A stretch of 64,000 nucleotides of DNA from Pseudomonas putida (lineage in GTDB: Bacteria; Pseudomonadota; Gammaproteobacteria; Pseudomonadales; Pseudomonadaceae), in NCBI RefSeq assembly GCF_002741075.1, contig NZ_CP016634.1:2898501-2962500 (forward strand). Direction: 5' to 3'. This document shows positions 1 to 64,000 of the stretch, piece by piece (the first letter of the stretch is position 1; every line of letters starts with the position of its first letter). The position numbers and the translations under genes are program-made. The notes beneath the pieces were generated by a model that was not told where the DNA came from, searched no databases, and saw only the letters and a program-made list of their open reading frames with translations.

Positions 1-41
1 GATCTTCAGGCTGATGCTGACGCTTGTGGGAGCGGCCTCGG
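1..41. other. Edge sequence with REP fragment
   Basis: The 41 bases before the stop codon of the first gene hold no gene. They include a short piece resembling one REP arm (CTTGTGGGAGCGG at about 24-36), which suggests a REP element downstream of the nif3-like gene that has lost its other arm. Confidence 0.4.
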
Positions 42-800
42 TCAGATGGGATTGGGACAGTCGATGAACAGGTGCTCCACCGCAAAGCGCCGCGCCAGGT
101 AGTCGCCCAGCGCCTGCACGCCGTAACGCTCGGTAGCATGGTGCCCGGCGGCGATGAAGCTGATGCCGTTCTCCCGGGCGCTGTGGAAAGTCTGCTCGGA
201 CGCCTCGCCACTGAGGAACAGGTCCACGCCAGCCGCGATAGCGGTATCGATGTAGCCTTGCCCGCCGCCCGTGCACCAACCGACCCGGCGCACCAGTTGC
301 TCGCCCTCGATCACCAGCGGCTCACGGCCCATCACCTCCTGCACCCGGCGGGCGAAATCGCGCGCCGACATCGGCTCGGCCAGGGATCCCACCAGGCCGA
401 CCACCTTGGGGTTCAGCGGGTCCAGTGGGCCCTCGACGGTGATGTCCAACTGGCGGGCCAATTGCACGTTGTTGCCCACCTCAGGGTGCACATCCAGCGG
501 CAAGTGATAGGCCAGCAGGCTGATGTCATGCTTGAGCAGGGTTTTGATACGGCGCTGCTTCATGCCCGTGATGCAGGGGTTCTCGCCTTTCCAGAAGTAA
601 CCGTGGTGCACCAGCACCAGGTCGGCCTCGGCCTCCACGGCCGCATCCAGCAATGCCTGGCTGGCGGTGACGCCACTGACGATCCGGCTGACCTGCGGGC
701 GTCCTTCGACCTGCAGGCCATTGGGGCAGTAATCCTGGATCTTCGCGCTGCCCAGGTAGCGCTCGGCTTCCTCGACCAGAGTGTTCAGGGCGACGGCCAT
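42..800 (-). CDS. Nif3-like dinuclear metal center hexameric protein (YbgI family)
   Basis: This 252-residue protein belongs to the Nif3/YbgI (DUF34) family of toroidal hexamers that bind two metal ions; the cellular function of the family is uncertain. Family features visible are NGLQVEG near the N-terminus, the HHGYFW metal-binding stretch, and the C-terminal GHHATERYG motif. The start at 800 was chosen over longer options because GAGGAG sits at ideal distance upstream and the homologous N-terminus (MAVALNTLVEEAERYL) begins there. It is divergent from algW, an arrangement I recall as conserved in Pseudomonas. Confidence 0.93.
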   Translation of the reverse strand: MAVALNTLVEEAERYLGSAKIQDYCPNGLQVEGRPQVSRIVSGVTASQALLDAAVEAEADLVLVHHGYFWKGENPCITGMKQRRIKTLLKHDISLLAYHLPLDVHPEVGNNVQLARQLDITVEGPLDPLNPKVVGLVGSLAEPMSARDFARRVQEVMGREPLVIEGEQLVRRVGWCTGGGQGYIDTAIAAGVDLFLSGEASEQTFHSARENGISFIAAGHHATERYGVQALGDYLARRFAVEHLFIDCPNPI

Positions 801-1109
801 GGAAAATCTCCTCGAAATCTGCACGTTCGGCGGGCGCAACGCCCGTATAATGGCCGCCATTATGGGCCGTCGCCGGCTTCGGGGAAACCGGCGGCAGTCG
901 CCCGGGGGCAAGCTCGTGGCGCTGCCACTCACGGGTAAAGCCGCTCCTCACAGGACCTGACGACAACCCTGTGGAAGCGGGCTTACCCGCGTACGCTGCG
1001 CCGCGGTCAAGACCGTCGCCTGATCGGCTGTTTCACGTGTATGATCGCGCGCGCTCGCACCCCTGCTGCGTAGCCAACTGGCCCCTGCCCTACTCCCAGG
1101 ATTCATTCG
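801..1109. other. Divergent intergenic region with promoter(s) and a REP pair
   Basis: The 309 bases between the nif3-like gene and algW contain no convincing gene. Apart from the inverted REP pair at 927-991, the only notable element is a short AT-richer stretch just upstream of the nif3-like start. I could not assign -35/-10 elements with confidence. Confidence 0.5.
927..991. repeat. REP pair (imperfect), convergent arms
   Basis: Two degenerate REP copies in inverted orientation: one around 928-953 (CTCACGGGTAAAGCCGCTCC) and one around 968-991 (CCTGTGGAAGCGGGCTTACC). They match the repeat found intact elsewhere in the window and lie in the divergent nif3-like/algW gap. Confidence 0.7.
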
Positions 1110-2270
<1,161 letters not shown>

Positions 2271-2294
2271 CGAAAGGGGCAGCCTTGCCGCCCT

Positions 2295-2425
2295 GTGAAG
2301 CGGGTTTATAGAGACAGCGAGCCAACCCGTCGCCTGCTTCGCGGGTGAATCGGTGCGCCGAACCGCCGCTCCCACAGGTACAGCGGTGTTCTTGAGCGCA
2401 CCGCAGAACCTGTGGGCAGGGCTGC
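2295..2425. repeat. Degenerate REP remnants between algW and aapP
   Basis: The convergent gap after algW contains scrambled REP-like pieces: GTGAAGCGGGTTTA at about 2296, TTCGCGGGTGAATCGG at about 2338, and CCGCTCCCACAGG at about 2367. No intact palindrome or T-tract terminator was found. Confidence 0.4.
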
Positions 2426-2442
2426 CTAGCCATCCAATGGCA

Positions 2443-3207
2443 TCAATGCAGGATCTGGCTCAGGAACAGCTTGGTCCGATCACTGCGCGGCCGGTCGAAG
2501 AAGTCATCCGGCGCGGCCTGTTCGACGATCTCCCCCTTGTCCATGAAGATCACCCGGTTCGCCACGGTCCGTGCAAAACCCATCTCGTGGGTCACGCAAA
2601 GCATGGTCATGCCGTCTTCGGCGAGCCCCACCATGGTGTCGAGCACTTCCTTGACCATCTCCGGGTCCAGCGCCGAGGTCGGTTCGTCGAAGAGCATGAT
2701 CTTGGGCTTCATGCACAGCGCCCGGGCGATCGCCACCCGCTGCTGCTGACCACCGGACAACTGCCCTGGGTACTTGTGCGCCTGCTCGGGAATGCGCACC
2801 CGCTCCAGGTAATGCATGGCGATTTCCTCGGCCTTGCGCCGGGGCATCTTGCGCACCCACATCGGCGCCAGAGTGCAGTTCTCCAAGATGCTCAGGTGGG
2901 GGAACAGGTTGAAGTGCTGGAACACCATACCCACCTCGCGGCGGATCGCCTCGATCTGCTTGAGGTCGTTGGTCAGCTCCACGCCATCGACCACGATGCG
3001 CCCCTGCTGGTGTTCCTCCAGTCGGTTGAGGCAGCGGATGGTGGTGGACTTGCCCGAGCCGGACGGGCCGCACAACACGATGCGCTCGCCCTGGCGCACA
3101 TTGAGATTGATGTCCTTGAGTACGTGGAACTGCCCGTACCACTTGTTCACACCCTGCATCTGGATGATGCCTTCGGGGCCGACAGGCTGTTTGATCGCTT
3201 CACTCAT
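2443..3207 (-). CDS. aapP: General L-amino acid ABC transporter, ATP-binding subunit AapP
   Basis: This is the 254-residue ATPase of the AapJQMP importer for a broad range of L-amino acids. Walker A (GPSGSGKST), the ABC signature ([15 protein letters not shown]) and Walker B ([15 protein letters not shown]) are all present, along with the switch His in VTHEMGF. It is the last gene of a minus-strand operon, 10 bp after aapM. The start at 3207 (MSEAIKQ) fits the family; the longer frame upstream only overlaps aapM. Confidence 0.95.
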
Positions 3208-3217
3208 TTCGAGACTC

Positions 3218-4315
3218 CTAACGCTTGTGGCCAGTGTCCAGCTTGCGCTCCAAGTGCATGGAGTAGCGGGACATACCGAAACAGAAAATCCAGAACACCA
3301 GGGCGGCGAACACATAGCCCTCGGTGGCCATGCCCAGCCAAGTCGGGTCGGCCGCAGCCTGCTTGACGCTGTTGAGCAGGTCGAACAGGCCGATGATGAT
3401 CACCAGGCTCGTGTCCTTGAACAGGGCAATGAAGGTGTTGACGATGCCCGGGATCACCAGCTTGAGCGCCTGGGGCAGGATCACCAGCCCCATCGACCGC
3501 CAGTAGCCCAGGCCCATGGCCGCGGCCGCCTCGTACTGGCCCTTGGGGATGGCCTGCAGGCCGCCCCGGACCACCTCGGCGATATAGGCCGACTGGAACA
3601 GGATCACCCCGATCATCGCCCGCAGCAGTTTGTCGAAGCTCATGCCCTCGGGTAGGAACAACGGCAACATCACCGAGGACATGAACAACACGGTGATCAG
3701 TGGCACGCCACGCCAGAATTCGATGAAGGTCACGCAAACCACCTTCACCGCCGGCAGGTTGGAACGCCGTCCCAGCGCCAGCAGGATGCCCAGGGGCAAA
3801 GCGCCGACGATGCCGACGGTGGCGATCACCAAGGTCAGCATCAGGCCGCCCCACTGGCTGGTCGGTACCGTGCTCAGGCCCAGGTAGCCGCCGTGCAGCA
3901 AGGTGTAGGCGATGATCGGGTACAGCACCAGAAAGCCCAGGCCATAAGCCACCTTGCGTGGGAAGCGCTTGATGAACAGCGGTGCGGCGCCCAGCACGGC
4001 GAGCCAGACGGTCAGGTCTACCCGCCAGCGCAGTTCCATGGGGTAGTAGCCATACATGAACTGGCCGAAGCGTTGCTGGATGAACACCCAGCAGGCGCCT
4101 TCCTTGGTGCAGTCGGCGCGGGTGGTGCCGACCCAGTTGGCATCGATGAACGCCCACTGCACCAGAGGCGGCACGATCAGCCACACCAGGTACAGGGCGA
4201 ACAGCGTCAGCAGGGTGTTGAGCCAGCTGGAGAACAGGTTCGCGCGCATCCATGCGAGCGCACCGACGGTCTTGACCGGTGGCGGCATGTCAGGTTTGAA
4301 AACATGGGCAGTCAC
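3218..4315 (-). CDS. aapM: General L-amino acid ABC transporter, permease AapM
   Basis: The second permease of the Aap importer, 365 residues, in the polar amino-acid HisM/GlnP family. It has an N-terminal extension with several membrane segments followed by the conserved domain containing the EAA loop ([22 protein letters not shown]), which docks onto AapP. The start is a GTG at 4313-4315 with GAGG eight bases upstream. It follows aapQ by 10 bp. Confidence 0.95.
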
Positions 4316-4325
4316 TGGCGTATCC

Positions 4326-5504
4326 TCACCGCTCGATCAGCGCGATGCGCTTGTTGTACCAGTTCATCAGCAGCGAAATGCTGATGCTGATGGCGAGATA
4401 GACACTCATGGTGATGGCGATCACCTCGATGGCCTGACCGGTCTGGTTGAGCACGGTACCGGCGAACAGCGAGACCATCTCCGGGTAGCCGATACCGGCA
4501 GCCAAAGACGAGTTTTTCGCCAGGTTCAGGTACTGGCTGGTCAGCGGTGGCACGATCACCCGTAGGGCCTGAGGAATGATCACCTTGCGCAGGGTCGGTC
4601 CCTCGCGCAGGCCAAGCGAACGCGCCGCTTCGGTCTGGCCATGGCTGACCGAACGGATCCCCGAGCGCACGATCTCGGCGATGAACGCGGCGGTATAGAT
4701 GGTCAGCGCCAAGGTCAGGGCCAGCAGTTCGGGGATCAGCACCCACCCACCGACGAAATTGAAGCCCTTGAGCTGCGGTATTTCCCAGCTCAGCGGGTTG
4801 CCGAACAACAGCACGCACACGCCCGGAATCCCGATGAACATCAGCAGGCCCACCCAGAACTTGTGGAACGGCTCGCCGGTTTCATCGAAGCGCTTGTTGG
4901 CATGACGCACCATCAGCACGATGGCGATGACCGCCAGCACCACGGCGCCCACGAACGGCCAGAAGCCCTCGGCCATGGAAGCACCGGGCATGTTCACGCC
5001 GCGGTTGCTGATGAAGAAGGTGTCCTGCAGGTTGATGCTGCCCCGCGGCCCTGGCAGCGTGAGGAACACCGCGAAGTACCAGAACAGGATCTGCAGCAAC
5101 GGCGGAATATTGCGGAATGTCTCCACATACACCGTCGCCAGCTTGTTGATCATCCAGTTAGGCGACAGCCGCGCCACGCCGATGATGAAACCCAGCAGCG
5201 TGGCCAGGATGATGCCGATGAAGGTGACCAACAGGGTGTTGAGCAGACCGATAAGGAACACTCGGGCGTAGCTGTCCGACTCCACGTAGGGAATCAGGTG
5301 CTGGGCGATGCCGAAGCCTGCGCTGCGCTCGAGAAAGTCAAAGCCCGAGGTGATCCCCCGGTGTTGCAGGTTGGTCTGCGTATTGTGGAACAGGTACCAG
5401 CCCAGCCCCACCACGAAGACTACCGTGACGATCTGGAACAGCCACGCGCGCACACGTGGATCGCTCAGGGAAAACCCCTTCTGCGCGCCAATTTGATTTT
5501 GCAT
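4326..5504 (-). CDS. aapQ: General L-amino acid ABC transporter, permease AapQ
   Basis: The first permease of the Aap importer, 392 residues. Multiple membrane segments and the EAA-type loop (TEAARSLGLREGPTLRKVII) identify it as a BztB/AapQ-type protein, longer than ordinary GlnP permeases because of an inserted region between the first and later membrane helices. The start at 5504 (MQNQIGAQ) follows aapJ by 65 bp; that gap contains the hairpin at 5535-5561. Confidence 0.94.
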   Translation of the reverse strand: MQNQIGAQKGFSLSDPRVRAWLFQIVTVVFVVGLGWYLFHNTQTNLQHRGITSGFDFLERSAGFGIAQHLIPYVESDSYARVFLIGLLNTLLVTFIGIILATLLGFIIGVARLSPNWMINKLATVYVETFRNIPPLLQILFWYFAVFLTLPGPRGSINLQDTFFISNRGVNMPGASMAEGFWPFVGAVVLAVIAIVLMVRHANKRFDETGEPFHKFWVGLLMFIGIPGVCVLLFGNPLSWEIPQLKGFNFVGGWVLIPELLALTLALTIYTAAFIAEIVRSGIRSVSHGQTEAARSLGLREGPTLRKVIIPQALRVIVPPLTSQYLNLAKNSSLAAGIGYPEMVSLFAGTVLNQTGQAIEVIAITMSVYLAISISISLLMNWYNKRIALIER

Positions 5505-5534
5505 GTAATGCCCCGAAAGGATGGGATCGAACAA

Positions 5535-5561
5535 CCTGCGGCGGCGCAGTGCCGCCGCAGG
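5535..5561. other. Intercistronic hairpin between aapJ and aapQ
   Basis: A perfect 11-bp inverted repeat (CCTGCGGCGGC / GCCGCCGCAGG) with a five-base loop lies between the binding-protein gene and the permease genes. No T-tract follows, so it is more likely an mRNA-stabilising or attenuating element that gives more binding protein than permease, as known for malE-malF type operons. The function is inferred. Confidence 0.6.
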
Positions 5562-5569
5562 TGCAACCA

Positions 5570-6598
5570 TCAGCGCACTGGAGGCGCGTACTGGATGCCG
5601 CCGTTGTTCCACAGGGCGTTCATGCCACGATCGATCTTCAGGTCAGTGCTTTGGCCCAGGTTCTTCTCGAACACTTCGCCGTAGTTACCGACCTGCTTGA
5701 CGATCTGCACCACCCAGTCCTTGGGCAGCTTCAGGTCCTTGCCATACTCGCCGTCGGCACCGAGCAGGCGGGCGACGTCGGGGTTCTTGGTGGACTTGGC
5801 CTCGGCCTCGACATTCTTCGAGGTGATGCCTGCCTCTTCGGCGTTGAGCATGGCGAACAGGGTCCACTTGACGATGCTGAACCACTCCTCGTCCCCCTTA
5901 CGCACGACCGGGCCCAGAGGCTCCTTCGAGATGGTTTCCGGCAGCACCACGTACTCGCTTGGCGCGGCCAGCTTGGAGCGCTGGGCGAACAACTGCGATT
6001 TGTCGGAGGTCAGTACGTCGCAACGGCCCGATTCCAGCGACTTGGCGCTTTCATCGGAGGTGTCGAAGGTGATTGGGGTGTACTTCAGGCCATTGGCGCG
6101 GAAGAAGTCGGAAACGTTCAGCTCGGTGGTGGTACCGGCCTGGATGCAGATGGTCGCGCCATCGAGCTCCTTGGCGCTGGAAACGCCCAGCTTCTTGTTG
6201 ACCAGGAAACCGACGCCGTCGTAGTAGGTGACCCCGGCGAACACCAGGCCCATGCCGGCATCACGCGAGCTGGTCCAGGTGGTGTTGCGCGACAGGACGT
6301 CGACTTCACCCGATTGCAGTGCCGTGAAGCGCTCTTTGGCGTTGAGCTGGCTGAACTTGACCTTGGTCGCGTCGCCGAAGACGGCAGCGGCCACTGCGCG
6401 GCACACATCGGCGTCGATACCGACGATCTTGCCGGTGCTGTCCGGTACCGAGAAGCCCGGCAGGCCGTCACTCACGCCACACTGGACGAAGCCCTTCTTC
6501 TTTACCGCATCAAGCGTAGCGCCAGCGTGGGCGAAGCTGGTGGCACCCAGCGCAGCGGCAGCGGTCAGGACTGCCAGGGTGGTTTTCAACATCTTCAT
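5570..6598 (-). CDS. aapJ: General L-amino acid-binding periplasmic protein AapJ
   Basis: This is the 342-residue solute-binding protein of the Aap importer. A Sec signal peptide with cleavage after SFAHA (about residue 26) is followed by an SBP family-3 fold; the GFSVPDSTGKIVGIDADVCR region is characteristic of AapJ/BztA. It is the first gene of the operon, with GGAGG just upstream of the ATG at 6598, and is separated from aapQ by a strong hairpin. Confidence 0.95.
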   Translation of the reverse strand: MKMLKTTLAVLTAAAALGATSFAHAGATLDAVKKKGFVQCGVSDGLPGFSVPDSTGKIVGIDADVCRAVAAAVFGDATKVKFSQLNAKERFTALQSGEVDVLSRNTTWTSSRDAGMGLVFAGVTYYDGVGFLVNKKLGVSSAKELDGATICIQAGTTTELNVSDFFRANGLKYTPITFDTSDESAKSLESGRCDVLTSDKSQLFAQRSKLAAPSEYVVLPETISKEPLGPVVRKGDEEWFSIVKWTLFAMLNAEEAGITSKNVEAEAKSTKNPDVARLLGADGEYGKDLKLPKDWVVQIVKQVGNYGEVFEKNLGQSTDLKIDRGMNALWNNGGIQYAPPVR

Positions 6599-7592
<994 letters not shown>

Positions 7593-7692
7593 CGGTGCAA
7601 TCGGCTGTAGTTGTAGGCACCGCACTACGCCCTGCCCGGTTCTTGCATTACACTGCCGGGCGTACATTCCTTAACCAGTTGACGAGACGATC

Positions 7693-9132
7693 GTGCTCAA
7701 GGCACTCAAGAAAATCTTCGCCAAGGGCGACGCCGCACCCCAGGCCACCGCGCCTGCTGCCGGCGTAATGACGCCCCCACCTGCGCCCGCGGTCGAACCG
7801 CCGGCGCCCCCAGCCTCGCCGGTCGACTCGACCGAGGCCACACCACCTCCTCGCGACGACAAGCCCGCCAAGGACAAGCCGCGCCGCGAACGCAAACCCA
7901 AGCCCCAGGCCAGCCTGTGGAAGCCGGAAGACTTCGTGGTCGAGCCCCAGGAGGGCAAGACCCGCTTCCATGACTTCAAGCTCTCCAACGAGCTGATGCA
8001 CGCCATCCACGACTTGGGCTTTCCTTATTGCACGCCGATCCAGGCCCAGGTGCTGGGTCATACCCTGCGCGGCAAGGACGCCATCGGCCGGGCCCAGACC
8101 GGCACCGGCAAGACCGCGGCGTTCCTGATCTCGATCATTTCCCAGCTGCAGCAGGTGCCGCCGCCCAAGGAACGCTACATGGGCGAGCCGCGTGCGCTGA
8201 TCATCGCGCCGACCCGCGAACTGGTGGTGCAGATCGCCAAGGACGCCATGGCGCTGACCAAGTACAGCGGCCTGAACGTCATGACGTTCGTCGGCGGCAT
8301 GGACTTCGACAAGCAGCTCAAGGCCCTGGAAGCGCGTCATTGCGACATCCTGGTGGCCACGCCGGGCCGCCTGCTGGACTTCCACCAGCGCGGCGAAGTG
8401 CACCTGGACATGGTCGAGGTGCTGGTGCTCGACGAAGCCGACCGCATGCTCGACATGGGCTTCATCCCCCAGGTCCGCCAGATCATTCGCCAGACCCCGC
8501 CCAAGAGCGAGCGTCAGACCCTGCTGTTCTCCGCCACCTTCACCGACGACGTGATGAACCTGGCCAAGCAGTGGACCACCAACCCGGCCATCGTCGAGAT
8601 CGAGCCGGAGAACGTGGCCAGCGAAACGGTCGAGCAGCACGTCTATGCGGTGGCCAGCAGCGACAAGTACAAGCTGCTGTACAACCTGGTGACCCAGAAC
8701 AAGTGGGAACGGGTGATGGTCTTTGCCAACCGCAAGGATGAAGTGCGCCGCATCGAAGAGCGCCTGGTGCGCGATGGCATCAACGCCGCCCAGCTGTCGG
8801 GCGACGTGCCGCAGCACAAACGCATCCGCACGTTGGAGAACTTCCGCGAAGGCCGCATCGCGGTGCTGGTGGCCACCGATGTGGCAGGCCGTGGTATCCA
8901 CATCGACGGTATCAGCCACGTGATCAACTTCACCCTGCCGGAAGATCCGGACGACTACGTGCACCGCATCGGTCGTACTGGCCGCGCCGGCACCAGCGGC
9001 GTGTCGATCAGCTTCGCCGGCGAGGACGATGCCTACCAGTTGCCGGCCATCGAAGAGCTGCTGGGGCGCAAGATCAAATGCGAGATGCCACCGGACGAGC
9101 TGCTGACGTCGATACCGCGCAAGCATCACTGA
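7693..9132 (+). CDS. rhlB: DEAD-box ATP-dependent RNA helicase RhlB
   Basis: A 479-residue DEAD-box helicase. A low-complexity Ala/Pro-rich N-terminal extension of about 75 residues, followed by a basic patch ([10 protein letters not shown]), precedes the core. Motifs seen in order: [10 protein letters not shown] (I), PTRELVVQ (Ia), LDEADRML (II), SATFTDD (III), [13 protein letters not shown] (V) and [12 protein letters not shown] (VI). The start is a GTG at 7693. Its position beside the dau genes matches what I recall from P. aeruginosa. Confidence 0.92.
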
Positions 9133-9200
9133 GCCCTGTACCTTGGGGCACCTTGTGCCCCTTCCCAAGCGGTCCGGCGCCTCGGCAGGACTGCTCCCAC

Positions 9201-9226
9201 AGGCACTGCGCCACTCTGCAGTGCCT
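9201..9226 (+). terminator. Possible terminator after rhlB
   Basis: A perfect 9-bp inverted repeat (AGGCACTGC / GCAGTGCCT, 8-base loop) about 70 bp downstream of the rhlB stop, followed by only a short T-run (CTCTTT). It is partly built from a REP-like sequence. Modest support. Confidence 0.4.
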
Positions 9227-9303
9227 GCTCTTTGGCAAATCCTTCCCCCTCCCCCTCTCTTCCCGGTGCTGCGCTGTACCCCAACCTTTTTACGCCCGCG
9301 ATA

Positions 9304-9331
9304 TTGTCCAAATAAACAAAAAGTCCATAAT
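9304..9331 (+). promoter_or_regulatory. Predicted sigma-70 promoter of dauB
   Basis: TTGTCC (9304-9309) and CATAAT (9326-9331) are separated by 16 bases in an AT-rich island, placing the transcript start near 9338, just upstream of the dauB ribosome-binding site. Predicted by eye from consensus. Confidence 0.5.
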
Positions 9332-9352
9332 GGAAAAAATAGTTTATCTGGA
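9307..9352. promoter_or_regulatory. Nested palindromic operator over the dauB promoter (putative DauR site)
   Basis: An outer inverted repeat (TCCAAATAAAC at 9307-9317, GTTTATCTGGA at 9342-9352, one mismatch) is centred almost exactly on an inner perfect one (TCCAT-A-ATGGA, 9324-9334). The inner element is part of a 20-bp stretch (9316-9335) repeated almost exactly at 13084-13104. It overlaps the predicted -10, as expected for a repressor; DauR is the obvious candidate. Confidence 0.6.
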
Positions 9353-9359
9353 GCCTCGC

Positions 9360-11451
<2,092 letters not shown>

Positions 11452-11479
11452 CGCGCCGCCGCGATTGCGGCACACTCGC

Positions 11480-11502
11480 AGCGCCCTAGCCGCAAGGGCG
11501 CT
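11480..11502. other. Hairpin between dauA and dauR
   Basis: A 7-bp perfect stem (AGCGCCC / GGGCGCT, 9-base loop) in the 74-bp gap between dauA and dauR. No T-tract follows. It may partly uncouple regulator expression from the catabolic pair. Confidence 0.4.
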
Positions 11503-11525
11503 GACACAGCCTGGAGCCTGCCTCA

Positions 11526-12152
11526 ATGCCATCCCTTCGCCCTGACCCGGCCCTGGACAACTACCGGGCCATCGCCGATGCCATCGCCACTCTGTTCTTC
11601 CCCCATGCCGAAGTGGTGCTGCACGACCTGCGCACCCAGAAGATCGACTACATCGCCAACAACCTGTCCAAGCGCGAGATCGGCGACGATGCGGCCTTGG
11701 AAGACATGCTCGAACACGGCACCGATGAGACCAACATCGGGCCCTACGAGAAACTCAACTGGGACGGGCAGAAGATCCGCTCATTGAGCACCGTGTTGCG
11801 CGATGCCGCAGGCACTCCCCTGGCGATGCTGTGCATCAACCTGAACATCTCATTGTTCGAGAACGCCAAGGCGGCGCTGGACCTGTTCCTTTCGCCCAGC
11901 CGATTGATTCCCCAACCCGATGCGCTGTTTCGCGACGACTGGCAGGAACGCATCAACACCTTCCTCAACGGCTGGCTGCGCCAACGTCAGTTGAGCCTCA
12001 ACCTGCTGACCCGCGATCACAAGCGCGAGCTGGTCCTGGCCCTGCATGCCGAGGGCGCCTTCAAGGGCAAGAGCGCGGCCAACTATGTGGCCAACGTGCT
12101 GGGAATGGGACGGGCGACAGTGTACAAGCACCTGAAGGAGCTGAAGGCCTGA
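11526..12152 (+). CDS. dauR: DauR, PAS-like (YheO) domain transcriptional regulator
   Basis: A 208-residue regulator with an N-terminal YheO-like PAS domain (about residues 10-125, containing AEVVLHDL and NLSKREIGDDAAL) and a C-terminal helix-turn-helix (about 165-206, GKSAANYVANVLGMGRATVY). In P. aeruginosa DauR represses dauBA, relieved by 2-ketoarginine. Here it follows dauA by 74 bp. A candidate operator shared by dauB and the neighbouring binding-protein gene is described separately. Confidence 0.88.
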   Translation: MPSLRPDPALDNYRAIADAIATLFFPHAEVVLHDLRTQKIDYIANNLSKREIGDDAALEDMLEHGTDETNIGPYEKLNWDGQKIRSLSTVLRDAAGTPLAMLCINLNISLFENAKAALDLFLSPSRLIPQPDALFRDDWQERINTFLNGWLRQRQLSLNLLTRDHKRELVLALHAEGAFKGKSAANYVANVLGMGRATVYKHLKELKA

Positions 12153-12183
12153 GCGGTTCAGGCGTCATTGGGGGCGGTCGGAA

Positions 12184-12203
12184 AGGGGCGCAAAGCGCCC
12201 CCT
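12184..12203. terminator. Bidirectional hairpin between convergent dauR and binding-protein gene
   Basis: GGGGCGC-AAA-GCGCCCC (12185-12201) forms a 7-bp stem with a 3-base loop in the 61-bp gap between the two convergent stop codons. The position suits a shared terminator, though no strong T-tract follows on either strand. Confidence 0.6.
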
Positions 12204-12213
12204 GCGTACTGTT

Positions 12214-12990
12214 TCAGTCGCCGTAGATATCCGACTTGAAGTACTTGGCCTGGATCTTCTGGTATTCACCGTTGGCACGAATGGCATCGATGGCGCTATT
12301 GAGCTGGCTCACCAATTCGGTGTTGCCTTTGCGCACTGCGATCCCGGCACCTTCGCCAACGTACTTGGGATCCTTCAGCTCCGGCCCTACGAAGGCATAG
12401 TCGGCGCCACGAGGCATCGACAGGAAGTCCTCCAGGGGAATGGTATCGGCGAAAATGGCATCCACACGCCCGGACGCCAGGTCCATGTAGATCTCTTCGT
12501 TGTTGCTGTAGCGGTTGACCTTCACGCCCTTGGGCTCAAGCACTTCGGTGGCGTAGCGGTCGGTGGTGGTGGCACGTTGCACGCCGATGGTCTTGCCCTT
12601 GAGGCTCTGGTACTGATCATCGACCACCGCCCCCTTCTTCATCACCAGACGTGATGAGGTGAAGTAGTACTTGTGGGTGAAGTCCACCGATTGCTTGCGC
12701 TCTTGGGTAATGGTCATCGACGACAAGGCCGCATCGATCTTCCTGACCTTCAACGAAGGGATCAGCCCGTCGAACTCGACCTCGTTCCAAACACACTTGA
12801 CCTTCATCTGCGCGCACAGGGCATTGCCGATGTCGTAATCGAAGCCCACGATTTCGCCCTTGTCGTTTTTCGAGGCAAACGGCGGGTAGGCGGCCTCGAT
12901 ACCGATACGCAGGACGTTCTCGGCAGCGTACAGGTTGCTACCGGTCAACAGGCCCAGGGCCAGACCGCTGATCAGGGTGAGCTTTCTCAT
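12214..12990 (-). CDS. Periplasmic basic/polar amino acid-binding protein (SBP family 3)
   Basis: A 258-residue exported solute-binding protein. A signal peptide ends near NLYAA (about residue 22) and the mature protein opens with [12 protein letters not shown], typical of the ArtJ/HisJ/lysine-arginine-ornithine group. There is no permease or ATPase gene beside it, so it must share a transporter encoded elsewhere. It lies next to dauBAR in a way I recall from P. aeruginosa, and its promoter shares a motif with dauB, suggesting arginine or D-arginine as ligand. The start at 12990 follows GGGGGATC-type upstream sequence. Confidence 0.85.
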
Positions 12991-13062
12991 GGGGGATCTC
13001 TCTCGCTCGTTATTGGAGGTGTGGTGCAAGACAGAGGAAAGGGGACAGGCGCAAGGTTGCCT

Positions 13063-13087
13063 GGAATCATTTTGTACTTATGATTCC
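13063..13087. promoter_or_regulatory. 25-bp palindrome in the binding-protein gene promoter
   Basis: GGAATCAT (13063-13070) and ATGATTCC (13080-13087) form a perfect 8-bp inverted repeat with a 9-base spacer, just downstream of the predicted -10 on the minus strand. It abuts the putative DauR motif at 13084-13104. It looks like a second operator. Confidence 0.5.
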
Positions 13088-13104
13088 ATACTGGACTTTT
13101 TTGT
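13084..13104 (-). promoter_or_regulatory. Putative DauR operator, second copy, over the binding-protein promoter
   Basis: Read on the minus strand this 21-bp stretch (ACAAAAAAGTCC then AGTATGGAA) matches 9316-9335 in front of dauB with 18 of 20 aligned bases identical and one extra A. It overlaps a plausible promoter: TTGAGT (13116-13111), 17 bases, CAGTAT (13093-13088). So in both promoters the motif covers the -10. Confidence 0.55.
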
Positions 13105-13177
13105 ATAGAAACTCAACTACCAACCACAACGTGCGACAAGGGCAGGCGCACCCCGCCCGCCCGTGCCTCCGGCAGGT

Positions 13178-13624
13178 TTACCAGCGACCGGCGGCGTCCT
13201 GGTCGCTTTGCCGGCCTTCGACCCAACGCGGCCCATCCTGGGTGTTCTCTTTCTTCCAGAACGGCGCCCGGGTCTTGAGGTAGTCCATGATGAAATTGCA
13301 GGCGTCGAACGCCGCCTGGCGGTGCGCGCTGGCCACGCCGACAAAGACGATCGGCTCGCCCGGCTCCAGCGCGCCGATGCGGTGCAGCACCTCGACCTTG
13401 AGCAGTGGCCAGCGCTGCTCGGCCTCGACCACGATCTTGGCCAACGCTTTCTCGGTCATGCCCGGATAATGCTCAAGGAACATCCCCGCCACTTCACGGC
13501 CATCGTTGAAGTCCCGCACATAGCCGACGAACCCCACCACCGCGCCCACACCGACGTTGGCCGCGTGCATCGCATTGACTTCAACACCCGGATCGAAGGC
13601 CTGCGCCTGTACTCGAACGCCCAT
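13178..13624 (-). CDS. moaE: Molybdopterin synthase catalytic subunit MoaE
   Basis: The 148-residue large subunit of molybdopterin synthase, which with MoaD adds the dithiolene sulfurs to precursor Z in molybdenum cofactor synthesis. Family motifs GFVGYVRDFNDG, MFLEHYPGMTEK, RIGALEPGE, SAHRQAAFDAC and FWKKE (catalytic Lys) are present. Last gene of moaC-moaD-moaE, 2 bp after moaD. The start at 13624 gives the canonical N-terminus. Confidence 0.96.
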   Translation of the reverse strand: MGVRVQAQAFDPGVEVNAMHAANVGVGAVVGFVGYVRDFNDGREVAGMFLEHYPGMTEKALAKIVVEAEQRWPLLKVEVLHRIGALEPGEPIVFVGVASAHRQAAFDACNFIMDYLKTRAPFWKKENTQDGPRWVEGRQSDQDAAGRW

Positions 13625-13626
13625 GT

Positions 13627-13872
13627 TCAACCTCCCGTGACCGGCGGGAAGAACGCCACTTCGTCGCCCTCCTCCACCGGCTCGGCCAGCTTGCACAGAT
13701 CCTGGTTACGTGCGCACATCAGGTTCTGCTCAGCCAGCAGCTCATATTGGCCGCCCTTGGCCACCAGCGCCTGGCGCACATCGTCGAGGGTCGCGAAGGC
13801 GCCTTCGAGCGGCTCGCCGTCGAGCCCCAGCAACTCACGATAACGGGCGAAATACACCACCTGAACCTTCAT
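13627..13872 (-). CDS. moaD: Molybdopterin synthase sulfur carrier subunit MoaD
   Basis: An 81-residue ubiquitin-like sulfur carrier ending in the required Gly-Gly (FFPPVTGG), whose C-terminal thiocarboxylate donates sulfur in molybdopterin synthesis. The start codon overlaps the moaC stop by one base (TGATG), indicating translational coupling. Confidence 0.96.
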   Translation of the reverse strand: MKVQVVYFARYRELLGLDGEPLEGAFATLDDVRQALVAKGGQYELLAEQNLMCARNQDLCKLAEPVEEGDEVAFFPPVTGG

Positions 13873-14342
13873 CACGCCTCCACCTGGTAATGGCCGCTCT
13901 TGCCGCCGACCTTCTCCAACAGGCGTACCTGCTCGATCACCATGCCTTTGTCCACGGCCTTGCACATGTCATAGATCGTCAGCGCCGCGACACTGGCAGC
14001 GGTCAGCGCCTCCATCTCCACGCCAGTCTGCCCGGCCAGCTTGCAGCGGGCGACGATGCGCACCGCGTCAGTGCCCTCGGCGCTGAGCTCGACCTTGACG
14101 CTGGTGAGCATCAGCGGATGGCACAGCGGGATCAGGTCGCTGGTCTTCTTCGCCGCCTGGATCCCGGCGATGCGCGCCACGGCGAACACATCGCCCTTGG
14201 GATGCTCGCCGTCGACGATCATCTGCAACGTCTGCGGCAACATGCGCACGCGCGCTTCGGCCACCGCCTCACGAGCGGTCACGGCCTTTTCGGTGACGTC
14301 GACCATGTTGGCGCGCCCCTGGGAATCGAGATGAGTCAGCAC
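13872..14342 (-). CDS. moaC: Cyclic pyranopterin monophosphate synthase MoaC
   Basis: A 156-residue MoaC. With MoaA (not in this window) it converts GTP to cyclic pyranopterin monophosphate. The signature [13 protein letters not shown], the [16 protein letters not shown] segment and YDMCKAVDK are all seen. First gene of the moaCDE cluster, overlapping moaD by one base. Confidence 0.96.
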
Positions 14343-14461
14343 TGCATTGCTCCTGTGAAGGGAACAAAGAGTGTAAACCCGCAGGTCAGCTTTGAGCAGT
14401 GGTTGTGTCGCAGGCAGGCCAAACCCTTCGCGGGTAAAGCCGCGAAGGGTACGCCCCAGAG

Positions 14462-14483
14462 GCCGGGCGGCGAACCGCCCGGC
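14462..14483 (-). terminator. GC-rich hairpin downstream of the PIN-PhoH gene
   Basis: A perfect 9-bp stem (GCCGGGCGG / CCGCCCGGC) whose loop reads TTCG on the minus strand, 10 bp after the stop of the PIN-PhoH gene. A degenerate REP (TTCGCGGGTAAAGCCGCGAA) follows at about 14429. There is no T-tract, so termination strength is uncertain. Confidence 0.5.
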
Positions 14484-14492
14484 AGGCTGCTG

Positions 14493-15887
14493 TTACAGGT
14501 GAGACTCGGCGTACTCGGCCAGCACCGAACGTGGCACGCCCTGCAAGGTGATATGAACGCCGTGGGGGAAGTCCTTGAAGCGTTCGGTGAGGTAGGTCAG
14601 GCCGGAGCTGGTAGCCGACAGGTAAGGGGTGTCGATCTGTGCCAGGTTGCCCAGGCACACCACCTTGGACCCTGCCCCGGCACGGGTGATGATGGTTTTC
14701 ATCTGGTGCGGGGTGAGGTTCTGGCACTCGTCGATCAGGATGAGGCTCTGCTGGAAGCTGCGTCCGCGGATGTAGTTCAGCGACTTGAACTGCAACGGTA
14801 CCCGCTCGAGGATGTACTCGACGCTGCCATGGGTGCTCTCGTCATCCATGTGCAGGGCTTCGAGGTTGTCGGTGATGGCGCCCAGCCAAGGCTCCATCTT
14901 CTCGGCCTCGGTACCTGGCAGGAAACCGATCTCCTGGTCCAGGCCCTGCACGCTGCGGGTGGCGATGATGCGCCGGTAGCGCTTGCTGACCATGGTCTGC
15001 TCGATGGCTGCGGCGAGCGCCAGGATGGTCTTGCCGGAGCCGGCGGCGCCGGTCAGGTTGACCAGGTGGATATCCGGGTCGAGCAGCGCGAACAACGCCA
15101 GGCTCTGATGGATGTCGCGTGGTTTGAGCCCCCAGGCTTCCTGGTGCAGCAATGGCTCCTGGTGCAGGTCGAGCAGCAGCAGTTCGTCTTCGCGGATGCC
15201 TTTGATCCAGCCGACGAAGCCTTGCTCGTCGATGATGAACTCATTGACGTGCACCGCCGGCAGGTTGTCGGTCAGTTGCACCCGATGCCAGGTGCGGCCG
15301 CGCTCCTGGCGGGTCTCGACCTTGCTGACGCGATCCCAGAACGAACCGGTCACCGAGTGGTAACCCTTGGACAGCAAGGAAACGTCATCGACCAGTTGGT
15401 CGGTGCTGTAGTCCTCGGCGGCGATGCCACAGGCACGCGCCTTCAGGCGCATGTTGATGTCCTTGGTCACCAGCACCACATCCAGATCGGAACGGCGGGC
15501 ACGCAACTCCAGGAGCTGGTTGATGATGATGTTGTCGTTGAGGGTTTCGGGCAGCAGCCGGTTCGGCTCGTTGCGTGGACTCATCAGGATCGACAGGAAC
15601 CCTTTGGGCCCGCTCTTGCCGCGCTGGATCGGTACGCCCTGCTCGACATCGCTGGGCGAGGCATCGCCGAGGGTCTGGTCGATCAGGCGAATGGCCTGGC
15701 GGCATTCGGCGGCGATGGTGTGCTTACCGGTCTTGAGCTTGTCGAGTTCCTCCAGCACCGTCATCGGAATGGCGACATGGTGCTCCTCGAAGTTGAGCAA
15801 CGCGTTTGGATCGTGAATCAGGACATTGGTATCGAGCACATACAGGATTGGCTGGGTGGAGGAAGAGTTGCGTCCTTGGTCATCCAT
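14493..15887 (-). CDS. PIN domain - PhoH-like ATPase fusion (PhoH2 type)
   Basis: A 464-residue cytosolic protein with an N-terminal PIN ribonuclease domain (about residues 13-150; YVLDTNVLIHD, with further acidic residues EELD and TKDINMRLKA) and a C-terminal PhoH ATPase (about 260-450; Walker A TGAAGSGKT at about 279-287, Walker B LILIDECQNLTP). PhoH2 proteins of this architecture have been described in mycobacteria as RNA helicase/ribonucleases. No antitoxin-like partner gene is adjacent; the nearest upstream gene is 270 bp away. The function in Pseudomonas is not established. Confidence 0.9.
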   Translation of the reverse strand: MDDQGRNSSSTQPILYVLDTNVLIHDPNALLNFEEHHVAIPMTVLEELDKLKTGKHTIAAECRQAIRLIDQTLGDASPSDVEQGVPIQRGKSGPKGFLSILMSPRNEPNRLLPETLNDNIIINQLLELRARRSDLDVVLVTKDINMRLKARACGIAAEDYSTDQLVDDVSLLSKGYHSVTGSFWDRVSKVETRQERGRTWHRVQLTDNLPAVHVNEFIIDEQGFVGWIKGIREDELLLLDLHQEPLLHQEAWGLKPRDIHQSLALFALLDPDIHLVNLTGAAGSGKTILALAAAIEQTMVSKRYRRIIATRSVQGLDQEIGFLPGTEAEKMEPWLGAITDNLEALHMDDESTHGSVEYILERVPLQFKSLNYIRGRSFQQSLILIDECQNLTPHQMKTIITRAGAGSKVVCLGNLAQIDTPYLSATSSGLTYLTERFKDFPHGVHITLQGVPRSVLAEYAESHL

Positions 15888-16117
15888 ACTCGGTCACCTT
15901 ATGTGAAAGCCACACGACGCGTAATGCTGCGCCGCAGAGTGACCGCCGTTCTCCCCGTATCCGCGTTGTTACGGGCGGGGAGCGCACCTGGCAAGGAGGG
16001 CCTGGATGACGCCACCTGTGCTGCAGGATTCGGCTGTCTGGTTCCTACATACCGCATTAGTGATGACCAAAAAAAGTCTTTTTACGTTCCTTTGAACTTT
16101 ATTTTTCCGATTGACGT

Positions 16118-16140
16118 TCAGGGCTTGGCTTGAGCCCTGA
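16118..16140. terminator. Hairpin downstream of the deacetylase-like gene
   Basis: A perfect 8-bp inverted repeat (TCAGGGCT / AGCCCTGA, 7-base loop) 20 bp after the stop of the minus-strand deacetylase-like gene. An AT-rich stretch lies beyond it, but as A/T mix without a U-tract in the right direction. Weak terminator candidate. Confidence 0.4.
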
Positions 16141-16159
16141 GCGGTACTAGAGTCAAAGA

Positions 16160-17284
16160 TCAAGCCCCTTCATGTTGCCCATACTCCAGGCAATCTTCCC
16201 AACCGATCCCACTCTGCGCCGTGTTGCGCAGCAACCAATCCACCGCCGGCTGTGCCTTGGGCAGGTTGTCGTGGAACTGGATCACCCCCTTGCGCCACAA
16301 CAGCATCAAGGTCAGCACCCGGTGTGCCGAGGCTTCGGCGCTGAGCGCGCTGTCGTCCTGGGCGTCGATGTCCCACAGCGAAACCTTGAGTTTCTGGCTG
16401 GCCATGAACGCTTCGCCATCGGCCCGGCGCTGCCCATAGGGTGGACGAAACAGCGGCACGTACTGCGCCGGCAGGTCGGACTGGACCCTGGCCTGGGCTC
16501 GGCGCAATGACGCCTGCCAGTCTTGCCATTGGGCATGGGAGCGGTACTCCCAGCCCTGGATACCCACGCATTGCCCCGCATAGAGCGCCACCACTGGTGA
16601 GCTGGACGCGCGCTGCTGCAAGCGATTGCCAAGCACGAAGAACAGGCCGCCGAGCTTCTGTCGGCGCAGGTAGTCGGCCAATTCGTCGGTGGCACCGCCC
16701 TCGGGCGTGGGACCGCCGACGAAGGTCAGCAGGAACATCCGGTCATTGAGCTCGTCGCCCGTGCGCTCGCTGTCCGACAGGCGCTCGACCTCGCTGCTGG
16801 TCTGGGGGAACAACGCCGCCTTGCGCAGTTGCTCATCCAGGTATCGGGTGTGGAATGCCCGGCTGGGCTCGAGCCAACCGCTGTAGAACTCGCCCACGCT
16901 AGGGGTGAAGGTGGCGGCCAGGGTTCGCAGCTCGGCCATGGACTCCAGCGGATAGCAGAAGGACGCGTCCTGCTCGCAACTGCGCTGAGCCTGCTGGTAG
17001 TTCTCCCACAGCCGCTGCCACATGCGCGCGCGCACCGCGCGAACCACCGCCAAGTTGATCTGCCGCAGCTGCAGGCGCGCCGTCAGGGCCGGCTCGTCGA
17101 GCATTTCGCTTTCCTGCAGCACCTGGGCGAACGACAGGATCTCGGCGCGCGAGGCGACATCGAACAACGCCGGGCTGTCCAGTTGTTCAGGCCACAAGGT
17201 GCGGTTCAGGGTGGCCTGGGGCAAGGGGGCGGCCTGGGCAGCCACGCTCAGCAGGCCGGCCAACAGGACGAAGGCAATACGCAC
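16160..17284 (-). CDS. Exported polysaccharide deacetylase-like protein with degenerate NodB motifs
   Basis: A 374-residue secreted protein: an N-terminal signal peptide (cleavage after AAQAA, about residue 19), a helical region of about 150 residues, and a NodB-type domain. The canonical motif 1 (TFDDGP) reads TFVGGPTPE, so the catalytic Asp is missing, and motif 2 (H-x3-H) reads SHAQWQ, lacking the second His. Motif 3 (FRPPYG), WDIDAQD and the IQFHDN motif remain. Catalysis is therefore doubtful. A GTG at 17284 has GGAGAG seven bases upstream; an in-frame TTG at 17290 is too close to that site. Divergent from yaaA. Confidence 0.75.
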   Translation of the reverse strand: MRIAFVLLAGLLSVAAQAAPLPQATLNRTLWPEQLDSPALFDVASRAEILSFAQVLQESEMLDEPALTARLQLRQINLAVVRAVRARMWQRLWENYQQAQRSCEQDASFCYPLESMAELRTLAATFTPSVGEFYSGWLEPSRAFHTRYLDEQLRKAALFPQTSSEVERLSDSERTGDELNDRMFLLTFVGGPTPEGGATDELADYLRRQKLGGLFFVLGNRLQQRASSSPVVALYAGQCVGIQGWEYRSHAQWQDWQASLRRAQARVQSDLPAQYVPLFRPPYGQRRADGEAFMASQKLKVSLWDIDAQDDSALSAEASAHRVLTLMLLWRKGVIQFHDNLPKAQPAVDWLLRNTAQSGIGWEDCLEYGQHEGA

Positions 17285-17420
17285 GATCAAGCTCTCCGCA
17301 GCATCATGACGCGCACTATAACGTGACGCTCGGCGATGGTCCGTGACTATCGTCGCGATAGTTTGGTCTTGCCGGCCTCAGCCCGTAGAATCCGCCTCGA
17401 CGATTCCAGGAGCCGACCCG

Positions 17421-18200
17421 ATGCTGACGGTGATTTCCCCCGCCAAGACCCTCGACTACGACACCCCGCCGGTGACCCAGCGCTACACCTTGCCCCAGTA
17501 CCTGGACGATTCCCAGGCGCTCATCACGCAGTTGCGTGAGTTCACACCGGCGCAAATCAGCGAACTGATGCACCTCTCGGACAAGCTCGCCGGCCTTAAC
17601 GCCGCCCGCTTCGGCAGCTGGACCCCGGACTTCACCCCGGCCAACGCCAAGCAGGCACTGCTGGCCTTCAAGGGCGACGTGTACACCGGGCTGGATGCCG
17701 AAAGCCTTGGCGAGGATGACTTCAGCTATGCCCAAGACCACCTGCGCATGCTGTCGGGCCTGTATGGCCTGCTGCGCCCGCTGGACCTGATGCAGCCCTA
17801 TCGCCTGGAAATGGGCACCAAGCTGGCCAACGCCCGCGGCAAGGACCTTTACGCCTTCTGGGGCACGCGCATCAGCGAATGGCTGAATCTGGCCCTGGCC
17901 GAGCAGGGCGACGACGTATTGCTGAACCTGGCCAGCAACGAGTACTTCAGCGCGGTCAAGCGCAGCGCCCTGAAGGCACGGGTGATCGATGTCGACTTCA
18001 AAGACCTGAAGAACGGCCAGTACAAGATCATCAGCTTCTACGCCAAGAAAGCCCGCGGAATGATGAGCCGCTTCGTGATCCAGGAGCGCATCAACGACCC
18101 CGAACAGCTCAAGCGCTTCGATGTGCAGGGCTACTACTACAGCGCCGAGCAGTCCAAGCCGGACCACCTGGTGTTCCTGCGCGACCACCCTGAGGACTAA
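17421..18200 (+). CDS. yaaA: Peroxide stress protein YaaA (DUF328/UPF0246)
   Basis: A 259-residue member of the YaaA family, which in E. coli lowers free iron and oxidative DNA damage under peroxide stress. The family N-terminus [14 protein letters not shown], the [21 protein letters not shown] stretch and [10 protein letters not shown] are diagnostic. The start at 17421 is set by that conserved N-terminus. A REP lies downstream. Confidence 0.95.
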
Positions 18201-18301
18201 GGTCGTCTGGACCTCCGCGTCACCGGTGGGAGCAACGGTCTTGCGTTGCTTGCACCGGCCCCTTCGCGGGTACAGCGGTGCTATCGAGAGCACCACAGCC
18301 C

Positions 18302-18328
18302 CCTGTAGGAGCGGGTTTACCCGCGAAG
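18302..18328. repeat. REP element
   Basis: A single REP (CCTGTAGGAGCGGGTTTACC followed by CGCG) downstream of yaaA, preceded at about 18250 by a partial opposite copy (CCTTCGCGGGTACAGCGG). Confidence 0.75.
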
Positions 18329-18475
18329 AAGACACCACTGAGCAAGACAGTTGCTCCCCCGGTCATGTCACCGCATCCGTCAGCCCTGCAACAGGGCAGG
18401 CTTCAAATGGCCATCTCGCCATGATTCCGACGCCAAAAAAACAACACGCCTCGCTTTATTGCAAAACGCCATAAG

Positions 18476-18486
18476 ACCGTTCGTAG
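18476..18486 (+). promoter_or_regulatory. AlgR-binding box upstream of algD
   Basis: ACCGTTCGTAG matches the known AlgR core ACCGTTCGTC in 9 of 10 positions. It lies about 170 bp upstream of the AlgU-type -35, consistent with the far-upstream AlgR sites of the P. aeruginosa algD promoter. Confidence 0.6.
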
Positions 18487-18652
18487 TTTTTTGACGAATT
18501 TTGAAAAAAATTTTCGCATACTGGCATATAAGCATCCTGGGTCGATTTCGTCCTTTATATATAGGGGTGAAGCTGTCGCGTGCTATCAGATTGAAAGTAT
18601 TTGCCGCTGAAAAAATATTTAGAAATCTTTCATTCGTGCGAAACCCACCCCG

Positions 18653-18680
18653 GAACTTCTGCTAGCGGCAATCGCTCATA
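18653..18680 (+). promoter_or_regulatory. AlgU (sigma-22/RpoE-type) promoter of the alginate operon
   Basis: GAACTT (18653-18658), 17 bases, TCATA (18676-18680). The P. aeruginosa algD promoter has GAACTT, 17 bases, TCCTA, so spacing and sequence agree closely. Transcription would start near 18686, giving an untranslated leader of about 437 bases before algD. Confidence 0.75.
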
Positions 18681-18685
18681 GGACC

Positions 18686-19122
18686 CGTAACGACTTTCTT
18701 GCCACTGTCGTGAGAGATGACTTACAGATGACAACCGGCCGGTATCCACTACCGGCTCCGATAACTTCGACAGACGCAACGGTATCAACCGAACGCCCTG
18801 TCCACGAAGGAGAGACGCGCCCCTACTAATCGTCCTAGTGGTTGATTTCATAGGATTTTTCCAATTGAAAGAGCAAGCACAGCAGTAGGCGTAATAGCAC
18901 ACTGCAATAAAGACGGCTGCATTTCAGGGCACGCCTTTTAATACTGGCCATTTAACTGCCAACTTTGAGTGCACAACTTTGCGCGCTCTGGATTTATTCA
19001 TGCCTGCGTTCGGTGATATGTGCAATCGCCATGACACCGTGCGCCTGAAAACTGCTGGTTAATCAACCCGGTCCGGCTCTTTCGCGAAAGAGCCGACGTG
19101 ATAAACACACGAGGTGAATACG
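18686..19122 (+). other. Long untranslated leader of algD
   Basis: About 437 bases between the predicted AlgU transcript start and the algD ATG. The P. aeruginosa leader is also several hundred bases and is subject to post-transcriptional control. One short perfect hairpin (CTCTTTCGCGAAAGAG at 19077-19092) lies 30 bases before algD. Confidence 0.5.
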
Positions 19123-20439
19123 ATGCGTATCAGCATCTTTGGTTTGGGTTATGTGGGTGCGGTCTGTGCAGGTTGCCTGTCGGCACGGGGTCACGAAGTG
19201 ATTGGCGTGGACGTGTCCAAGACCAAAATCGACCTGATCAACCAGGGCAAGTCGCCCATCGTCGAGCCGGGTCTGGAAGAGTTGCTGCAGCAAGGCATCG
19301 CCAATGGCCGCCTGCGTGGCACCACTGACTTCGCCGAAGCCATCCGCGCCAGCGACGTGTCGATGATCTGCGTCGGCACCCCCAGCAAGAAAAACGGCGA
19401 CCTGGGCCTGGAGTACATCGAATCGGTGTGCCGCGAGATCGGCTACGTGCTGCGTGACACCGAGCGCCGCCACACCATCGTGGTGCGCAGCACCGTGCTG
19501 CCCGGTACCGTCAAGAACGTGGTCATCCCGATCCTCGAGGACTGCTCCGGGAAGAAGGCCGGCGTCGACTTCGGCGTCGCGGTCAACCCAGAATTCCTGC
19601 GTGAAAGTACCGCCATCGCCGACTACGACCGCCCACCGATGACCGTCATCGGCGAGCTGGACAAGGCCAGCGGCGACGTGCTCCAGGCCATCTACGAGGA
19701 ACTGGACGCGCCGGTCATCCGCAAGCCGGTCGAAGTGGCCGAAATGATCAAGTACACCTGCAACGTCTGGCATGCCACCAAGGTCACCTTCGCCAACGAG
19801 ATCGGCAACATCGCCAAGGCCGTGGGCGTCGATGGTCGCGACGTGATGGATGTGGTCTGCCAGGACAAGGTCCTGAACCTGTCCCAGTACTACATGCGCC
19901 CAGGTTTCGCCTTCGGCGGCTCGTGCCTGCCCAAGGACGTGCGTGCCCTCACCTACCGCGCCTCGAGCCTGGATGTGAAAGCCCCGCTGCTCGACTCGCT
20001 GATGCGCAGCAACGAGTCCCAGGTGCAGAACGCCTTCGACATCATCGAAAGCCACGACAAGCGCAAGGTCGCCCTGCTGGGCCTGTCCTTCAAGGCCGGC
20101 ACCGACGACCTGCGTGAAAGCCCGCTGGTGGAACTGGCCGAGCGTCTGATCGGCAAGGGCTACGAGCTGAACATCTACGACCAGAACGTCCAGTACGCCC
20201 GTGTCCACGGCGCCAACAAGGATTACATCGAGTCGAAGATCCCTCACGTCTCCTCGCTGCTCAATGACGATCTGCAGCATGTCATCGACAACGCCGACGT
20301 GATCATCCTGGGCAACCGCGACGAGAAATTCCGCGCCCTCGCCCAGCAGGCGCCGGCAGGCAAGCAGGTGATCGACCTGGTCGGCTTCATGACCAAGCCG
20401 ACCTGCAACACCAGCCGCACCGAAGGCATCTGCTGGTAA
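19123..20439 (+). CDS. algD: GDP-mannose 6-dehydrogenase AlgD
   Basis: A 438-residue NAD-dependent four-electron dehydrogenase that makes GDP-mannuronate, the committed alginate precursor, in the cytosol. Seen: N-terminal Rossmann motif (ISIFGLGYVGAVCAGCL), NPEFLREST, and catalytic Cys in FAFGGSCLPKD. First gene of the alginate operon. An ATG nine bases upstream (19114) is in frame, but the conserved N-terminus MRISIFG favours 19123; GAGG precedes. Confidence 0.97.
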   Translation: MRISIFGLGYVGAVCAGCLSARGHEVIGVDVSKTKIDLINQGKSPIVEPGLEELLQQGIANGRLRGTTDFAEAIRASDVSMICVGTPSKKNGDLGLEYIESVCREIGYVLRDTERRHTIVVRSTVLPGTVKNVVIPILEDCSGKKAGVDFGVAVNPEFLRESTAIADYDRPPMTVIGELDKASGDVLQAIYEELDAPVIRKPVEVAEMIKYTCNVWHATKVTFANEIGNIAKAVGVDGRDVMDVVCQDKVLNLSQYYMRPGFAFGGSCLPKDVRALTYRASSLDVKAPLLDSLMRSNESQVQNAFDIIESHDKRKVALLGLSFKAGTDDLRESPLVELAERLIGKGYELNIYDQNVQYARVHGANKDYIESKIPHVSSLLNDDLQHVIDNADVIILGNRDEKFRALAQQAPAGKQVIDLVGFMTKPTCNTSRTEGICW

Positions 20440-20501
20440 CCCCCGGCCGGGCAGCGGGCGACCGCTGCCCTTCCCCCTGATTCGCGCGACGGATGCTGAA
20501 C

Positions 20502-21983
20502 ATGCAAAGACTCCAGACAGTGCTGCTGCAGTGCGCCGGATGGCTGCTCTACGTGAGCCTGCTCATGTTGATCGCCCTGGCCCTGCCCAGCGACATCTTC
20601 GACTCGCAATCGAAGCACTTCATCTTCCTGGTCGGCGCGGTCGGCATCTGGCGCTACTCCATGGGCGCCACCCACTTCATCCGTGGCATGGTGTTCCTCT
20701 ACGGCGTCTACCCCTACCTGCGCCGCAAGGTGCGCCAGCTGGGCAAGGCCGCCGACCCGTCCCACGTGTACCTGATGGTCACCAGTTTTCGCATCGACGC
20801 CCTGACCACCGCGCAGGTTTACAGCTCGGTGATCCGCGAGGCGATCGAGTGCGGTTACCCCACTACCGTGGTCTGCTCGCTGGTGGAGATGTCCGACGAG
20901 CTGCTGGTCAAGAGCCTGTGGGCCAAGTACAACCCGCCCGCCCACGTCAACCTGGACTTCGTGCGCATCGCCGGCACCGGCAAGCGCGATGGCCTGGCCT
21001 ATGGCTTCCGCGCCATCTCGCGGATGATGCCGGACGAGCATGCCGTGGTGGCAGTGATCGACGGCGACACCGTGCTTGGCGAAGGCGTGGTGCGCAAGAC
21101 CGTGCCGTGGTTCAAGCAGTTCCCCAATGTCGGTGGCCTGACCACCAACGAATTCTGCGAAGTGCGCGGCGGCTACATCATGAGTGAGTGGCACAAGCTG
21201 CGCTTCGCCCAGCGCCACATCAACATGTGCTCCATGGCCCTGTCCAAGCGCGTGCTGACCATGACCGGGCGCATGTCGATGTTCCGCGCAAGCGTGGTGA
21301 CCGACCCCGAGTTCATCGCCGACGTGGAAAGCGACTCGTTGCACCACTGGCGCCTGGGCCGCTTCAAGTTCCTCACCGGTGACGACAAATCCAGCTGGTT
21401 CAGCCTGATGCGCCTGGGCTACGACACCTTCTACGTGCCCGATGCGGCCATCAACACGGTCGAGCACCCGCCGGAGAAGAGCTTCGTCAAGGCCAGCCGC
21501 AAGCTGATGTACCGCTGGTACGGCAACAACCTGCGGCAGAACTCCCGCGCGCTGGGCCTGGGCCTCAAGCGCCTGGGGCTGTTCACCTGCATCGTCTTGC
21601 TCGACCAGCGCGTGTCCATGTGGACCAGCCTGCTGGGCCTGACCGTGGCGGTGATCGCCAGCCTCAAGTTCGGCCTGGGCTTCTTGCTCGTGTACCTGCT
21701 GTGGATCGGCATCACCCGCCTGATCCTCACCATCATGCTGCTGTGCTCGGGCCATAACGTGGGGCCGGCCTACCCGCTGATTCTCTATTACAACCAGATC
21801 GTCGGCGCGGTGATGAAGATCTACGTGTTCTTCCGCCTCGACAAACAGTCCTGGACCCGCCAGCCGACTGCCCTCAAGCGTGACCTCGAAAGCTTTCAAC
21901 AATGGTTCAACACCTGGTCTTCACGGACCATGACCTTCTCGGCAGCCAGCATCTTCGTCGCTGTGCTGTTCATGGTCGTGTGA
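20502..21983 (+). CDS. alg8: Alginate polymerase, glycosyltransferase subunit Alg8
   Basis: A 493-residue inner-membrane family-2 glycosyltransferase that polymerises mannuronate from GDP-mannuronate together with Alg44. Two N-terminal membrane helices, a cytosolic catalytic domain (VIDGDT as the D-x-D; DVESDSL and FLTGDD further on) and C-terminal membrane helices (about residues 350-420 and the last 20). An in-frame ATG at 20493 is an alternative start; GGAT eight bases before 20502 and family length favour 20502. Confidence 0.95.
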
Positions 21984-22018
21984 GCCCCCGGATCGGATCT
22001 AACAGGAACGAAATCGCC

Positions 22019-23182
22019 ATGAATACCGCCGTGAACGCCAATGTCGTGCATGAGTCCGAAGCCCAGCGCCAGCACGTCCGGGTACGTATCCCCGCCAAGC
22101 TGCGCTACCTGGACCGCAATCGCGAACCGCACGATGTGAAGGTGGACGATCTCTCCGCCGGGGGCCTGTCCTTCCACACCAGCAAACCCTTGAACGTCGG
22201 CGACGTGCTGCGCGGTCGCCTGCAGTTCACGGTCGACAACCTGGGCCTGTCCATGGACGTCGAGTTCCAGGTGCGCTCCTACCAGAGCACCGGCCGCACC
22301 GGCGTGCAGTTCCAGAACCTCGAACAGCGCGACGTGGCCACCCTGCGCCACATCATCACCACCTTCCTGTCCGGTGAGATGATCAACGTCGGCGGCGTGC
22401 TCAGCACCCTACAGCGCGACAACTTCACCAAGGCGCGCAAGCAAAAAGACAGCGGTTCGGGCCTCTCCGCCTTCGGCCGCCTGCGCGCCGTGACCGTCAG
22501 CCTGAGCGTGTTCGTGGTCGGTGTGGCGGCCTTCGGCTTCATCGCCAAGTCGCTGTATGGCATGTACTTCGTCAGCCACGCCGAGGCCGGTGTGGTTTCG
22601 GTGCCCACCACCAACGTCACCATGCCGCGCGACGGCAGTGTGCAGAGCCTGGTGGAAAACGGCGCCCAAGTGGTCAAGGGCGCGCCGCTGGCAAGCTTCA
22701 GCACCAGCATGCTCGATCTGCTCAAAGGCCATCTGGACGACTCGCAGCTCGAGCCCGCCAAGGTCGAGGAACTGTTCGGCAAGCAGCTCTCCGGCACCCT
22801 CACCAGCCCATGCGACTGCGTGGTCGCACGCCAGCTGGTGGATGACGGCCAGTACGCAAGCAAAGGCCAGCCGATCTTCCAACTGGTGCCACGCACCACC
22901 AACCCGATGGTCGAGGCGCGCTTCAGCTATCGCCAGTTCGACCAGGTCAAGCCAGGCACCCGCGTGCAGTTCCAGGTGGCCGGCGAAGACGAAATGCGCA
23001 CTGGCAAGATCGTCAGCAGCGCCAGCCTCAACAGCGAGGACCTGGCCTCGGACATCCGCGTCCAGATCAAGCCCGACAGCGGCCTGCCTGCGGAACTGGC
23101 CGGTCGTCCGGCTGCCGTCAATGCCGACCGTGGCCCGTCCCTGGACTGGCTGATCGACAAGGCCGTGGCCCGTGGGCTGTAA
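22019..23182 (+). CDS. alg44: Alginate co-polymerase, c-di-GMP receptor Alg44
   Basis: A 387-residue inner-membrane protein. The N-terminal PilZ domain binds cyclic-di-GMP and activates Alg8: the R-x3-R motif (R17-Q-H-V-R21) and D44-L-S-A-G-G49 are at the same residue numbers as in P. aeruginosa. One membrane helix (about residues 159-180) leads to a periplasmic HlyD/MFP-like domain. So alginate synthesis here should need c-di-GMP. Confidence 0.96.
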   Translation: MNTAVNANVVHESEAQRQHVRVRIPAKLRYLDRNREPHDVKVDDLSAGGLSFHTSKPLNVGDVLRGRLQFTVDNLGLSMDVEFQVRSYQSTGRTGVQFQNLEQRDVATLRHIITTFLSGEMINVGGVLSTLQRDNFTKARKQKDSGSGLSAFGRLRAVTVSLSVFVVGVAAFGFIAKSLYGMYFVSHAEAGVVSVPTTNVTMPRDGSVQSLVENGAQVVKGAPLASFSTSMLDLLKGHLDDSQLEPAKVEELFGKQLSGTLTSPCDCVVARQLVDDGQYASKGQPIFQLVPRTTNPMVEARFSYRQFDQVKPGTRVQFQVAGEDEMRTGKIVSSASLNSEDLASDIRVQIKPDSGLPAELAGRPAAVNADRGPSLDWLIDKAVARGL

Positions 23183-23195
23183 GAGGGACCTGACC

Positions 23196-24713
23196 ATGAA
23201 CCCTTCGAAGCGTATGACGCCGCTTGAGTCGACAGGGGCCCTGTTCGCGGGTGAACCCGCTCCCACAGGGATCGTGTCCAGCGCTGCCCCTGTAGGGCGT
23301 GCGCGCCCACTGGCCTGGTGCGGCCTGGCCCTGGCCGTCGCCCTGGCCGGCTGCTCGGGCCTGCCTGACCAGCGCCTGGCCAACGAGGCCATGAAGCGCG
23401 GCGACACCGCCCTGGCCGAGCGCAACTACAAAGCCCTGGCCGACCTTGGCTACAGCGACGCCCAGGTGGGCCTGGCCGATATCCAGGTCGCCACCCAGGA
23501 CCCCGCCAAGCTCAGGGCCGCCGAAGCCACCTACCGTACTGCCGCCGCCACGTCGCCACGGGCCCAGGCACGCCTGGGTCGCCTGCTGGTGGCCAAGCCC
23601 GGCACCACCCAGGCCGAGCGCGAGGAGGCCGAGACCCTGCTCAAGCTCGCCGCCCAGCAAGGCGAGCGCAACACCCTGATCCCGCTGGCGATGCTCTACC
23701 TGCAGTACCCGCAGAGCTTCCCCAAGGTGAACGCCCAGCAGCAGATCGACCAGTGGCGCGCCGCCGGCAACCCCGAGGCGGGCCTGGCCCAGGTGCTGCT
23801 CTATCGCACCCAGGGCACCTACGACCAGCACCTGGGCGATGTGGAGAAGATCTGCAAGGCCGCGCTGGACACCACCGACATCTGCTATGTGGAACTGGCC
23901 ACCGTCTACCAGAAGCGCGCCCAGGCCGACCAGCAGGCCGCGCTGATCCAACAGCTCAAGGCCGCCTATGGCCGTGGTCTCGTGCCGGCCACCCGGGTCG
24001 ACAGCGTCGCCCGCGTGCTGGCCGACCGTAGCCTGGGGCAGACCGACGAAAAAACCGCCAAGGAGCTGCTCGAACAGGTGGCCCCGGCCAACCCGGCGTC
24101 CTGGGTGAGCCTGGCGCAGTTGGTCTACGACTTCCCGGAACTGGGCGACAACGACCAGTTGCTCGCCTACATCGACAAGGGCCGCGAAGCCGGACAGCCG
24201 CGCGCCGAACTGCTGCTCGGCCGCCTCTACTACGAAGGCAAGACGCTCCCGGCCGATGCCGCCAAAGCCGAAGAACACCTGCAGGCCGCCGCCGCAGCCG
24301 GCGAAGTCAGCGCCCATTACTACCTCGGCCAGCTGTACCGCCGTGGCTACCTAGGCCACGTCGAGCCGCAGAAGGCCGTCGACCACCTGCTCAGTGCCGC
24401 ACGCGGCGGACAGAACAGCGCCGACTACGCCCTCGCCCAACTGTTCAGCGAGGGCCACGGCATCCGCCCTGCCCCGGCCAACGCCTGGGTATTCGCCCAA
24501 CTGGCCCAGGCCAACCCGTCGCCGCAATCGACCGAGCTGTTGCAAAAGCTCGACACGCAATTGAGCCCTGACCAGCGCAACCAGGCCCAGCGCCTGCTGG
24601 ACCAGGAAAAGCAGGCGCGCGGCAGCATGGCCCAGGTCGGCTCCAACCCCCTGGCCTTCGAAGCCTTGCAAGACGACGCAAAAGAAGAAGTAGACGGTGA
24701 GGACTCGCTATGA
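23196..24713 (+). CDS. algK: Alginate scaffold lipoprotein AlgK with REP-extended N-terminus
   Basis: A 505-residue outer-membrane lipoprotein of TPR/Sel1-type helical repeats ([26 protein letters not shown]) that links the polymerase to the AlgE porin. Lipobox ALAGC at about residues 47-51. The stretch before the hydrophobic core is unusually long because an intact REP (23242-23270) is translated there as [15 protein letters not shown] at 23274, just after the REP, could instead start translation and would give an ordinary signal peptide with AGGGAT just upstream. The ATG at 23196 has AGAGGGA upstream. Overlaps algE by 4 bp. Confidence 0.93.
23242..23270. repeat. REP element inside the algK coding sequence
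   Basis: The 29 bases starting TGTTCGCGGGTGAACCCG and ending CTCCCACAGGG match the reverse-arm repeat of the array near 41.7 kb without a mismatch. Here it is translated within the N-terminal, pre-lipobox part of AlgK. Confidence 0.9.
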
Positions 24714-26188
24714 CGCTCAACCCCTTCGTGAAAGCCGGCATTGGCCTGAGCTTCGCCCTGCTGTGGTCGTGCCCGACCCTGGCGGACATGACCGCCGAGA
24801 AGAACTTCGGCCTGGACATCAAGATCACCGGCCAGTCCGAAGATGACCGCGACCTGGGCACCCGCTCCGGCGGTGACGTCAACGGCCTGGGTCTGGACCT
24901 GCGCCCTTGGGTCTACGGCGAGCGCGGCAACTGGAGTGCCTTCGCCATGGGCCAGGCGGTGGCGGCGACCGACATCATCGAGACCGACACCCTGCGCCAG
25001 TCCGAGGATGGCAGCACCGTGGACAACGCCGATGACAGCCGCAAACCAGACAAAAGCTACCTGGCCATGCGTGAGTTCTGGGTCGGCTACAGCGGCTTCA
25101 CGCCCTACCCAGGCGAACAACTGCGCCTGGGCCGCCAGCGCCTGCGCAGTGACGACGGCATGTGGCGCGACACCAACATCGAAGCGCTGAACTGGACCTT
25201 CGACACCACCCTGCTCAAGGCTGACCTGGGCGTGGCCCAGCGCTTCAGCGAGTACCGCACTGACCTCACCGAGCTCGCGCCCGAGGACAAGGACCGCACC
25301 CACGTGTACGGCAACGTCGCCACCCAGTGGACACCTGGGCACTGGGTCGGCGTGCGCGCCCATCACTCCAGTGACAGCGGCAGCCTGAAAAACCCTGGCG
25401 AAACCGTCGACCCACTGGACAAAACCCGCACGGGCGATCTGACCTGGCTGGGCCTGGAGGCCAACAGCGACGCCTATAACTGGCGCAACGACCACACCGT
25501 CAACTACTGGGGTAGCGTCACCTGGCTGACCGGCGACCGCGACACCCTCAGCACGCAGACCGTGGGCAACGACCAGGTCGCCACCGGCAAGCAGAGCGGC
25601 GACGTCAATGCCTGGGCCACCGACCTGGGCGTGCGCCTGCGTCTGGACCCCAACTGGCAGGTCGGTGCGGCCTATGCCCGTGGCAGCGGTGGTGGCGGCA
25701 GCGACGGTTCGAGCAACTACGAGCAGACCGGTCTTGAGAGCAACCGCTCCAACTTCACCGGCACCCGCTCGCGCGTGCACCGCTTCGGCGAAGCCTTCCG
25801 TGGCGAGTTGGGCAATCTGCAGGCGGCCACCCTGTTCGCCTCCTGGCAGCTGCGCGACGACTACGACGCAAGCTTCATCTACCACAAGTTCTGGCGCGTC
25901 GATGACCAGCAGAACATCGGCTCCAGCGGCATCAATGCCGTGGTCGAGGACAACGGTGTGAACCGTCCGCTGATCAACGGCGAGAAGGACCTGGGCCAGG
26001 AGATGGACGTGGTCGTCACCAAGTACTTCAAGCAAGGCCTGCTGCCAGCTTCGATGAGCCAGGCCATCGACGAACCCTCGGCCCTGGTGCGCCTGCGCGC
26101 CGGCGTGTTCAAGCCAGGCGATGCCTACGGCAGCGAAGCGGACTCCTACATGCACCGCGCCTTCGTCGACGTGATCTGGCGCTACTGA
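24710..26188 (+). CDS. algE: Alginate outer-membrane export porin AlgE
   Basis: A 492-residue 18-strand beta-barrel that exports alginate through the outer membrane. A signal peptide ends near PTLADM (about residue 24), amphipathic beta strands run throughout, and the C-terminus ends in an aromatic-containing strand (AFVDVIWRY), as barrel proteins require. The start overlaps the algK stop (ATGA), indicating translational coupling. Confidence 0.96.
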
Positions 26189-26207
26189 GGCCCGGGAGAG
26201 GACACTC

Positions 26208-27770
26208 ATGAACCTTCACCCGCATTTTCGCCACGGCCTGCTGGCCAGTGCCCTGCTGCTGGCCAGTAGCGGCCTGGCCTATGCCGAGCCGGTCAAGCCG
26301 GTGGTCAAGGAGTTGCAGCAGGCCAAGACCTACACGGTCTCCAGCGCGCCGATCGAGCCGCTGCAGATGGACCCGCCCAAGCTGCCCGACCTCTCCGGCT
26401 ACACCGCCGAAGCGGTGCAGAAAAAGCTCGACCGCAGCCATAAAGGCAAGGTCAGCGTGCGCCGCATGCTCCAGGAGGAATCGCTCAAGGAGTTCATCGG
26501 TGGCGACAACAAAGGCGCCGAATGGGTCAGGCGCCAGCAGGGCATCCCCCAGGCGATCTTCATCGATGATGGCCATGTGGACCTGGTGCAACTGAGCAAG
26601 CAGGTGCCCAAACAGTACCTGCGCGAAACCGAGCCGGGCGTGTACCTGGCGCGCCTGCCGATCGTGGTCGGGCGCAAGGGCGTGCTGGAGATCAATGGCA
26701 AGGTCAAGGAGCTGCGCCTGTCCCAGGAGGGCGGTTCGTTCCTGATCAACGACGGCAAGCTGTTCGTCACCGACACTCAGGTCACGGGCTGGCGCGAGAA
26801 GGACAACGGCCCGGCCACCTTCCGCAAGCCGGACGAGTTCCGTCCGTTCCTGTTGTCCTGGGGCGGCACCGAGACCTACATCGTCAACAGCAAGATGGCC
26901 AGCTTCGGCTACGCCAAGTCCAAGTCGTACGGCGTGAGTATCTCCCAGTACACGCCGAACATGGCCAAGCGCATGGGCCGTCCGGAGCCCACCGGCTGGA
27001 TCATCGGCTCCGAATTCAGCGACATGTGGTACGGCTTCTACTGCTACGAGACCCAGGACTTCGTGATCAAGGACAACACCTATCGCGACAACATCGTCTA
27101 CGGCATCGACCCCCACGACCGCTCGCACCGCCTGATCATTGCCGGCAATACCGTGTACGGCACCAAGAAAAAGCACGGGATCATCGTCTCGCGCGAGGTC
27201 AACGACAGCTGGATCATCAACAACAAGAGCTACGACAACAAGCTCTCCGGCGTGGTCCTGGACCGTAACAGCGTCAACAACCTGGTGGCCTACAACGAGA
27301 TCTACCGCAACCACACCGACGGCATCACCTTGTACGAAAGTGGCGACAACCTGATCTACGGCAACAAGCTGCTCAACAACCGCCGCCACGGCATCCGCGT
27401 GCGCAACAGCGTGAACATCCGTCTGTACGAAAACCTCGCCATGGCCAACGGCCTGGTGGGCGTGTACGGGCACATCAAGGACCTCTCCGATACCGACCGC
27501 GACATCGCCCTGGACCCGTTCGATACCAAGGTGTCGCTGATCGTGGTCGGCGGCGAACTGGCGGCCAATGGCTCCGGCCCCCTGTCGATCGACTCGCCGC
27601 TCTCGGTCGAGCTCTACAAGGTCTCCATGCTCGCGCCGCGCAAGGCCAACGGCATCAGCCTCAACGGCGTGCTCGGCGAGCGCCAGGACGAAATCCTCGA
27701 CCTGCTGGTGCGCCAGCAGAAGGCCGTGCTGATCGACCCGGTCGAACGCCAGACCGAAATGATCGATTAA
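26208..27770 (+). CDS. algG: Periplasmic mannuronan C5-epimerase AlgG
   Basis: A 520-residue periplasmic enzyme that epimerises mannuronate to guluronate in the nascent polymer. A signal peptide (through SSGLAYA, about residue 26) is followed by a right-handed beta-helix with repeated turns (NNKSYDN, YNEIYRNHTDG, YGNKLLNNRRHG). The catalytic DPHDR motif is present in YGIDPHDRSH. Confidence 0.96.
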   Translation: MNLHPHFRHGLLASALLLASSGLAYAEPVKPVVKELQQAKTYTVSSAPIEPLQMDPPKLPDLSGYTAEAVQKKLDRSHKGKVSVRRMLQEESLKEFIGGDNKGAEWVRRQQGIPQAIFIDDGHVDLVQLSKQVPKQYLRETEPGVYLARLPIVVGRKGVLEINGKVKELRLSQEGGSFLINDGKLFVTDTQVTGWREKDNGPATFRKPDEFRPFLLSWGGTETYIVNSKMASFGYAKSKSYGVSISQYTPNMAKRMGRPEPTGWIIGSEFSDMWYGFYCYETQDFVIKDNTYRDNIVYGIDPHDRSHRLIIAGNTVYGTKKKHGIIVSREVNDSWIINNKSYDNKLSGVVLDRNSVNNLVAYNEIYRNHTDGITLYESGDNLIYGNKLLNNRRHGIRVRNSVNIRLYENLAMANGLVGVYGHIKDLSDTDRDIALDPFDTKVSLIVVGGELAANGSGPLSIDSPLSVELYKVSMLAPRKANGISLNGVLGERQDEILDLLVRQQKAVLIDPVERQTEMID

Positions 27771-27783
27771 GGAAGCCCAGACC

Positions 27784-29229
27784 ATGACTCCGCATCTGAT
27801 GAAACTGCTCGGCCTGTCCGCTGCCCTCCTGGTCATCAGCCAGGGCGTGCGCGCCGCCGATGTACAGGCCCCGAGCTTCACCGCCGAGCCTTGCTGCCAG
27901 CTGTGCCCCGAAGCCCACGACGCCAGCCGCTACGTGACCCGCTACCAGCAGAACTTCACCACCCTGGTCCAGGCCCAGGGCGACTGGCTGTTCCGTACCC
28001 GCGAAGACCTGCGCACCGAATTCAACACCACCCCGGCCGGCTACAAGCGCCTGCAGCAGGTGCATGACGCGTTCAAGAAGCGCGGTGTCGAGCTGGTCGT
28101 GGTGTACCAGCCGACCCGTGGCCTGGTGAACCGCAACATGCTCAACCCCGCTGAAAAGGCCGCCTTCGATTACCAAAAGGCCCTGGGCAACTACCAGGCC
28201 ATGCTCAAGCGCTTCGCCAGCATGGGCTACAACGTGCCCGACCTGTCGCCGCTGACCAACGAACAATTGGTCGCCGCCGACCAAGGCAAGGATTTCTACT
28301 TCCGCGGAGACCAGCACTGGACGCCCTACGGCGCTGAGCGCGCGGCCAAGATCGTGGCCGACACCGTGCACAAGATGCCGGCCTTCGAAGGCATCCCGCG
28401 CAAGGAATTCGAAACCCATAAATCTGGACGCATGGGCAAGACCGGCACCCTGCACAACGTCGCCGGCCAGCTCTGCGGCACCAGCTATGCAGTGCAGTAC
28501 ATGGACCAGTTCGCCACCGAGCCCAAGGGTGGCGCGAGCGGGGGTGACGACCTGTTCGGCGATTCGGGCAATGCCAAGATCACCCTGGTCGGCACCAGCC
28601 ACAGCGGCAAGAACTACAACTTCTCCGGTTTCCTGCAGCAGTACATCGGCGCCGACGTGCTCAACGTCGCCTTCCCCGGCGGCGGCCTGGAAGGCTCGAT
28701 GATCCAGTACCTGGGCAGCGAGGAGTTCCAGAAGAACCCTCCGAAGATCCTCATCTGGGAATTCTCGCCGCTGTACCGCCTGGACCAGGAAACCATCTGG
28801 CGGCAGATCCTCGCCCTGCTCGACGATGGCTGTGACGACCGTCCGGCCCAGATGAGCGCCAGCGCCACCCTCAAGCCCGGCAAGAACGAGCTGATGGTCA
28901 ATGGCAAAGGCGGCGTGATCAAAGACCTGATCAACCGCAACCACCAGCTGGACATCAAGTTCGAGGACACCTCGGTCAAGGTCCTGCAGGCCACCCTCTG
29001 GTACCTCAACGGCCGCCACGAGGACATCAAGATCGAGAAGCCGGAAACCTCCGACACCGACGGCCGCTTCGTCTTCCAGATGCGTGAAGACGAGGACTGG
29101 GCCAGCCAGAACCTGCTCGCCCTCGAGATCCAGGGGCCGGAAACCGGCACCCAGAAGGTCGAGGCCAAGCTGTGCAAACGCAACAACTTCGCCGGCCCTG
29201 CGCAAAACACCGCGCAGGCCGGCCAGTGA
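27784..29229 (+). CDS. algX: Alginate O-acetyltransferase AlgX
   Basis: A 481-residue periplasmic protein that transfers acetyl groups to mannuronate and is part of the secretion complex. A signal peptide (ending near GVRAAD) is followed by an SGNH-like domain with the catalytic Asp/His motif [11 protein letters not shown] and nucleophile Ser in [11 protein letters not shown], then a C-terminal carbohydrate-binding domain from about residue 345. Confidence 0.96.
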
Positions 29230-29236
29230 GGCGACC

Positions 29237-30343
29237 ATGAATCCATTGCGCACAATCACTGCCCCCGCCCTGCTCGCCCTGGCCCTGTTCGGCCCGGCCG
29301 CGCAGGCCAGCGGCCTGATGCCGCCACAGGGGTACTACGCCGGGATCGAGAAGCTCAAGAAAGCCGACGGCAACTTCCGCTGCGAACCTGCGCCCAAGCC
29401 CTACACCGGCCCCCTGCAGTTCCGCAGCAAGTACGAAGGCTCCGACGGTGCCCGGGCGACATTGAACAAGGCCTCTGAAAAGGCCTTCCGCCAGTCCACC
29501 GAGGACATCACCACCCTCGAGCGTGGCGTCAGCAAGATGGTTGGCCAGTACATGCGCGACGGCCGCCCGGCCCAGCTCGACTGCGCCCTGACCTGGCTGG
29601 GCACCTGGGCGCGAGCCGATGCGCTGGCGTCCACCGACTACAACCACACCGGCAAGTCGATGCGCAAATGGGCACTGGGCAGCATGAGCGGCTCGTGGCT
29701 GCGCCTTAAGTTCTCCAACTCCCAGCCCCTGGCCGCGCACCAGGCCGAGGCCGAACTGATCGAAAAATGGCTGGCGCGCCTGGCTGAACAGACCGTGCGC
29801 GACTGGAGCGACCTGCCGCTGGAGAAGATCAACAACCACAGCTACTGGGCGGCCTGGGCGGTGATGGCCACCGCCGTGGCCACCGACCGACGCGACCTGT
29901 TCGACTGGGCGGTGAAGGAATACAAGGTCGGCGCCAACCAGGTGGACGACCAAGGCTTTTTGCCCAACGAACTCAAGCGCAAGCAGCGGGCCCTGGCCTA
30001 CCACAACTATGCCCTGCCGCCGCTGGCGATGATCGCAAGCTTCGCCCAGGTCAACGGCGTGGACGTGCGCGGCGAGAACAACAACGCCTTGCAGCGCCTG
30101 GCGCAGCGAGTGCTCAGCGGGTCGAAGGATCCCAGCGCGTTCAAGGCCCGCAACGGCGAGAAACAGGACATGCACGACCTGACGATCGACAGCAAGTACG
30201 CGTGGATGGAGCCCTACTGCAGCCTCTATGCGTGCAGTGGCGACACCCTCCAGCGCAAGCGCGGCATGCAGCCGTTCAACAGTTTCCGCTTAGGCGGAGA
30301 CCTGACCCGGGTCTACGACCCGAGCGCAGAGAGCAAGAAGTAA
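29237..30343 (+). CDS. algL: Periplasmic alginate lyase AlgL
   Basis: A 368-residue family-5 polysaccharide lyase that clears alginate from the periplasm. A signal peptide ends at AAQASG (about residue 24); the catalytic [10 protein letters not shown] motif and KYAWMEPYC are conserved. The start at 29237 follows algX by 7 bp. Frames starting further upstream only overlap algX. It is followed by two hairpins that separate it from algI. Confidence 0.95.
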
Positions 30344-30350
30344 CACGACA

Positions 30351-30385
30351 CCCTGTGGGAAGCGGGTAAACCCGCTCCCACAGGG
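30351..30385. repeat. REP palindrome between algL and algI
   Basis: CCCTGTGGG and AGCGGGT pair with ACCCGCT and CCCACAGGG around a 2-base loop, leaving one bulged A: a 16-bp stem, one of the longest in the window. It lies inside the alginate operon. Confidence 0.85.
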
Positions 30386-30394
30386 CCTAGGTAT

Positions 30395-30414
30395 CCCCCA
30401 CTTTCGAGTGGGGG
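30395..30414 (+). terminator. Intra-operon hairpin upstream of algI
   Basis: A perfect 8-bp stem (CCCCCACT / AGTGGGGG) with a TTCG loop, followed by GTTTGG. It comes 9 bp after the REP palindrome and 50 bp before algI. It may attenuate transcription or protect the upstream message from 3' exonucleases. Confidence 0.5.
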
Positions 30415-30464
30415 GTTTGGGGGGCGCTTTGCCTCGGATGCTGTGAACAAAAAGGAGAACCGGG

Positions 30465-31922
30465 ATGGTCTTCTCGTCCAACGTGTTCCTGTTCCTGTTC
30501 TTGCCGATATTCCTCGGCCTGTACTACTTGAGCGGGCAGCGCTATCGCAACCTGCTGCTGCTGATCGCCAGCTACATCTTCTATGCCTGGTGGCGGGTCG
30601 ACTTCCTGGCGCTGTTCGCCGGCGTCACTCTGTGGAACTACTGGATCGGCCTCAAGGTCGGCGCCGCAGGCGTGCGCACCAAACCAGCGCAGCGCTGGCT
30701 GCTGCTGGGCGTGGCGGTCGACCTGGCGATCCTTGGCTACTTCAAGTACGCCAATTTCGGCGTCGAGAGCCTCAACGCCATCATCACCTCGTTTGGCCTC
30801 GAACCGTTCATCCTCACCCATGTGCTGCTGCCGATCGGCATCTCGTTCTACATCTTCGAGTCGATCAGCTACATCATCGACGTGTACCGTGGCGATACCC
30901 CGGCCACGCGCAACCTGATCGACTTCGCGGCATTCGTGGCGATCTTCCCGCACCTGATCGCAGGCCCGGTGCTGCGCTTCAAGGACCTGGTCGATCAGTT
31001 CAACAACCGCACCCACACCCTGGACAAGTTCTCAGAAGGCTGCACCCGCTTCATGCAGGGCTTCATCAAGAAAGTGTTCATCGCCGACACCCTGGCGGTG
31101 GTCGCCGACCATTGCTTCGCCCTGCAGAACCCGACCACGGGCGATGCCTGGCTGGGCGCCCTGGCCTACACCGCGCAGCTGTACTTCGACTTCTCCGGCT
31201 ACAGCGACATGGCCATCGGCCTGGGCCTGATGATGGGCTTCCGCTTCATGGAGAACTTCAAGCAGCCCTACATCAGCCAGTCGATCACCGAGTTCTGGCG
31301 GCGCTGGCACATCAGCCTGTCGACCTGGCTGCGCGACTACCTCTACATCACCCTGGGCGGCAACCGCAAAGGCACCTTCCACACCTACCGCAACCTGTTC
31401 CTGACCATGCTGCTGGGCGGGCTTTGGCACGGTGCCAACTTCACCTACATCATCTGGGGCGCCTGGCACGGCACCTGGCTGGCCATCGAGCGCGCCCTGG
31501 GCATCGACACCAACCCGCAGCGCTTCAACCCGATCAAGTGGGCGTTCACCTTCCTGCTGGTGGTGGTCGGCTGGGTGATCTTCCGCGCCGAGAACCTGCA
31601 CGTGGCCGGCCGTATGTACGGCGCCATGTTCAGCTTCGGCGAGTGGCAGCTGTCGGAACTCAACCGCGCCCAGCTCACCGGCCTGCAAGTGGCGACCCTG
31701 GTGGTGGCCTACCTCACCCTGGCGGTGTTCGGCCTGCGCGACTTCTACCGCAACGCCAAGCCCACGCCCAAGGCCACCCCGGTGCAGATCAACGCCGACG
31801 GCTCCGTCGGCCTGGACTGGACCCGCGTCATGACCCGCGTCCTGGTCCTGCTGCTGTTCGTTGCTTCGGTGCTCAAGCTCTCGGCGCAGAGCTACTCGCC
31901 GTTCCTCTACTTCCAGTTCTGA
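30465..31922 (+). CDS. algI: Alginate O-acetyltransferase membrane component AlgI (MBOAT)
   Basis: A 485-residue inner-membrane MBOAT protein that passes acetyl groups from a cytosolic donor to the periplasm for AlgJ and AlgX. Many membrane helices; the MBOAT active-site His is in GGLWHGANFTYIIWG, with the conserved FWRRWHISLSTWLRDY stretch before it. The ATG at 30465 has AAGGAG upstream. Confidence 0.96.
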   Translation: MVFSSNVFLFLFLPIFLGLYYLSGQRYRNLLLLIASYIFYAWWRVDFLALFAGVTLWNYWIGLKVGAAGVRTKPAQRWLLLGVAVDLAILGYFKYANFGVESLNAIITSFGLEPFILTHVLLPIGISFYIFESISYIIDVYRGDTPATRNLIDFAAFVAIFPHLIAGPVLRFKDLVDQFNNRTHTLDKFSEGCTRFMQGFIKKVFIADTLAVVADHCFALQNPTTGDAWLGALAYTAQLYFDFSGYSDMAIGLGLMMGFRFMENFKQPYISQSITEFWRRWHISLSTWLRDYLYITLGGNRKGTFHTYRNLFLTMLLGGLWHGANFTYIIWGAWHGTWLAIERALGIDTNPQRFNPIKWAFTFLLVVVGWVIFRAENLHVAGRMYGAMFSFGEWQLSELNRAQLTGLQVATLVVAYLTLAVFGLRDFYRNAKPTPKATPVQINADGSVGLDWTRVMTRVLVLLLFVASVLKLSAQSYSPFLYFQF

Positions 31923-31932
31923 GGACAGGACC

Positions 31933-33090
31933 ATGAACCGGACACTACGCATCACCTATTCCCTGTCGTTCCTCGGCCTGCTGACCGGGCTTGGCGCCTG
32001 GTCGGTCGGGGGCCTTGAAAGTTTCAACCGCACCGAGCAGATGACCCTGCTCAACGGCAAGCTGGCCAAGGCCGCCGAGACTCACTACGACGAGCAGTTC
32101 CCGATCAAGCGCATCGGCACCAACCTGTGGGCGGCGCTGGACTACAAGCTGTTCAACGAAGGCCGCCCAGGCGTCGTGCTGGGCCGCGAGCAGTGGCTGT
32201 TCAGTGACGAAGAGTTCAAGCCCACCGCCGGTGCCGAACAACTGATGCAGGAGAACCTGGCGCTGATCCGTGGCGTGCGCGACACCCTGCAGCGCCAAGG
32301 CACGCAGCTGGTGCTGGCGATTGTCCCGGCCAAGGCGCGGATCTACTCCGAGTACCTGGGCAAGGCCGTGCCGACCCGCCTGCATGAAGGCCTGTACAAC
32401 CAGTTCCACGCCCAAGCCCGCCAGGCCGGTGTGTTCGCCCCCGACCTGCTCGCGCCCCTGGAGCAGGCCAAGAGCCGTGGCCAGGTGTTCCTGCGCACCG
32501 ACACCCACTGGACGCCCATGGGCGCCGAGGTCGCGGCCCAGGCTCTGGCCGAGGCGGTGTCGCGCCAGAACCTGCTCAATGGCGACCCGCAAGCGTTCAT
32601 CACCGAAGCTGGCGCCACCAGTCCATACAAGGGCGATCTGACCAACTTCCTGCCGCTCGATCCGCTGTTCAGCAACCTGTTGCCGTCACCGGACAACCTG
32701 CAGCAACGCAGCACTCGCCCGGTCGAGGCCGCAGGCGAAGCCGGCGACGCCCTGTTCGCCGAAACCCGGATTCCGGTGGCGCTGGTCGGCACCAGCTACA
32801 GCGCCAACCCGCACTGGAACTTCCTCGGCGCCCTGCAGCAAGCCTTGCGCAGCGACGTGGCCAACTACGCCGAAGACGGCCACGGCCCCCTGCTGCCGAT
32901 GCTCAAGTACCTGCAAAGCGACGCCTTCAAGGACGCCGCCCCGCAAGTGGTGGTGTGGGAATTCCCCGAACGTTATCTGCCAATGAAAAACGACCTCAGC
33001 GCCTTCGATCCGACCTGGATCGCCCAGCTGAAGAACACCCGCAAGACCGAAGAAAACCTGGCCCTGTCGTCCAATCGGACGGTTCACTGA
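31933..33090 (+). CDS. algJ: Alginate O-acetyltransferase AlgJ
   Basis: A 385-residue periplasmic protein anchored by an uncleaved N-terminal helix (about residues 6-25), related to AlgX's SGNH-like domain but lacking the carbohydrate-binding domain. The Asp/His motif RTDTHWTPMGAE and nucleophile region LVGTSYSANPHWNF are seen. Starts 10 bp after algI with GAGGA upstream. Confidence 0.95.
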   Translation: MNRTLRITYSLSFLGLLTGLGAWSVGGLESFNRTEQMTLLNGKLAKAAETHYDEQFPIKRIGTNLWAALDYKLFNEGRPGVVLGREQWLFSDEEFKPTAGAEQLMQENLALIRGVRDTLQRQGTQLVLAIVPAKARIYSEYLGKAVPTRLHEGLYNQFHAQARQAGVFAPDLLAPLEQAKSRGQVFLRTDTHWTPMGAEVAAQALAEAVSRQNLLNGDPQAFITEAGATSPYKGDLTNFLPLDPLFSNLLPSPDNLQQRSTRPVEAAGEAGDALFAETRIPVALVGTSYSANPHWNFLGALQQALRSDVANYAEDGHGPLLPMLKYLQSDAFKDAAPQVVVWEFPERYLPMKNDLSAFDPTWIAQLKNTRKTEENLALSSNRTVH

Positions 33091-33103
33091 AGAGGACATC
33101 AAC

Positions 33104-33751
33104 ATGACCAACAAACCTTCCTTCGCTAAAGCTTTCACCCTCGCTGCGGGCTTGTCCCTGCTTTCGCTGCAGGCCCTGGCCGGCGCCGATGCGGCGCTCT
33201 ATGGCCCGAGCGCACCGAAAGGCTCGACCTTCGTGCGCCTGTACAACGCCGCCTCCAGCCCTGCCGCGGCGTCCGTGGGCAACACCCAGATCAAGCCGGT
33301 CGGCGCCCAGGCCAGCAGCGACTTCAGCTTCCTGCCAGGGGGTGACTACACCGCCCAGGTCGGCGGCAAGAGCGTCCCGGTCAAGCTGGCCGCGGACAAG
33401 TACTACACCCTGGTCAACAACGCCGGCACCAGCCCGCAATTGATCGAAGAACCCCCGTTCAAGAACAAGCAGAAAGCCTTGGTGCGCGTGCAGAACCTGA
33501 GCGACCAGTCGCTGACCCTCAAGACCGCCGACGGCAAGACCGAAGTGGTCAAACCGGTGGCCGCCAAAGGCCGTGGCGAGCGTGAGATCAACCCGGTCAA
33601 GGTCAGCCTGGCCCTCTACGAAGGCGACAAGAAGGTCAGCGACCTCAAGCCGGTCGCCCTGGAGCGCGGCGAAGCGGCCGTGCTGTACGTCACCGGATCC
33701 GGCAGCAGCCTGTCGCCGGTCTGGGTCACCCGTCCTGTCGCCAGCAACTGA
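33104..33751 (+). CDS. algF: Alginate O-acetylation adaptor AlgF
   Basis: A 215-residue periplasmic protein with a signal peptide (cleaved after LQALA, about residue 26), needed for alginate O-acetylation along with AlgI and AlgJ. It has no enzyme motifs; two beta-sandwich-like halves are plausible from the repetitive short strands. Starts 13 bp after algJ with GAGGA upstream. Confidence 0.95.
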   Translation: MTNKPSFAKAFTLAAGLSLLSLQALAGADAALYGPSAPKGSTFVRLYNAASSPAAASVGNTQIKPVGAQASSDFSFLPGGDYTAQVGGKSVPVKLAADKYYTLVNNAGTSPQLIEEPPFKNKQKALVRVQNLSDQSLTLKTADGKTEVVKPVAAKGRGEREINPVKVSLALYEGDKKVSDLKPVALERGEAAVLYVTGSGSSLSPVWVTRPVASN

Positions 33752-33784
33752 TCCCAAGCCCTATCGACCTTTTGGAGAAACATC

Positions 33785-35239
33785 ATGATTCCGGTAATTC
33801 TTTCTGGTGGTAGCGGTTCGCGTCTGTGGCCTTTGTCGCGCAAGCAGTTCCCCAAGCAGTTCCTGGCCCTGACCGGCGAGCACACCCTGTTCCAGCAGAC
33901 CCTCGAACGCCTGGTGTTCGAGGGCATGGACAGCCCCATCGTGGTCTGCAACAAGGACCACAAATTCATCGTCCAGGAGCAGTTGGCCGGGCTCAACCTG
34001 CAGACCCAGGGCATCCTCATGGAGCCCTTCGGGCGCAATACCGCGCCCGCGGTGGCCATGACCGCGATGAAGCTGGTCAACGAAGGCCGCGACGAGCTGA
34101 TGCTGGTGCTGCCGGCCGACCACGTGATCGAGGACCAGAAGGCGCTGCAACGCGCCCTGGCCCTGGCCACCGTGGCCGCCGAGCGCGGCGAGATGGTGCT
34201 GTTCGGCGTGCCGGCGACCAAGCCTGAGACCGGATACGGTTACATCCGCTCCAGCCAGGACGCCTTGCTGCCTGAGGGCGTGGCGCGCGTCGCGCAGTTC
34301 GTCGAGAAGCCCGATGAGAAACGCGCCAACGAGTTCGTCCGCGCTGGCGGTTACTTCTGGAACAGCGGCATGTTCCTGTTCCGCGCCAGCCGCTTCCTCG
34401 AAGAGCTGAAAAAGCACGACCCGGACATCTATGACACCTGTCTGCTGGCCCTGGAACGCAGCGACGAAGAAAACGACGTGCTGAGCATCGACGCCGCGAC
34501 CTTCGCCTGCTGCCCGGACAACTCCATCGACTACGCGGTGATGGAGAAGACCCAGCGCGCCTGCGTGGTGCCGCTGTCGGCGGGCTGGAGCGACGTGGGC
34601 TGCTGGTCGTCGCTGTGGGATGTGCACGAGAAAGACGACAACGGCAACGTCACCAAGGGCGACGTGGTGGTGCAGGATAGCCATAACTGCATGATCCACG
34701 GCAACGGCAAGCTGGTGTCGGTGATCGGCCTGGAGAACATCGTGGTGGTCGAGACCAAGGACGCCATGATGATCGCCCACAAGGACAAGGTCCAAGGCGT
34801 CAAGCAACTGGTCAACACCCTCGACCAGCAAGGCCGCAGCGAGACCCAGAACCACCTGGAGGTGTACCGTCCGTGGGGCTCGTACGACTCGGTGGACATG
34901 GGCGGGCGTTTCCAGGTCAAGCACATCACCGTCAAACCGGGGGCGAGCCTGTCGCTGCAGATGCACCACCACCGCGCCGAGCACTGGATCGTGGTGTCCG
35001 GCACGGCCGAAGTGACCTGCGACGAGAACGTGTTCCTGCTCACCGAGAACCAGTCGACCTACATCCCCATCGCCTCGATCCACCGCCTGCGCAACCCGGG
35101 CAAGATCCCGCTGGAGATCATCGAAGTGCAGTCCGGCAGTTACCTGGGCGAGGATGACATCGAGCGGTTCGAGGACGTGTACGGCCGGACCTCGACGCCG
35201 GTGGAGCGCGGCATCTCGATCAAGACCATCGCGCAGTAA
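33785..35239 (+). CDS. algA: Bifunctional mannose-6-phosphate isomerase / GDP-mannose pyrophosphorylase AlgA
   Basis: A 484-residue cytosolic enzyme supplying GDP-mannose. The N-terminal pyrophosphorylase half has ILSGGSGSRLWPLSRKQFPK and QFVEKPDE; the C-terminal type-II isomerase cupin half has QMHHHRAEHWIVVSG (metal-binding His). Last gene of the operon, followed by a strong double terminator. Confidence 0.97.
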   Translation: MIPVILSGGSGSRLWPLSRKQFPKQFLALTGEHTLFQQTLERLVFEGMDSPIVVCNKDHKFIVQEQLAGLNLQTQGILMEPFGRNTAPAVAMTAMKLVNEGRDELMLVLPADHVIEDQKALQRALALATVAAERGEMVLFGVPATKPETGYGYIRSSQDALLPEGVARVAQFVEKPDEKRANEFVRAGGYFWNSGMFLFRASRFLEELKKHDPDIYDTCLLALERSDEENDVLSIDAATFACCPDNSIDYAVMEKTQRACVVPLSAGWSDVGCWSSLWDVHEKDDNGNVTKGDVVVQDSHNCMIHGNGKLVSVIGLENIVVVETKDAMMIAHKDKVQGVKQLVNTLDQQGRSETQNHLEVYRPWGSYDSVDMGGRFQVKHITVKPGASLSLQMHHHRAEHWIVVSGTAEVTCDENVFLLTENQSTYIPIASIHRLRNPGKIPLEIIEVQSGSYLGEDDIERFEDVYGRTSTPVERGISIKTIAQ

Positions 35240-35247
35240 TGACACTG

Positions 35248-35267
35248 GGGCCGCGCTGCGGCCCTTT
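35248..35267 (+). terminator. First terminator hairpin after algA
   Basis: GGGCCGC-GCT-GCGGCCC (35248-35264) followed by TTT, 9 bp after the algA stop. Confidence 0.65.
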
Positions 35268-35268
35268 C

Positions 35269-35334
35269 GCGGCACAAGGCCGCTCCTACAGCGAGTGCGC
35301 AATAGCGGTAGGCGCGGCCTTGTGCCGCGCCCTT
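35269..35334 (+). terminator. Second, long terminator hairpin after algA
   Basis: A perfect 15-bp inverted repeat (GCGGCACAAGGCCGC at 35269-35283, GCGGCCTTGTGCCGC at 35314-35328) with a 30-base loop that itself can pair (CCTAC / GTAGG), then GCCCTTTTT. The best intrinsic terminator in the window. Its arms differ from the REP family seen elsewhere. Confidence 0.8.
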
Positions 35335-35395
35335 TTTGAGGCCACCGCGATTTAAAGCTAGGATGACCTGACTGCTGCAACCAAGGTCCGCTTCC

Positions 35396-35860
35396 ATGCT
35401 TATCGGCGCCCTGCTCATCCTCACCTGGCTCACTCTGTTGCTGCGCTACCCGGCCAAGGCCTTGCCGATCTCCCTGGCGGCCGTGTTCGGCCTGGGATTG
35501 GTGGCGCTCGGCGTGGTCTGGCAGGACAGCCGCGAAGCCTCGCAACTGGCGCGCCTGGACCTTCGCCTGCGCTATGCCCCCGACCAATGCCCCGCCGACC
35601 GCACCCTGCAGGTGCACATGAAGAACGGCAACGACGTCCCCCTGACCGAACTGCGCTGGCGCGTCGCCGCCTATGCGCCCGGTGACACCGTCAACCTGGC
35701 CGAGAACACCTACAACGCCCCTCGCTACCGCGGCCCGGGCGAGCTGCAACCTGGCGCCGAATGGACCGACTGCCTACCCCTGCCGCCGCTGCGCAGCGGG
35801 TATCGCCCACAGACCCTGGAATTTCGTGCCGAGCATCTACAAGGTACATTCGCCAACTAA
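35396..35860 (+). CDS. Small membrane-anchored protein of unknown function
   Basis: A 154-residue protein with two hydrophobic segments at the N-terminus (about residues 3-17 and 22-42) and a periplasmic domain with two Cys (CPADRT; DCLPLP) that could pair. I recall conserved hypothetical proteins of this kind downstream of alginate operons in P. putida but know no function. It has its own upstream gap after the algA terminators, so it is probably not part of that operon. Confidence 0.75.
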   Translation: MLIGALLILTWLTLLLRYPAKALPISLAAVFGLGLVALGVVWQDSREASQLARLDLRLRYAPDQCPADRTLQVHMKNGNDVPLTELRWRVAAYAPGDTVNLAENTYNAPRYRGPGELQPGAEWTDCLPLPPLRSGYRPQTLEFRAEHLQGTFAN

Positions 35861-35868
35861 TGTGTTGC

Positions 35869-35939
35869 CTGTGCCGGCCCCTTCGCGGGTAACCCGCTCC
35901 CACAAGGGCGAAGGTGATCCCGCGAATGGGCCGGCACAG
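35869..35939. repeat. Composite inverted repeat enclosing a REP
   Basis: CTGTGCCGGCCC (35869-35880) and GGGCCGGCACAG (35928-35939) are perfect 12-bp inverted arms; the pairing continues inward (CTTCGCGGG / CCCGCGAAT) around an internal REP copy (GGGTAACCCGCTCCCACA). It lies between the small membrane protein gene and the SDR gene. Confidence 0.8.
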
Positions 35940-35975
35940 ATGCCTACAAACTCCATCTGCTAACAGGCCTGAACC

Positions 35976-36800
35976 ATGCCCACCGTTCTGATCACCGGTT
36001 GTTCCAGCGGCATCGGCCGCGCCCTGGCCGACGCCTTCCGCGATGCCGGCCACGAAGTCTGGGCCACCGCCCGCAAGCCTGAGGATGTCGAACGACTGGT
36101 CGCCGCAGGCTTTACCGCCCGGCAACTGGACGTCACCCACCCCGCAGACCTCAGCCGCCTGGCCGATGAGCTGCAAGACCGCCATGGCGGCCTGGACATC
36201 CTGATCAACAACGCAGGCTACGGCGCCATGGGCCCGCTGCTCGACGGTGGCGTCGAGGCCATGCGTCAACAGTTCGAGACCAATGTCTTCGCCGTGGTCG
36301 GGGTCACCCGCGCGCTGTTCCCGTTGCTGCGTCGCAACCGAGGCCTGGTGGTGAACATCGGCAGCGTCTCCGGTGTGCTGGTCACACCGTTCGCCGGTGC
36401 CTACTGCGCCTCCAAGGCGGCCGTGAATGCCCTGAGCGACGCCCTGCGCCTGGAGCTCGCGCCGTTCGGCATTCGCGTGATGGAAGTGCAGCCCGGGGCG
36501 ATCGCCTCGCAATTCGCCGACAATGCCCAGCGCCAGGCCGAAGACGTGCTCGCGGCGGATTCACCGTGGTGGCCACTGCGCGACTACATCCAGGCTCGGG
36601 CCCGTGCTTCGCAAGACAAGCCGACACCGGCTGCGGTGTTCGCCCAAGGGGTGCTCGCCGCCACCGGCAAGAGCCCGACGCCCGCCGTGGTGCGCCTGGG
36701 CAACGGCAGCACCGCGTTGCCGTTGCTGGCCCGGCTGCTGCCACGACGGTTGCTGGACAAGGTGCTGCGCAAGCGGTTCGGCTTGCTGCGTCCACTGTGA
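35976..36800 (+). CDS. Short-chain dehydrogenase/reductase (SDR family oxidoreductase)
   Basis: A 274-residue classical SDR: cofactor motif TGCSSGIGRALADAF, NNAGYG, catalytic Ser in IGSVSG and YCASK (Tyr/Lys). Longer C-terminal part (about residues 190-274) than minimal SDRs. Substrate unknown. It stands alone, between REP repeats and a convergent efflux operon. Confidence 0.9.
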   Translation: MPTVLITGCSSGIGRALADAFRDAGHEVWATARKPEDVERLVAAGFTARQLDVTHPADLSRLADELQDRHGGLDILINNAGYGAMGPLLDGGVEAMRQQFETNVFAVVGVTRALFPLLRRNRGLVVNIGSVSGVLVTPFAGAYCASKAAVNALSDALRLELAPFGIRVMEVQPGAIASQFADNAQRQAEDVLAADSPWWPLRDYIQARARASQDKPTPAAVFAQGVLAATGKSPTPAVVRLGNGSTALPLLARLLPRRLLDKVLRKRFGLLRPL

Positions 36801-36811
36801 TACGGCGCAGC

Positions 36812-36840
36812 GCCTTTCGCGGGTAAACCCGCACACAGGT
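36812..36840. repeat. Degenerate REP after the SDR gene
   Basis: CTTTCGCGGGTAAACCCGCA with a shortened flank (CACAGG). Confidence 0.55.
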
Positions 36841-36896
36841 TCCGCGCGGCCCTTGCAAGCCATGCACTACCTGTGGGGGCCGGCGAAGCCTGCGAT

Positions 36897-36913
36897 GGGC
36901 CGCATAGCGGCCC
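36897..36913 (-). terminator. Terminator-like hairpin after the NodT gene
   Basis: GGGCCGC-ATA-GCGGCCC, one base past the stop of the minus-strand NodT-type gene. Same stem as the first hairpin after algA, but without a T-run on the minus strand. Confidence 0.5.
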
Positions 36914-36914
36914 C

Positions 36915-38354
36915 TTACACCTTCTCGTCGAACGCCTGCCAGCCGCCGCCCAACGCCTTGTACAGCCCCACCAATGCCTGGGAGACGGCAGCCGAACTGT
37001 CGATCCACTGCTCCTCGCTGGCCAGCAGCGCACTCTGCACGGTCAGCACATTGAGAAAGTCCACTGCCCCTTCCACGTACTGGCGCTGGGCGGTCTCCAG
37101 CGCGACGCGGTTCTGCTTCACCGCCTCGGCCAGATGATCCCGGCGCAGTTGGCTGGCGTTGTACAGACGCAGCACATCGTCGATCTCATGCCACGCGCCC
37201 AGCACCACCTTGCGGTAGTTGAGCGCCGCCTCCTGCTGTTGCGCCTCGCGCAGTTCGAGCGTGCCCTTCAAGCGCCCGCCCTCGAAGATCGGCAATGACA
37301 ATTGCGGGCCGAAGGCGAAGCGCCGGGCGTCCCACGCACCGAAATCTGACAGCTGCATGGCCTGGAAACCGACACTGCCAGACAGCCGAATACTCGGGTA
37401 GAAGTCGGCCTTGGCCACGCCGATGCTGGCGGTGGCCGCATGCAGTCGCGCCTCGGCCTGGCGGATGTCGGGGCGGCGTTCGGCGAGTTCCGACGGCAGG
37501 CCGATGGCAAAGCGCTGCTGCGGCGTCGGCAACTCGCCGGGCGCCAGCAACTCGCTTTGCAGGCTGCGCGGCGGTTCAGCGACGAGCAGGCTCAGGGCAT
37601 TGATCAGATCGTCGCGCCGTGCCTCCAGCGTGGGCAGACGTGCCTCGATCGACGCCACCTGGGCGCTGGCCTGGGCCACGTCCAAGCGCGTGGCGACGCC
37701 CTCGGCCTGGCGATCCTCAGAGAGCTTGAGGCTATGCCGGGCGACCTTGAGGTTGTCCTGGGTGACCTCCAGGGTGTGTTGCACGGCGCGCAACTGGATG
37801 TAGTCACCGGCCGTCTCGGACAACAGCGCCAGAAGCACACCGCGTCGGTCGTTCTCGGCCACCGCCACCGAGGCATCGGCCGCCTCGACCTGACGACGCA
37901 CCCGCCCCCAGAGGTCCAGTTCCCACCCTGCCACCAGGTCGCCCTGCCACAGGTTGAAGGCGGATTTGCCCGCCTTGCCGGATGGGTCGCTCAGGCCCTC
38001 GGCGCTATTGCGGGCGCGACTGTAGCCGGCATTCACGTCCACCGAGGGCACCTCGTCGGCCGCCACGGTGCTGCGCAGGGCGCGGCTTTGCAGCAGGCGC
38101 GCGCTGGCCATCTGCAGGTCCAGGTTACGTTCGGCAACGCGCTGGATCAGCGCGCTCAGGCGTGCATCGTGAAAGCTGTCCCACCAACGCAGTTCCAACG
38201 GCTCTGCGGTCGGCTGACTCGCCGCCGCCTCGCCTTGCACCTGGCTCCAGGCCTGAGGTGCCTGGCTGTCCGGGCGCTGGAAGTCCGGCCCAAGGGTGCA
38301 GCCGGCGAGCAGCACGGCCAACAGCAGAGGGCTTATGCGTGTTGCCGGTTTCAT
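36915..38354 (-). CDS. NodT-family outer-membrane efflux lipoprotein
   Basis: A 479-residue TolC/OprM-like trimeric outer-membrane channel. A lipoprotein signal (LLAVLLAGC, Cys about residue 19) and two OEP repeats with long coiled-coil helices. It pairs with the EmrA- and EmrB-like genes upstream; its ATG overlaps the stop of the EmrA-like gene (ATGA). Together they form a tripartite drug or organic-anion exporter; the substrate is unknown. Confidence 0.92.
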   Translation of the reverse strand: MKPATRISPLLLAVLLAGCTLGPDFQRPDSQAPQAWSQVQGEAAASQPTAEPLELRWWDSFHDARLSALIQRVAERNLDLQMASARLLQSRALRSTVAADEVPSVDVNAGYSRARNSAEGLSDPSGKAGKSAFNLWQGDLVAGWELDLWGRVRRQVEAADASVAVAENDRRGVLLALLSETAGDYIQLRAVQHTLEVTQDNLKVARHSLKLSEDRQAEGVATRLDVAQASAQVASIEARLPTLEARRDDLINALSLLVAEPPRSLQSELLAPGELPTPQQRFAIGLPSELAERRPDIRQAEARLHAATASIGVAKADFYPSIRLSGSVGFQAMQLSDFGAWDARRFAFGPQLSLPIFEGGRLKGTLELREAQQQEAALNYRKVVLGAWHEIDDVLRLYNASQLRRDHLAEAVKQNRVALETAQRQYVEGAVDFLNVLTVQSALLASEEQWIDSSAAVSQALVGLYKALGGGWQAFDEKV

Positions 38355-39412
38355 CGCGCGCTCACCTCTTTGCCGTCGAGGGGGTCACCGTGGGTGTCGA
38401 TGGTCGCCACCACCGACATGCCCACACGCAAGCGCTCGAGCAGCGGCTGGCCATCGTCGAAGACGATCTTCACCGGAATCCGTTGCACGACCTTGGTGAA
38501 GTTGCCGGTGGCGTTGTCCGGTTTGACCGCGGCGAAGGTAACCCCGGTGGCCGGGGCGATGCTCTGCACATGGCCGTGCAGTGTCTCGCCGGAGAAGGTG
38601 TCGACGCTGATGCTCACCGACTGCCCCGGTTGTACATGAGTGAGCTGGGTTTCCTGAAAGTTGCCCACCACGTAGGCCTGCTGCAGCGGCACCACCGACA
38701 GCAGACGCGCCCCCGGATTGACGTAGGCGCCAATGCGCAGGGCGCGCTCGCCGACCATGCCGTCCACCGGCGCGGTGATGCGGGTGTAGGAGAGATCGAG
38801 CTGGGCTTTTTCAACGCCCGCCTCGGCGCGCTTGAGCTGGCCCTCGGCGCTGGCCACCTGGGCGGTGAGAATGTCCACCTGCTTGCGCGTGGCGACCAAC
38901 GCCGCCTGGGCATTGGCCAGTCGTGCCCGGGCCTGGTCGACACGGCTGCGCGCCTGCTGGGCGTTCTGCACGGTGCCGGCGCCTTGCTCGGCCAGGCGGC
39001 TGTAACGGGTCACCTCGTGATCAGCGAAGGCCATTTCGGCCTGGGCTGCCCGCACGGCCGCTTCGGCCTGGGCGATCAACGATGCCTGGCGCTCCAACGT
39101 GGCGCGCGCATCGGCGCTTTGCGCCTTGGCCACCAGCAATTGCGCCTGGGCGGCGTCGAGGGCTGCGCGGTAGTCGCGGTCATCGATGGTCGCCAGCAAC
39201 TGGCCGGCGCTCACCTGCTGGTTGTCCTCGACCAGCACCTCCTTGATGAAGCCAGGAACCTTGGGCGCGACCACAGTGTAGTCGGCGGTCACATAGGCAT
39301 CGTTGGTGCTTTGCTGGTGGTCGCTGCCCAGCATCCAGGGGGTCACCAGCGCAGCGAGCACGGCCAGGCCGAGCACCGAGCCGATCACGAGGGTCTTGCG
39401 GTTGTTGGTCAT
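38351..39412 (-). CDS. HlyD/EmrA-family periplasmic adaptor
   Basis: A 353-residue membrane fusion protein: N-terminal membrane helix (about residues 8-28), biotinyl-lipoyl halves (VVAPKVPGFIKEVLV; RITAPVDGMVGERALRIG), an alpha-hairpin rich in Ala/Gln, and a beta-barrel. It bridges the MFS pump and the NodT channel encoded on either side. Confidence 0.93.
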   Translation of the reverse strand: MTNNRKTLVIGSVLGLAVLAALVTPWMLGSDHQQSTNDAYVTADYTVVAPKVPGFIKEVLVEDNQQVSAGQLLATIDDRDYRAALDAAQAQLLVAKAQSADARATLERQASLIAQAEAAVRAAQAEMAFADHEVTRYSRLAEQGAGTVQNAQQARSRVDQARARLANAQAALVATRKQVDILTAQVASAEGQLKRAEAGVEKAQLDLSYTRITAPVDGMVGERALRIGAYVNPGARLLSVVPLQQAYVVGNFQETQLTHVQPGQSVSISVDTFSGETLHGHVQSIAPATGVTFAAVKPDNATGNFTKVVQRIPVKIVFDDGQPLLERLRVGMSVVATIDTHGDPLDGKEVSAR

Positions 39413-39440
39413 TTCTACAGTCTCGAATTCATCCAGGACG

Positions 39441-40982
39441 TCATGCCACCGCGCGCGGTGGGTAGATCCGGGTAGGCACGAAAGGAATCAGGCAAATCAG
39501 GGCCACGGCGACGCCGGCCATGACCCAATACAGGTCGGCGGACGTCAGCACTTGGGCTTGCTCGTGGAGGCGCCGGGCCAGGCCTGCGGCCTGGTCATCG
39601 ACCAGGGGCGCGTTGCCCAGGCTGTCCACCAGGTGGTTGGAATGAAAATGCCGGCGCACGGTGCCCAGAGCGTCCAGCAGGCCGGTGGCGATCACCGAGG
39701 ACAGGCCCTTGACGGTGTTGAACCAGCTCGATGCAAAGGGGCCTTCCTGGGGCGTCATACCGTTGGTCGAGAGCATCAGCAACGGCAGTACCGACATCGG
39801 CTGGCCGAACACCTGCAGCAAGTAGAAGGGGTAGAAGTCGCCGCGGATCCACTGCGAGGTCAGCAGGCTGCTACCTACGCACGAGGCCGCCAGCATCCCC
39901 AGGCCCAGCGCCAGCACCCAGCGGCAGTCCACCGCGCGGATGTTGCACAGCGCCGCCGTGAGCGGCAGGGCGATCAATTGCGGCATGGCCACCAGCATCA
40001 TCAACGGGCTTGTCTGCGCCGGGCGATAGCCCTGGATCTGCGCGAGATAGGCCGACGGGATGCTGCCCACACCCGACAGCACGATCAGCACGCCCGCCAG
40101 GGTCACCAAGGCAAAACTCAGGTTGCGCCGCGACAGCAAGCGCAACTGGAAGAACGGCAATGGCTCGGACCATTCGTTGTACATGAACAGCACCAGCAGC
40201 AGCACGCCAGCGCCGAGCAGCCAGCAGATCAGCGGTGAGTCGAACCAGCCCCAGCGATCGCCCAGGGACAGGCCCAGAACGATGCAACTGATAGCCGGCA
40301 GGCCGAGCACCATCCCACGCCAGTCGAACTGCTTGAAGCGTTCCAGGCGCAGTGGGTCCTGGGGCAGGCCCCAGCCCACGCAGAACATGGCCAGGCCCGA
40401 GGGCAGGATGATCTGCCAGAACGCCCACTGCCAGCCGACATACTCCGTCCACAGGCCCGCCAGAGGTGTGCCGAGGTTGGGACCGAACGTGGCGGTCAGG
40501 GCATAGCAGGCCAGGCCATAGATCTTGATGCCCGGAGGCAGAAAACGCAGCGCTACGGTCATCAGCATCGGCGGCAAGGCCCCCGAGGCAAGGCCCTGGA
40601 CGATGCGCAGCAGCATCAGGCTGTGCAGGTTGGGAGCGAAGGGCTGGACCAGGCCCAACACGGCGAACAGCCCGATGGCATAGATCGTGAAGCGGCGCAG
40701 GGAGAAGGTGCCGGCCATCCAGGGCGCGAAGGCCATCGCCGAGACCGACGCGGCCGAATACACCGCCAGCAGCCAGGCGCCCTCGTCGGCGCCGATGCCC
40801 ATGGCGCCGCGGATATCGGCCAGGGAAATCTTCGTCACTGCCTCGTTCAGACCCGCGCAGAGCACCGCCAGCAGCACGCCGAACAGCCCGACCACCACCC
40901 GCAGGCCAAACGCCGTCTGGACCGGTGCGGCCGGTGCAGGCGCAGCGGCGGGCACTGCGAGGGGCGTGGACAGGGAACTCAT
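39441..40982 (-). CDS. DHA2-family MFS drug transporter (EmrB-like)
   Basis: A 513-residue, 14-helix proton-coupled exporter of the DHA2/EmrB type, first gene of the three-gene efflux operon. The N-terminus is a cytosolic Ala/Pro-rich tail (about residues 1-25). A perfect LysR-type box lies 90 bp upstream of its start, identical to one in front of the lysR gene at 41967-42875. Confidence 0.92.
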   Translation of the reverse strand: MSSLSTPLAVPAAAPAPAAPVQTAFGLRVVVGLFGVLLAVLCAGLNEAVTKISLADIRGAMGIGADEGAWLLAVYSAASVSAMAFAPWMAGTFSLRRFTIYAIGLFAVLGLVQPFAPNLHSLMLLRIVQGLASGALPPMLMTVALRFLPPGIKIYGLACYALTATFGPNLGTPLAGLWTEYVGWQWAFWQIILPSGLAMFCVGWGLPQDPLRLERFKQFDWRGMVLGLPAISCIVLGLSLGDRWGWFDSPLICWLLGAGVLLLVLFMYNEWSEPLPFFQLRLLSRRNLSFALVTLAGVLIVLSGVGSIPSAYLAQIQGYRPAQTSPLMMLVAMPQLIALPLTAALCNIRAVDCRWVLALGLGMLAASCVGSSLLTSQWIRGDFYPFYLLQVFGQPMSVLPLLMLSTNGMTPQEGPFASSWFNTVKGLSSVIATGLLDALGTVRRHFHSNHLVDSLGNAPLVDDQAAGLARRLHEQAQVLTSADLYWVMAGVAVALICLIPFVPTRIYPPRAVA

Positions 40983-41071
40983 GGACAGACATCTCCAGCA
41001 ACAATTTGAGGCAGGAGGAAAGTCTAAAAAGGTCGAATGCTGACGAAAACTGACTTATTGGCAGTTTTATG

Positions 41072-41086
41072 TTGCGTCTGGCGCAA
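41072..41086. promoter_or_regulatory. LysR-type operator upstream of the EmrB-like operon
   Basis: TTGCG-TCTGG-CGCAA: a perfect 5-bp inverted repeat with a 5-base spacer and the T-N11-A pattern of LysR boxes. It lies 90-104 bp upstream of the operon start. The identical 15-mer (16 including the next T) occurs at 42928-42942. Confidence 0.7.
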
Positions 41087-41113
41087 TCCATCCCCGCGCC
41101 CACCTGTCACCGC

Positions 41114-41937
41114 AGCCCCCTATGGGTTTACTCGCGAATCAGCCAACGCGTTGAATGGCACGGGCTTCGCCCGTGTTCGCGGGTGAACCCGCTCCCACAG
41201 GGGGGCTGCGTGGCACTCGGTACGCATAACGCGTTTTTGTGGGAGCGGGTTTACCCGCGAATCAGCCAACGCAGTGAATGGCACGGGCTGCGCCCGTGTT
41301 CGCGGGTGAACCCGCTCCCACAGGGGGGCTGCGTGCACACCCGGCTACGCATAACGCGTTTTTGTGGGAGCGGGTTTACCCGCGAATCAGCCAACGCAGT
41401 GAATGGCACGGGCTTCGCCCGTGTTCGCGGGTGAACCCGCTCCCACAGGGGGGCTGCGTGCACACCCGGCTACGCATAACGCGTTTTTGTGGGAGCGGGT
41501 TTACCCGCGAATCAGCCAACGCAGTGAATGGCACGGGCTGCGCCCGTGTTCGCGGGTGAACCCGCTCCCACAGGGGGGGCTGCGTGCACACCCGGCTACG
41601 CATAACGCGCTTTTGTGGGAGCGGGTTTACCCGCGAATCAGCCAATGCGGTGTATGGCACGGGCTTCGCCCGTGTTCGCGGGTGAACCCGCTCCCACAGG
41701 GGAGCTGCGTGGCACACCCGGCTACGCATAACGCGTTTTTGTGGGAGCGGGTTTACCCGCGAATCAGCCAACGCAGTGAATGGCACGGGCTGCGCCCGTG
41801 TTCGCGGGTGAACCCGCTCCCACAGGGGGGCTGCGTGCACACCCGGCTACGCATAACGCGCTTTTGTGGGAGCGGGTTTACCCGCGAATCAGCCAACGCA
41901 GTGAATGGCACGGGCTGCGCCCGTGTTCGCGGGTTCG
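41114..41937. repeat. Tandem array of seven ~125-bp REP-pair units
   Basis: Units begin at about 41114 (degenerate), 41239, 41364, 41489, 41615, 41741 and 41866; spacing is 125 or 126 bp. Each has a forward REP (GTGGGAGCGGGTTTACCCGC), a spacer, a small hairpin (CGGGC-T[T/G]C-GCCCG), a reverse REP (TTCGCGGGTGAACCCGCTCC) and a second spacer ending CGCATAACGCG. The loop base alternates T,G,T,G,T,G,G along the array. The last unit is truncated. Reading frames here are repeats read as protein and are not genes. Confidence 0.95.
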
Positions 41938-41966
41938 GTGCTTCGGTTTCTCCGCGAGAGGCCCCG

Positions 41967-42875
41967 TCACGGGTCGACGCTGCAACAGGCCTTGAGCGTC
42001 TGGCGCAGCCAACGATGCGCCGGATCGTTCTGAAAGCGCGGGTGCCAGGCCTGCATGACGGTCACCTGTTCCAGCGGCAATGGGATCCGGAACGAGCGCA
42101 GCGGCAGGCCCAGTTTGTTCACGCTGTTGAGGATGTTGGCTGGCATCGGCAGGATCAGATCCGAATCAGGCAGCGAGAACATCGCTGAATGAAAACTCGG
42201 GGTGATCAGCGCCACACGCCGCTGAGCCTTGAAGTTGGCCAGTTCCACATCGATCGGCCCGTTGGCCCGGCCGCGTCGCGACACACTGATCTGCGGGTAG
42301 GCGGCAAAACACTCCGGGGTGATCTCGGCGTCGAAGATCGGATGGTCACGGCGCGCCAGGCCGATGTACTCGGTGTGAAACAGGCTCTGCACCTTGATCT
42401 CCGGCCCGAACTCCACGGTCGAGCTGATGATCAAGTCAGTGCGCCCGTCGCGCAGCACGCTGTCGTCGTCGCCACCCGGGCTCTCCGGCACGAACCTGAG
42501 CACCGTGCGTGGCGCTTGCTCGTGCATCATGCGCAACAGCTGGGCCCCATACAGGGCAATGAACAGGTCGTTGGTGCGGATGTTGAAAGCCCGCTCCAGG
42601 CTCGGCAGGTCCACATTGTCGCCACTGCGAAACACTTGCCCGGCCTGCTCCACCAGGGCCGACACCTGTTCGCGCAGGGCCAATGCCCGAGGGGTGGGCA
42701 CCAAACCCCGGCCTGCGCGCACCAGGATCGGGTCGCCCAACGCATCGCGGATCCGCCCCAAGGTGCGGCTCATGGCCGCCGGACTCAGGTTCATGCGCTG
42801 CGCCGCGCCGACCACACTGCCCTCATCGAGCAGGGCATCGAGGGCGACGAGCAGGTTCATATCGGGCAATTGCAT
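41967..42875 (-). CDS. LysR-family transcriptional regulator (next to EmrAB-like efflux operon)
   Basis: A 302-residue LTTR of the NodD/NahR subgroup: N-terminal winged helix (about residues 5-65, EGSVVGAAQRMNLSPAAMSRTL) and an effector-binding domain. It is read in the same direction as the efflux operon but is separated from it by the REP array. Matching LysR boxes in front of this gene and of the efflux operon suggest it controls both. Confidence 0.92.
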   Translation of the reverse strand: MQLPDMNLLVALDALLDEGSVVGAAQRMNLSPAAMSRTLGRIRDALGDPILVRAGRGLVPTPRALALREQVSALVEQAGQVFRSGDNVDLPSLERAFNIRTNDLFIALYGAQLLRMMHEQAPRTVLRFVPESPGGDDDSVLRDGRTDLIISSTVEFGPEIKVQSLFHTEYIGLARRDHPIFDAEITPECFAAYPQISVSRRGRANGPIDVELANFKAQRRVALITPSFHSAMFSLPDSDLILPMPANILNSVNKLGLPLRSFRIPLPLEQVTVMQAWHPRFQNDPAHRWLRQTLKACCSVDP

Positions 42876-42927
42876 GGGCCGTTTTCCGTGACAGCTGTGG
42901 GAAATGACATCTTATCAGGCCGGATGA

Positions 42928-42942
42928 TTGCGTCTGGCGCAA
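42928..42942. promoter_or_regulatory. LysR-type operator upstream of lysR and the universal stress gene
   Basis: The same perfect TTGCG-TCTGG-CGCAA as at 41072, located 53-67 bp upstream of the lysR start on the minus strand and about 103 bp upstream of the universal stress protein gene on the plus strand. It fits autoregulation. Confidence 0.7.
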
Positions 42943-43044
42943 TGTCGCCGTGCGTGGCGGGCCATTTATCCAGGTCGGGGGAACGATCGAAAATGGTGCG
43001 AACAGCTATCCGCGAAAAGCCGCCACCGAACCGAAGGAATACTC

Positions 43045-43494
43045 ATGCCCCGCCCGGTCCTGATCGCCATCGACGCCTCCTCCGCCGCCAGCGCCCTGCT
43101 CGACCTCGCCCAGCGCTATTGCAGGCCCGACGAGCACGAGTTGCACGTGCTGCTGGCCATCGACTCGACCTTCGCCGTGCACGACCACCCGACGACCTAC
43201 ACCAAACAGGAGCAGCAGGAGTACCCGGCCGCCTGCGAAGAACAGCACCTGGCCGACCAGGCCGTGGCCAGGGCCGTGAGTGCATTGCGCGACGCCGGCT
43301 TCGGCAGCCACGGCTGCATGGTCGCCGCCGAACCGGTCGAGGCCATCGTCGGCAAGGCTCAGGCGCTGGACTGCGAACTGATCATCATGGGCCACCGCCA
43401 CCTGTCGCGGCTGGGGCGACTGCTGGATCCGTCGATCAGCGCCAAGGTGATCGATCGGGTGCAGATTCCGGTGTTGGTGGGGGCGGCGGGATAA
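43045..43494 (+). CDS. Universal stress protein (UspA family)
   Basis: A 149-residue single-domain Usp. The N-terminus (VLIAIDASSAASALLDLA) and C-terminal MGHRHLSRLGRLLDPSISAKV are characteristic; the latter departs from the consensus ATP-binding G-x2-G-x9-G(S/T), so nucleotide binding is uncertain. The start at 43045 gives the family N-terminus. It is divergent from lysR with one LysR box between. Confidence 0.9.
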   Translation: MPRPVLIAIDASSAASALLDLAQRYCRPDEHELHVLLAIDSTFAVHDHPTTYTKQEQQEYPAACEEQHLADQAVARAVSALRDAGFGSHGCMVAAEPVEAIVGKAQALDCELIIMGHRHLSRLGRLLDPSISAKVIDRVQIPVLVGAAG

Positions 43495-43518
43495 GCCCAC
43501 TGGCTCGGGGCTGCTACA

Positions 43519-43550
43519 GACGCATTCGCGGGTGAACCCGCGAATGCGTC
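43519..43550. terminator. Perfect 32-bp palindrome between convergent genes
   Basis: GACGCATTCGCGGGT and its exact complement flank a 2-base GA loop: a 15-bp perfect stem built on a REP core. It lies between the convergent usp and HlyD-type genes and could serve as a terminator for both. Confidence 0.75.
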
Positions 43551-43574
43551 AGGAGCCTCAATGCCGAACTCGGA

Positions 43575-44435
43575 TCAGCCCTCGCTCGGCTTGACCACCA
43601 CCGTGCAGGTCGTCCCCGCCGCCAGCAAAAAGCCTTCCGGCACTTCATCGATGTGAATGCGCACCGGCACCCGCTGGGCCAGGCGCACCCAGTTGAACGT
43701 CGGGTTCACATCGGCGATCAGCTCGCGGCTCTGCGGGTTGTCGCGGTCGTAGATACCGCGGGCGATGCTCTCCACATGCCCCTTGATGCGCTCGCCGCTC
43801 ATCATCTGCAGCTCGGCCTGGTCGCCCACCTTCACGTGGGGCAGCTTGGTCTCCTCGAAGAAGCCATACACCCAGAACGAATTTTCATCCACCACCGCCA
43901 TCACCGCTTCGCCGGTGCGGGCGTAGTCGCCCTTGTGGATGTTCAGGTTGGTCACATAGCCATCGACCGTGGCGATGATCCGCGTGCGCTTGAGGTTGAG
44001 CTCGGCGGCCGCCAGCTGGGCCTGAGCCTGCTGATAGTCGGCCAGCGCAGAGCTTGCGATATTGCTGGCGTCGTCACGGTTTTCCTTGGAGATCACCAGG
44101 TTGTCCAGGTCGGCGCGGCGCTTGGCATTGACCTTGCGCATCTCCCAGGTGGCCTTGCGCGAGGCGACCAGGGCCCTGGCCTGGTCCACCGCCAGTTGGT
44201 AATGCTCGGGGTCGATCTGGATCAGCAGGTCGCCCTTCTTCACCCGCTGGTTGTCCTTGACCGGCACATCCACCACATAGCCCGGTACATCGGCGGCGAC
44301 GTTGATGATGTCGGCGCGCACCCGGCCATCGCGGGTCCAGGGGGTGGTCATGTAGTGCAGCCACAACTGGCGACCGATCACCACGGCACCCGCCAGCACC
44401 AGCAAGGTAGCGATCAGGCTGAAGAACTTTTTCAT
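43575..44435 (-). CDS. HlyD-family adaptor (AaeA-like)
   Basis: A 286-residue membrane fusion protein with an N-terminal membrane helix (about residues 5-23), lipoyl halves (INVAADVPGYVVDVPVKDNQ; ATVDGYVTNLNIHKGDY) and a short hairpin, as in E. coli AaeA. Last gene of an operon OMF-FUSC-DUF1656-HlyD. In E. coli, AaeAB exports hydroxylated aromatic carboxylic acids; similar substrates are likely here. Confidence 0.92.
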   Translation of the reverse strand: MKKFFSLIATLLVLAGAVVIGRQLWLHYMTTPWTRDGRVRADIINVAADVPGYVVDVPVKDNQRVKKGDLLIQIDPEHYQLAVDQARALVASRKATWEMRKVNAKRRADLDNLVISKENRDDASNIASSALADYQQAQAQLAAAELNLKRTRIIATVDGYVTNLNIHKGDYARTGEAVMAVVDENSFWVYGFFEETKLPHVKVGDQAELQMMSGERIKGHVESIARGIYDRDNPQSRELIADVNPTFNWVRLAQRVPVRIHIDEVPEGFLLAAGTTCTVVVKPSEG

Positions 44436-44445
44436 CGAAGGATTC

Positions 44446-44646
44446 TCACCAGTAGACAGACAGCGCCATGGCGCCGAAGAGGCAGATGAACAAGCACAGG
44501 CGCAGCAGCGCCGGGTGCCAGAAGAAGCGGTAACCGTCATGGCTTGCGATGAAGCGGTCCAGGCCCCAGGCCAGGCCGGCGGCGAACAGGAACATCAAGG
44601 TCATGGTGGGCATGTACACGCCATGGAAGGCGATTTCACGAGGCAT
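44446..44646 (-). CDS. DUF1656 small membrane protein (AaeX-like)
   Basis: A 66-residue protein with two membrane helices (about residues 14-31 and 45-64), of the AaeX/DUF1656 family that accompanies FUSC-type exporters. Its start overlaps the end of the FUSC gene by 11 bp; the HlyD gene follows by 10 bp. Function unknown; the family is consistently present with AaeA and AaeB. Confidence 0.9.
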   Translation of the reverse strand: MPREIAFHGVYMPTMTLMFLFAAGLAWGLDRFIASHDGYRFFWHPALLRLCLFICLFGAMALSVYW

Positions 44647-46813
44647 GGTGCAATCCTTTGGCCGGAGCCAGGGGCGACTTGGGGTCGAGCAGGGAGGTGC
44701 GGATGAAATGCAGGTAGCTCTGCACCCGGCGCAACACCGAGGTGTCGAAGTGCCGGGCGAAAGGTTCGTCAGTGGCCTGCACGCGGCTGATGGCGTGGTC
44801 AACCGCCACCAGCGCGCGTTCGTGGTTGCTGGCATTGGGCTGCAGGAACAACCTCGCCAAGGCCCGGCCCATCACCCGGATGGCCTGGCGCCAGGGCTGG
44901 CTTTCGGCATAGGCCGGGTGGATTGGCGCGCGCACCTGTTCTTTACGCAGCTCGATGATCGCGTGACCGATTTCCAACACCGTGAACATCCAACGCATCA
45001 GCTCGCTCTGCACCTGCGGCCTGCCGGCAGCCAGGCCGTAGGCTTGGTGCAGCAGGTCGCGGGTGCGGCTCTCGAAGGCCGAACCCAGCCCCCGTAGGCG
45101 ACCGGTGATGGCGAACAGCACTTGCTCGCGCAGGTCCTGCTCCAGACGGCTCCACAGCCAGCGGCTGTTCGGCGGCAGGATGATGGCCCCGGCGGCGGCG
45201 CAGACCAGCATGCCGATGACCATGCCAATGTAATCGTTGATGAACACGTAGGGGTCGTACACGGTCAGGTTGTTCGGCACCGAACCGATGGCGAAGAACA
45301 CCAGCAGGCCGATGCCGTAGCCGGCATAGGCCGGGCGCGAGGAAAGAAACGCGCCCAGCACGAACACCGGCGCCAACACCATGCACAGCAGCGGGAAGCC
45401 GTCGATCCAGGGGAAGACGAAGAAGGTCTCGAAGAAGCCGACGAAGGCCCCGATCATCGTGCCGCACGCCATCTGGAAGGACATGCGCTTGGGGTTCGGC
45501 GAGGCCGCCGACAAACCCACGGTGACCGTGGCGATCAGGGTCATCATGGCGCCGCTTGGCCAGTCGCTCAGCAGCCAGTAGCTGCCCAGCAGCAACAGCA
45601 CCGCCGAAGCACGCACGCCAGCGGCCAGCGACACCAGCCAGCTGGTCTGGGCCACGTAGGGCTCGTCCCACTGTTCGCGCTCGTGCTTGTGGGCAGCGAG
45701 CGAGGCGTGGGTCTGGGCGTAGCTGTACATCTCGTCGACGAAGCGGTACAGCAGCTCGAAGGCCGTGTGGAAGTCGAGCAGGTCCGATTCGCTGGGGTCG
45801 GTCTTGAGGTAGTCGGCGCGCAGGCCACGCACCTGGGCTTGCAGGCCTTCCTTGTAGGCCGCCAGCTCCAGGGTCAGGCGTAGCGCATCGGCGTCGGTCA
45901 GCGCGCGGCCCACATAGGGATCGAGCAGCTCGGCAAGGGTCGCCAGGCCCGGTTCGATGGCCCCGACGATCTGCAGCGGACCGCGGGCGCGCAGGCGCTC
46001 CAGCAGGCTGTGCAGGGCATTGAAGCGGGTGGTGATGGCCATGAACTCGCTGTTCATGCGCACCAACCGGCCCGAGCGCCTGCGCATGTGCGGGTCTTCG
46101 AAGGCCGTGACGTTGCGCAGGCTCTCCAGGCCCACGGCCTCGGCGATGAAGCGCACGTTGCTGCTTTCATAGCGGTCCGGCTGGCTGTCGCCACGCAGGG
46201 CCTCGACCACCACCCCGGCGAACACCCCAAAGCGCTGGTACAGGGCGTTGCGCATGGCAGCGCTGGCCGACTGGGGCAGGATCGCCGCGCTGACCAGGGT
46301 CGAGACCAGGATCCCCAGGGAGATCTCCAGCACGCGCCACACCGCTGCCATGAAGGCCTGGTCGGGGTGTTGCAGCACCGGCAGACCGATCATCGCCGCG
46401 GTGTAGCCAGCCAGCACGAAGCCATAGGCCTGGAAGGTGCGGTAGCGCATAGCGCCGGCCGAGCACAGGCCGACCCACAGGGCCAGGCTGGGCAGGAACA
46501 GCTCGGTGTTCTGCGGAAAGACGGCGACCAACGCGACCATCATCGCCGAGCCCGCCAAGGTGCCGAGCACCCGGTAGAAGCTCTTGGCGAACACATGCCC
46601 GCTCTGTGGTTGCATGACGATGAACACCGTGATCATCGCCGTGCGCGGTTGCGGCAACTCCAGGCGCATGGCCAGCCACAAAGTGATGAACGCTGCAGCC
46701 AGGACCTTGAAGATGTAGACCCAGGTCACCCCGTCAGTCCGCGCCCAGGCAAAGAAGCCCCGGCGCCATTCCAGGCTTTGCAGCCAACGCAGGGGCAGGC
46801 TCGATGTGCTCAT
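44636..46813 (-). CDS. FUSC-family exporter (AaeB-like, fusaric acid resistance type)
   Basis: A 725-residue inner-membrane protein with two sets of about five membrane helices separated by cytosolic regions, typical of AaeB/FusC. It works with the HlyD adaptor and DUF1656 protein downstream and the outer-membrane factor upstream; the operon is a self-contained tripartite pump. Its ATG overlaps the OMF stop (ATGA). Confidence 0.93.
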   Translation of the reverse strand: MSTSSLPLRWLQSLEWRRGFFAWARTDGVTWVYIFKVLAAAFITLWLAMRLELPQPRTAMITVFIVMQPQSGHVFAKSFYRVLGTLAGSAMMVALVAVFPQNTELFLPSLALWVGLCSAGAMRYRTFQAYGFVLAGYTAAMIGLPVLQHPDQAFMAAVWRVLEISLGILVSTLVSAAILPQSASAAMRNALYQRFGVFAGVVVEALRGDSQPDRYESSNVRFIAEAVGLESLRNVTAFEDPHMRRRSGRLVRMNSEFMAITTRFNALHSLLERLRARGPLQIVGAIEPGLATLAELLDPYVGRALTDADALRLTLELAAYKEGLQAQVRGLRADYLKTDPSESDLLDFHTAFELLYRFVDEMYSYAQTHASLAAHKHEREQWDEPYVAQTSWLVSLAAGVRASAVLLLLGSYWLLSDWPSGAMMTLIATVTVGLSAASPNPKRMSFQMACGTMIGAFVGFFETFFVFPWIDGFPLLCMVLAPVFVLGAFLSSRPAYAGYGIGLLVFFAIGSVPNNLTVYDPYVFINDYIGMVIGMLVCAAAGAIILPPNSRWLWSRLEQDLREQVLFAITGRLRGLGSAFESRTRDLLHQAYGLAAGRPQVQSELMRWMFTVLEIGHAIIELRKEQVRAPIHPAYAESQPWRQAIRVMGRALARLFLQPNASNHERALVAVDHAISRVQATDEPFARHFDTSVLRRVQSYLHFIRTSLLDPKSPLAPAKGLHHAS

Positions 46814-48336
46814 TCGGCGTGGCTCGGGGTGTCGAAGATGGCCAGCGTCGCAGGTGTCTTCGGCGCGGCCTGGCGTTGCTCGTCGGGTACGTCCTCACCG
46901 GCCTGCAACCCACCGCCAAGGGCGGTGACCAGCTCGGCATGGGCGCTCAGGCGTGCGGCCTGGACCTGCTGCTGGATCTGCTGCTGACGGAACAACAAGG
47001 TCTGGGCGTTGAGCACGTTCAGGTAATCGGTCAGCCCGCGCTGGAAAGCGACCATGGCGATGTCGTAGGTCTTCTGGGCGGCGGCCACGCTCTGGGCAGC
47101 GAAGTGCGCCTGCTCGTTCATCGACTCGCGGCGGATCAACTGGTCGGAGATGTTCTTCAGCGCGCCCACCACGGTCTGGTTGTAGCGCGCGACGGCCATG
47201 TCGTAGCCGGCGGAGGCCACGCCCAACTGCGAGCGCAGGCGCCCACCGTCGAAGATCGGCAGGCTGATGGCCGGGCCTACGTTGTAGTTGAACTTGCGCC
47301 CGGTCAGAAACTCCAGCGGGCCACCACCGGTGGCCATGAAGCCCAGGCTGCCGACCAGGTCGACGTTGGGGAAGAATCCCGCATGGGCCACATCGATGCC
47401 CCGGGCCTGGGCCGCCACCTGCCAGCGGCTGGCGACCACATCGGGACGCTGGCCGACCAGCTCGGCCGGCAGGTTCGATGGCAGCTTGAGCGGCGCACCG
47501 AGGGTCAGGGTGGGGCGCTGGATCTGCGCGCCCTCCCCCGGCCCCTTGCCAGCCAAGGCCGCCAACTGGTTGCGAGTCAGGGCGATTTCTTCGTTGAGGC
47601 TGTCGAGCTGACGGTGGGTCTCCGGCAGCGGGGCCTCGGCCTGGCTGACTTCGAAGTGCGTGCCAAGGCCGCTGTCGAGGCGGCGCTTGGCCAGGGCGAG
47701 GATCTGCTCTTGCTGCTCCAACTCGGCCTTGACGATATCGCGCTGGGCAAAATGCAGGCTCAGCTGGATATAGGTGCGCACCACGTTGTTCTGCAGCTCC
47801 AGCTGGGCTTGGCGGGCTTCGGCGACGCTCATGTGCGCCTGGTCCACGGCCTGCTCGCTGGCATTGCGCTCACGGCCCCAAAGGTCCAAGGCGTAGCTGA
47901 AACCGATGGCGGCGTTGTTGTCCCAGGTATTGGCACCGGACAGCGCGCCAGGGCCGTAGAACTGATCCTCCGGCCAGTTATGGCGCTTGAGAGTGGCCTG
48001 ACCGTTGACCTGGAGCTTTTCCGCCGACTCGATCACACCCGCCATGGACTTGGCCTGGCGCACCCGCGCCGCGGCCATGGCCAAGGTCGGGCTGCCGCTC
48101 TGGGCCTGCTCGACCCAGCGATCGAGCTGCGGGTCGCCATAGGCACGCCACCACTGCTGCGCCGGCCAATGGGCGTCGGTGGCAGCTTCGCGAATCGCGT
48201 CGTCGGTGGTCAGGGTATTGGCTTGCAGCGTCTTGCTTTGCGGGGCAATGCCCCAGGTTCCGATACAGCCGCTCAAGGTGAGGCTAAGGGCACAGGCACT
48301 GAGCGCATTCAGCGCTCTGATGATGCGACGCGGCAC
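46810..48336 (-). CDS. NodT-family outer-membrane efflux lipoprotein (Aae-like operon)
   Basis: A 508-residue OprM/TolC-type channel. The lipobox SLTLSGC (Cys about residue 24) and two OEP domains are seen. The start is a GTG at 48334-48336 with a weak ribosome-binding site; no ATG occurs before the lipobox. First gene of the operon, divergent from a LysR gene, with an inverted repeat in the gap. Confidence 0.92.
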   Translation of the reverse strand: MPRRIIRALNALSACALSLTLSGCIGTWGIAPQSKTLQANTLTTDDAIREAATDAHWPAQQWWRAYGDPQLDRWVEQAQSGSPTLAMAAARVRQAKSMAGVIESAEKLQVNGQATLKRHNWPEDQFYGPGALSGANTWDNNAAIGFSYALDLWGRERNASEQAVDQAHMSVAEARQAQLELQNNVVRTYIQLSLHFAQRDIVKAELEQQEQILALAKRRLDSGLGTHFEVSQAEAPLPETHRQLDSLNEEIALTRNQLAALAGKGPGEGAQIQRPTLTLGAPLKLPSNLPAELVGQRPDVVASRWQVAAQARGIDVAHAGFFPNVDLVGSLGFMATGGGPLEFLTGRKFNYNVGPAISLPIFDGGRLRSQLGVASAGYDMAVARYNQTVVGALKNISDQLIRRESMNEQAHFAAQSVAAAQKTYDIAMVAFQRGLTDYLNVLNAQTLLFRQQQIQQQVQAARLSAHAELVTALGGGLQAGEDVPDEQRQAAPKTPATLAIFDTPSHAE

Positions 48337-48429
48337 AGCTGCGATTTCCCGAGGATGAGGTGAAGAGGCCGGGCAATTCTAGGGGGCGGTCGCACTGGCG
48401 ATAAGCGTATATTCCTGCGAATCTTTGTT

Positions 48430-48474
48430 ACCAAAACAGCGATAATCCGGCTTTAGTCTGAAGACCGTTTTGGT
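48430..48474. promoter_or_regulatory. Inverted repeat in the divergent OMF/lysR promoter region
   Basis: ACCAAAAC (48430-48437) and GTTTTGGT (48467-48474) are perfect 8-bp arms 29 bases apart, midway between the two divergent start codons. The position suits binding by the adjacent LysR protein. Confidence 0.45.
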
Positions 48475-48516
48475 TACTTCATGTCACAATTTTGTCCTCT
48501 ACCTTGAGAGTGACCC

Positions 48517-49464
48517 ATGGACACCCTGCAAAACATGCGTGCTTTCAGTTGCGTGGCCCAGCTCGGCAGCTTCACTGCCGCCGCGGCGCAACTGGATACG
48601 ACCACCGCGAACGTCTCGCGGGCGGTCTCCAACCTGGAAGCCCATCTGCAAACTCGGCTGCTCAATCGCACCACCCGGCGTATCGCCCTGACCGAGGCTG
48701 GCAAGCGTTACCTGATGCGCTGCGAGCAGATTCTGACCTTCGTCGAAGAAGCCGAGGCCGAGGCCAGCGATGCCCACGCCCGCCCGGCCGGGCAGTTGAA
48801 AGTGCATTCGATGACCGGTGTCGGCCAGCATTTCGTGGTCGATGCCATCAGCCGCTACCGCGAATCGCACCCGGACGTGACCTTCGACCTGACCATGGCC
48901 AACCGCGTGCCAGACCTGCTCGAAGAGGGTTATGACGTCTCCATCGTGCTGGCCAGCGAGCTGCCGGACTCCGGCTTCGTCTCCCAGCGCCTGGGCATCA
49001 CCTACAGCATCGTCTGCGCCTCGCCCGAGTACGTGGCCAAGCACGGCACCGCGCACAAGCCGGCCGACCTGCTCAAGCATTCCTGCCTGCGCATGGTCAG
49101 CCCGGTGATCCCGCTGGAGAAGTGGCTGTTCGACGGCCCGGAAGGCCAGGAGATGGTCAACATCACCACCTCGCCGTTCCAGGTGAACTCGGCCGACGCC
49201 ATGAAAACCGCGATCCGCAGCGGCATGGGCGTGGGCGTGCTGCCAATCTACTCGGCCATCGACGGCCTGCGCGACGGCAGCATCGTGCGGATCATGCCCG
49301 ACTACCGGCTGCAGGAGCTGAACCTCTATGCGATCTACCCTTCGCGTCAGTACCTGGATGCGAAGATCAAGACCTGGGTGGAGTACCTGCGCAATTCGCT
49401 GCCGGAGATCCTCGCGGCGCATGAAGCAGACCTCAAGACCCACGAGTTGCTGATCGCCAACTGA
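48517..49464 (+). CDS. LysR-family transcriptional regulator (AaeR-like position)
   Basis: A 315-residue LTTR: winged helix at about residues 5-65 (LGSFTAAAAQLDTTTANVSR), then an effector domain. Divergent from the FUSC efflux operon, the same arrangement as E. coli aaeR-aaeXAB, so it likely senses an aromatic acid and controls that pump. It is of a different LTTR subgroup (CrgA-like) from the LysR at 41967. Confidence 0.92.
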   Translation: MDTLQNMRAFSCVAQLGSFTAAAAQLDTTTANVSRAVSNLEAHLQTRLLNRTTRRIALTEAGKRYLMRCEQILTFVEEAEAEASDAHARPAGQLKVHSMTGVGQHFVVDAISRYRESHPDVTFDLTMANRVPDLLEEGYDVSIVLASELPDSGFVSQRLGITYSIVCASPEYVAKHGTAHKPADLLKHSCLRMVSPVIPLEKWLFDGPEGQEMVNITTSPFQVNSADAMKTAIRSGMGVGVLPIYSAIDGLRDGSIVRIMPDYRLQELNLYAIYPSRQYLDAKIKTWVEYLRNSLPEILAAHEADLKTHELLIAN

Positions 49465-49541
49465 AAAAGCTGCTGCATCGGGGCTAGGGACAATGGTAGG
49501 TTGCTATCCATTGGTTCTGTGATCCACAGCGTTCACCACAG

Positions 49542-49620
49542 TCCTTGTGGGAGCGGGTTTACCCGCGAATACGTCGGCCAATTCACTGCCGCATTCGCGG
49601 GTAAACCCGCTCCCACAGGA
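49542..49620. repeat. Intact REP pair (BIME-like), inverted arms
   Basis: Two REP copies facing each other: arm 49542-49570 (TCCTTGTGGGAGCGGGTTTA...) and 49593-49620 (...AAACCCGCTCCCACAGGA), nearly perfect complements with a 22-base loop. Between lysR and the 2-hydroxyacid dehydrogenase gene. Confidence 0.9.
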
Positions 49621-49652
49621 CCTCACTAAATCCTGCCTTGCAGAGAAGCCCG

Positions 49653-50627
49653 ATGAAAAAGACCGTCCTGGCCTTCAGCCGCATCACCCCGGCCATGGCC
49701 GAACGCCTGCAGCAAGACTTCAACGTGATCGTGCCCAACCCCAAGCTCGGTGACATCGCCGCCCAGTTCAACGAAGCCCTGCCTCAGGCCCACGGCCTGA
49801 TCGGCGTCGGCCGCAAGCTCGGCCGGGCGCAGCTCGAAGGCGCGGGCAAGCTGGAGGTGGTGTCCAGTGTCTCGGTCGGTTACGACAACTATGACCTGGA
49901 CTACTTCAACGAGCGCGGAATCGCCCTGACCAACACCCCCGACGTGCTGACCGAAAGCACCGCCGACCTGGCCTTCGCCTTGGTCATGGGCTGTGCCCGC
50001 CGGGTCGCCGAACTCGATGCCTGGACCAAGGCCGGCCAATGGCAGGCCACCGTCGGCCCGGCCCATTTCGGCAGTGACGTGCATGGCAAGACACTGGGCA
50101 TCGTCGGCCTGGGCAACATCGGCGCCGCCATCGCCCGGCGCGGCCGCTTTGGCTTCAACATGCAGGTACTGTACAGCGGCAACAACCGCAAGCCGGCACT
50201 GGAACAGGAGCTCGGCGCCCAATACCGCAGCCTGGAGCAGTTGCTGGCCGAGGCCGATTTCGTGTGTTTGGTGGTGCCGTTGTCGGACGCCACGCGCAAG
50301 CTGATCGGTGCCCCTGAGCTCAAGCTGATGAAGCCCAGCGCCTTTTTGGTCAACGTTTCCCGTGGGCCGGTGGTGGACGAGGCGGCGCTGGTCGAGGCGC
50401 TGCAAAACGGCACCCTTCGCGGCGCCGGGCTGGACGTGTACGAGAAAGAGCCGCTGGCTGACTCACCGCTGTTCGCGCTGCCCAATGCCCTGACCCTGCC
50501 ACACGTGGGCTCGGCCACCGCCGAAACCCGCGAGGCCATGGCCAACCGGGCGATCGACAACCTGCGCGCGGCGCTGCTGGGCGAGCGGCCTCGGGATCTG
50601 GTCAACCCGCAGGTCTGGAAGGGCTGA
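49653..50627 (+). CDS. D-isomer 2-hydroxyacid dehydrogenase (GhrB type: glyoxylate/hydroxypyruvate/2-ketogluconate reductase)
   Basis: A 324-residue NAD(P)H-dependent reductase. Catalytic-domain halves flank a Rossmann domain with LGIVGLGNIGAAIARR; catalytic Arg in NVSRGPVVDE, Glu in YEKEPL and His in LPHVGSAT are present. Family members reduce glyoxylate, hydroxypyruvate or 2-ketogluconate; the sequence does not decide between them. The start at 49653 gives the canonical MKKTVLAFSR. Confidence 0.9.
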   Translation: MKKTVLAFSRITPAMAERLQQDFNVIVPNPKLGDIAAQFNEALPQAHGLIGVGRKLGRAQLEGAGKLEVVSSVSVGYDNYDLDYFNERGIALTNTPDVLTESTADLAFALVMGCARRVAELDAWTKAGQWQATVGPAHFGSDVHGKTLGIVGLGNIGAAIARRGRFGFNMQVLYSGNNRKPALEQELGAQYRSLEQLLAEADFVCLVVPLSDATRKLIGAPELKLMKPSAFLVNVSRGPVVDEAALVEALQNGTLRGAGLDVYEKEPLADSPLFALPNALTLPHVGSATAETREAMANRAIDNLRAALLGERPRDLVNPQVWKG

Positions 50628-50639
50628 GTCGCCTATCAG

Positions 50640-50730
50640 GACGCCTTCGCGGGTAAACCCACGCAGGCTCGCCGTTGTTCTTGAAGCCGGCGCAGCACCT
50701 GTGCGCGGTACCCGCGAAAGGGCAGCACAA
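50640..50730. repeat. Degenerate REP remnants
   Basis: TTCGCGGGTAAACCCACGCAGG at about 50647 and GTACCCGCGAAAGG at about 50706 are decayed REP arms in the convergent gap before the DMT transporter gene. Confidence 0.5.
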
Positions 50731-50779
50731 AGGGTTACGTCGTGAAAGGGCCGCATGATGCCCATCACTCGATGAACAC

Positions 50780-51682
50780 CTACCTCACGCTGACCGCACT
50801 CCCCATCACCTTGGCCTTGGGCTTGCGAAACACCAGCACGTTACCCGCCATCACCGCCACCAGCCCGAGCAGCGCGGGCGCCGTCCACTGATAGCCCTCG
50901 GCGACCGCGGACACATTCAGCGCCACCAGCGGGAACAGCACCGTGCAATACGCCGCCCGTTCCGGCCCCATGCGTCCGACCAGGGTCAGGTAGGCGGTAA
51001 AGCCGATGACCGAACCAGGAATCACCAAGTACAACAGCGAACCGATGTAGCGAGTGTTCCACTCCATGTCGAAGGGAATGCCGCTGAACAGACAGTACAG
51101 CGCTAGCATCGTCGCGCCATACATCATGCCCCAGGCGTTGGTGGTCATGGGCTTGAGCCCTGCCTTCTGCTGCACGCTGGACAGCATGTTGCCCGCCGAG
51201 AAGCACAACGTGCCAAGCAGCGCCAAGCCCAGGCCGTACAAGGTCTCGCGGCCGGCGGTGTGGCTGAACAGCTCTGGCCAGAACAACAGGCCCAGCCCCA
51301 CCAGGCCCAAGGCGCCACCGCCCAGCACGTTGGCGGCGATACGCTGGCCGAAGAAGATCCGCGCGTTGAGCGCATTCCATAAGGTGGCAGTGGAGAACAC
51401 CACGGCGATCAGCCCGCTGGCGATCCACTGGCTGGCGGTAAGGAAACACATGAAGTTGACGCAGAACAGACAAAAGCCTTGGGCCAGGCACACCATGTGC
51501 GCGCGCCGGTTCATCGGTTGCAAGCGGCGGGTGAGCAGGAGGATGGCGAACAGGATCAGCCCCGCCAGAGCAAAGCGATAGACGATCGACACAGGGATGG
51601 CGACCACGCCCAGCTGCAGTTTCAGGGCGATCCAGGTGGTGCCCCAGATCAGGACGGTGAGCAGGTAGAGCGACAGGTTCAT
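50780..51682 (-). CDS. EamA/DMT-family transporter
   Basis: A 300-residue, ten-helix drug/metabolite transporter with two EamA repeats (first begins LTVLIWGTTWIALKL). Such proteins usually export amino acids or metabolites; the substrate is unknown. The start at 51682 places the first helix at residue 4 as in the family. It is divergent from an AraC regulator that may control it. Confidence 0.9.
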   Translation of the reverse strand: MNLSLYLLTVLIWGTTWIALKLQLGVVAIPVSIVYRFALAGLILFAILLLTRRLQPMNRRAHMVCLAQGFCLFCVNFMCFLTASQWIASGLIAVVFSTATLWNALNARIFFGQRIAANVLGGGALGLVGLGLLFWPELFSHTAGRETLYGLGLALLGTLCFSAGNMLSSVQQKAGLKPMTTNAWGMMYGATMLALYCLFSGIPFDMEWNTRYIGSLLYLVIPGSVIGFTAYLTLVGRMGPERAAYCTVLFPLVALNVSAVAEGYQWTAPALLGLVAVMAGNVLVFRKPKAKVMGSAVSVR

Positions 51683-51862
51683 GGTATGGCTTCCGTGGCG
51701 GTCACAAGATCTGGGGCTGCGTTGCACCCCATCGCAGAGTTCCCCGTGATCTTCAGTCTCCACCCGCCCCGCTCCCTGCGCTTGCACAAACTTGCGCATT
51801 TGCCACTTGCGCAGCTGTCAGCCCGAACGCCACGCAGTAGGATGTCGACAGAGGAATCGCCC

Positions 51863-52738
51863 ATGACCCCACTGACCCAGCTGCAAGTCTTCAATGCCAT
51901 GCACGCCTCGCCCAACGCCCGGCTGGAACTGAGCGCGCACCTGGGCGACGGCCTGGCCGCAGCGCTGTGGAGCAATCGCGACGATGCCCGCGACTACCAG
52001 GCGCCGAGTCACCATACCCTGTCGTGCTACATCGCCGACGGCACCGGCACCTTCCGACGACAGCGCCCGGCGGACAAGGGCGCGCCGGACAAACTGTGCA
52101 TCATGCCCGCAGGTCACGAGTCCAATTGGGTGGTCAACGGCCAGATCCGCCTGGCCCACCTGTACATCAGCGAAGAACAGTTCGCCCTCGGCTGCATTCG
52201 CCTGCTCGACCGTGAACCGCGAGAGATGCAGTTGCAGGAGGCAACCTTTCTCGATGACCCGCATCAGGCCCGACGCTTCCGCCAACTGGTGACATTGGAC
52301 TGGGACGAGCCCGGCGAACGCCTGCTGGCCAGCAGCCTGGCCCATGAAATCATCGACCACGCCGTGCTCAGCCAGGCAGGTCTGCGCCAGGGCCTTCGCC
52401 TCAAAGGCGGCCTGGCACCGCACCAGCGTCGACAGTTGATGGACTACATCGAGGCGCACCTGGACCAGCCCATGACCCTGGGCGAGCTCGCCGTACGCTG
52501 CAACCTGTCCGAATACCACTTCGCCCGCATGTTCCGTACAAGCTTCGGGCTACCGCCCCACCAGTATCTGCTGGCGCGCCGCCTCAACCGGGCCTGCCAA
52601 CTGTTGCGCCAGGGCCAGATGCCGCTAGGCCAGGTGGCCCTGTTGTGTGGGTTCGCCAGCGCCAGCCACTTCAGCAATCGCTTCCGCCAGGCGCTGGGCG
52701 CGACGCCCGGAGACTACCGGGCAGCCTTTCGCGGTTGA
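51863..52738 (+). CDS. AraC-family transcriptional regulator
   Basis: A 291-residue regulator with an N-terminal cupin-like sensor domain and a C-terminal AraC double helix-turn-helix (about residues 190-290; MTLGELAVRCNLSEYHFARMF and CGFASASHFSNRFRQALG). AGAGGA lies upstream of the ATG at 51863; another ATG at 51842 lacks a site. Divergent from the DMT transporter, its most likely target. Confidence 0.9.
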   Translation: MTPLTQLQVFNAMHASPNARLELSAHLGDGLAAALWSNRDDARDYQAPSHHTLSCYIADGTGTFRRQRPADKGAPDKLCIMPAGHESNWVVNGQIRLAHLYISEEQFALGCIRLLDREPREMQLQEATFLDDPHQARRFRQLVTLDWDEPGERLLASSLAHEIIDHAVLSQAGLRQGLRLKGGLAPHQRRQLMDYIEAHLDQPMTLGELAVRCNLSEYHFARMFRTSFGLPPHQYLLARRLNRACQLLRQGQMPLGQVALLCGFASASHFSNRFRQALGATPGDYRAAFRG

Positions 52739-52935
52739 TCGGTTCACACACTTCGCCCATGAAAATCTGATGGTGGCAATTTTCCAGGGTCGAACTGCAA
52801 CAGAAAATTTATTTTCAAAAGGGGCTTGATTTCGTTTCGCCGTTGGCTGACTTTAGGGTCAAGAGGCGAAGAAATTCCAAGGGCCTCAAAGGCCTAGGCG
52901 CGTCTCTTGCGAGCAAGCTGAATAAGGATTGAATC

Positions 52936-53283
52936 ATGCAAATCCAGGTCAACAGCAGCAATCACATCGAAGGCAACATCCGGCTCAACGAGTGGGTTCG
53001 CAGCACGCTTGAAAGCACGCTCGAACGCTACGAGGACGACCTCACCCGCATCGAGGTCCACCTGCGTGACGAGAATGGCACCAAGCCCGGCCCGCATGAC
53101 AAACGCTGCCAGATGGAGGCTCGCCCGAAAGGCCATCAACCGATTTCCGTGACCCACACCGCCACGTCCCTGGACCAGGCTGTGGATGGCGCCGCCAGCA
53201 AGCTGAACAACGCGCTGGACCACTTCTACGGCAAGTTGCGCAGCAAACGCGGAGTCCTTCAGATGAGCGACCCTGAAGCCTGA
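52936..53283 (+). CDS. HPF/RaiA-family ribosome-associated protein
   Basis: A 115-residue short HPF/RaiA-like protein (sigma-54 modulation/S30Ae family), which in general binds the 30S decoding site in stationary phase. The fold signature is IRLNEWVRSTLESTLERYEDDLTRIEVHLRD, split over strand and helix. It is a stand-alone copy, not the one next to rpoN, and is followed by a strong terminator, so it is monocistronic. Confidence 0.85.
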   Translation: MQIQVNSSNHIEGNIRLNEWVRSTLESTLERYEDDLTRIEVHLRDENGTKPGPHDKRCQMEARPKGHQPISVTHTATSLDQAVDGAASKLNNALDHFYGKLRSKRGVLQMSDPEA

Positions 53284-53301
53284 ACCCTGCGATCGAATCA
53301 A

Positions 53302-53328
53302 AACGCCCGGCAATGCCGGGCGTTTTCA
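53302..53328 (+). terminator. Intrinsic terminator after the HPF-family gene
   Basis: AACGCCCGGC-AAT-GCCGGGCGTT (53302-53324), a 10-bp perfect stem followed by TT, with A-run before and T-run after: a textbook, possibly bidirectional terminator. Confidence 0.85.
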
Positions 53329-53409
53329 TGTCCACCGATCAGTGGCCCTGAACCAACCCTGCGATCCTCCGGTCAACCTCTGCAGTCATTCATTGCAGAC
53401 CGACCGATC

Positions 53410-53712
53410 ATGAACAATCCCTTCGACCAGATCAGCGACGCCTTCGCCCCCGAATACCGGGTCAACTTGAGCATCGAACGCCTGGACGGCAGCATCATGC
53501 TCACCCTCTCCGATGACAGCGGCGTGGTCGCCAAACGCCTGATCAGCGCCGTCCAGCGCAATGATCCGCAGCGTTTGCAGCGCGTGATCGACAGCATTCG
53601 CCTGGGCCTGGCCATCGAGCTGGGCCAAAACCCGCTGGAAGTCCTGGCAGCCCTCACCCACGCCCCGCGCCGGGACCTGCGCCGCATCCCTGTCGCTGGC
53701 ATAGCCAACTGA
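53410..53712 (+). CDS. DUF3509 domain-containing protein
   Basis: A 100-residue protein of a family I recall as confined largely to Pseudomonas, without known function. No membrane segment; a beta-rich first half (VNLSIERLDGSIMLTLSD) then a helical second half. It ends 3 bp from the convergent psiE-like stop, with no terminator between, so the two messages overlap. Confidence 0.85.
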   Translation: MNNPFDQISDAFAPEYRVNLSIERLDGSIMLTLSDDSGVVAKRLISAVQRNDPQRLQRVIDSIRLGLAIELGQNPLEVLAALTHAPRRDLRRIPVAGIAN

Positions 53713-53715
53713 GCG

Positions 53716-54186
53716 CTACTTGCCGTCCTCGACTTCCTTACCGTTGGCATCCAGCACCTTGGTGGACGGATAGCGGTACGAGGCGTAGCGCACAACGAGG
53801 ATCGAAAACGCCAGCAACAGGATGCCGCCACACAGGTACAGCAGCCCGACATCGGGTGCTTTGTGATGCGATACATCGCCGATCAGCAGACGGGTCAGCG
53901 CGGTGATTGCCACGTACAGCAGGAAGCGGATCGGCATGTGGTTGGTCTTGAAGTAGATCCCGACCATCGCCCCCAGCTCCAGGTAGATGAACAGCAGCAA
54001 GATGTCATCGACGCTGACCCCGCCCTTGCCCAACATGTCCAGGAATGTGACCACCGCCGCATAGGCGGTGATGGCGCCAATACCGAACAATGCCAGGTAG
54101 TGAAACGCCTCGACGCACAAATTGCCCAGCGAGTCGGCCGAGCCATGCAGGCCCTTGCGCAGTTTTTCTGCCCATTTGATATTCAC
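53716..54186 (-). CDS. PsiE-family phosphate-starvation-inducible membrane protein
   Basis: A 156-residue inner-membrane protein with four helices (FHYLALFGIGAITAYAAVV, DDILLLFIYLELGAMVGIYF and two more), as in PsiE. Function is unknown beyond induction by phosphate starvation in E. coli. The start is a GTG at 54184-54186 preceded by GGGGAA; the open frame runs on upstream without a better start. Confidence 0.85.
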   Translation of the reverse strand: MNIKWAEKLRKGLHGSADSLGNLCVEAFHYLALFGIGAITAYAAVVTFLDMLGKGGVSVDDILLLFIYLELGAMVGIYFKTNHMPIRFLLYVAITALTRLLIGDVSHHKAPDVGLLYLCGGILLLAFSILVVRYASYRYPSTKVLDANGKEVEDGK

Positions 54187-54368
54187 GATGTTCGATTCCC
54201 CGATACGCGCTGAAGGATGATGCGTCACCTCTGTGACGCTTGTGCCATGCAGTAAAAAGGCCAGGCCTCTGCCTTGGAAGGCGACCGATTGCCGCAAGAC
54301 ACCTGTGGGCTAGGCTCTGAAAGGAAAAGGCCATCCTGTGAGTTGCATCCCGGTGGCCTAAGCGAGTA

Positions 54369-54384
54369 CTGTATATAAATACAG
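54369..54384. promoter_or_regulatory. LexA (SOS) box upstream of yebG
   Basis: CTGTATATAAATACAG fits the CTG-N10-CAG consensus exactly and extends as TACTG...CAGTA. It lies 43 bp upstream of the yebG start. Confidence 0.9.
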
Positions 54385-54426
54385 TAAACCCCTAACCCCA
54401 ACAGCAAAAAGGCACAGAGGTGATGA

Positions 54427-54690
54427 ATGGCCGTCGAAGTGGTGTATCGCAGCAGCCGCGATCCGGAGCGCTTGTTCATGGATAAGGCCGAAGCAGACCG
54501 TCACGACAAGATGCTCGAACTGGCCGAGCGCCTGGCCGAGGTGCTGCAAAAGGCGGTGCCATCGTTGAGTGAACAGCAGGTCGAGGAAGCCGGTATCTAC
54601 ATGGCCAAGAACCGCGACGTGTTCGCCCGGGCGTTCAAGAACCAGCCAGATGCCTTGGCCGAGTTGCTCGAGGGCGGTGCTGCCGAGTGA
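54427..54690 (+). CDS. yebG: YebG family DNA-damage-inducible protein
   Basis: An 87-residue protein of the YebG family, a LexA-regulated SOS gene of unknown molecular function. The N-terminus MAVEVVYRSSRDPERLFMDK is the family signature. A consensus LexA box precedes it and GAGGTGATG supplies the ribosome-binding site. Confidence 0.93.
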   Translation: MAVEVVYRSSRDPERLFMDKAEADRHDKMLELAERLAEVLQKAVPSLSEQQVEEAGIYMAKNRDVFARAFKNQPDALAELLEGGAAE

Positions 54691-54721
54691 TAGCGTTTGG
54701 AAGCGCCGCACCGGCTTCGTA

Positions 54722-54742
54722 GTAGCGGGTTTACCCGCGAAC
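54722..54742. repeat. Partial REP after yebG
   Basis: AGTAGCGGGTTTACCCGCGA: the REP core with one altered flank, in the convergent gap before the amino-acid dehydrogenase gene. Confidence 0.6.
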
Positions 54743-54794
54743 ACTGGCGCAGCCGATGGCATGAATTGTCTGCATCAATCAGCAGCTTCAGCGC

Positions 54795-55814
54795 TCATCC
54801 GTAGAGCAACCGCTCCGCCAGTGTTTGCGCCACCCGCGCTGGCGAACGCTTCTCCGCCTGGGCATGGGCAAACACTTCGGTCAGCCGCGTCGGAATGCGC
54901 GCCAGGTGCGCGGTGATGGTGCCCAGGTCCTCGCCACGGTGGGTCAGTGCCACATAGATGAGGCCTCCGGCATTGATCACGTAGTCCGGTGCATAGAGGA
55001 TGCCGCGCTTTTCCAACTGGTCCGCCACCTGCAGCGTGGTGAGCTGGTTGTTCGCGGCTCCCGCCACCGCTGCGCAGCGCAGTTGCATCACACTCTGGCC
55101 GTTGAGCACCGGCCCGATGCCACAGGGCGCAAAGATGTCGCAGGGCGTGCTGATCAGCGCGTCGTTGGTCACAGGATGCGCCCCTAGCTGCTCCACGGCC
55201 AGGCGCACTCGCCCGGGGTCGAGGTCGCTGACCAACAGCTCCGCGCCCGCAGCATGCAACTGCTCGGCCAAGGCATAGCCGACATTGCCCAGCCCTTGCA
55301 CGGCGATGCGCAGCCCTTCCAGGTTATCGCTGCCCAGGCGTGCCATGGACGTAGCGCGAATGCCCGCGAACACCCCCATGGCCGCGTGGGGTGATGGATC
55401 ACCCGAAGCGGTTGTGCTGGTGACATGAGGCGTGGTCTGGGCGATGCAGTCCATGTCCAGGGTCGAGGTGCCGCTGTCCACGGCGGTGATGAAACGCCCC
55501 TGCAGCGAATCGACGAAGCGACCGAACGCTTCGAACAACGCGGCGCGGTTTTCCACATGGGGATTACGCACGATCACGGCCTTGCCGCCGCCCAGCGGCA
55601 AGCCCGCCAGGGCCGCTTTGTAGCTCATGCCCTGGGCCAGACGGATGGCGTCGGTCATGGCACTTTCGTCATCGGCGTAGGGTAGATACCGACAGCCGCC
55701 CATGGCCGGGCCCAACTGCTCGCTGTGAATGACCACGACGGCCTTGAGGCCTGTGGGCGGATCGATGCACAGGTGCAGGGACTGGGTGCGAGTGCTTTGC
55801 ATGAGCGCGAACAT
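54795..55814 (-). CDS. Glu/Leu/Phe/Val dehydrogenase family protein (leucine dehydrogenase type)
   Basis: A 339-residue NAD-dependent amino-acid dehydrogenase. Catalytic-domain motifs GPAMGGCRYLPY and MSYKAALAGLPLGGGKAV (catalytic Lys), then a Rossmann domain (IAVQGLGNVGYALAEQL). The length fits leucine/valine dehydrogenase better than glutamate dehydrogenase, so oxidative deamination of branched-chain amino acids is the likely reaction. Confidence 0.88.
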   Translation of the reverse strand: MFALMQSTRTQSLHLCIDPPTGLKAVVVIHSEQLGPAMGGCRYLPYADDESAMTDAIRLAQGMSYKAALAGLPLGGGKAVIVRNPHVENRAALFEAFGRFVDSLQGRFITAVDSGTSTLDMDCIAQTTPHVTSTTASGDPSPHAAMGVFAGIRATSMARLGSDNLEGLRIAVQGLGNVGYALAEQLHAAGAELLVSDLDPGRVRLAVEQLGAHPVTNDALISTPCDIFAPCGIGPVLNGQSVMQLRCAAVAGAANNQLTTLQVADQLEKRGILYAPDYVINAGGLIYVALTHRGEDLGTITAHLARIPTRLTEVFAHAQAEKRSPARVAQTLAERLLYG

Positions 55815-55938
55815 CGACGGGCTCCCCCGAGAGGTGCTCCTACCAGTATAGGCAGGCCATCAAGCTGCGATCCCCTGGCGGACCACTGGACGAAAGCACG
55901 CGCCAAGGCTAAAAGATAAGCGTATGCGGAGAGTGCCC

Positions 55939-56745
55939 ATGAACCCACGCCAAGCCTGCCTGGCCTGCCTGGATCGCGAGCCTGTCGCCCTGCTGGAAGC
56001 AACGCTGTGGATAGCGGCCGAGCACGACCGGACCGTAGAGCCGGCGGCGAGCCTCGCCCAGTTGCACGACTTGCAGCGAGAAATCAGCGCCAACCTGCCG
56101 ATGCTGCCGCTCCACGAACTGGCCCAACCACTGCTGCGCCAACTCAGTGCCCTGGGCTTCGCGCAGGATGAATACCACCCCTTGCGACCTCAGGTGGCGT
56201 TGATGGACAAAGTCCTGCAGCGCCGTCGCGGCCAGCCGTTGACCCTGGCCATCCTCGCCCTTGAACTGGCGCGACGCTTGTCGATCCCTCTGGAGGGGGT
56301 GAACTTCCCCGGCCACTTCCTGCTGCGCGTGCCCGGAGCCGACCACCTGCTCGACCCCTGCGGTGGTCGACGGTTGTACCCCGCCGACTGCCGCGAGCTG
56401 CTGGCCCGCCAGTTCGGCCCCCATGTCCCCTTGAGCGCCGAACACATGCACAGCGCAGCGCCCATGCAGATGCTCCAGCGTCTGTCGCGCAACCTGCGCC
56501 ACCTGCACAGCAGCAACGAAAACGACCTGGCTGCCCTGATCGACGCCGAACGGGTGATGCAACTGGGCCCGGTGCTGGCCAGCGACTACCTGGCCCGGGC
56601 CACGCTCTACCAGCACCTGGATTGCCCCCAGGCCGAGCGCTACGACCTGGAGCATGCCCTGCTCCTGACCGACGACCCCATCCAGCGTTTGAAATTGAGC
56701 GAACGCCTTGGCCACTTGCCACCGGCCAAGCGCTCGCTTCACTGA
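55939..56745 (+). CDS. SirB1-family transglutaminase-like/TPR protein
   Basis: A 268-residue protein: a transglutaminase-like core in the first 170 residues (QPLTLAILALELARRL, VNFPGHFLLRVPG) and a TPR-like C-terminal part. The usual catalytic Cys is not evident (the equivalent helix reads LTLAILALEL), so it is probably non-enzymatic, as in SirB1 relatives. The start at 55939 has GGAGA seven bases upstream. Divergent from the dehydrogenase gene. Confidence 0.83.
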   Translation: MNPRQACLACLDREPVALLEATLWIAAEHDRTVEPAASLAQLHDLQREISANLPMLPLHELAQPLLRQLSALGFAQDEYHPLRPQVALMDKVLQRRRGQPLTLAILALELARRLSIPLEGVNFPGHFLLRVPGADHLLDPCGGRRLYPADCRELLARQFGPHVPLSAEHMHSAAPMQMLQRLSRNLRHLHSSNENDLAALIDAERVMQLGPVLASDYLARATLYQHLDCPQAERYDLEHALLLTDDPIQRLKLSERLGHLPPAKRSLH

Positions 56746-56763
56746 CAGGGCCTCAGGCTGCGA

Positions 56764-59303
56764 TCACCAACTGATCCTGATCCCTGCATTGGCACTGACA
56801 CCTTCCAGGTCGTTGGTGTCCAGGTTGGTGCTGTAGTCCGCCGCGAGGTATACACCGACCGTCGATGACAAGGTCGCCACGACCCCGACACCGAGGTCAG
56901 CGGACGTTGACTTGTGATCACTCTTGATCCGATCGACATCGTCGTAGGTCACCGTGTCGTGACCGCCGAAGGTCTTCCAGGCATTGACGCGAACATAGGG
57001 CTCGATCGGCGTGCCTTGCACCACGTAGCGCCCTTTCAGGCGCGTGCCCAAGCGACCGGTCCAATAATCCTGGGCATCGTAGGACACCTTGGAAATGCCA
57101 TCGTGCTGGCTGTCCATGTCGATCTGCTGATTGATCACCTGCACCTGCGGCTCCACCACCCAATGCTCGGATACGGCGATGGGATAGCCGGCTTCGGCGG
57201 ACAACGCCAAGGCATGGCCGCGGTTGTCCATCTTCACACCACGGTCGGACTTGTTATCCCCATCCAGGCGTGTGCCCATGGCCACGAGGTCCACGTACCA
57301 GCCGATCTTTGGGTCAGTCAGGGTCCAGTAGGCGCCGTAGTTGTCACCGTCGAGTTTGACCCGGCCAGAGCGATGATCCTGGAAGCCCTCGGAGAAGCCT
57401 TTGACGTCGCCGTCCAGGCGGCTCTGGCCGATGAAGACACCCGCACGCTGGACATATCCGGCGTTGGTTTTCGCGGCAAACAGATCGTGGCCCACCTGAT
57501 ACCCCTTGATCGAGCCGTCGAAACTCGGCGACACGGTGCCTGACCAGCGCTTGTCGAAGTCACTGCCATAGGCACGGCCCCAACCACCCAGGCCGTTCTT
57601 GCCCAACAGGCTTTGCTCCCCCTGACGATCGTGGAAGGTGCCCAGTGCTTGCAGGGTCATCACTTGCGCGGCGGGCACCACCACCGAGTACACCGGCACC
57701 TCCTGTCGGTACAGGGGGATCGGCTCAGCGCCAGGGACCGGCGTAGGCAGAGGCGGCGTGGTGTCCGAAGGCTGTGGTGAGACTTCAGCCGGGTCCGGCG
57801 CGGGGGACGATGGATCGGAAGGCTCCGTAGCCGGCGGTACGGCGACCACCGAGGAGCGCAGGTACCAGTTGTTTTCCGAACCGGCTGTCACTCCGCCCTT
57901 GAACAAGTAGTACTGGTACGCGCCCGCGGAGACTGGTCCTCGAAGGGCAAAGGCATTGGCATTACTGACCGCCCCATTGAGCGCTTGTACGACTTCGATC
58001 CCATTGTCGCGGGTAAAGCCGCCATGTCCTCCAAGATTGCTCACCACCAGTTGGGTCCGACCGGTGATCGCTCCGCCGGAAACCGCAAGTTTGTCGCTGG
58101 CGGAGCTATCGTCACCGAGCTGCGTCTGAAGCCGCAACAGGCCATTGGAGCCGACATAGTTGCCATGCACCGTCAGGACGTCCGTGGCACTGGCGCTGCC
58201 GGTGGTCATATCGATGATGCCGGCGTTGACCAGCGTGGCCTCTCGGCCGGCAGTGAACGGTCGGAGTCACCCTGGGTTACCGCCAACACGCTGCTGTCGT
58301 CGATAGAAAACGTGCCCGTATTGCTGGCGCTATCACCCAGCACGAAATGCCCTGCCAAGTCGAAGTGCGAGCCATTGTCGAGATTGACGGTTTCCCACCC
58401 GCAGTAACGAGCGGGGCCGCCGGAGACGGTGTTGTCGAAGGTCAGCCGGTCATTGCCAAGCCCCCCATCGACAGAGGGTGTGGCAGCCAGCAGGCGTTCG
58501 CTCAAACCGCTGAGCAGCGCGGTATCGTTGCCATCGCCCATCAACACGGCCGAGTTGATCTGCCCGCCCTCGCGCCAGGTGAAGGTATCGTTGCCAACAC
58601 TGGCGCGGATTTCGCCATCGATGACGCCACCGCTGACCGTGATGTGATCATCCCCGCCGCTGGTGCTGATGTTGCCGCCGATGGTTCCGCCCGAGACGGT
58701 GATCGTGTCGATATCGAAACCGGTGACCAGGTTGCCACGGATCGTGCCGCCGGACATGTCGTAGATGTTCTTGTCCAGCTTCATGTCGACCCGGCCAATG
58801 GTGCCGCCGGTCTGCCGCGCCACATCCCCGTCTTCGAACGCACCGACGATGACACCGTCGGTCATCAGGAAGGTGTCGCGCGAGTCGCCCTGGGCAAGTG
58901 AACCGATCTGTCCACCGGTCATGACAAAATCATCGATACCATTGCCTTGGGAAACAGCGCCGGTCACGGTGCCTGCGCTGATACGGAATCGATCCGCCCC
59001 ATCGCCCTGGGTGACTGACCCGACGAGGGTTCCGGACTCCATGTTGATCGCATCCGCCCCCGGCCCGGTGACCACGTTACCGTTGAGGGTGCCGGTACCG
59101 CCGGCGGGGAACGTCAGTGTGTTGTTACCTTGCAGGTCCGTGAGCCCAGTCGCGCTGGTGCCGCTGTCGCAGACGAAAGCGTCATCACCAGGGCCAGGCG
59201 TAAAGGCGCACGCCGCGTGTGCCTGTTGCACCGCCACACTGAGAAGAGACACAACTCCCATGCCGAGCAGCTGGCATTGTGAATAGAAGCGTTTCGTACG
59301 CAT
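56764..59303 (-). pseudogene. Autotransporter (type Va), disrupted by a single-base frameshift
   Basis: An exported autotransporter split into two frames. The first (59303-58206) encodes a signal peptide (cleaved after VQQAHA) and a passenger of short repeats of the type GGTIGGNI and GDGxDxF. The second (from about 58258 to 56764) encodes the passenger end, a Pro-rich linker and a C-terminal 12-strand beta-barrel ending NAGIRISW. Adding one base at 58256-58257 (GTGAACGG to GTGAAACGG on the plus strand) restores DRFTAGREATLVNAGIIDM. Without that, the barrel has no signal peptide. A sequencing error cannot be excluded. An ATG at 59402 is an alternative start giving a longer leader. Confidence 0.8.
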
Positions 59304-59490
59304 AAGGCGAACCCATGGCTTGCTTTCAATAGCAGCATTGGATTTAGCACATGCGTTCCACTTGCGCGGACTGCTAAGCGGTTTTTGAGAACTTGTCGCC
59401 ATTTTTCATGGCTAATTCAGTACAGAGACGCCAAATCCATGCAGATTCACGCGGGCGCCGCTGAGCAGCCCGCGTGATGGCCTGTGCAAT

Positions 59491-59517
59491 CGAGCCGCGC
59501 CCTTTCGGAGCGGGGCT
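59491..59517 (-). terminator. Hairpin after the homogentisate operon
   Basis: GAGCC / GGCTC arms with further imperfect pairing (GCTCC..GGGCG) immediately after the maiA stop on the minus strand. No T-tract. Confidence 0.4.
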
Positions 59518-60146
59518 CAGGCCGGTGTATCCGCCTGGCAGGAAGGGTGGGCCTTGGCGAAGGCCGGGTGGGCTTGCGCCAGAGCGGCCACACGGGCGAT
59601 ACGTGGATAGCCACTGAGGTCGACATTGAATCGCTCGGCGGCGTAGAGCTGCGGGATCAGGTAGACATCCGCCAGCCCAGGATCATCACCGAAGCAGAAG
59701 CCTCGCTCACCGATCAACGGCTCTACCGCCGCCAGGCCCTGGCCGATCCAGTGGGCGATCCACTGGTTGACCTGGGTATCGTCATGGCCCAACTGACGCA
59801 GTTGGTTGAGCACGCTGACGTTGTGCAGCGGGTGAATATCGCAGCCGATGATCGCCGCCACGCCCCGAACCTTGGCCCGCGCCTCGGCACCAACGGGCAG
59901 CAGGGCGGGCTGTGGATAAGCTTCTTCGAGGTACTCGATGATCGCCGGGGACTGCACCAGCAGCTCGCCGCCATCGGTGCGCAGAGCCGGCACCCGGCCC
60001 TGAGGGTTGAGCGCCAGGTATTGCGCGCCACGTTGCTCGCCCTTGAGCAGGTTGACCGGCAGGGCCTGGTAATCCAGGCCCTTGAGCGCCAGGGCGATGC
60101 GTACCCGGTACGAGGAAGTGGAACGGTAATAGGTGAACAACTCCAT
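59517..60146 (-). CDS. maiA: Maleylacetoacetate isomerase
   Basis: A 209-residue zeta-class glutathione transferase that isomerises maleylacetoacetate to fumarylacetoacetate. The N-terminal glutathione site STSSYRVRIALALKG is diagnostic, with QSPAIIEYLEE and a C-terminal GDDPGLADVYLIPQ. Third gene of the hmg operon, 12 bp after fahA. Also called hmgC in P. putida. Confidence 0.95.
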   Translation of the reverse strand: MELFTYYRSTSSYRVRIALALKGLDYQALPVNLLKGEQRGAQYLALNPQGRVPALRTDGGELLVQSPAIIEYLEEAYPQPALLPVGAEARAKVRGVAAIIGCDIHPLHNVSVLNQLRQLGHDDTQVNQWIAHWIGQGLAAVEPLIGERGFCFGDDPGLADVYLIPQLYAAERFNVDLSGYPRIARVAALAQAHPAFAKAHPSCQADTPA

Positions 60147-60158
60147 CGCCCCGCCCTC

Positions 60159-61451
60159 TCAGTTGGCCGAGATGATCTTGCCGCGGCACTCGCCGAAGCC
60201 GATGCTCGCCACGCCGTCGCGGGTGCAGCGGGCGCGAAGGATGATCTCGTCGCCGTCCTCAAGGAATTTTCGGACCTCGCCACTGGCCAGTTCCACCGGA
60301 TGCTTGCCGCCCTCGGTGATCTCCAGGAGGCTGCCGAACGAGCCGGGCGCGGCACCCGACAGCGTGCCCGAACCGAACAGGTCGCCCGGCTGCAGCTGAC
60401 AGCCGTTGACGCTGTGGTGCGCGACCATCTGTGCCACGGTCCAGTACATGCTGCGGGTGTTGCTCAGGGTCAGGCGGTGGGCTGGCAGGCCCTGTTCACG
60501 CATGCGCTCGGTGAGCAGCAATACTTCCAACTCGATGTCGAAGGCGCCAGCGGCCTGGTCGCGTTTGTCCATCAGGTAAGGCAGTGGCTGCGGATCGCCT
60601 TCCGGACGCGGCGCCTGGGCGCAGCGGAACGGCTCCAGGGCTTCGGCGGTGACCACCCACGGCGAGATGCTGGTGATGAAGCTCTTGGACAGGAACGGGC
60701 CCAGTGGCTGGTACTCCCAGGCCTGGATATCGCGCGCCGACCAATCGTTGAGCAGACAGTAGCCGGCCACGTGCTCGGCGGCGTCGCTCACCGGGATGGA
60801 CTGGCCCATGTCGTTGCCCTGGCCGATCCAGATGCCCAGCTCCAGTTCGTAGTCCAGACGCGCGCAGGGGCCGAAGTTCGGCTCGGTCTGCCCGGCCGGA
60901 AGGGTCTGGCCCTTGGGGCGGCGCACGTCGGTGCCGGACGGGCGGATGGTCGAGGCGCGGCCGTGGTAACCGATGGGCACGTACTTATAGTTGGGCAGCA
61001 ACGGGTTGTCCGGGCGGAACAGCTTGCCGACGTTCTTGGCGTGCTCGATACCCACGTAGAAGTCGGTGTAGTCGCCGATCTTTGCCGGCAGGTGCAGTTG
61101 GCACTCGCTGGCGGGGTAAAGGGCAGCTTTCAAGGCCGCTTGATGCTCGCTGTGCTCGCCCAACAGCGCCAGCAGGCGCTCACGCAGGGCCACCCGGGCT
61201 TCACGGCCCAAGGCAAAGAAGGCATTCAGCGCGCCGCCACAGGTGGCTTGGGCCGCGACCTTGGCCGGGCCGTCGAACAGGCCGGCGGCGAGCACTGCTT
61301 CCAGATCGAGAATCGCGTCACCAATGGCGACGCCGCAACGTGGTGCCTGGCCTGGACGGCTGAAAATGCCCAGGGGCAGGTTCTGCAACGGGAAGTCGCT
61401 GTGCCCGTTGGCGTGCTCGACCCAGCTACGGGCGATGGCGGTCTGATTCAT
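60159..61451 (-). CDS. fahA: Fumarylacetoacetase
   Basis: A 430-residue hydrolase that cleaves fumarylacetoacetate to fumarate and acetoacetate. Conserved blocks YTDFYVGIEHAKNVGKLFRP, GYHGRASTIRPSG and NDWSARDIQAWEYQPLGPF are seen. Second gene of the operon, 3 bp after hmgA. Also called hmgB in P. putida. Confidence 0.96.
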   Translation of the reverse strand: MNQTAIARSWVEHANGHSDFPLQNLPLGIFSRPGQAPRCGVAIGDAILDLEAVLAAGLFDGPAKVAAQATCGGALNAFFALGREARVALRERLLALLGEHSEHQAALKAALYPASECQLHLPAKIGDYTDFYVGIEHAKNVGKLFRPDNPLLPNYKYVPIGYHGRASTIRPSGTDVRRPKGQTLPAGQTEPNFGPCARLDYELELGIWIGQGNDMGQSIPVSDAAEHVAGYCLLNDWSARDIQAWEYQPLGPFLSKSFITSISPWVVTAEALEPFRCAQAPRPEGDPQPLPYLMDKRDQAAGAFDIELEVLLLTERMREQGLPAHRLTLSNTRSMYWTVAQMVAHHSVNGCQLQPGDLFGSGTLSGAAPGSFGSLLEITEGGKHPVELASGEVRKFLEDGDEIILRARCTRDGVASIGFGECRGKIISAN

Positions 61452-61454
61452 GGG

Positions 61455-62756
61455 TTATCTCCGATTCGGGTTGAAGGTGCTCGGCAAGGTGGCCCAGCAA
61501 CTATCGTAGTCAGCCTGCAACTGCGGGCACTCGAGAGCATGACGGCTCGGACGCAGCACCTGGCTGGTCTCGAACATAAATGCCATGGTGTTGTCGATCT
61601 TGTGCGGCGCCAAGTCCGCGGCGATGGCCTTGTCGCAGGTCTCGGCGTCTGGCCCGTGGGCGCTCATCACACCGTGCAGCGAAGCACCGCCGGGCAGGAA
61701 GCCCTCGGCCTTGGCGTCGTAGGCGCCCTGGATCAGCCCCATGAACTCGTTCATCAGGTTGCGGTGGAACCAGGGTGGACGGAAGGTGTTCTCGGCCACC
61801 ATCCAGCGTGGCGGGAAGATCACGAAGTCCATGTTGGCCATGCCGTGGACGCTGGTCGGCGAGGTCAGCACGGTGAAGATGGAAGGATCGGGATGGTCGA
61901 AGCTGACCGTGCCGATGGTATTGAAACGACGCAGATCGTACTTGTACGGCACGTTGCTGCCGTGCCAGGCGACCACGTCCAGTGGTGAATGCTGCAGCTC
62001 ACAGGCCCAGTGCTCGCCGAGGAACTTCTGCACCAATTGCACGGGCCCGCTGGCCTCTTCGTAGTGCGCCACCGGGGTCAGGAAGTCACGCGGATTGGCC
62101 AGGCCATTGCTGCCGATCGGGCCCAGGTCCGGGATGCGCAGTGGCGCGCCATGGTTCTCGGCGATGTAGCCACGGGCCTGGCCATCGAGCAGCTCGACGC
62201 GGAACTTCATGCCCCGTGGAATCACGGCGATCTCCAGCGGCTCGACCTCCATCACCCCCAGCTCGGTGGCGATGCGCAGGCGACCTTGCTCCGGCACCAG
62301 CAGTAGCTCACCGTCGGCGTTGAAGAACACACGCTCCATGGAGCGGTTGGCGCGATAGATATAGATGCTCACGCCGGCGGGCTTCTCCGACGCCGAGTTG
62401 GCCACCATCGGCAGCCAGCCTTCGATGAAGTCGGTAGGCTCGGACGGGATCGGCTGCGGGCTCCAACGCAGGCGGTTGGGCGTGATCGCGCCTAGCGGGC
62501 CGGTCAGTGGCTGGCGCTCAAGGCGCTCGAAGCGTGGGTGCAGCGCCGACGGGCGAATGCGGTACAGCCACGTGCGACGCAGCTCGCTGCGGGCCATGGT
62601 GAACGCGGTGCCCGAGAGCAGTTCGGCATACAGGCCGTAGGGGGCTTTTTGTGGGGAGTTCTGCCCGACCGGCAAGGCGCCAGGCAGCGCTTCACTGGCG
62701 AACTCGTTGCCGAAGCCGCTCAGGTACTGCAGATCAGGGGAAGAATCGAGATTCAT
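61455..62756 (-). CDS. hmgA: Homogentisate 1,2-dioxygenase
   Basis: A 433-residue non-heme iron(II) dioxygenase that opens the homogentisate ring to maleylacetoacetate, the central step of tyrosine and phenylalanine breakdown. Motifs [19 protein letters not shown] at the N-terminus, [15 protein letters not shown] and [13 protein letters not shown]. First gene of the operon; loss causes pyomelanin production in Pseudomonas. Confidence 0.97.
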
Positions 62757-62865
62757 CGGTGCCTCCGGGCTCGATGAGAGCCGTTGCTGGCAGCTGGCTG
62801 CTGGCCCTGTCCGGGGCGTTCCGGTGAGTACTCCAGGCGTTGCAGCGCGTCTGCATTGTTTTTGT

Positions 62866-62880
62866 CGTAATCAGATTACG
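62866..62880. promoter_or_regulatory. HmgR operator candidate 1
   Basis: CGTAATC-A-GATTACG, a perfect 15-bp palindrome in the divergent hmgA/hmgR gap. The P. putida repressor HmgR is known to bind a palindrome in this gap. Confidence 0.7.
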
Positions 62881-62885
62881 AATAA

Positions 62886-62900
62886 CGTAATTTGATTGCC
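62886..62900. promoter_or_regulatory. HmgR operator candidate 2 (degenerate)
   Basis: CGTAATTTGATTGCC matches the adjacent palindrome in 11 of 15 positions and lies 20 bp away centre to centre, two helical turns, on the same face of the DNA. Confidence 0.5.
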
Positions 62901-62942
62901 GAAAGGCGTCAAGCTATAAAGACGCCCACCTGTCTCCCCTGG

Positions 62943-63737
62943 ATGCCCAACCCCATGGCCAAAGCCAGCTCCCCTGCCGACAACGGCAAGCAGAAGGTCC
63001 GCTCGGCGGAAGTCGGCACCGACATTCTCAAGGCCCTTGCCGAACTCTCCCCATCCACTTCGCTGTCGCGACTGGCCGAACACGTAGACATGCCGGCGAG
63101 CAAGGTGCACCGCTACCTGCAGGCCCTGATCGCCAGCGGCTTCGCCGAGCAGGACCCTGCCACCAACCATTATGGGCTGGGGCGTGAGGCATTGCGGGTG
63201 GGCATGGCGGCGCTGGGCAGCATCGATGTACTGAAAGTCGCGGCGTTGCCACTGTCGCAACTGCGCGATGAGCTCAACGAGAGCTGCTTCATTGCCGTAT
63301 GGGGCAACCAAGGGGCGACGGTGGTGAGCATCGAGCCTGCGGTACGCGCAGTGACAGTGGTCACGCAGATCGGCTCGGTTCTGCCGTTGCTCAGTTCGTC
63401 CACAGGCCTGGTGTTCGCCGCTCATCTGCCGGAGCGCGAAACACTGCAATTGCGCGAACAGGAACTGGCTGCGATGAACCAGGTGTTCAGCGACTACGAG
63501 CCCCTGCTGGCAGAAATCCGAGCACGCGGCCTGCACCACGTGCATGGTTTGCTGATGCCCGGGGTGGATGCTTTGTCGGCACCGGTGTTCAACGCCATGG
63601 GCCAGATCGCCGCCGTGATGACGGTAGTCGGTCCGACATCGATCTTCCATGCCGACGAGCAAGGACCTGCGGCGAAACGCCTGCTGGCGGCGACGGGAGC
63701 CGTCAGCAGGCGAATGGGGTATGAACCACAGGCATAG
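62943..63737 (+). CDS. hmgR: IclR-family repressor HmgR of homogentisate catabolism
   Basis: A 264-residue IclR regulator: N-terminal winged helix (about residues 18-80; TSLSRLAEHVDMPASKVHRYL) and an effector-binding domain. In P. putida HmgR represses hmgABC and is released by homogentisate. The divergent position and palindromic operators support the call. The ATG at 62943 is chosen; 62955 (MAKASSP) and 62892 are alternatives, none with a strong ribosome-binding site. Confidence 0.88.
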   Translation: MPNPMAKASSPADNGKQKVRSAEVGTDILKALAELSPSTSLSRLAEHVDMPASKVHRYLQALIASGFAEQDPATNHYGLGREALRVGMAALGSIDVLKVAALPLSQLRDELNESCFIAVWGNQGATVVSIEPAVRAVTVVTQIGSVLPLLSSSTGLVFAAHLPERETLQLREQELAAMNQVFSDYEPLLAEIRARGLHHVHGLLMPGVDALSAPVFNAMGQIAAVMTVVGPTSIFHADEQGPAAKRLLAATGAVSRRMGYEPQA

Positions 63738-63780
63738 CTCAACCGTTGAGATGCTGTCTCTAATCCCCGATGTGGCTGCT

Positions 63781-64000
63781 TCAGGTGAACTGACGAGGGA
63801 CTGACTTCTCTCGAGAAACGACCAGTTGCGTATACCACGACAACTCTTCCTCGAATCGATTATTCAACGGTCCGATTCCCGCTGAGCCAAGCTCCTTGAA
63901 CACCTCATGCCGCTCATAGAACGCTTTGAGTACCTCAAATTGCTGCTTCACCCACACACTCAGCGCGGATGACTCACCAGGAAACAACGTCGACCAGAGT
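63781..64000 (-). CDS. Partial gene at the right edge, unrecognised product
   Basis: At least 72 codons are open on the minus strand from the window edge to a stop at 63781; no start is needed within the window. The encoded C-terminus contains FPGESSALSVWVKQQF and FEEELSWYTQLVV and is rich in charged and aromatic residues. I do not recognise the family. The stretch is visibly less GC-rich than the rest of the window, which would fit recent acquisition. Confidence 0.5.
   Translation of the reverse strand, partial: LWSTLFPGESSALSVWVKQQFEVLKAFYERHEVFKELGSAGIGPLNNRFEEELSWYTQLVVSREKSVPRQFT

Follow-up and report, generated by a model that had tools for sequence, protein, structure and literature searches.

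A conserved candidate LysR operator before lysR and an EmrAB-like efflux operon in Pseudomonas putida, with a possible link to usp

The recognition site of LysR-type activators is centred near position -65. MexT is an activator of this type that controls an efflux operon, although its pump belongs to the RND class and its operator sequence differs from the one considered here, and regulators of the DntR/NahR type control degradation genes and not efflux. The closest precedent for the present locus is the SalR-SalAB system of Rhizobium leguminosarum, in which a lysR gene lies upstream of an MFS adaptor/transporter pair that is induced by an aromatic acid, SalR, in the presence of salicylate, activating salAB from the salR-salA intergenic promoter, which depends on it (PMC4136779). 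In Pseudomonas putida, PP_1271-1273 have been linked to the export of p-hydroxybenzoate in strain S12 and to propionate tolerance in KT2440 (PMC7936288, PMC4495716); their overexpression raised tolerance and their deletion left propionate production about unchanged (PMC7936288), PP1271 stands out in an expression table from maize roots with values of 11.3 to 25.6 in four columns (PMC2375017), and the genes are also treated in PMC8314020 and PMC10521751. The passages of this literature that our search covered name no regulator or operator for PP_1271-1273, and a search on PP_1270 and PP_1269 returned no paper on these genes.

The pump, its predicted regulator and their neighbours

We have analysed a 64,000-nucleotide stretch of P. 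putida DNA (contig NZ_CP016634.1, positions 2,898,501 to 2,962,500), hereafter the window, to which coordinates refer unless another source is named. Three genes on its minus strand encode an EmrB-like MFS transporter (39441-40982; PF07690, TIGR00711 at 161.6 bits against a cut-off of 230.2, assignment aided by synteny), an EmrA-like periplasmic adaptor (38351-39412; HlyD_D23 and HlyD_3, TIGR00998 at 239.7 bits against 390.8) and an OprM/NodT-type outer-membrane factor (36915-38354; PF02321, TIGR01845 at 382.2 bits, exceeding its cut-off of 210.05). Transporter, adaptor and outer-membrane factor are thus adjacent and run in the same direction, as in a tripartite MFS efflux pump, and presumably form one transcript, but since the TIGR00711 and TIGR00998 scores fall under the curated cut-offs the pump can only be called EmrAB-like. 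The regulator gene (41967-42875, minus strand) encodes an N-terminal HTH_1 domain (PF00126, 52.2 bits, cut-off 26.6) and a C-terminal LysR substrate domain (PF03466, 46.8 bits, cut-off 28), as expected of a LysR-type protein. It lies upstream of the pump on the same strand, and only the universal stress protein gene, usp (43045-43494, plus strand, PF00582), is divergent; the view of the initial annotation that the direction of transcription hides the link between lysR and pump is therefore mistaken.

The solved chains nearest to LysR in a phmmer search are 5ae4 and 1utb, both named LysR-type regulatory protein (E about 5e-30), which we take to be DntR with salicylate as ligand; the similarity to the DntR/NahR type extends over residues 5-294 but is distant. 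Further relatives in the PDB are a PCP-degradation activator, MexT and LeuO. BsrA was considered as an identity for the regulator and rejected, for although NF050187 is the best NCBIfam match, its 142.4 bits are far below the cut-off of 480.

The cluster reads lysR (48517-49464), divergent fusaric-type operon, usp, lysR and pump. The second exporter operon (HlyD, FUSC and an outer-membrane gene, 43575-48336) with its own divergent LysR gene at 48517-49464 fits PP_1263-1266 and PP_1262, the latter being a LysR gene divergent from the fusaric-type efflux operon PP_1263-1266 (PMC5814926). A toxin-antitoxin pair has been placed at PP_1268-1267 (PMC7280312), and a YhaV/PrlF pair is found between the fusaric-type operon and usp at 6463-7316 of P. 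putida NBRC 14671 (L054), whereas the window leaves about 80 bp at this place and hence no room for it. Counting genes, usp would be PP_1269, lysR PP_1270 and the pump PP_1271-1273: the order of MFS transporter, adaptor and outer-membrane protein agrees, and the neighbourhood is the same in the window and L054, the match being one of gene order and not of KT2440 sequence. PA3135-PA3137 were entertained as P. aeruginosa counterparts, as a guess only, and are not adopted here.

A dyad before the pump and before lysR

The 15-mer TTGCGTCTGGCGCAA occurs at 41072-41086 and 42928-42942, exactly where the initial annotation placed it, and the identity of the two copies in fact extends to 16 nt, TTGCGTCTGGCGCAAT. 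On the minus strand, that of lysR and pump, the 15-mer reads TTGCGCCAGACGCAA. It is a dyad of the form TTGCG-N5-CGCAA with the T-N11-A spacing claimed earlier, but the symmetry described as perfect is only nearly so: the 5-bp arms are perfect, yet 6 of 7 pairs are complementary, positions 6 and 10 (T and G) failing to pair. These are the sole exact copies in the 5.85-Mb genome, and the objection that the 15-mer might lie at many unrelated loci, for which a genome scan had been proposed as a check, accordingly fails in this genome.

Whether the repetition is far beyond chance, as had been asserted, is less clear from this genome, even though only two exact copies exist. With up to two mismatches the window holds two matches, both of them the known copies, and its shuffled versions held 0.32 on average, with at least two in 6 of 100. 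Furthermore, the class TTGCG-N5-CGCAA occurs at 11 places in the genome against 9 for the backward-read control; being hardly enriched, it makes the single-genome statistics modest, so that the case must be made by conservation, and it gives no indication of a wide regulon. The consensus TTGCGTCTGACGCAA with up to two mismatches likewise finds 12 places in the genome, two of them those of the window, against 7 control matches. Eighteen further genomic candidates (L112-L121 and L192-L199) were checked, and none has a -10-like hexamer at the spacing of 44-46 nt that characterizes the pump promoter; neither does the site between lysR and usp in the window. Overlap with open reading frames was not used as a criterion here, most of the 18 places lying inside long mechanical ORFs, as do both window sites. 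Taken with the modest background of the dyad, the 18 places make the regulon look local.

The exact 15-mer was also tried as a genus-wide marker and discarded, since its presence in 32 of 298 genomes, against 57 (counted by eye) for the backward control, amounts to background; among 30 fetched matches from the genus 8 are at this locus, our own included, and 22 elsewhere. In only 7 of 80 loci (L042, L048, L050, L052, L066, L067 and the window) do both promoters contain the same 15-mer, whichever strand it is on. Judged by this comparison, the exact identity of the two window copies is partly luck, and the conserved part is the arms. A third, partial copy, GCGTCTGGCGCA, is present at 41996-42007 in the 3' coding end of lysR, where it probably reflects coding constraint and not an operator.

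Conservation was assessed in two sets of loci. A scan of species genomes gave 301 relatives of LysR, of which the best 80 loci were taken (81 with the window), and in a census of the genus 218 of 298 genomes gave a lysR match with an E value of 1e-70 or lower, 40 of these loci being fetched as a second set. An MFS gene is the next same-direction neighbour of lysR in 79 of the best 80 loci, and the pump adjoins lysR in 37 of the 40. When at most one arm mismatch is allowed, the first set has a site before lysR in 74 of 81 loci and before the pump in 62 of 80, with both sites in 60 of 80; control segments taken from the same loci reach this in 187 of 17,899 cases at 133 nt and in 254 of 18,000 at 190 nt. 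The counts over loci are not independent, because related promoters share ancestry. The arrangement of operators, lysR and pump is, as far as promoter comparison goes, ordinary in kind and kept in many Pseudomonas species. Two loci with other titles, L042 (Paucimonas MAG) and L049 (Pantoea sp.), carry a Pseudomonas-type locus with 84% LysR identity, and the titles may be wrong.

The dyads might in principle be bound by another regulator, either the second LysR encoded at 48517-49464 or a global factor, with the adjacency of lysR being incidental. Such a candidate is indeed at hand nearby, a site may be conserved for the sake of some other regulator, and the function of the dyads is a prediction. 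However, the site stays before the pump beside this very lysR over 62-98% LysR identity, and no copy with up to two mismatches was found at the FUSC-type operon or the second lysR in the window scan, for which reasons we regard this explanation as improbable.

Geometry of the pump promoter

In all, 117 pump promoters were examined (112 distinct records, since L152, L154, L156, L157 and L158 duplicate stretches of L070, L077, L072, L073 and L079 and distinct counts are 5 lower), which is part of the genus when compared with the 218 of 298 sampled genomes that have a lysR match. Every one of them carries a T-N11-A site, with no more than 4 of the 10 arm positions mismatched, 44-46 nt before a TAnnMT hexamer, as opposed to 103 of 5,850 random regions drawn from the same loci, and the spacing is exactly 45 nt in 116 and 46 nt in one. 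With at most two arm mismatches the count is 93 of 117 against 31 of 5,850 random regions, the arms having decayed in some clades (2 mismatches in 18, 3 in 23 and 4 in one of the 117). Several apparent misses of the pump site proved to be mis-anchored rows once promoters were anchored on the downstream block, and the same anchoring shows that diverged lineages have altered arms at a kept position. In the window the hexamer is TAGACT (41021-41026, minus strand), a putative -10 element 45 nt downstream of the dyad at 41072-41086. If the hexamer is taken as the -10 element, the centre of this candidate operator falls near -65 of the predicted pump start, which is the classical position of a LysR activator and which holds for the T-N11-A sites of all 117 promoters examined. 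The proposal that LysR is tied to the pump becomes by this comparison a well-supported prediction, based on a geometry that is fixed in every pump promoter examined and on the conserved site before lysR.

Between dyad and putative -10 element, near -35, lies the block GTCAGTTTTCG (41044-41054, minus strand), a candidate for the region of the activator site, the columns of which are 95-100% conserved in 76 promoters, in part by construction as these were themselves anchored on the block. In the same 76 promoters the information content per column is 1.89 and 1.62 bits in the dyad arms, 0.99 in the spacer, 0.44 in the 10-nt flank upstream and 1.28 over 65 nt downstream; L021 and L074 were left out of this profile as mis-anchored, and L064, L066 and L078 were not anchored.

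It is conceivable that LysR represses the pump and is relieved by an inducer instead of activating it. LysR-type proteins can repress, and insertions in PP_1262, the other LysR gene of the cluster, improved growth with p-coumaric acid (PMC5814926). On the other hand a centre near -65 is by the general rule activator geometry, and SalR regulates salAB positively (PMC4136779), and we therefore consider repression unlikely and activation the better reading.

The candidate pump operator at 41072-41086 is separated from the lysR stop by 880 bp, most of which is made up of a tandem array of 811 bp (41124-41934; 6.5 copies of a 125-bp unit) located between lysR and the pump promoter, which we take to be of the REP/BIME type. 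The initial annotation spoke of about 890 bp of repeats and so gave the repeats roughly the length of the whole gap. Searching with the same pattern, we find 12 REP cores in the lysR-pump gap of the window and at most 2 in that of each other locus. Throughout L001-L069 the best site is found 80-107 nt before the pump start across gaps of 103-685 nt, and in the window, with a gap of 987 nt, it is found at -104; as the site keeps within this range of the pump whatever the gap, the extra DNA lies upstream of the operator. On this evidence the array is a local insertion that left the pump promoter intact, and it may separate the lysR and pump transcripts. Other long gaps of 300-685 nt occur in L024, L059, L064 and L072, and these contain no more than 2 REP cores like those of the window. 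The notion that the repeated 15-mer arose by chance or as a by-product of REP expansion could appeal to the 6 shuffled windows in 100 mentioned above, but it is contradicted by conservation, the site being outside the array and present in relatives that have no REP core in the gap, and we give it practically no credence.

The lysR promoter and the usp-side module

The second dyad (42928-42942) precedes a putative lysR -10 element, TAAGAT (42909-42914, minus strand), by 13 nt, and at this spacing it overlaps the predicted lysR -35 region, an arrangement that would suit autorepression. Among the best 80 loci and the window, the distance from dyad end to a -10-like hexamer is 13 nt in 57 of 81, 12 nt in 3 and 14 nt in one, so that in 61 of 81 a candidate operator lies within or near the core promoter of lysR, as autoregulation would call for; in other clades it is 23 nt in 9 loci, 25 nt in 5, 34 nt in 2 and 35 nt in one (L074, a poor site), and near the dyad of 3 of these 81 loci no such hexamer was found. 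The distances cluster at 12-14, 23, 25 and 34 nt, in steps of about one helical turn.

On its other side the dyad is accompanied by the highly conserved element GATAAATGG (42962-42970, minus strand; CCATTTATC in the direction of usp), the ATAAATG of which faces usp. In the clade of the window, dyad and element form a rigid 28-nt module, all 84 detected modules having exactly this spacing although the search admitted 27-29 nt, and in 68 distinct modules the arms carry 1.81 and 1.69 bits per column and the spacer 1.06. In the first set usp is divergent from lysR in 77 of 81 loci and in the second in 10 of 40, as determined with five in-frame queries and with the same classes at a weaker cut-off; L074-L076 are without usp, and the contig of L009 ends too early to tell. 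Leaving out L178, L179 and L191, which have no pump neighbour, 83 of the 87 loci with usp carry the module (78 of 82 once duplicates are removed; it is missing from L038, L043, L068 and L078), as do none of the 30 loci without usp, L009 being set aside, an association that is suggestive only since the loci without usp are perhaps three independent cases. The latter loci tend to have another site, TTGCG-N6-TCAA starting at -40 before lysR, which with at most one mismatch occurs in 24 of 31 of them (L009 counted), as against 7 of the 87 loci that have usp and 9 of 6,050 shuffled sequences. Module and -40 site are both present in L079, L080, L158 (the L079 record) and L159, and neither was detected in L074-L076 at the thresholds used. 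By eye, the sequence that L160 and L161, which have no usp, share with L158 starts inside the usp-side dyad, the outer dyad arm and the ATAAATG element being gone and the -40 site kept.

Two simple ideas can be set aside on these grounds, namely that the site bears no relation to usp, given that the module follows the presence of usp, and that the site before lysR serves usp only, given that fluorescens-type loci without usp have a LysR-like site there. The retention of this LysR-like site is also in keeping with a third explanation, in which LysR controls lysR and pump only, usp is merely a neighbour and the 28-nt module is, for instance, an element of the lysR promoter; moreover GATAAATGG is, to the eye, unconvincing as a -10 element of usp. 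This explanation sits badly, however, with the distribution of the module over loci with and without usp, with a 28-nt spacing that is constant while the spacing to the lysR -10 element varies, and with the break in L160 and L161, which removes the usp-side sequence but spares the lysR-proximal site. We hold it to be possible, if somewhat doubtful. That the operator at 42928-42942 tracks usp is suggested and not proven by these observations, and the initial idea that usp belongs to the regulon, to which the behaviour of the module and the breakpoint seen by eye lend some substance while it stays a matter of inference, has in our opinion about an even chance of being right.

Proposed regulation and comparison with known systems

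We consider it likely, from the sequence comparisons taken together, that LysR activates the pump and regulates its own synthesis. The LysR protein (41967-42875) would bind both dyads and act as a classical activator at the pump, with its recognition site near -65 and a contact at the conserved block towards -35, such that the pump would be switched on when LysR senses an inducer, most likely a weak acid, aromatic or otherwise. At its own promoter the dyad over the -35 region would let LysR limit its own synthesis, and the same dyad at a fixed distance from the usp-facing element could plausibly bring usp into the regulon. The REP array would have been inserted later, between lysR and the promoter of the pump, leaving the control region of the pump intact.

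More tentatively, and with confidence just short of even, the locus may represent an undescribed regulon of many Pseudomonas, in which a LysR of the type that senses aromatics ties usp to an efflux pump for organic acids by way of three operator geometries, at about -65 of the pump, in the core promoter of lysR and in the 28-nt usp module, the distance on the lysR side stepping by about one helical turn and the operator on the usp side being gained and lost with usp. PP_1271-1273 are regarded as a tolerance factor in production work with P. putida (PMC7936288), and to this the locus now adds a candidate regulator, two candidate operators and a promoter geometry. Furthermore, organic acids are suggested as inducers, usp is predicted as an unexpected partner and the relatives without usp provide a natural control.

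Compared with SalR-SalAB the locus differs in gene order, the adaptor preceding the transporter in the former, and the passages of PMC4136779 on SalR-SalAB mention no outer-membrane gene, named operator or link to usp. BsrA (PA2121) resembles the present case in having a T-N11-A box and in binding its own upstream region by EMSA, but unlike the window site its motif is loosely conserved and it has multiple binding sites in the genome (PMC8407307). The same source names MexT-mexEF-oprN of P. aeruginosa, and MexT is itself among the PDB relatives of LysR. By analogy with SalR-SalAB and MexT, the kind of system proposed here is thus a familiar one.
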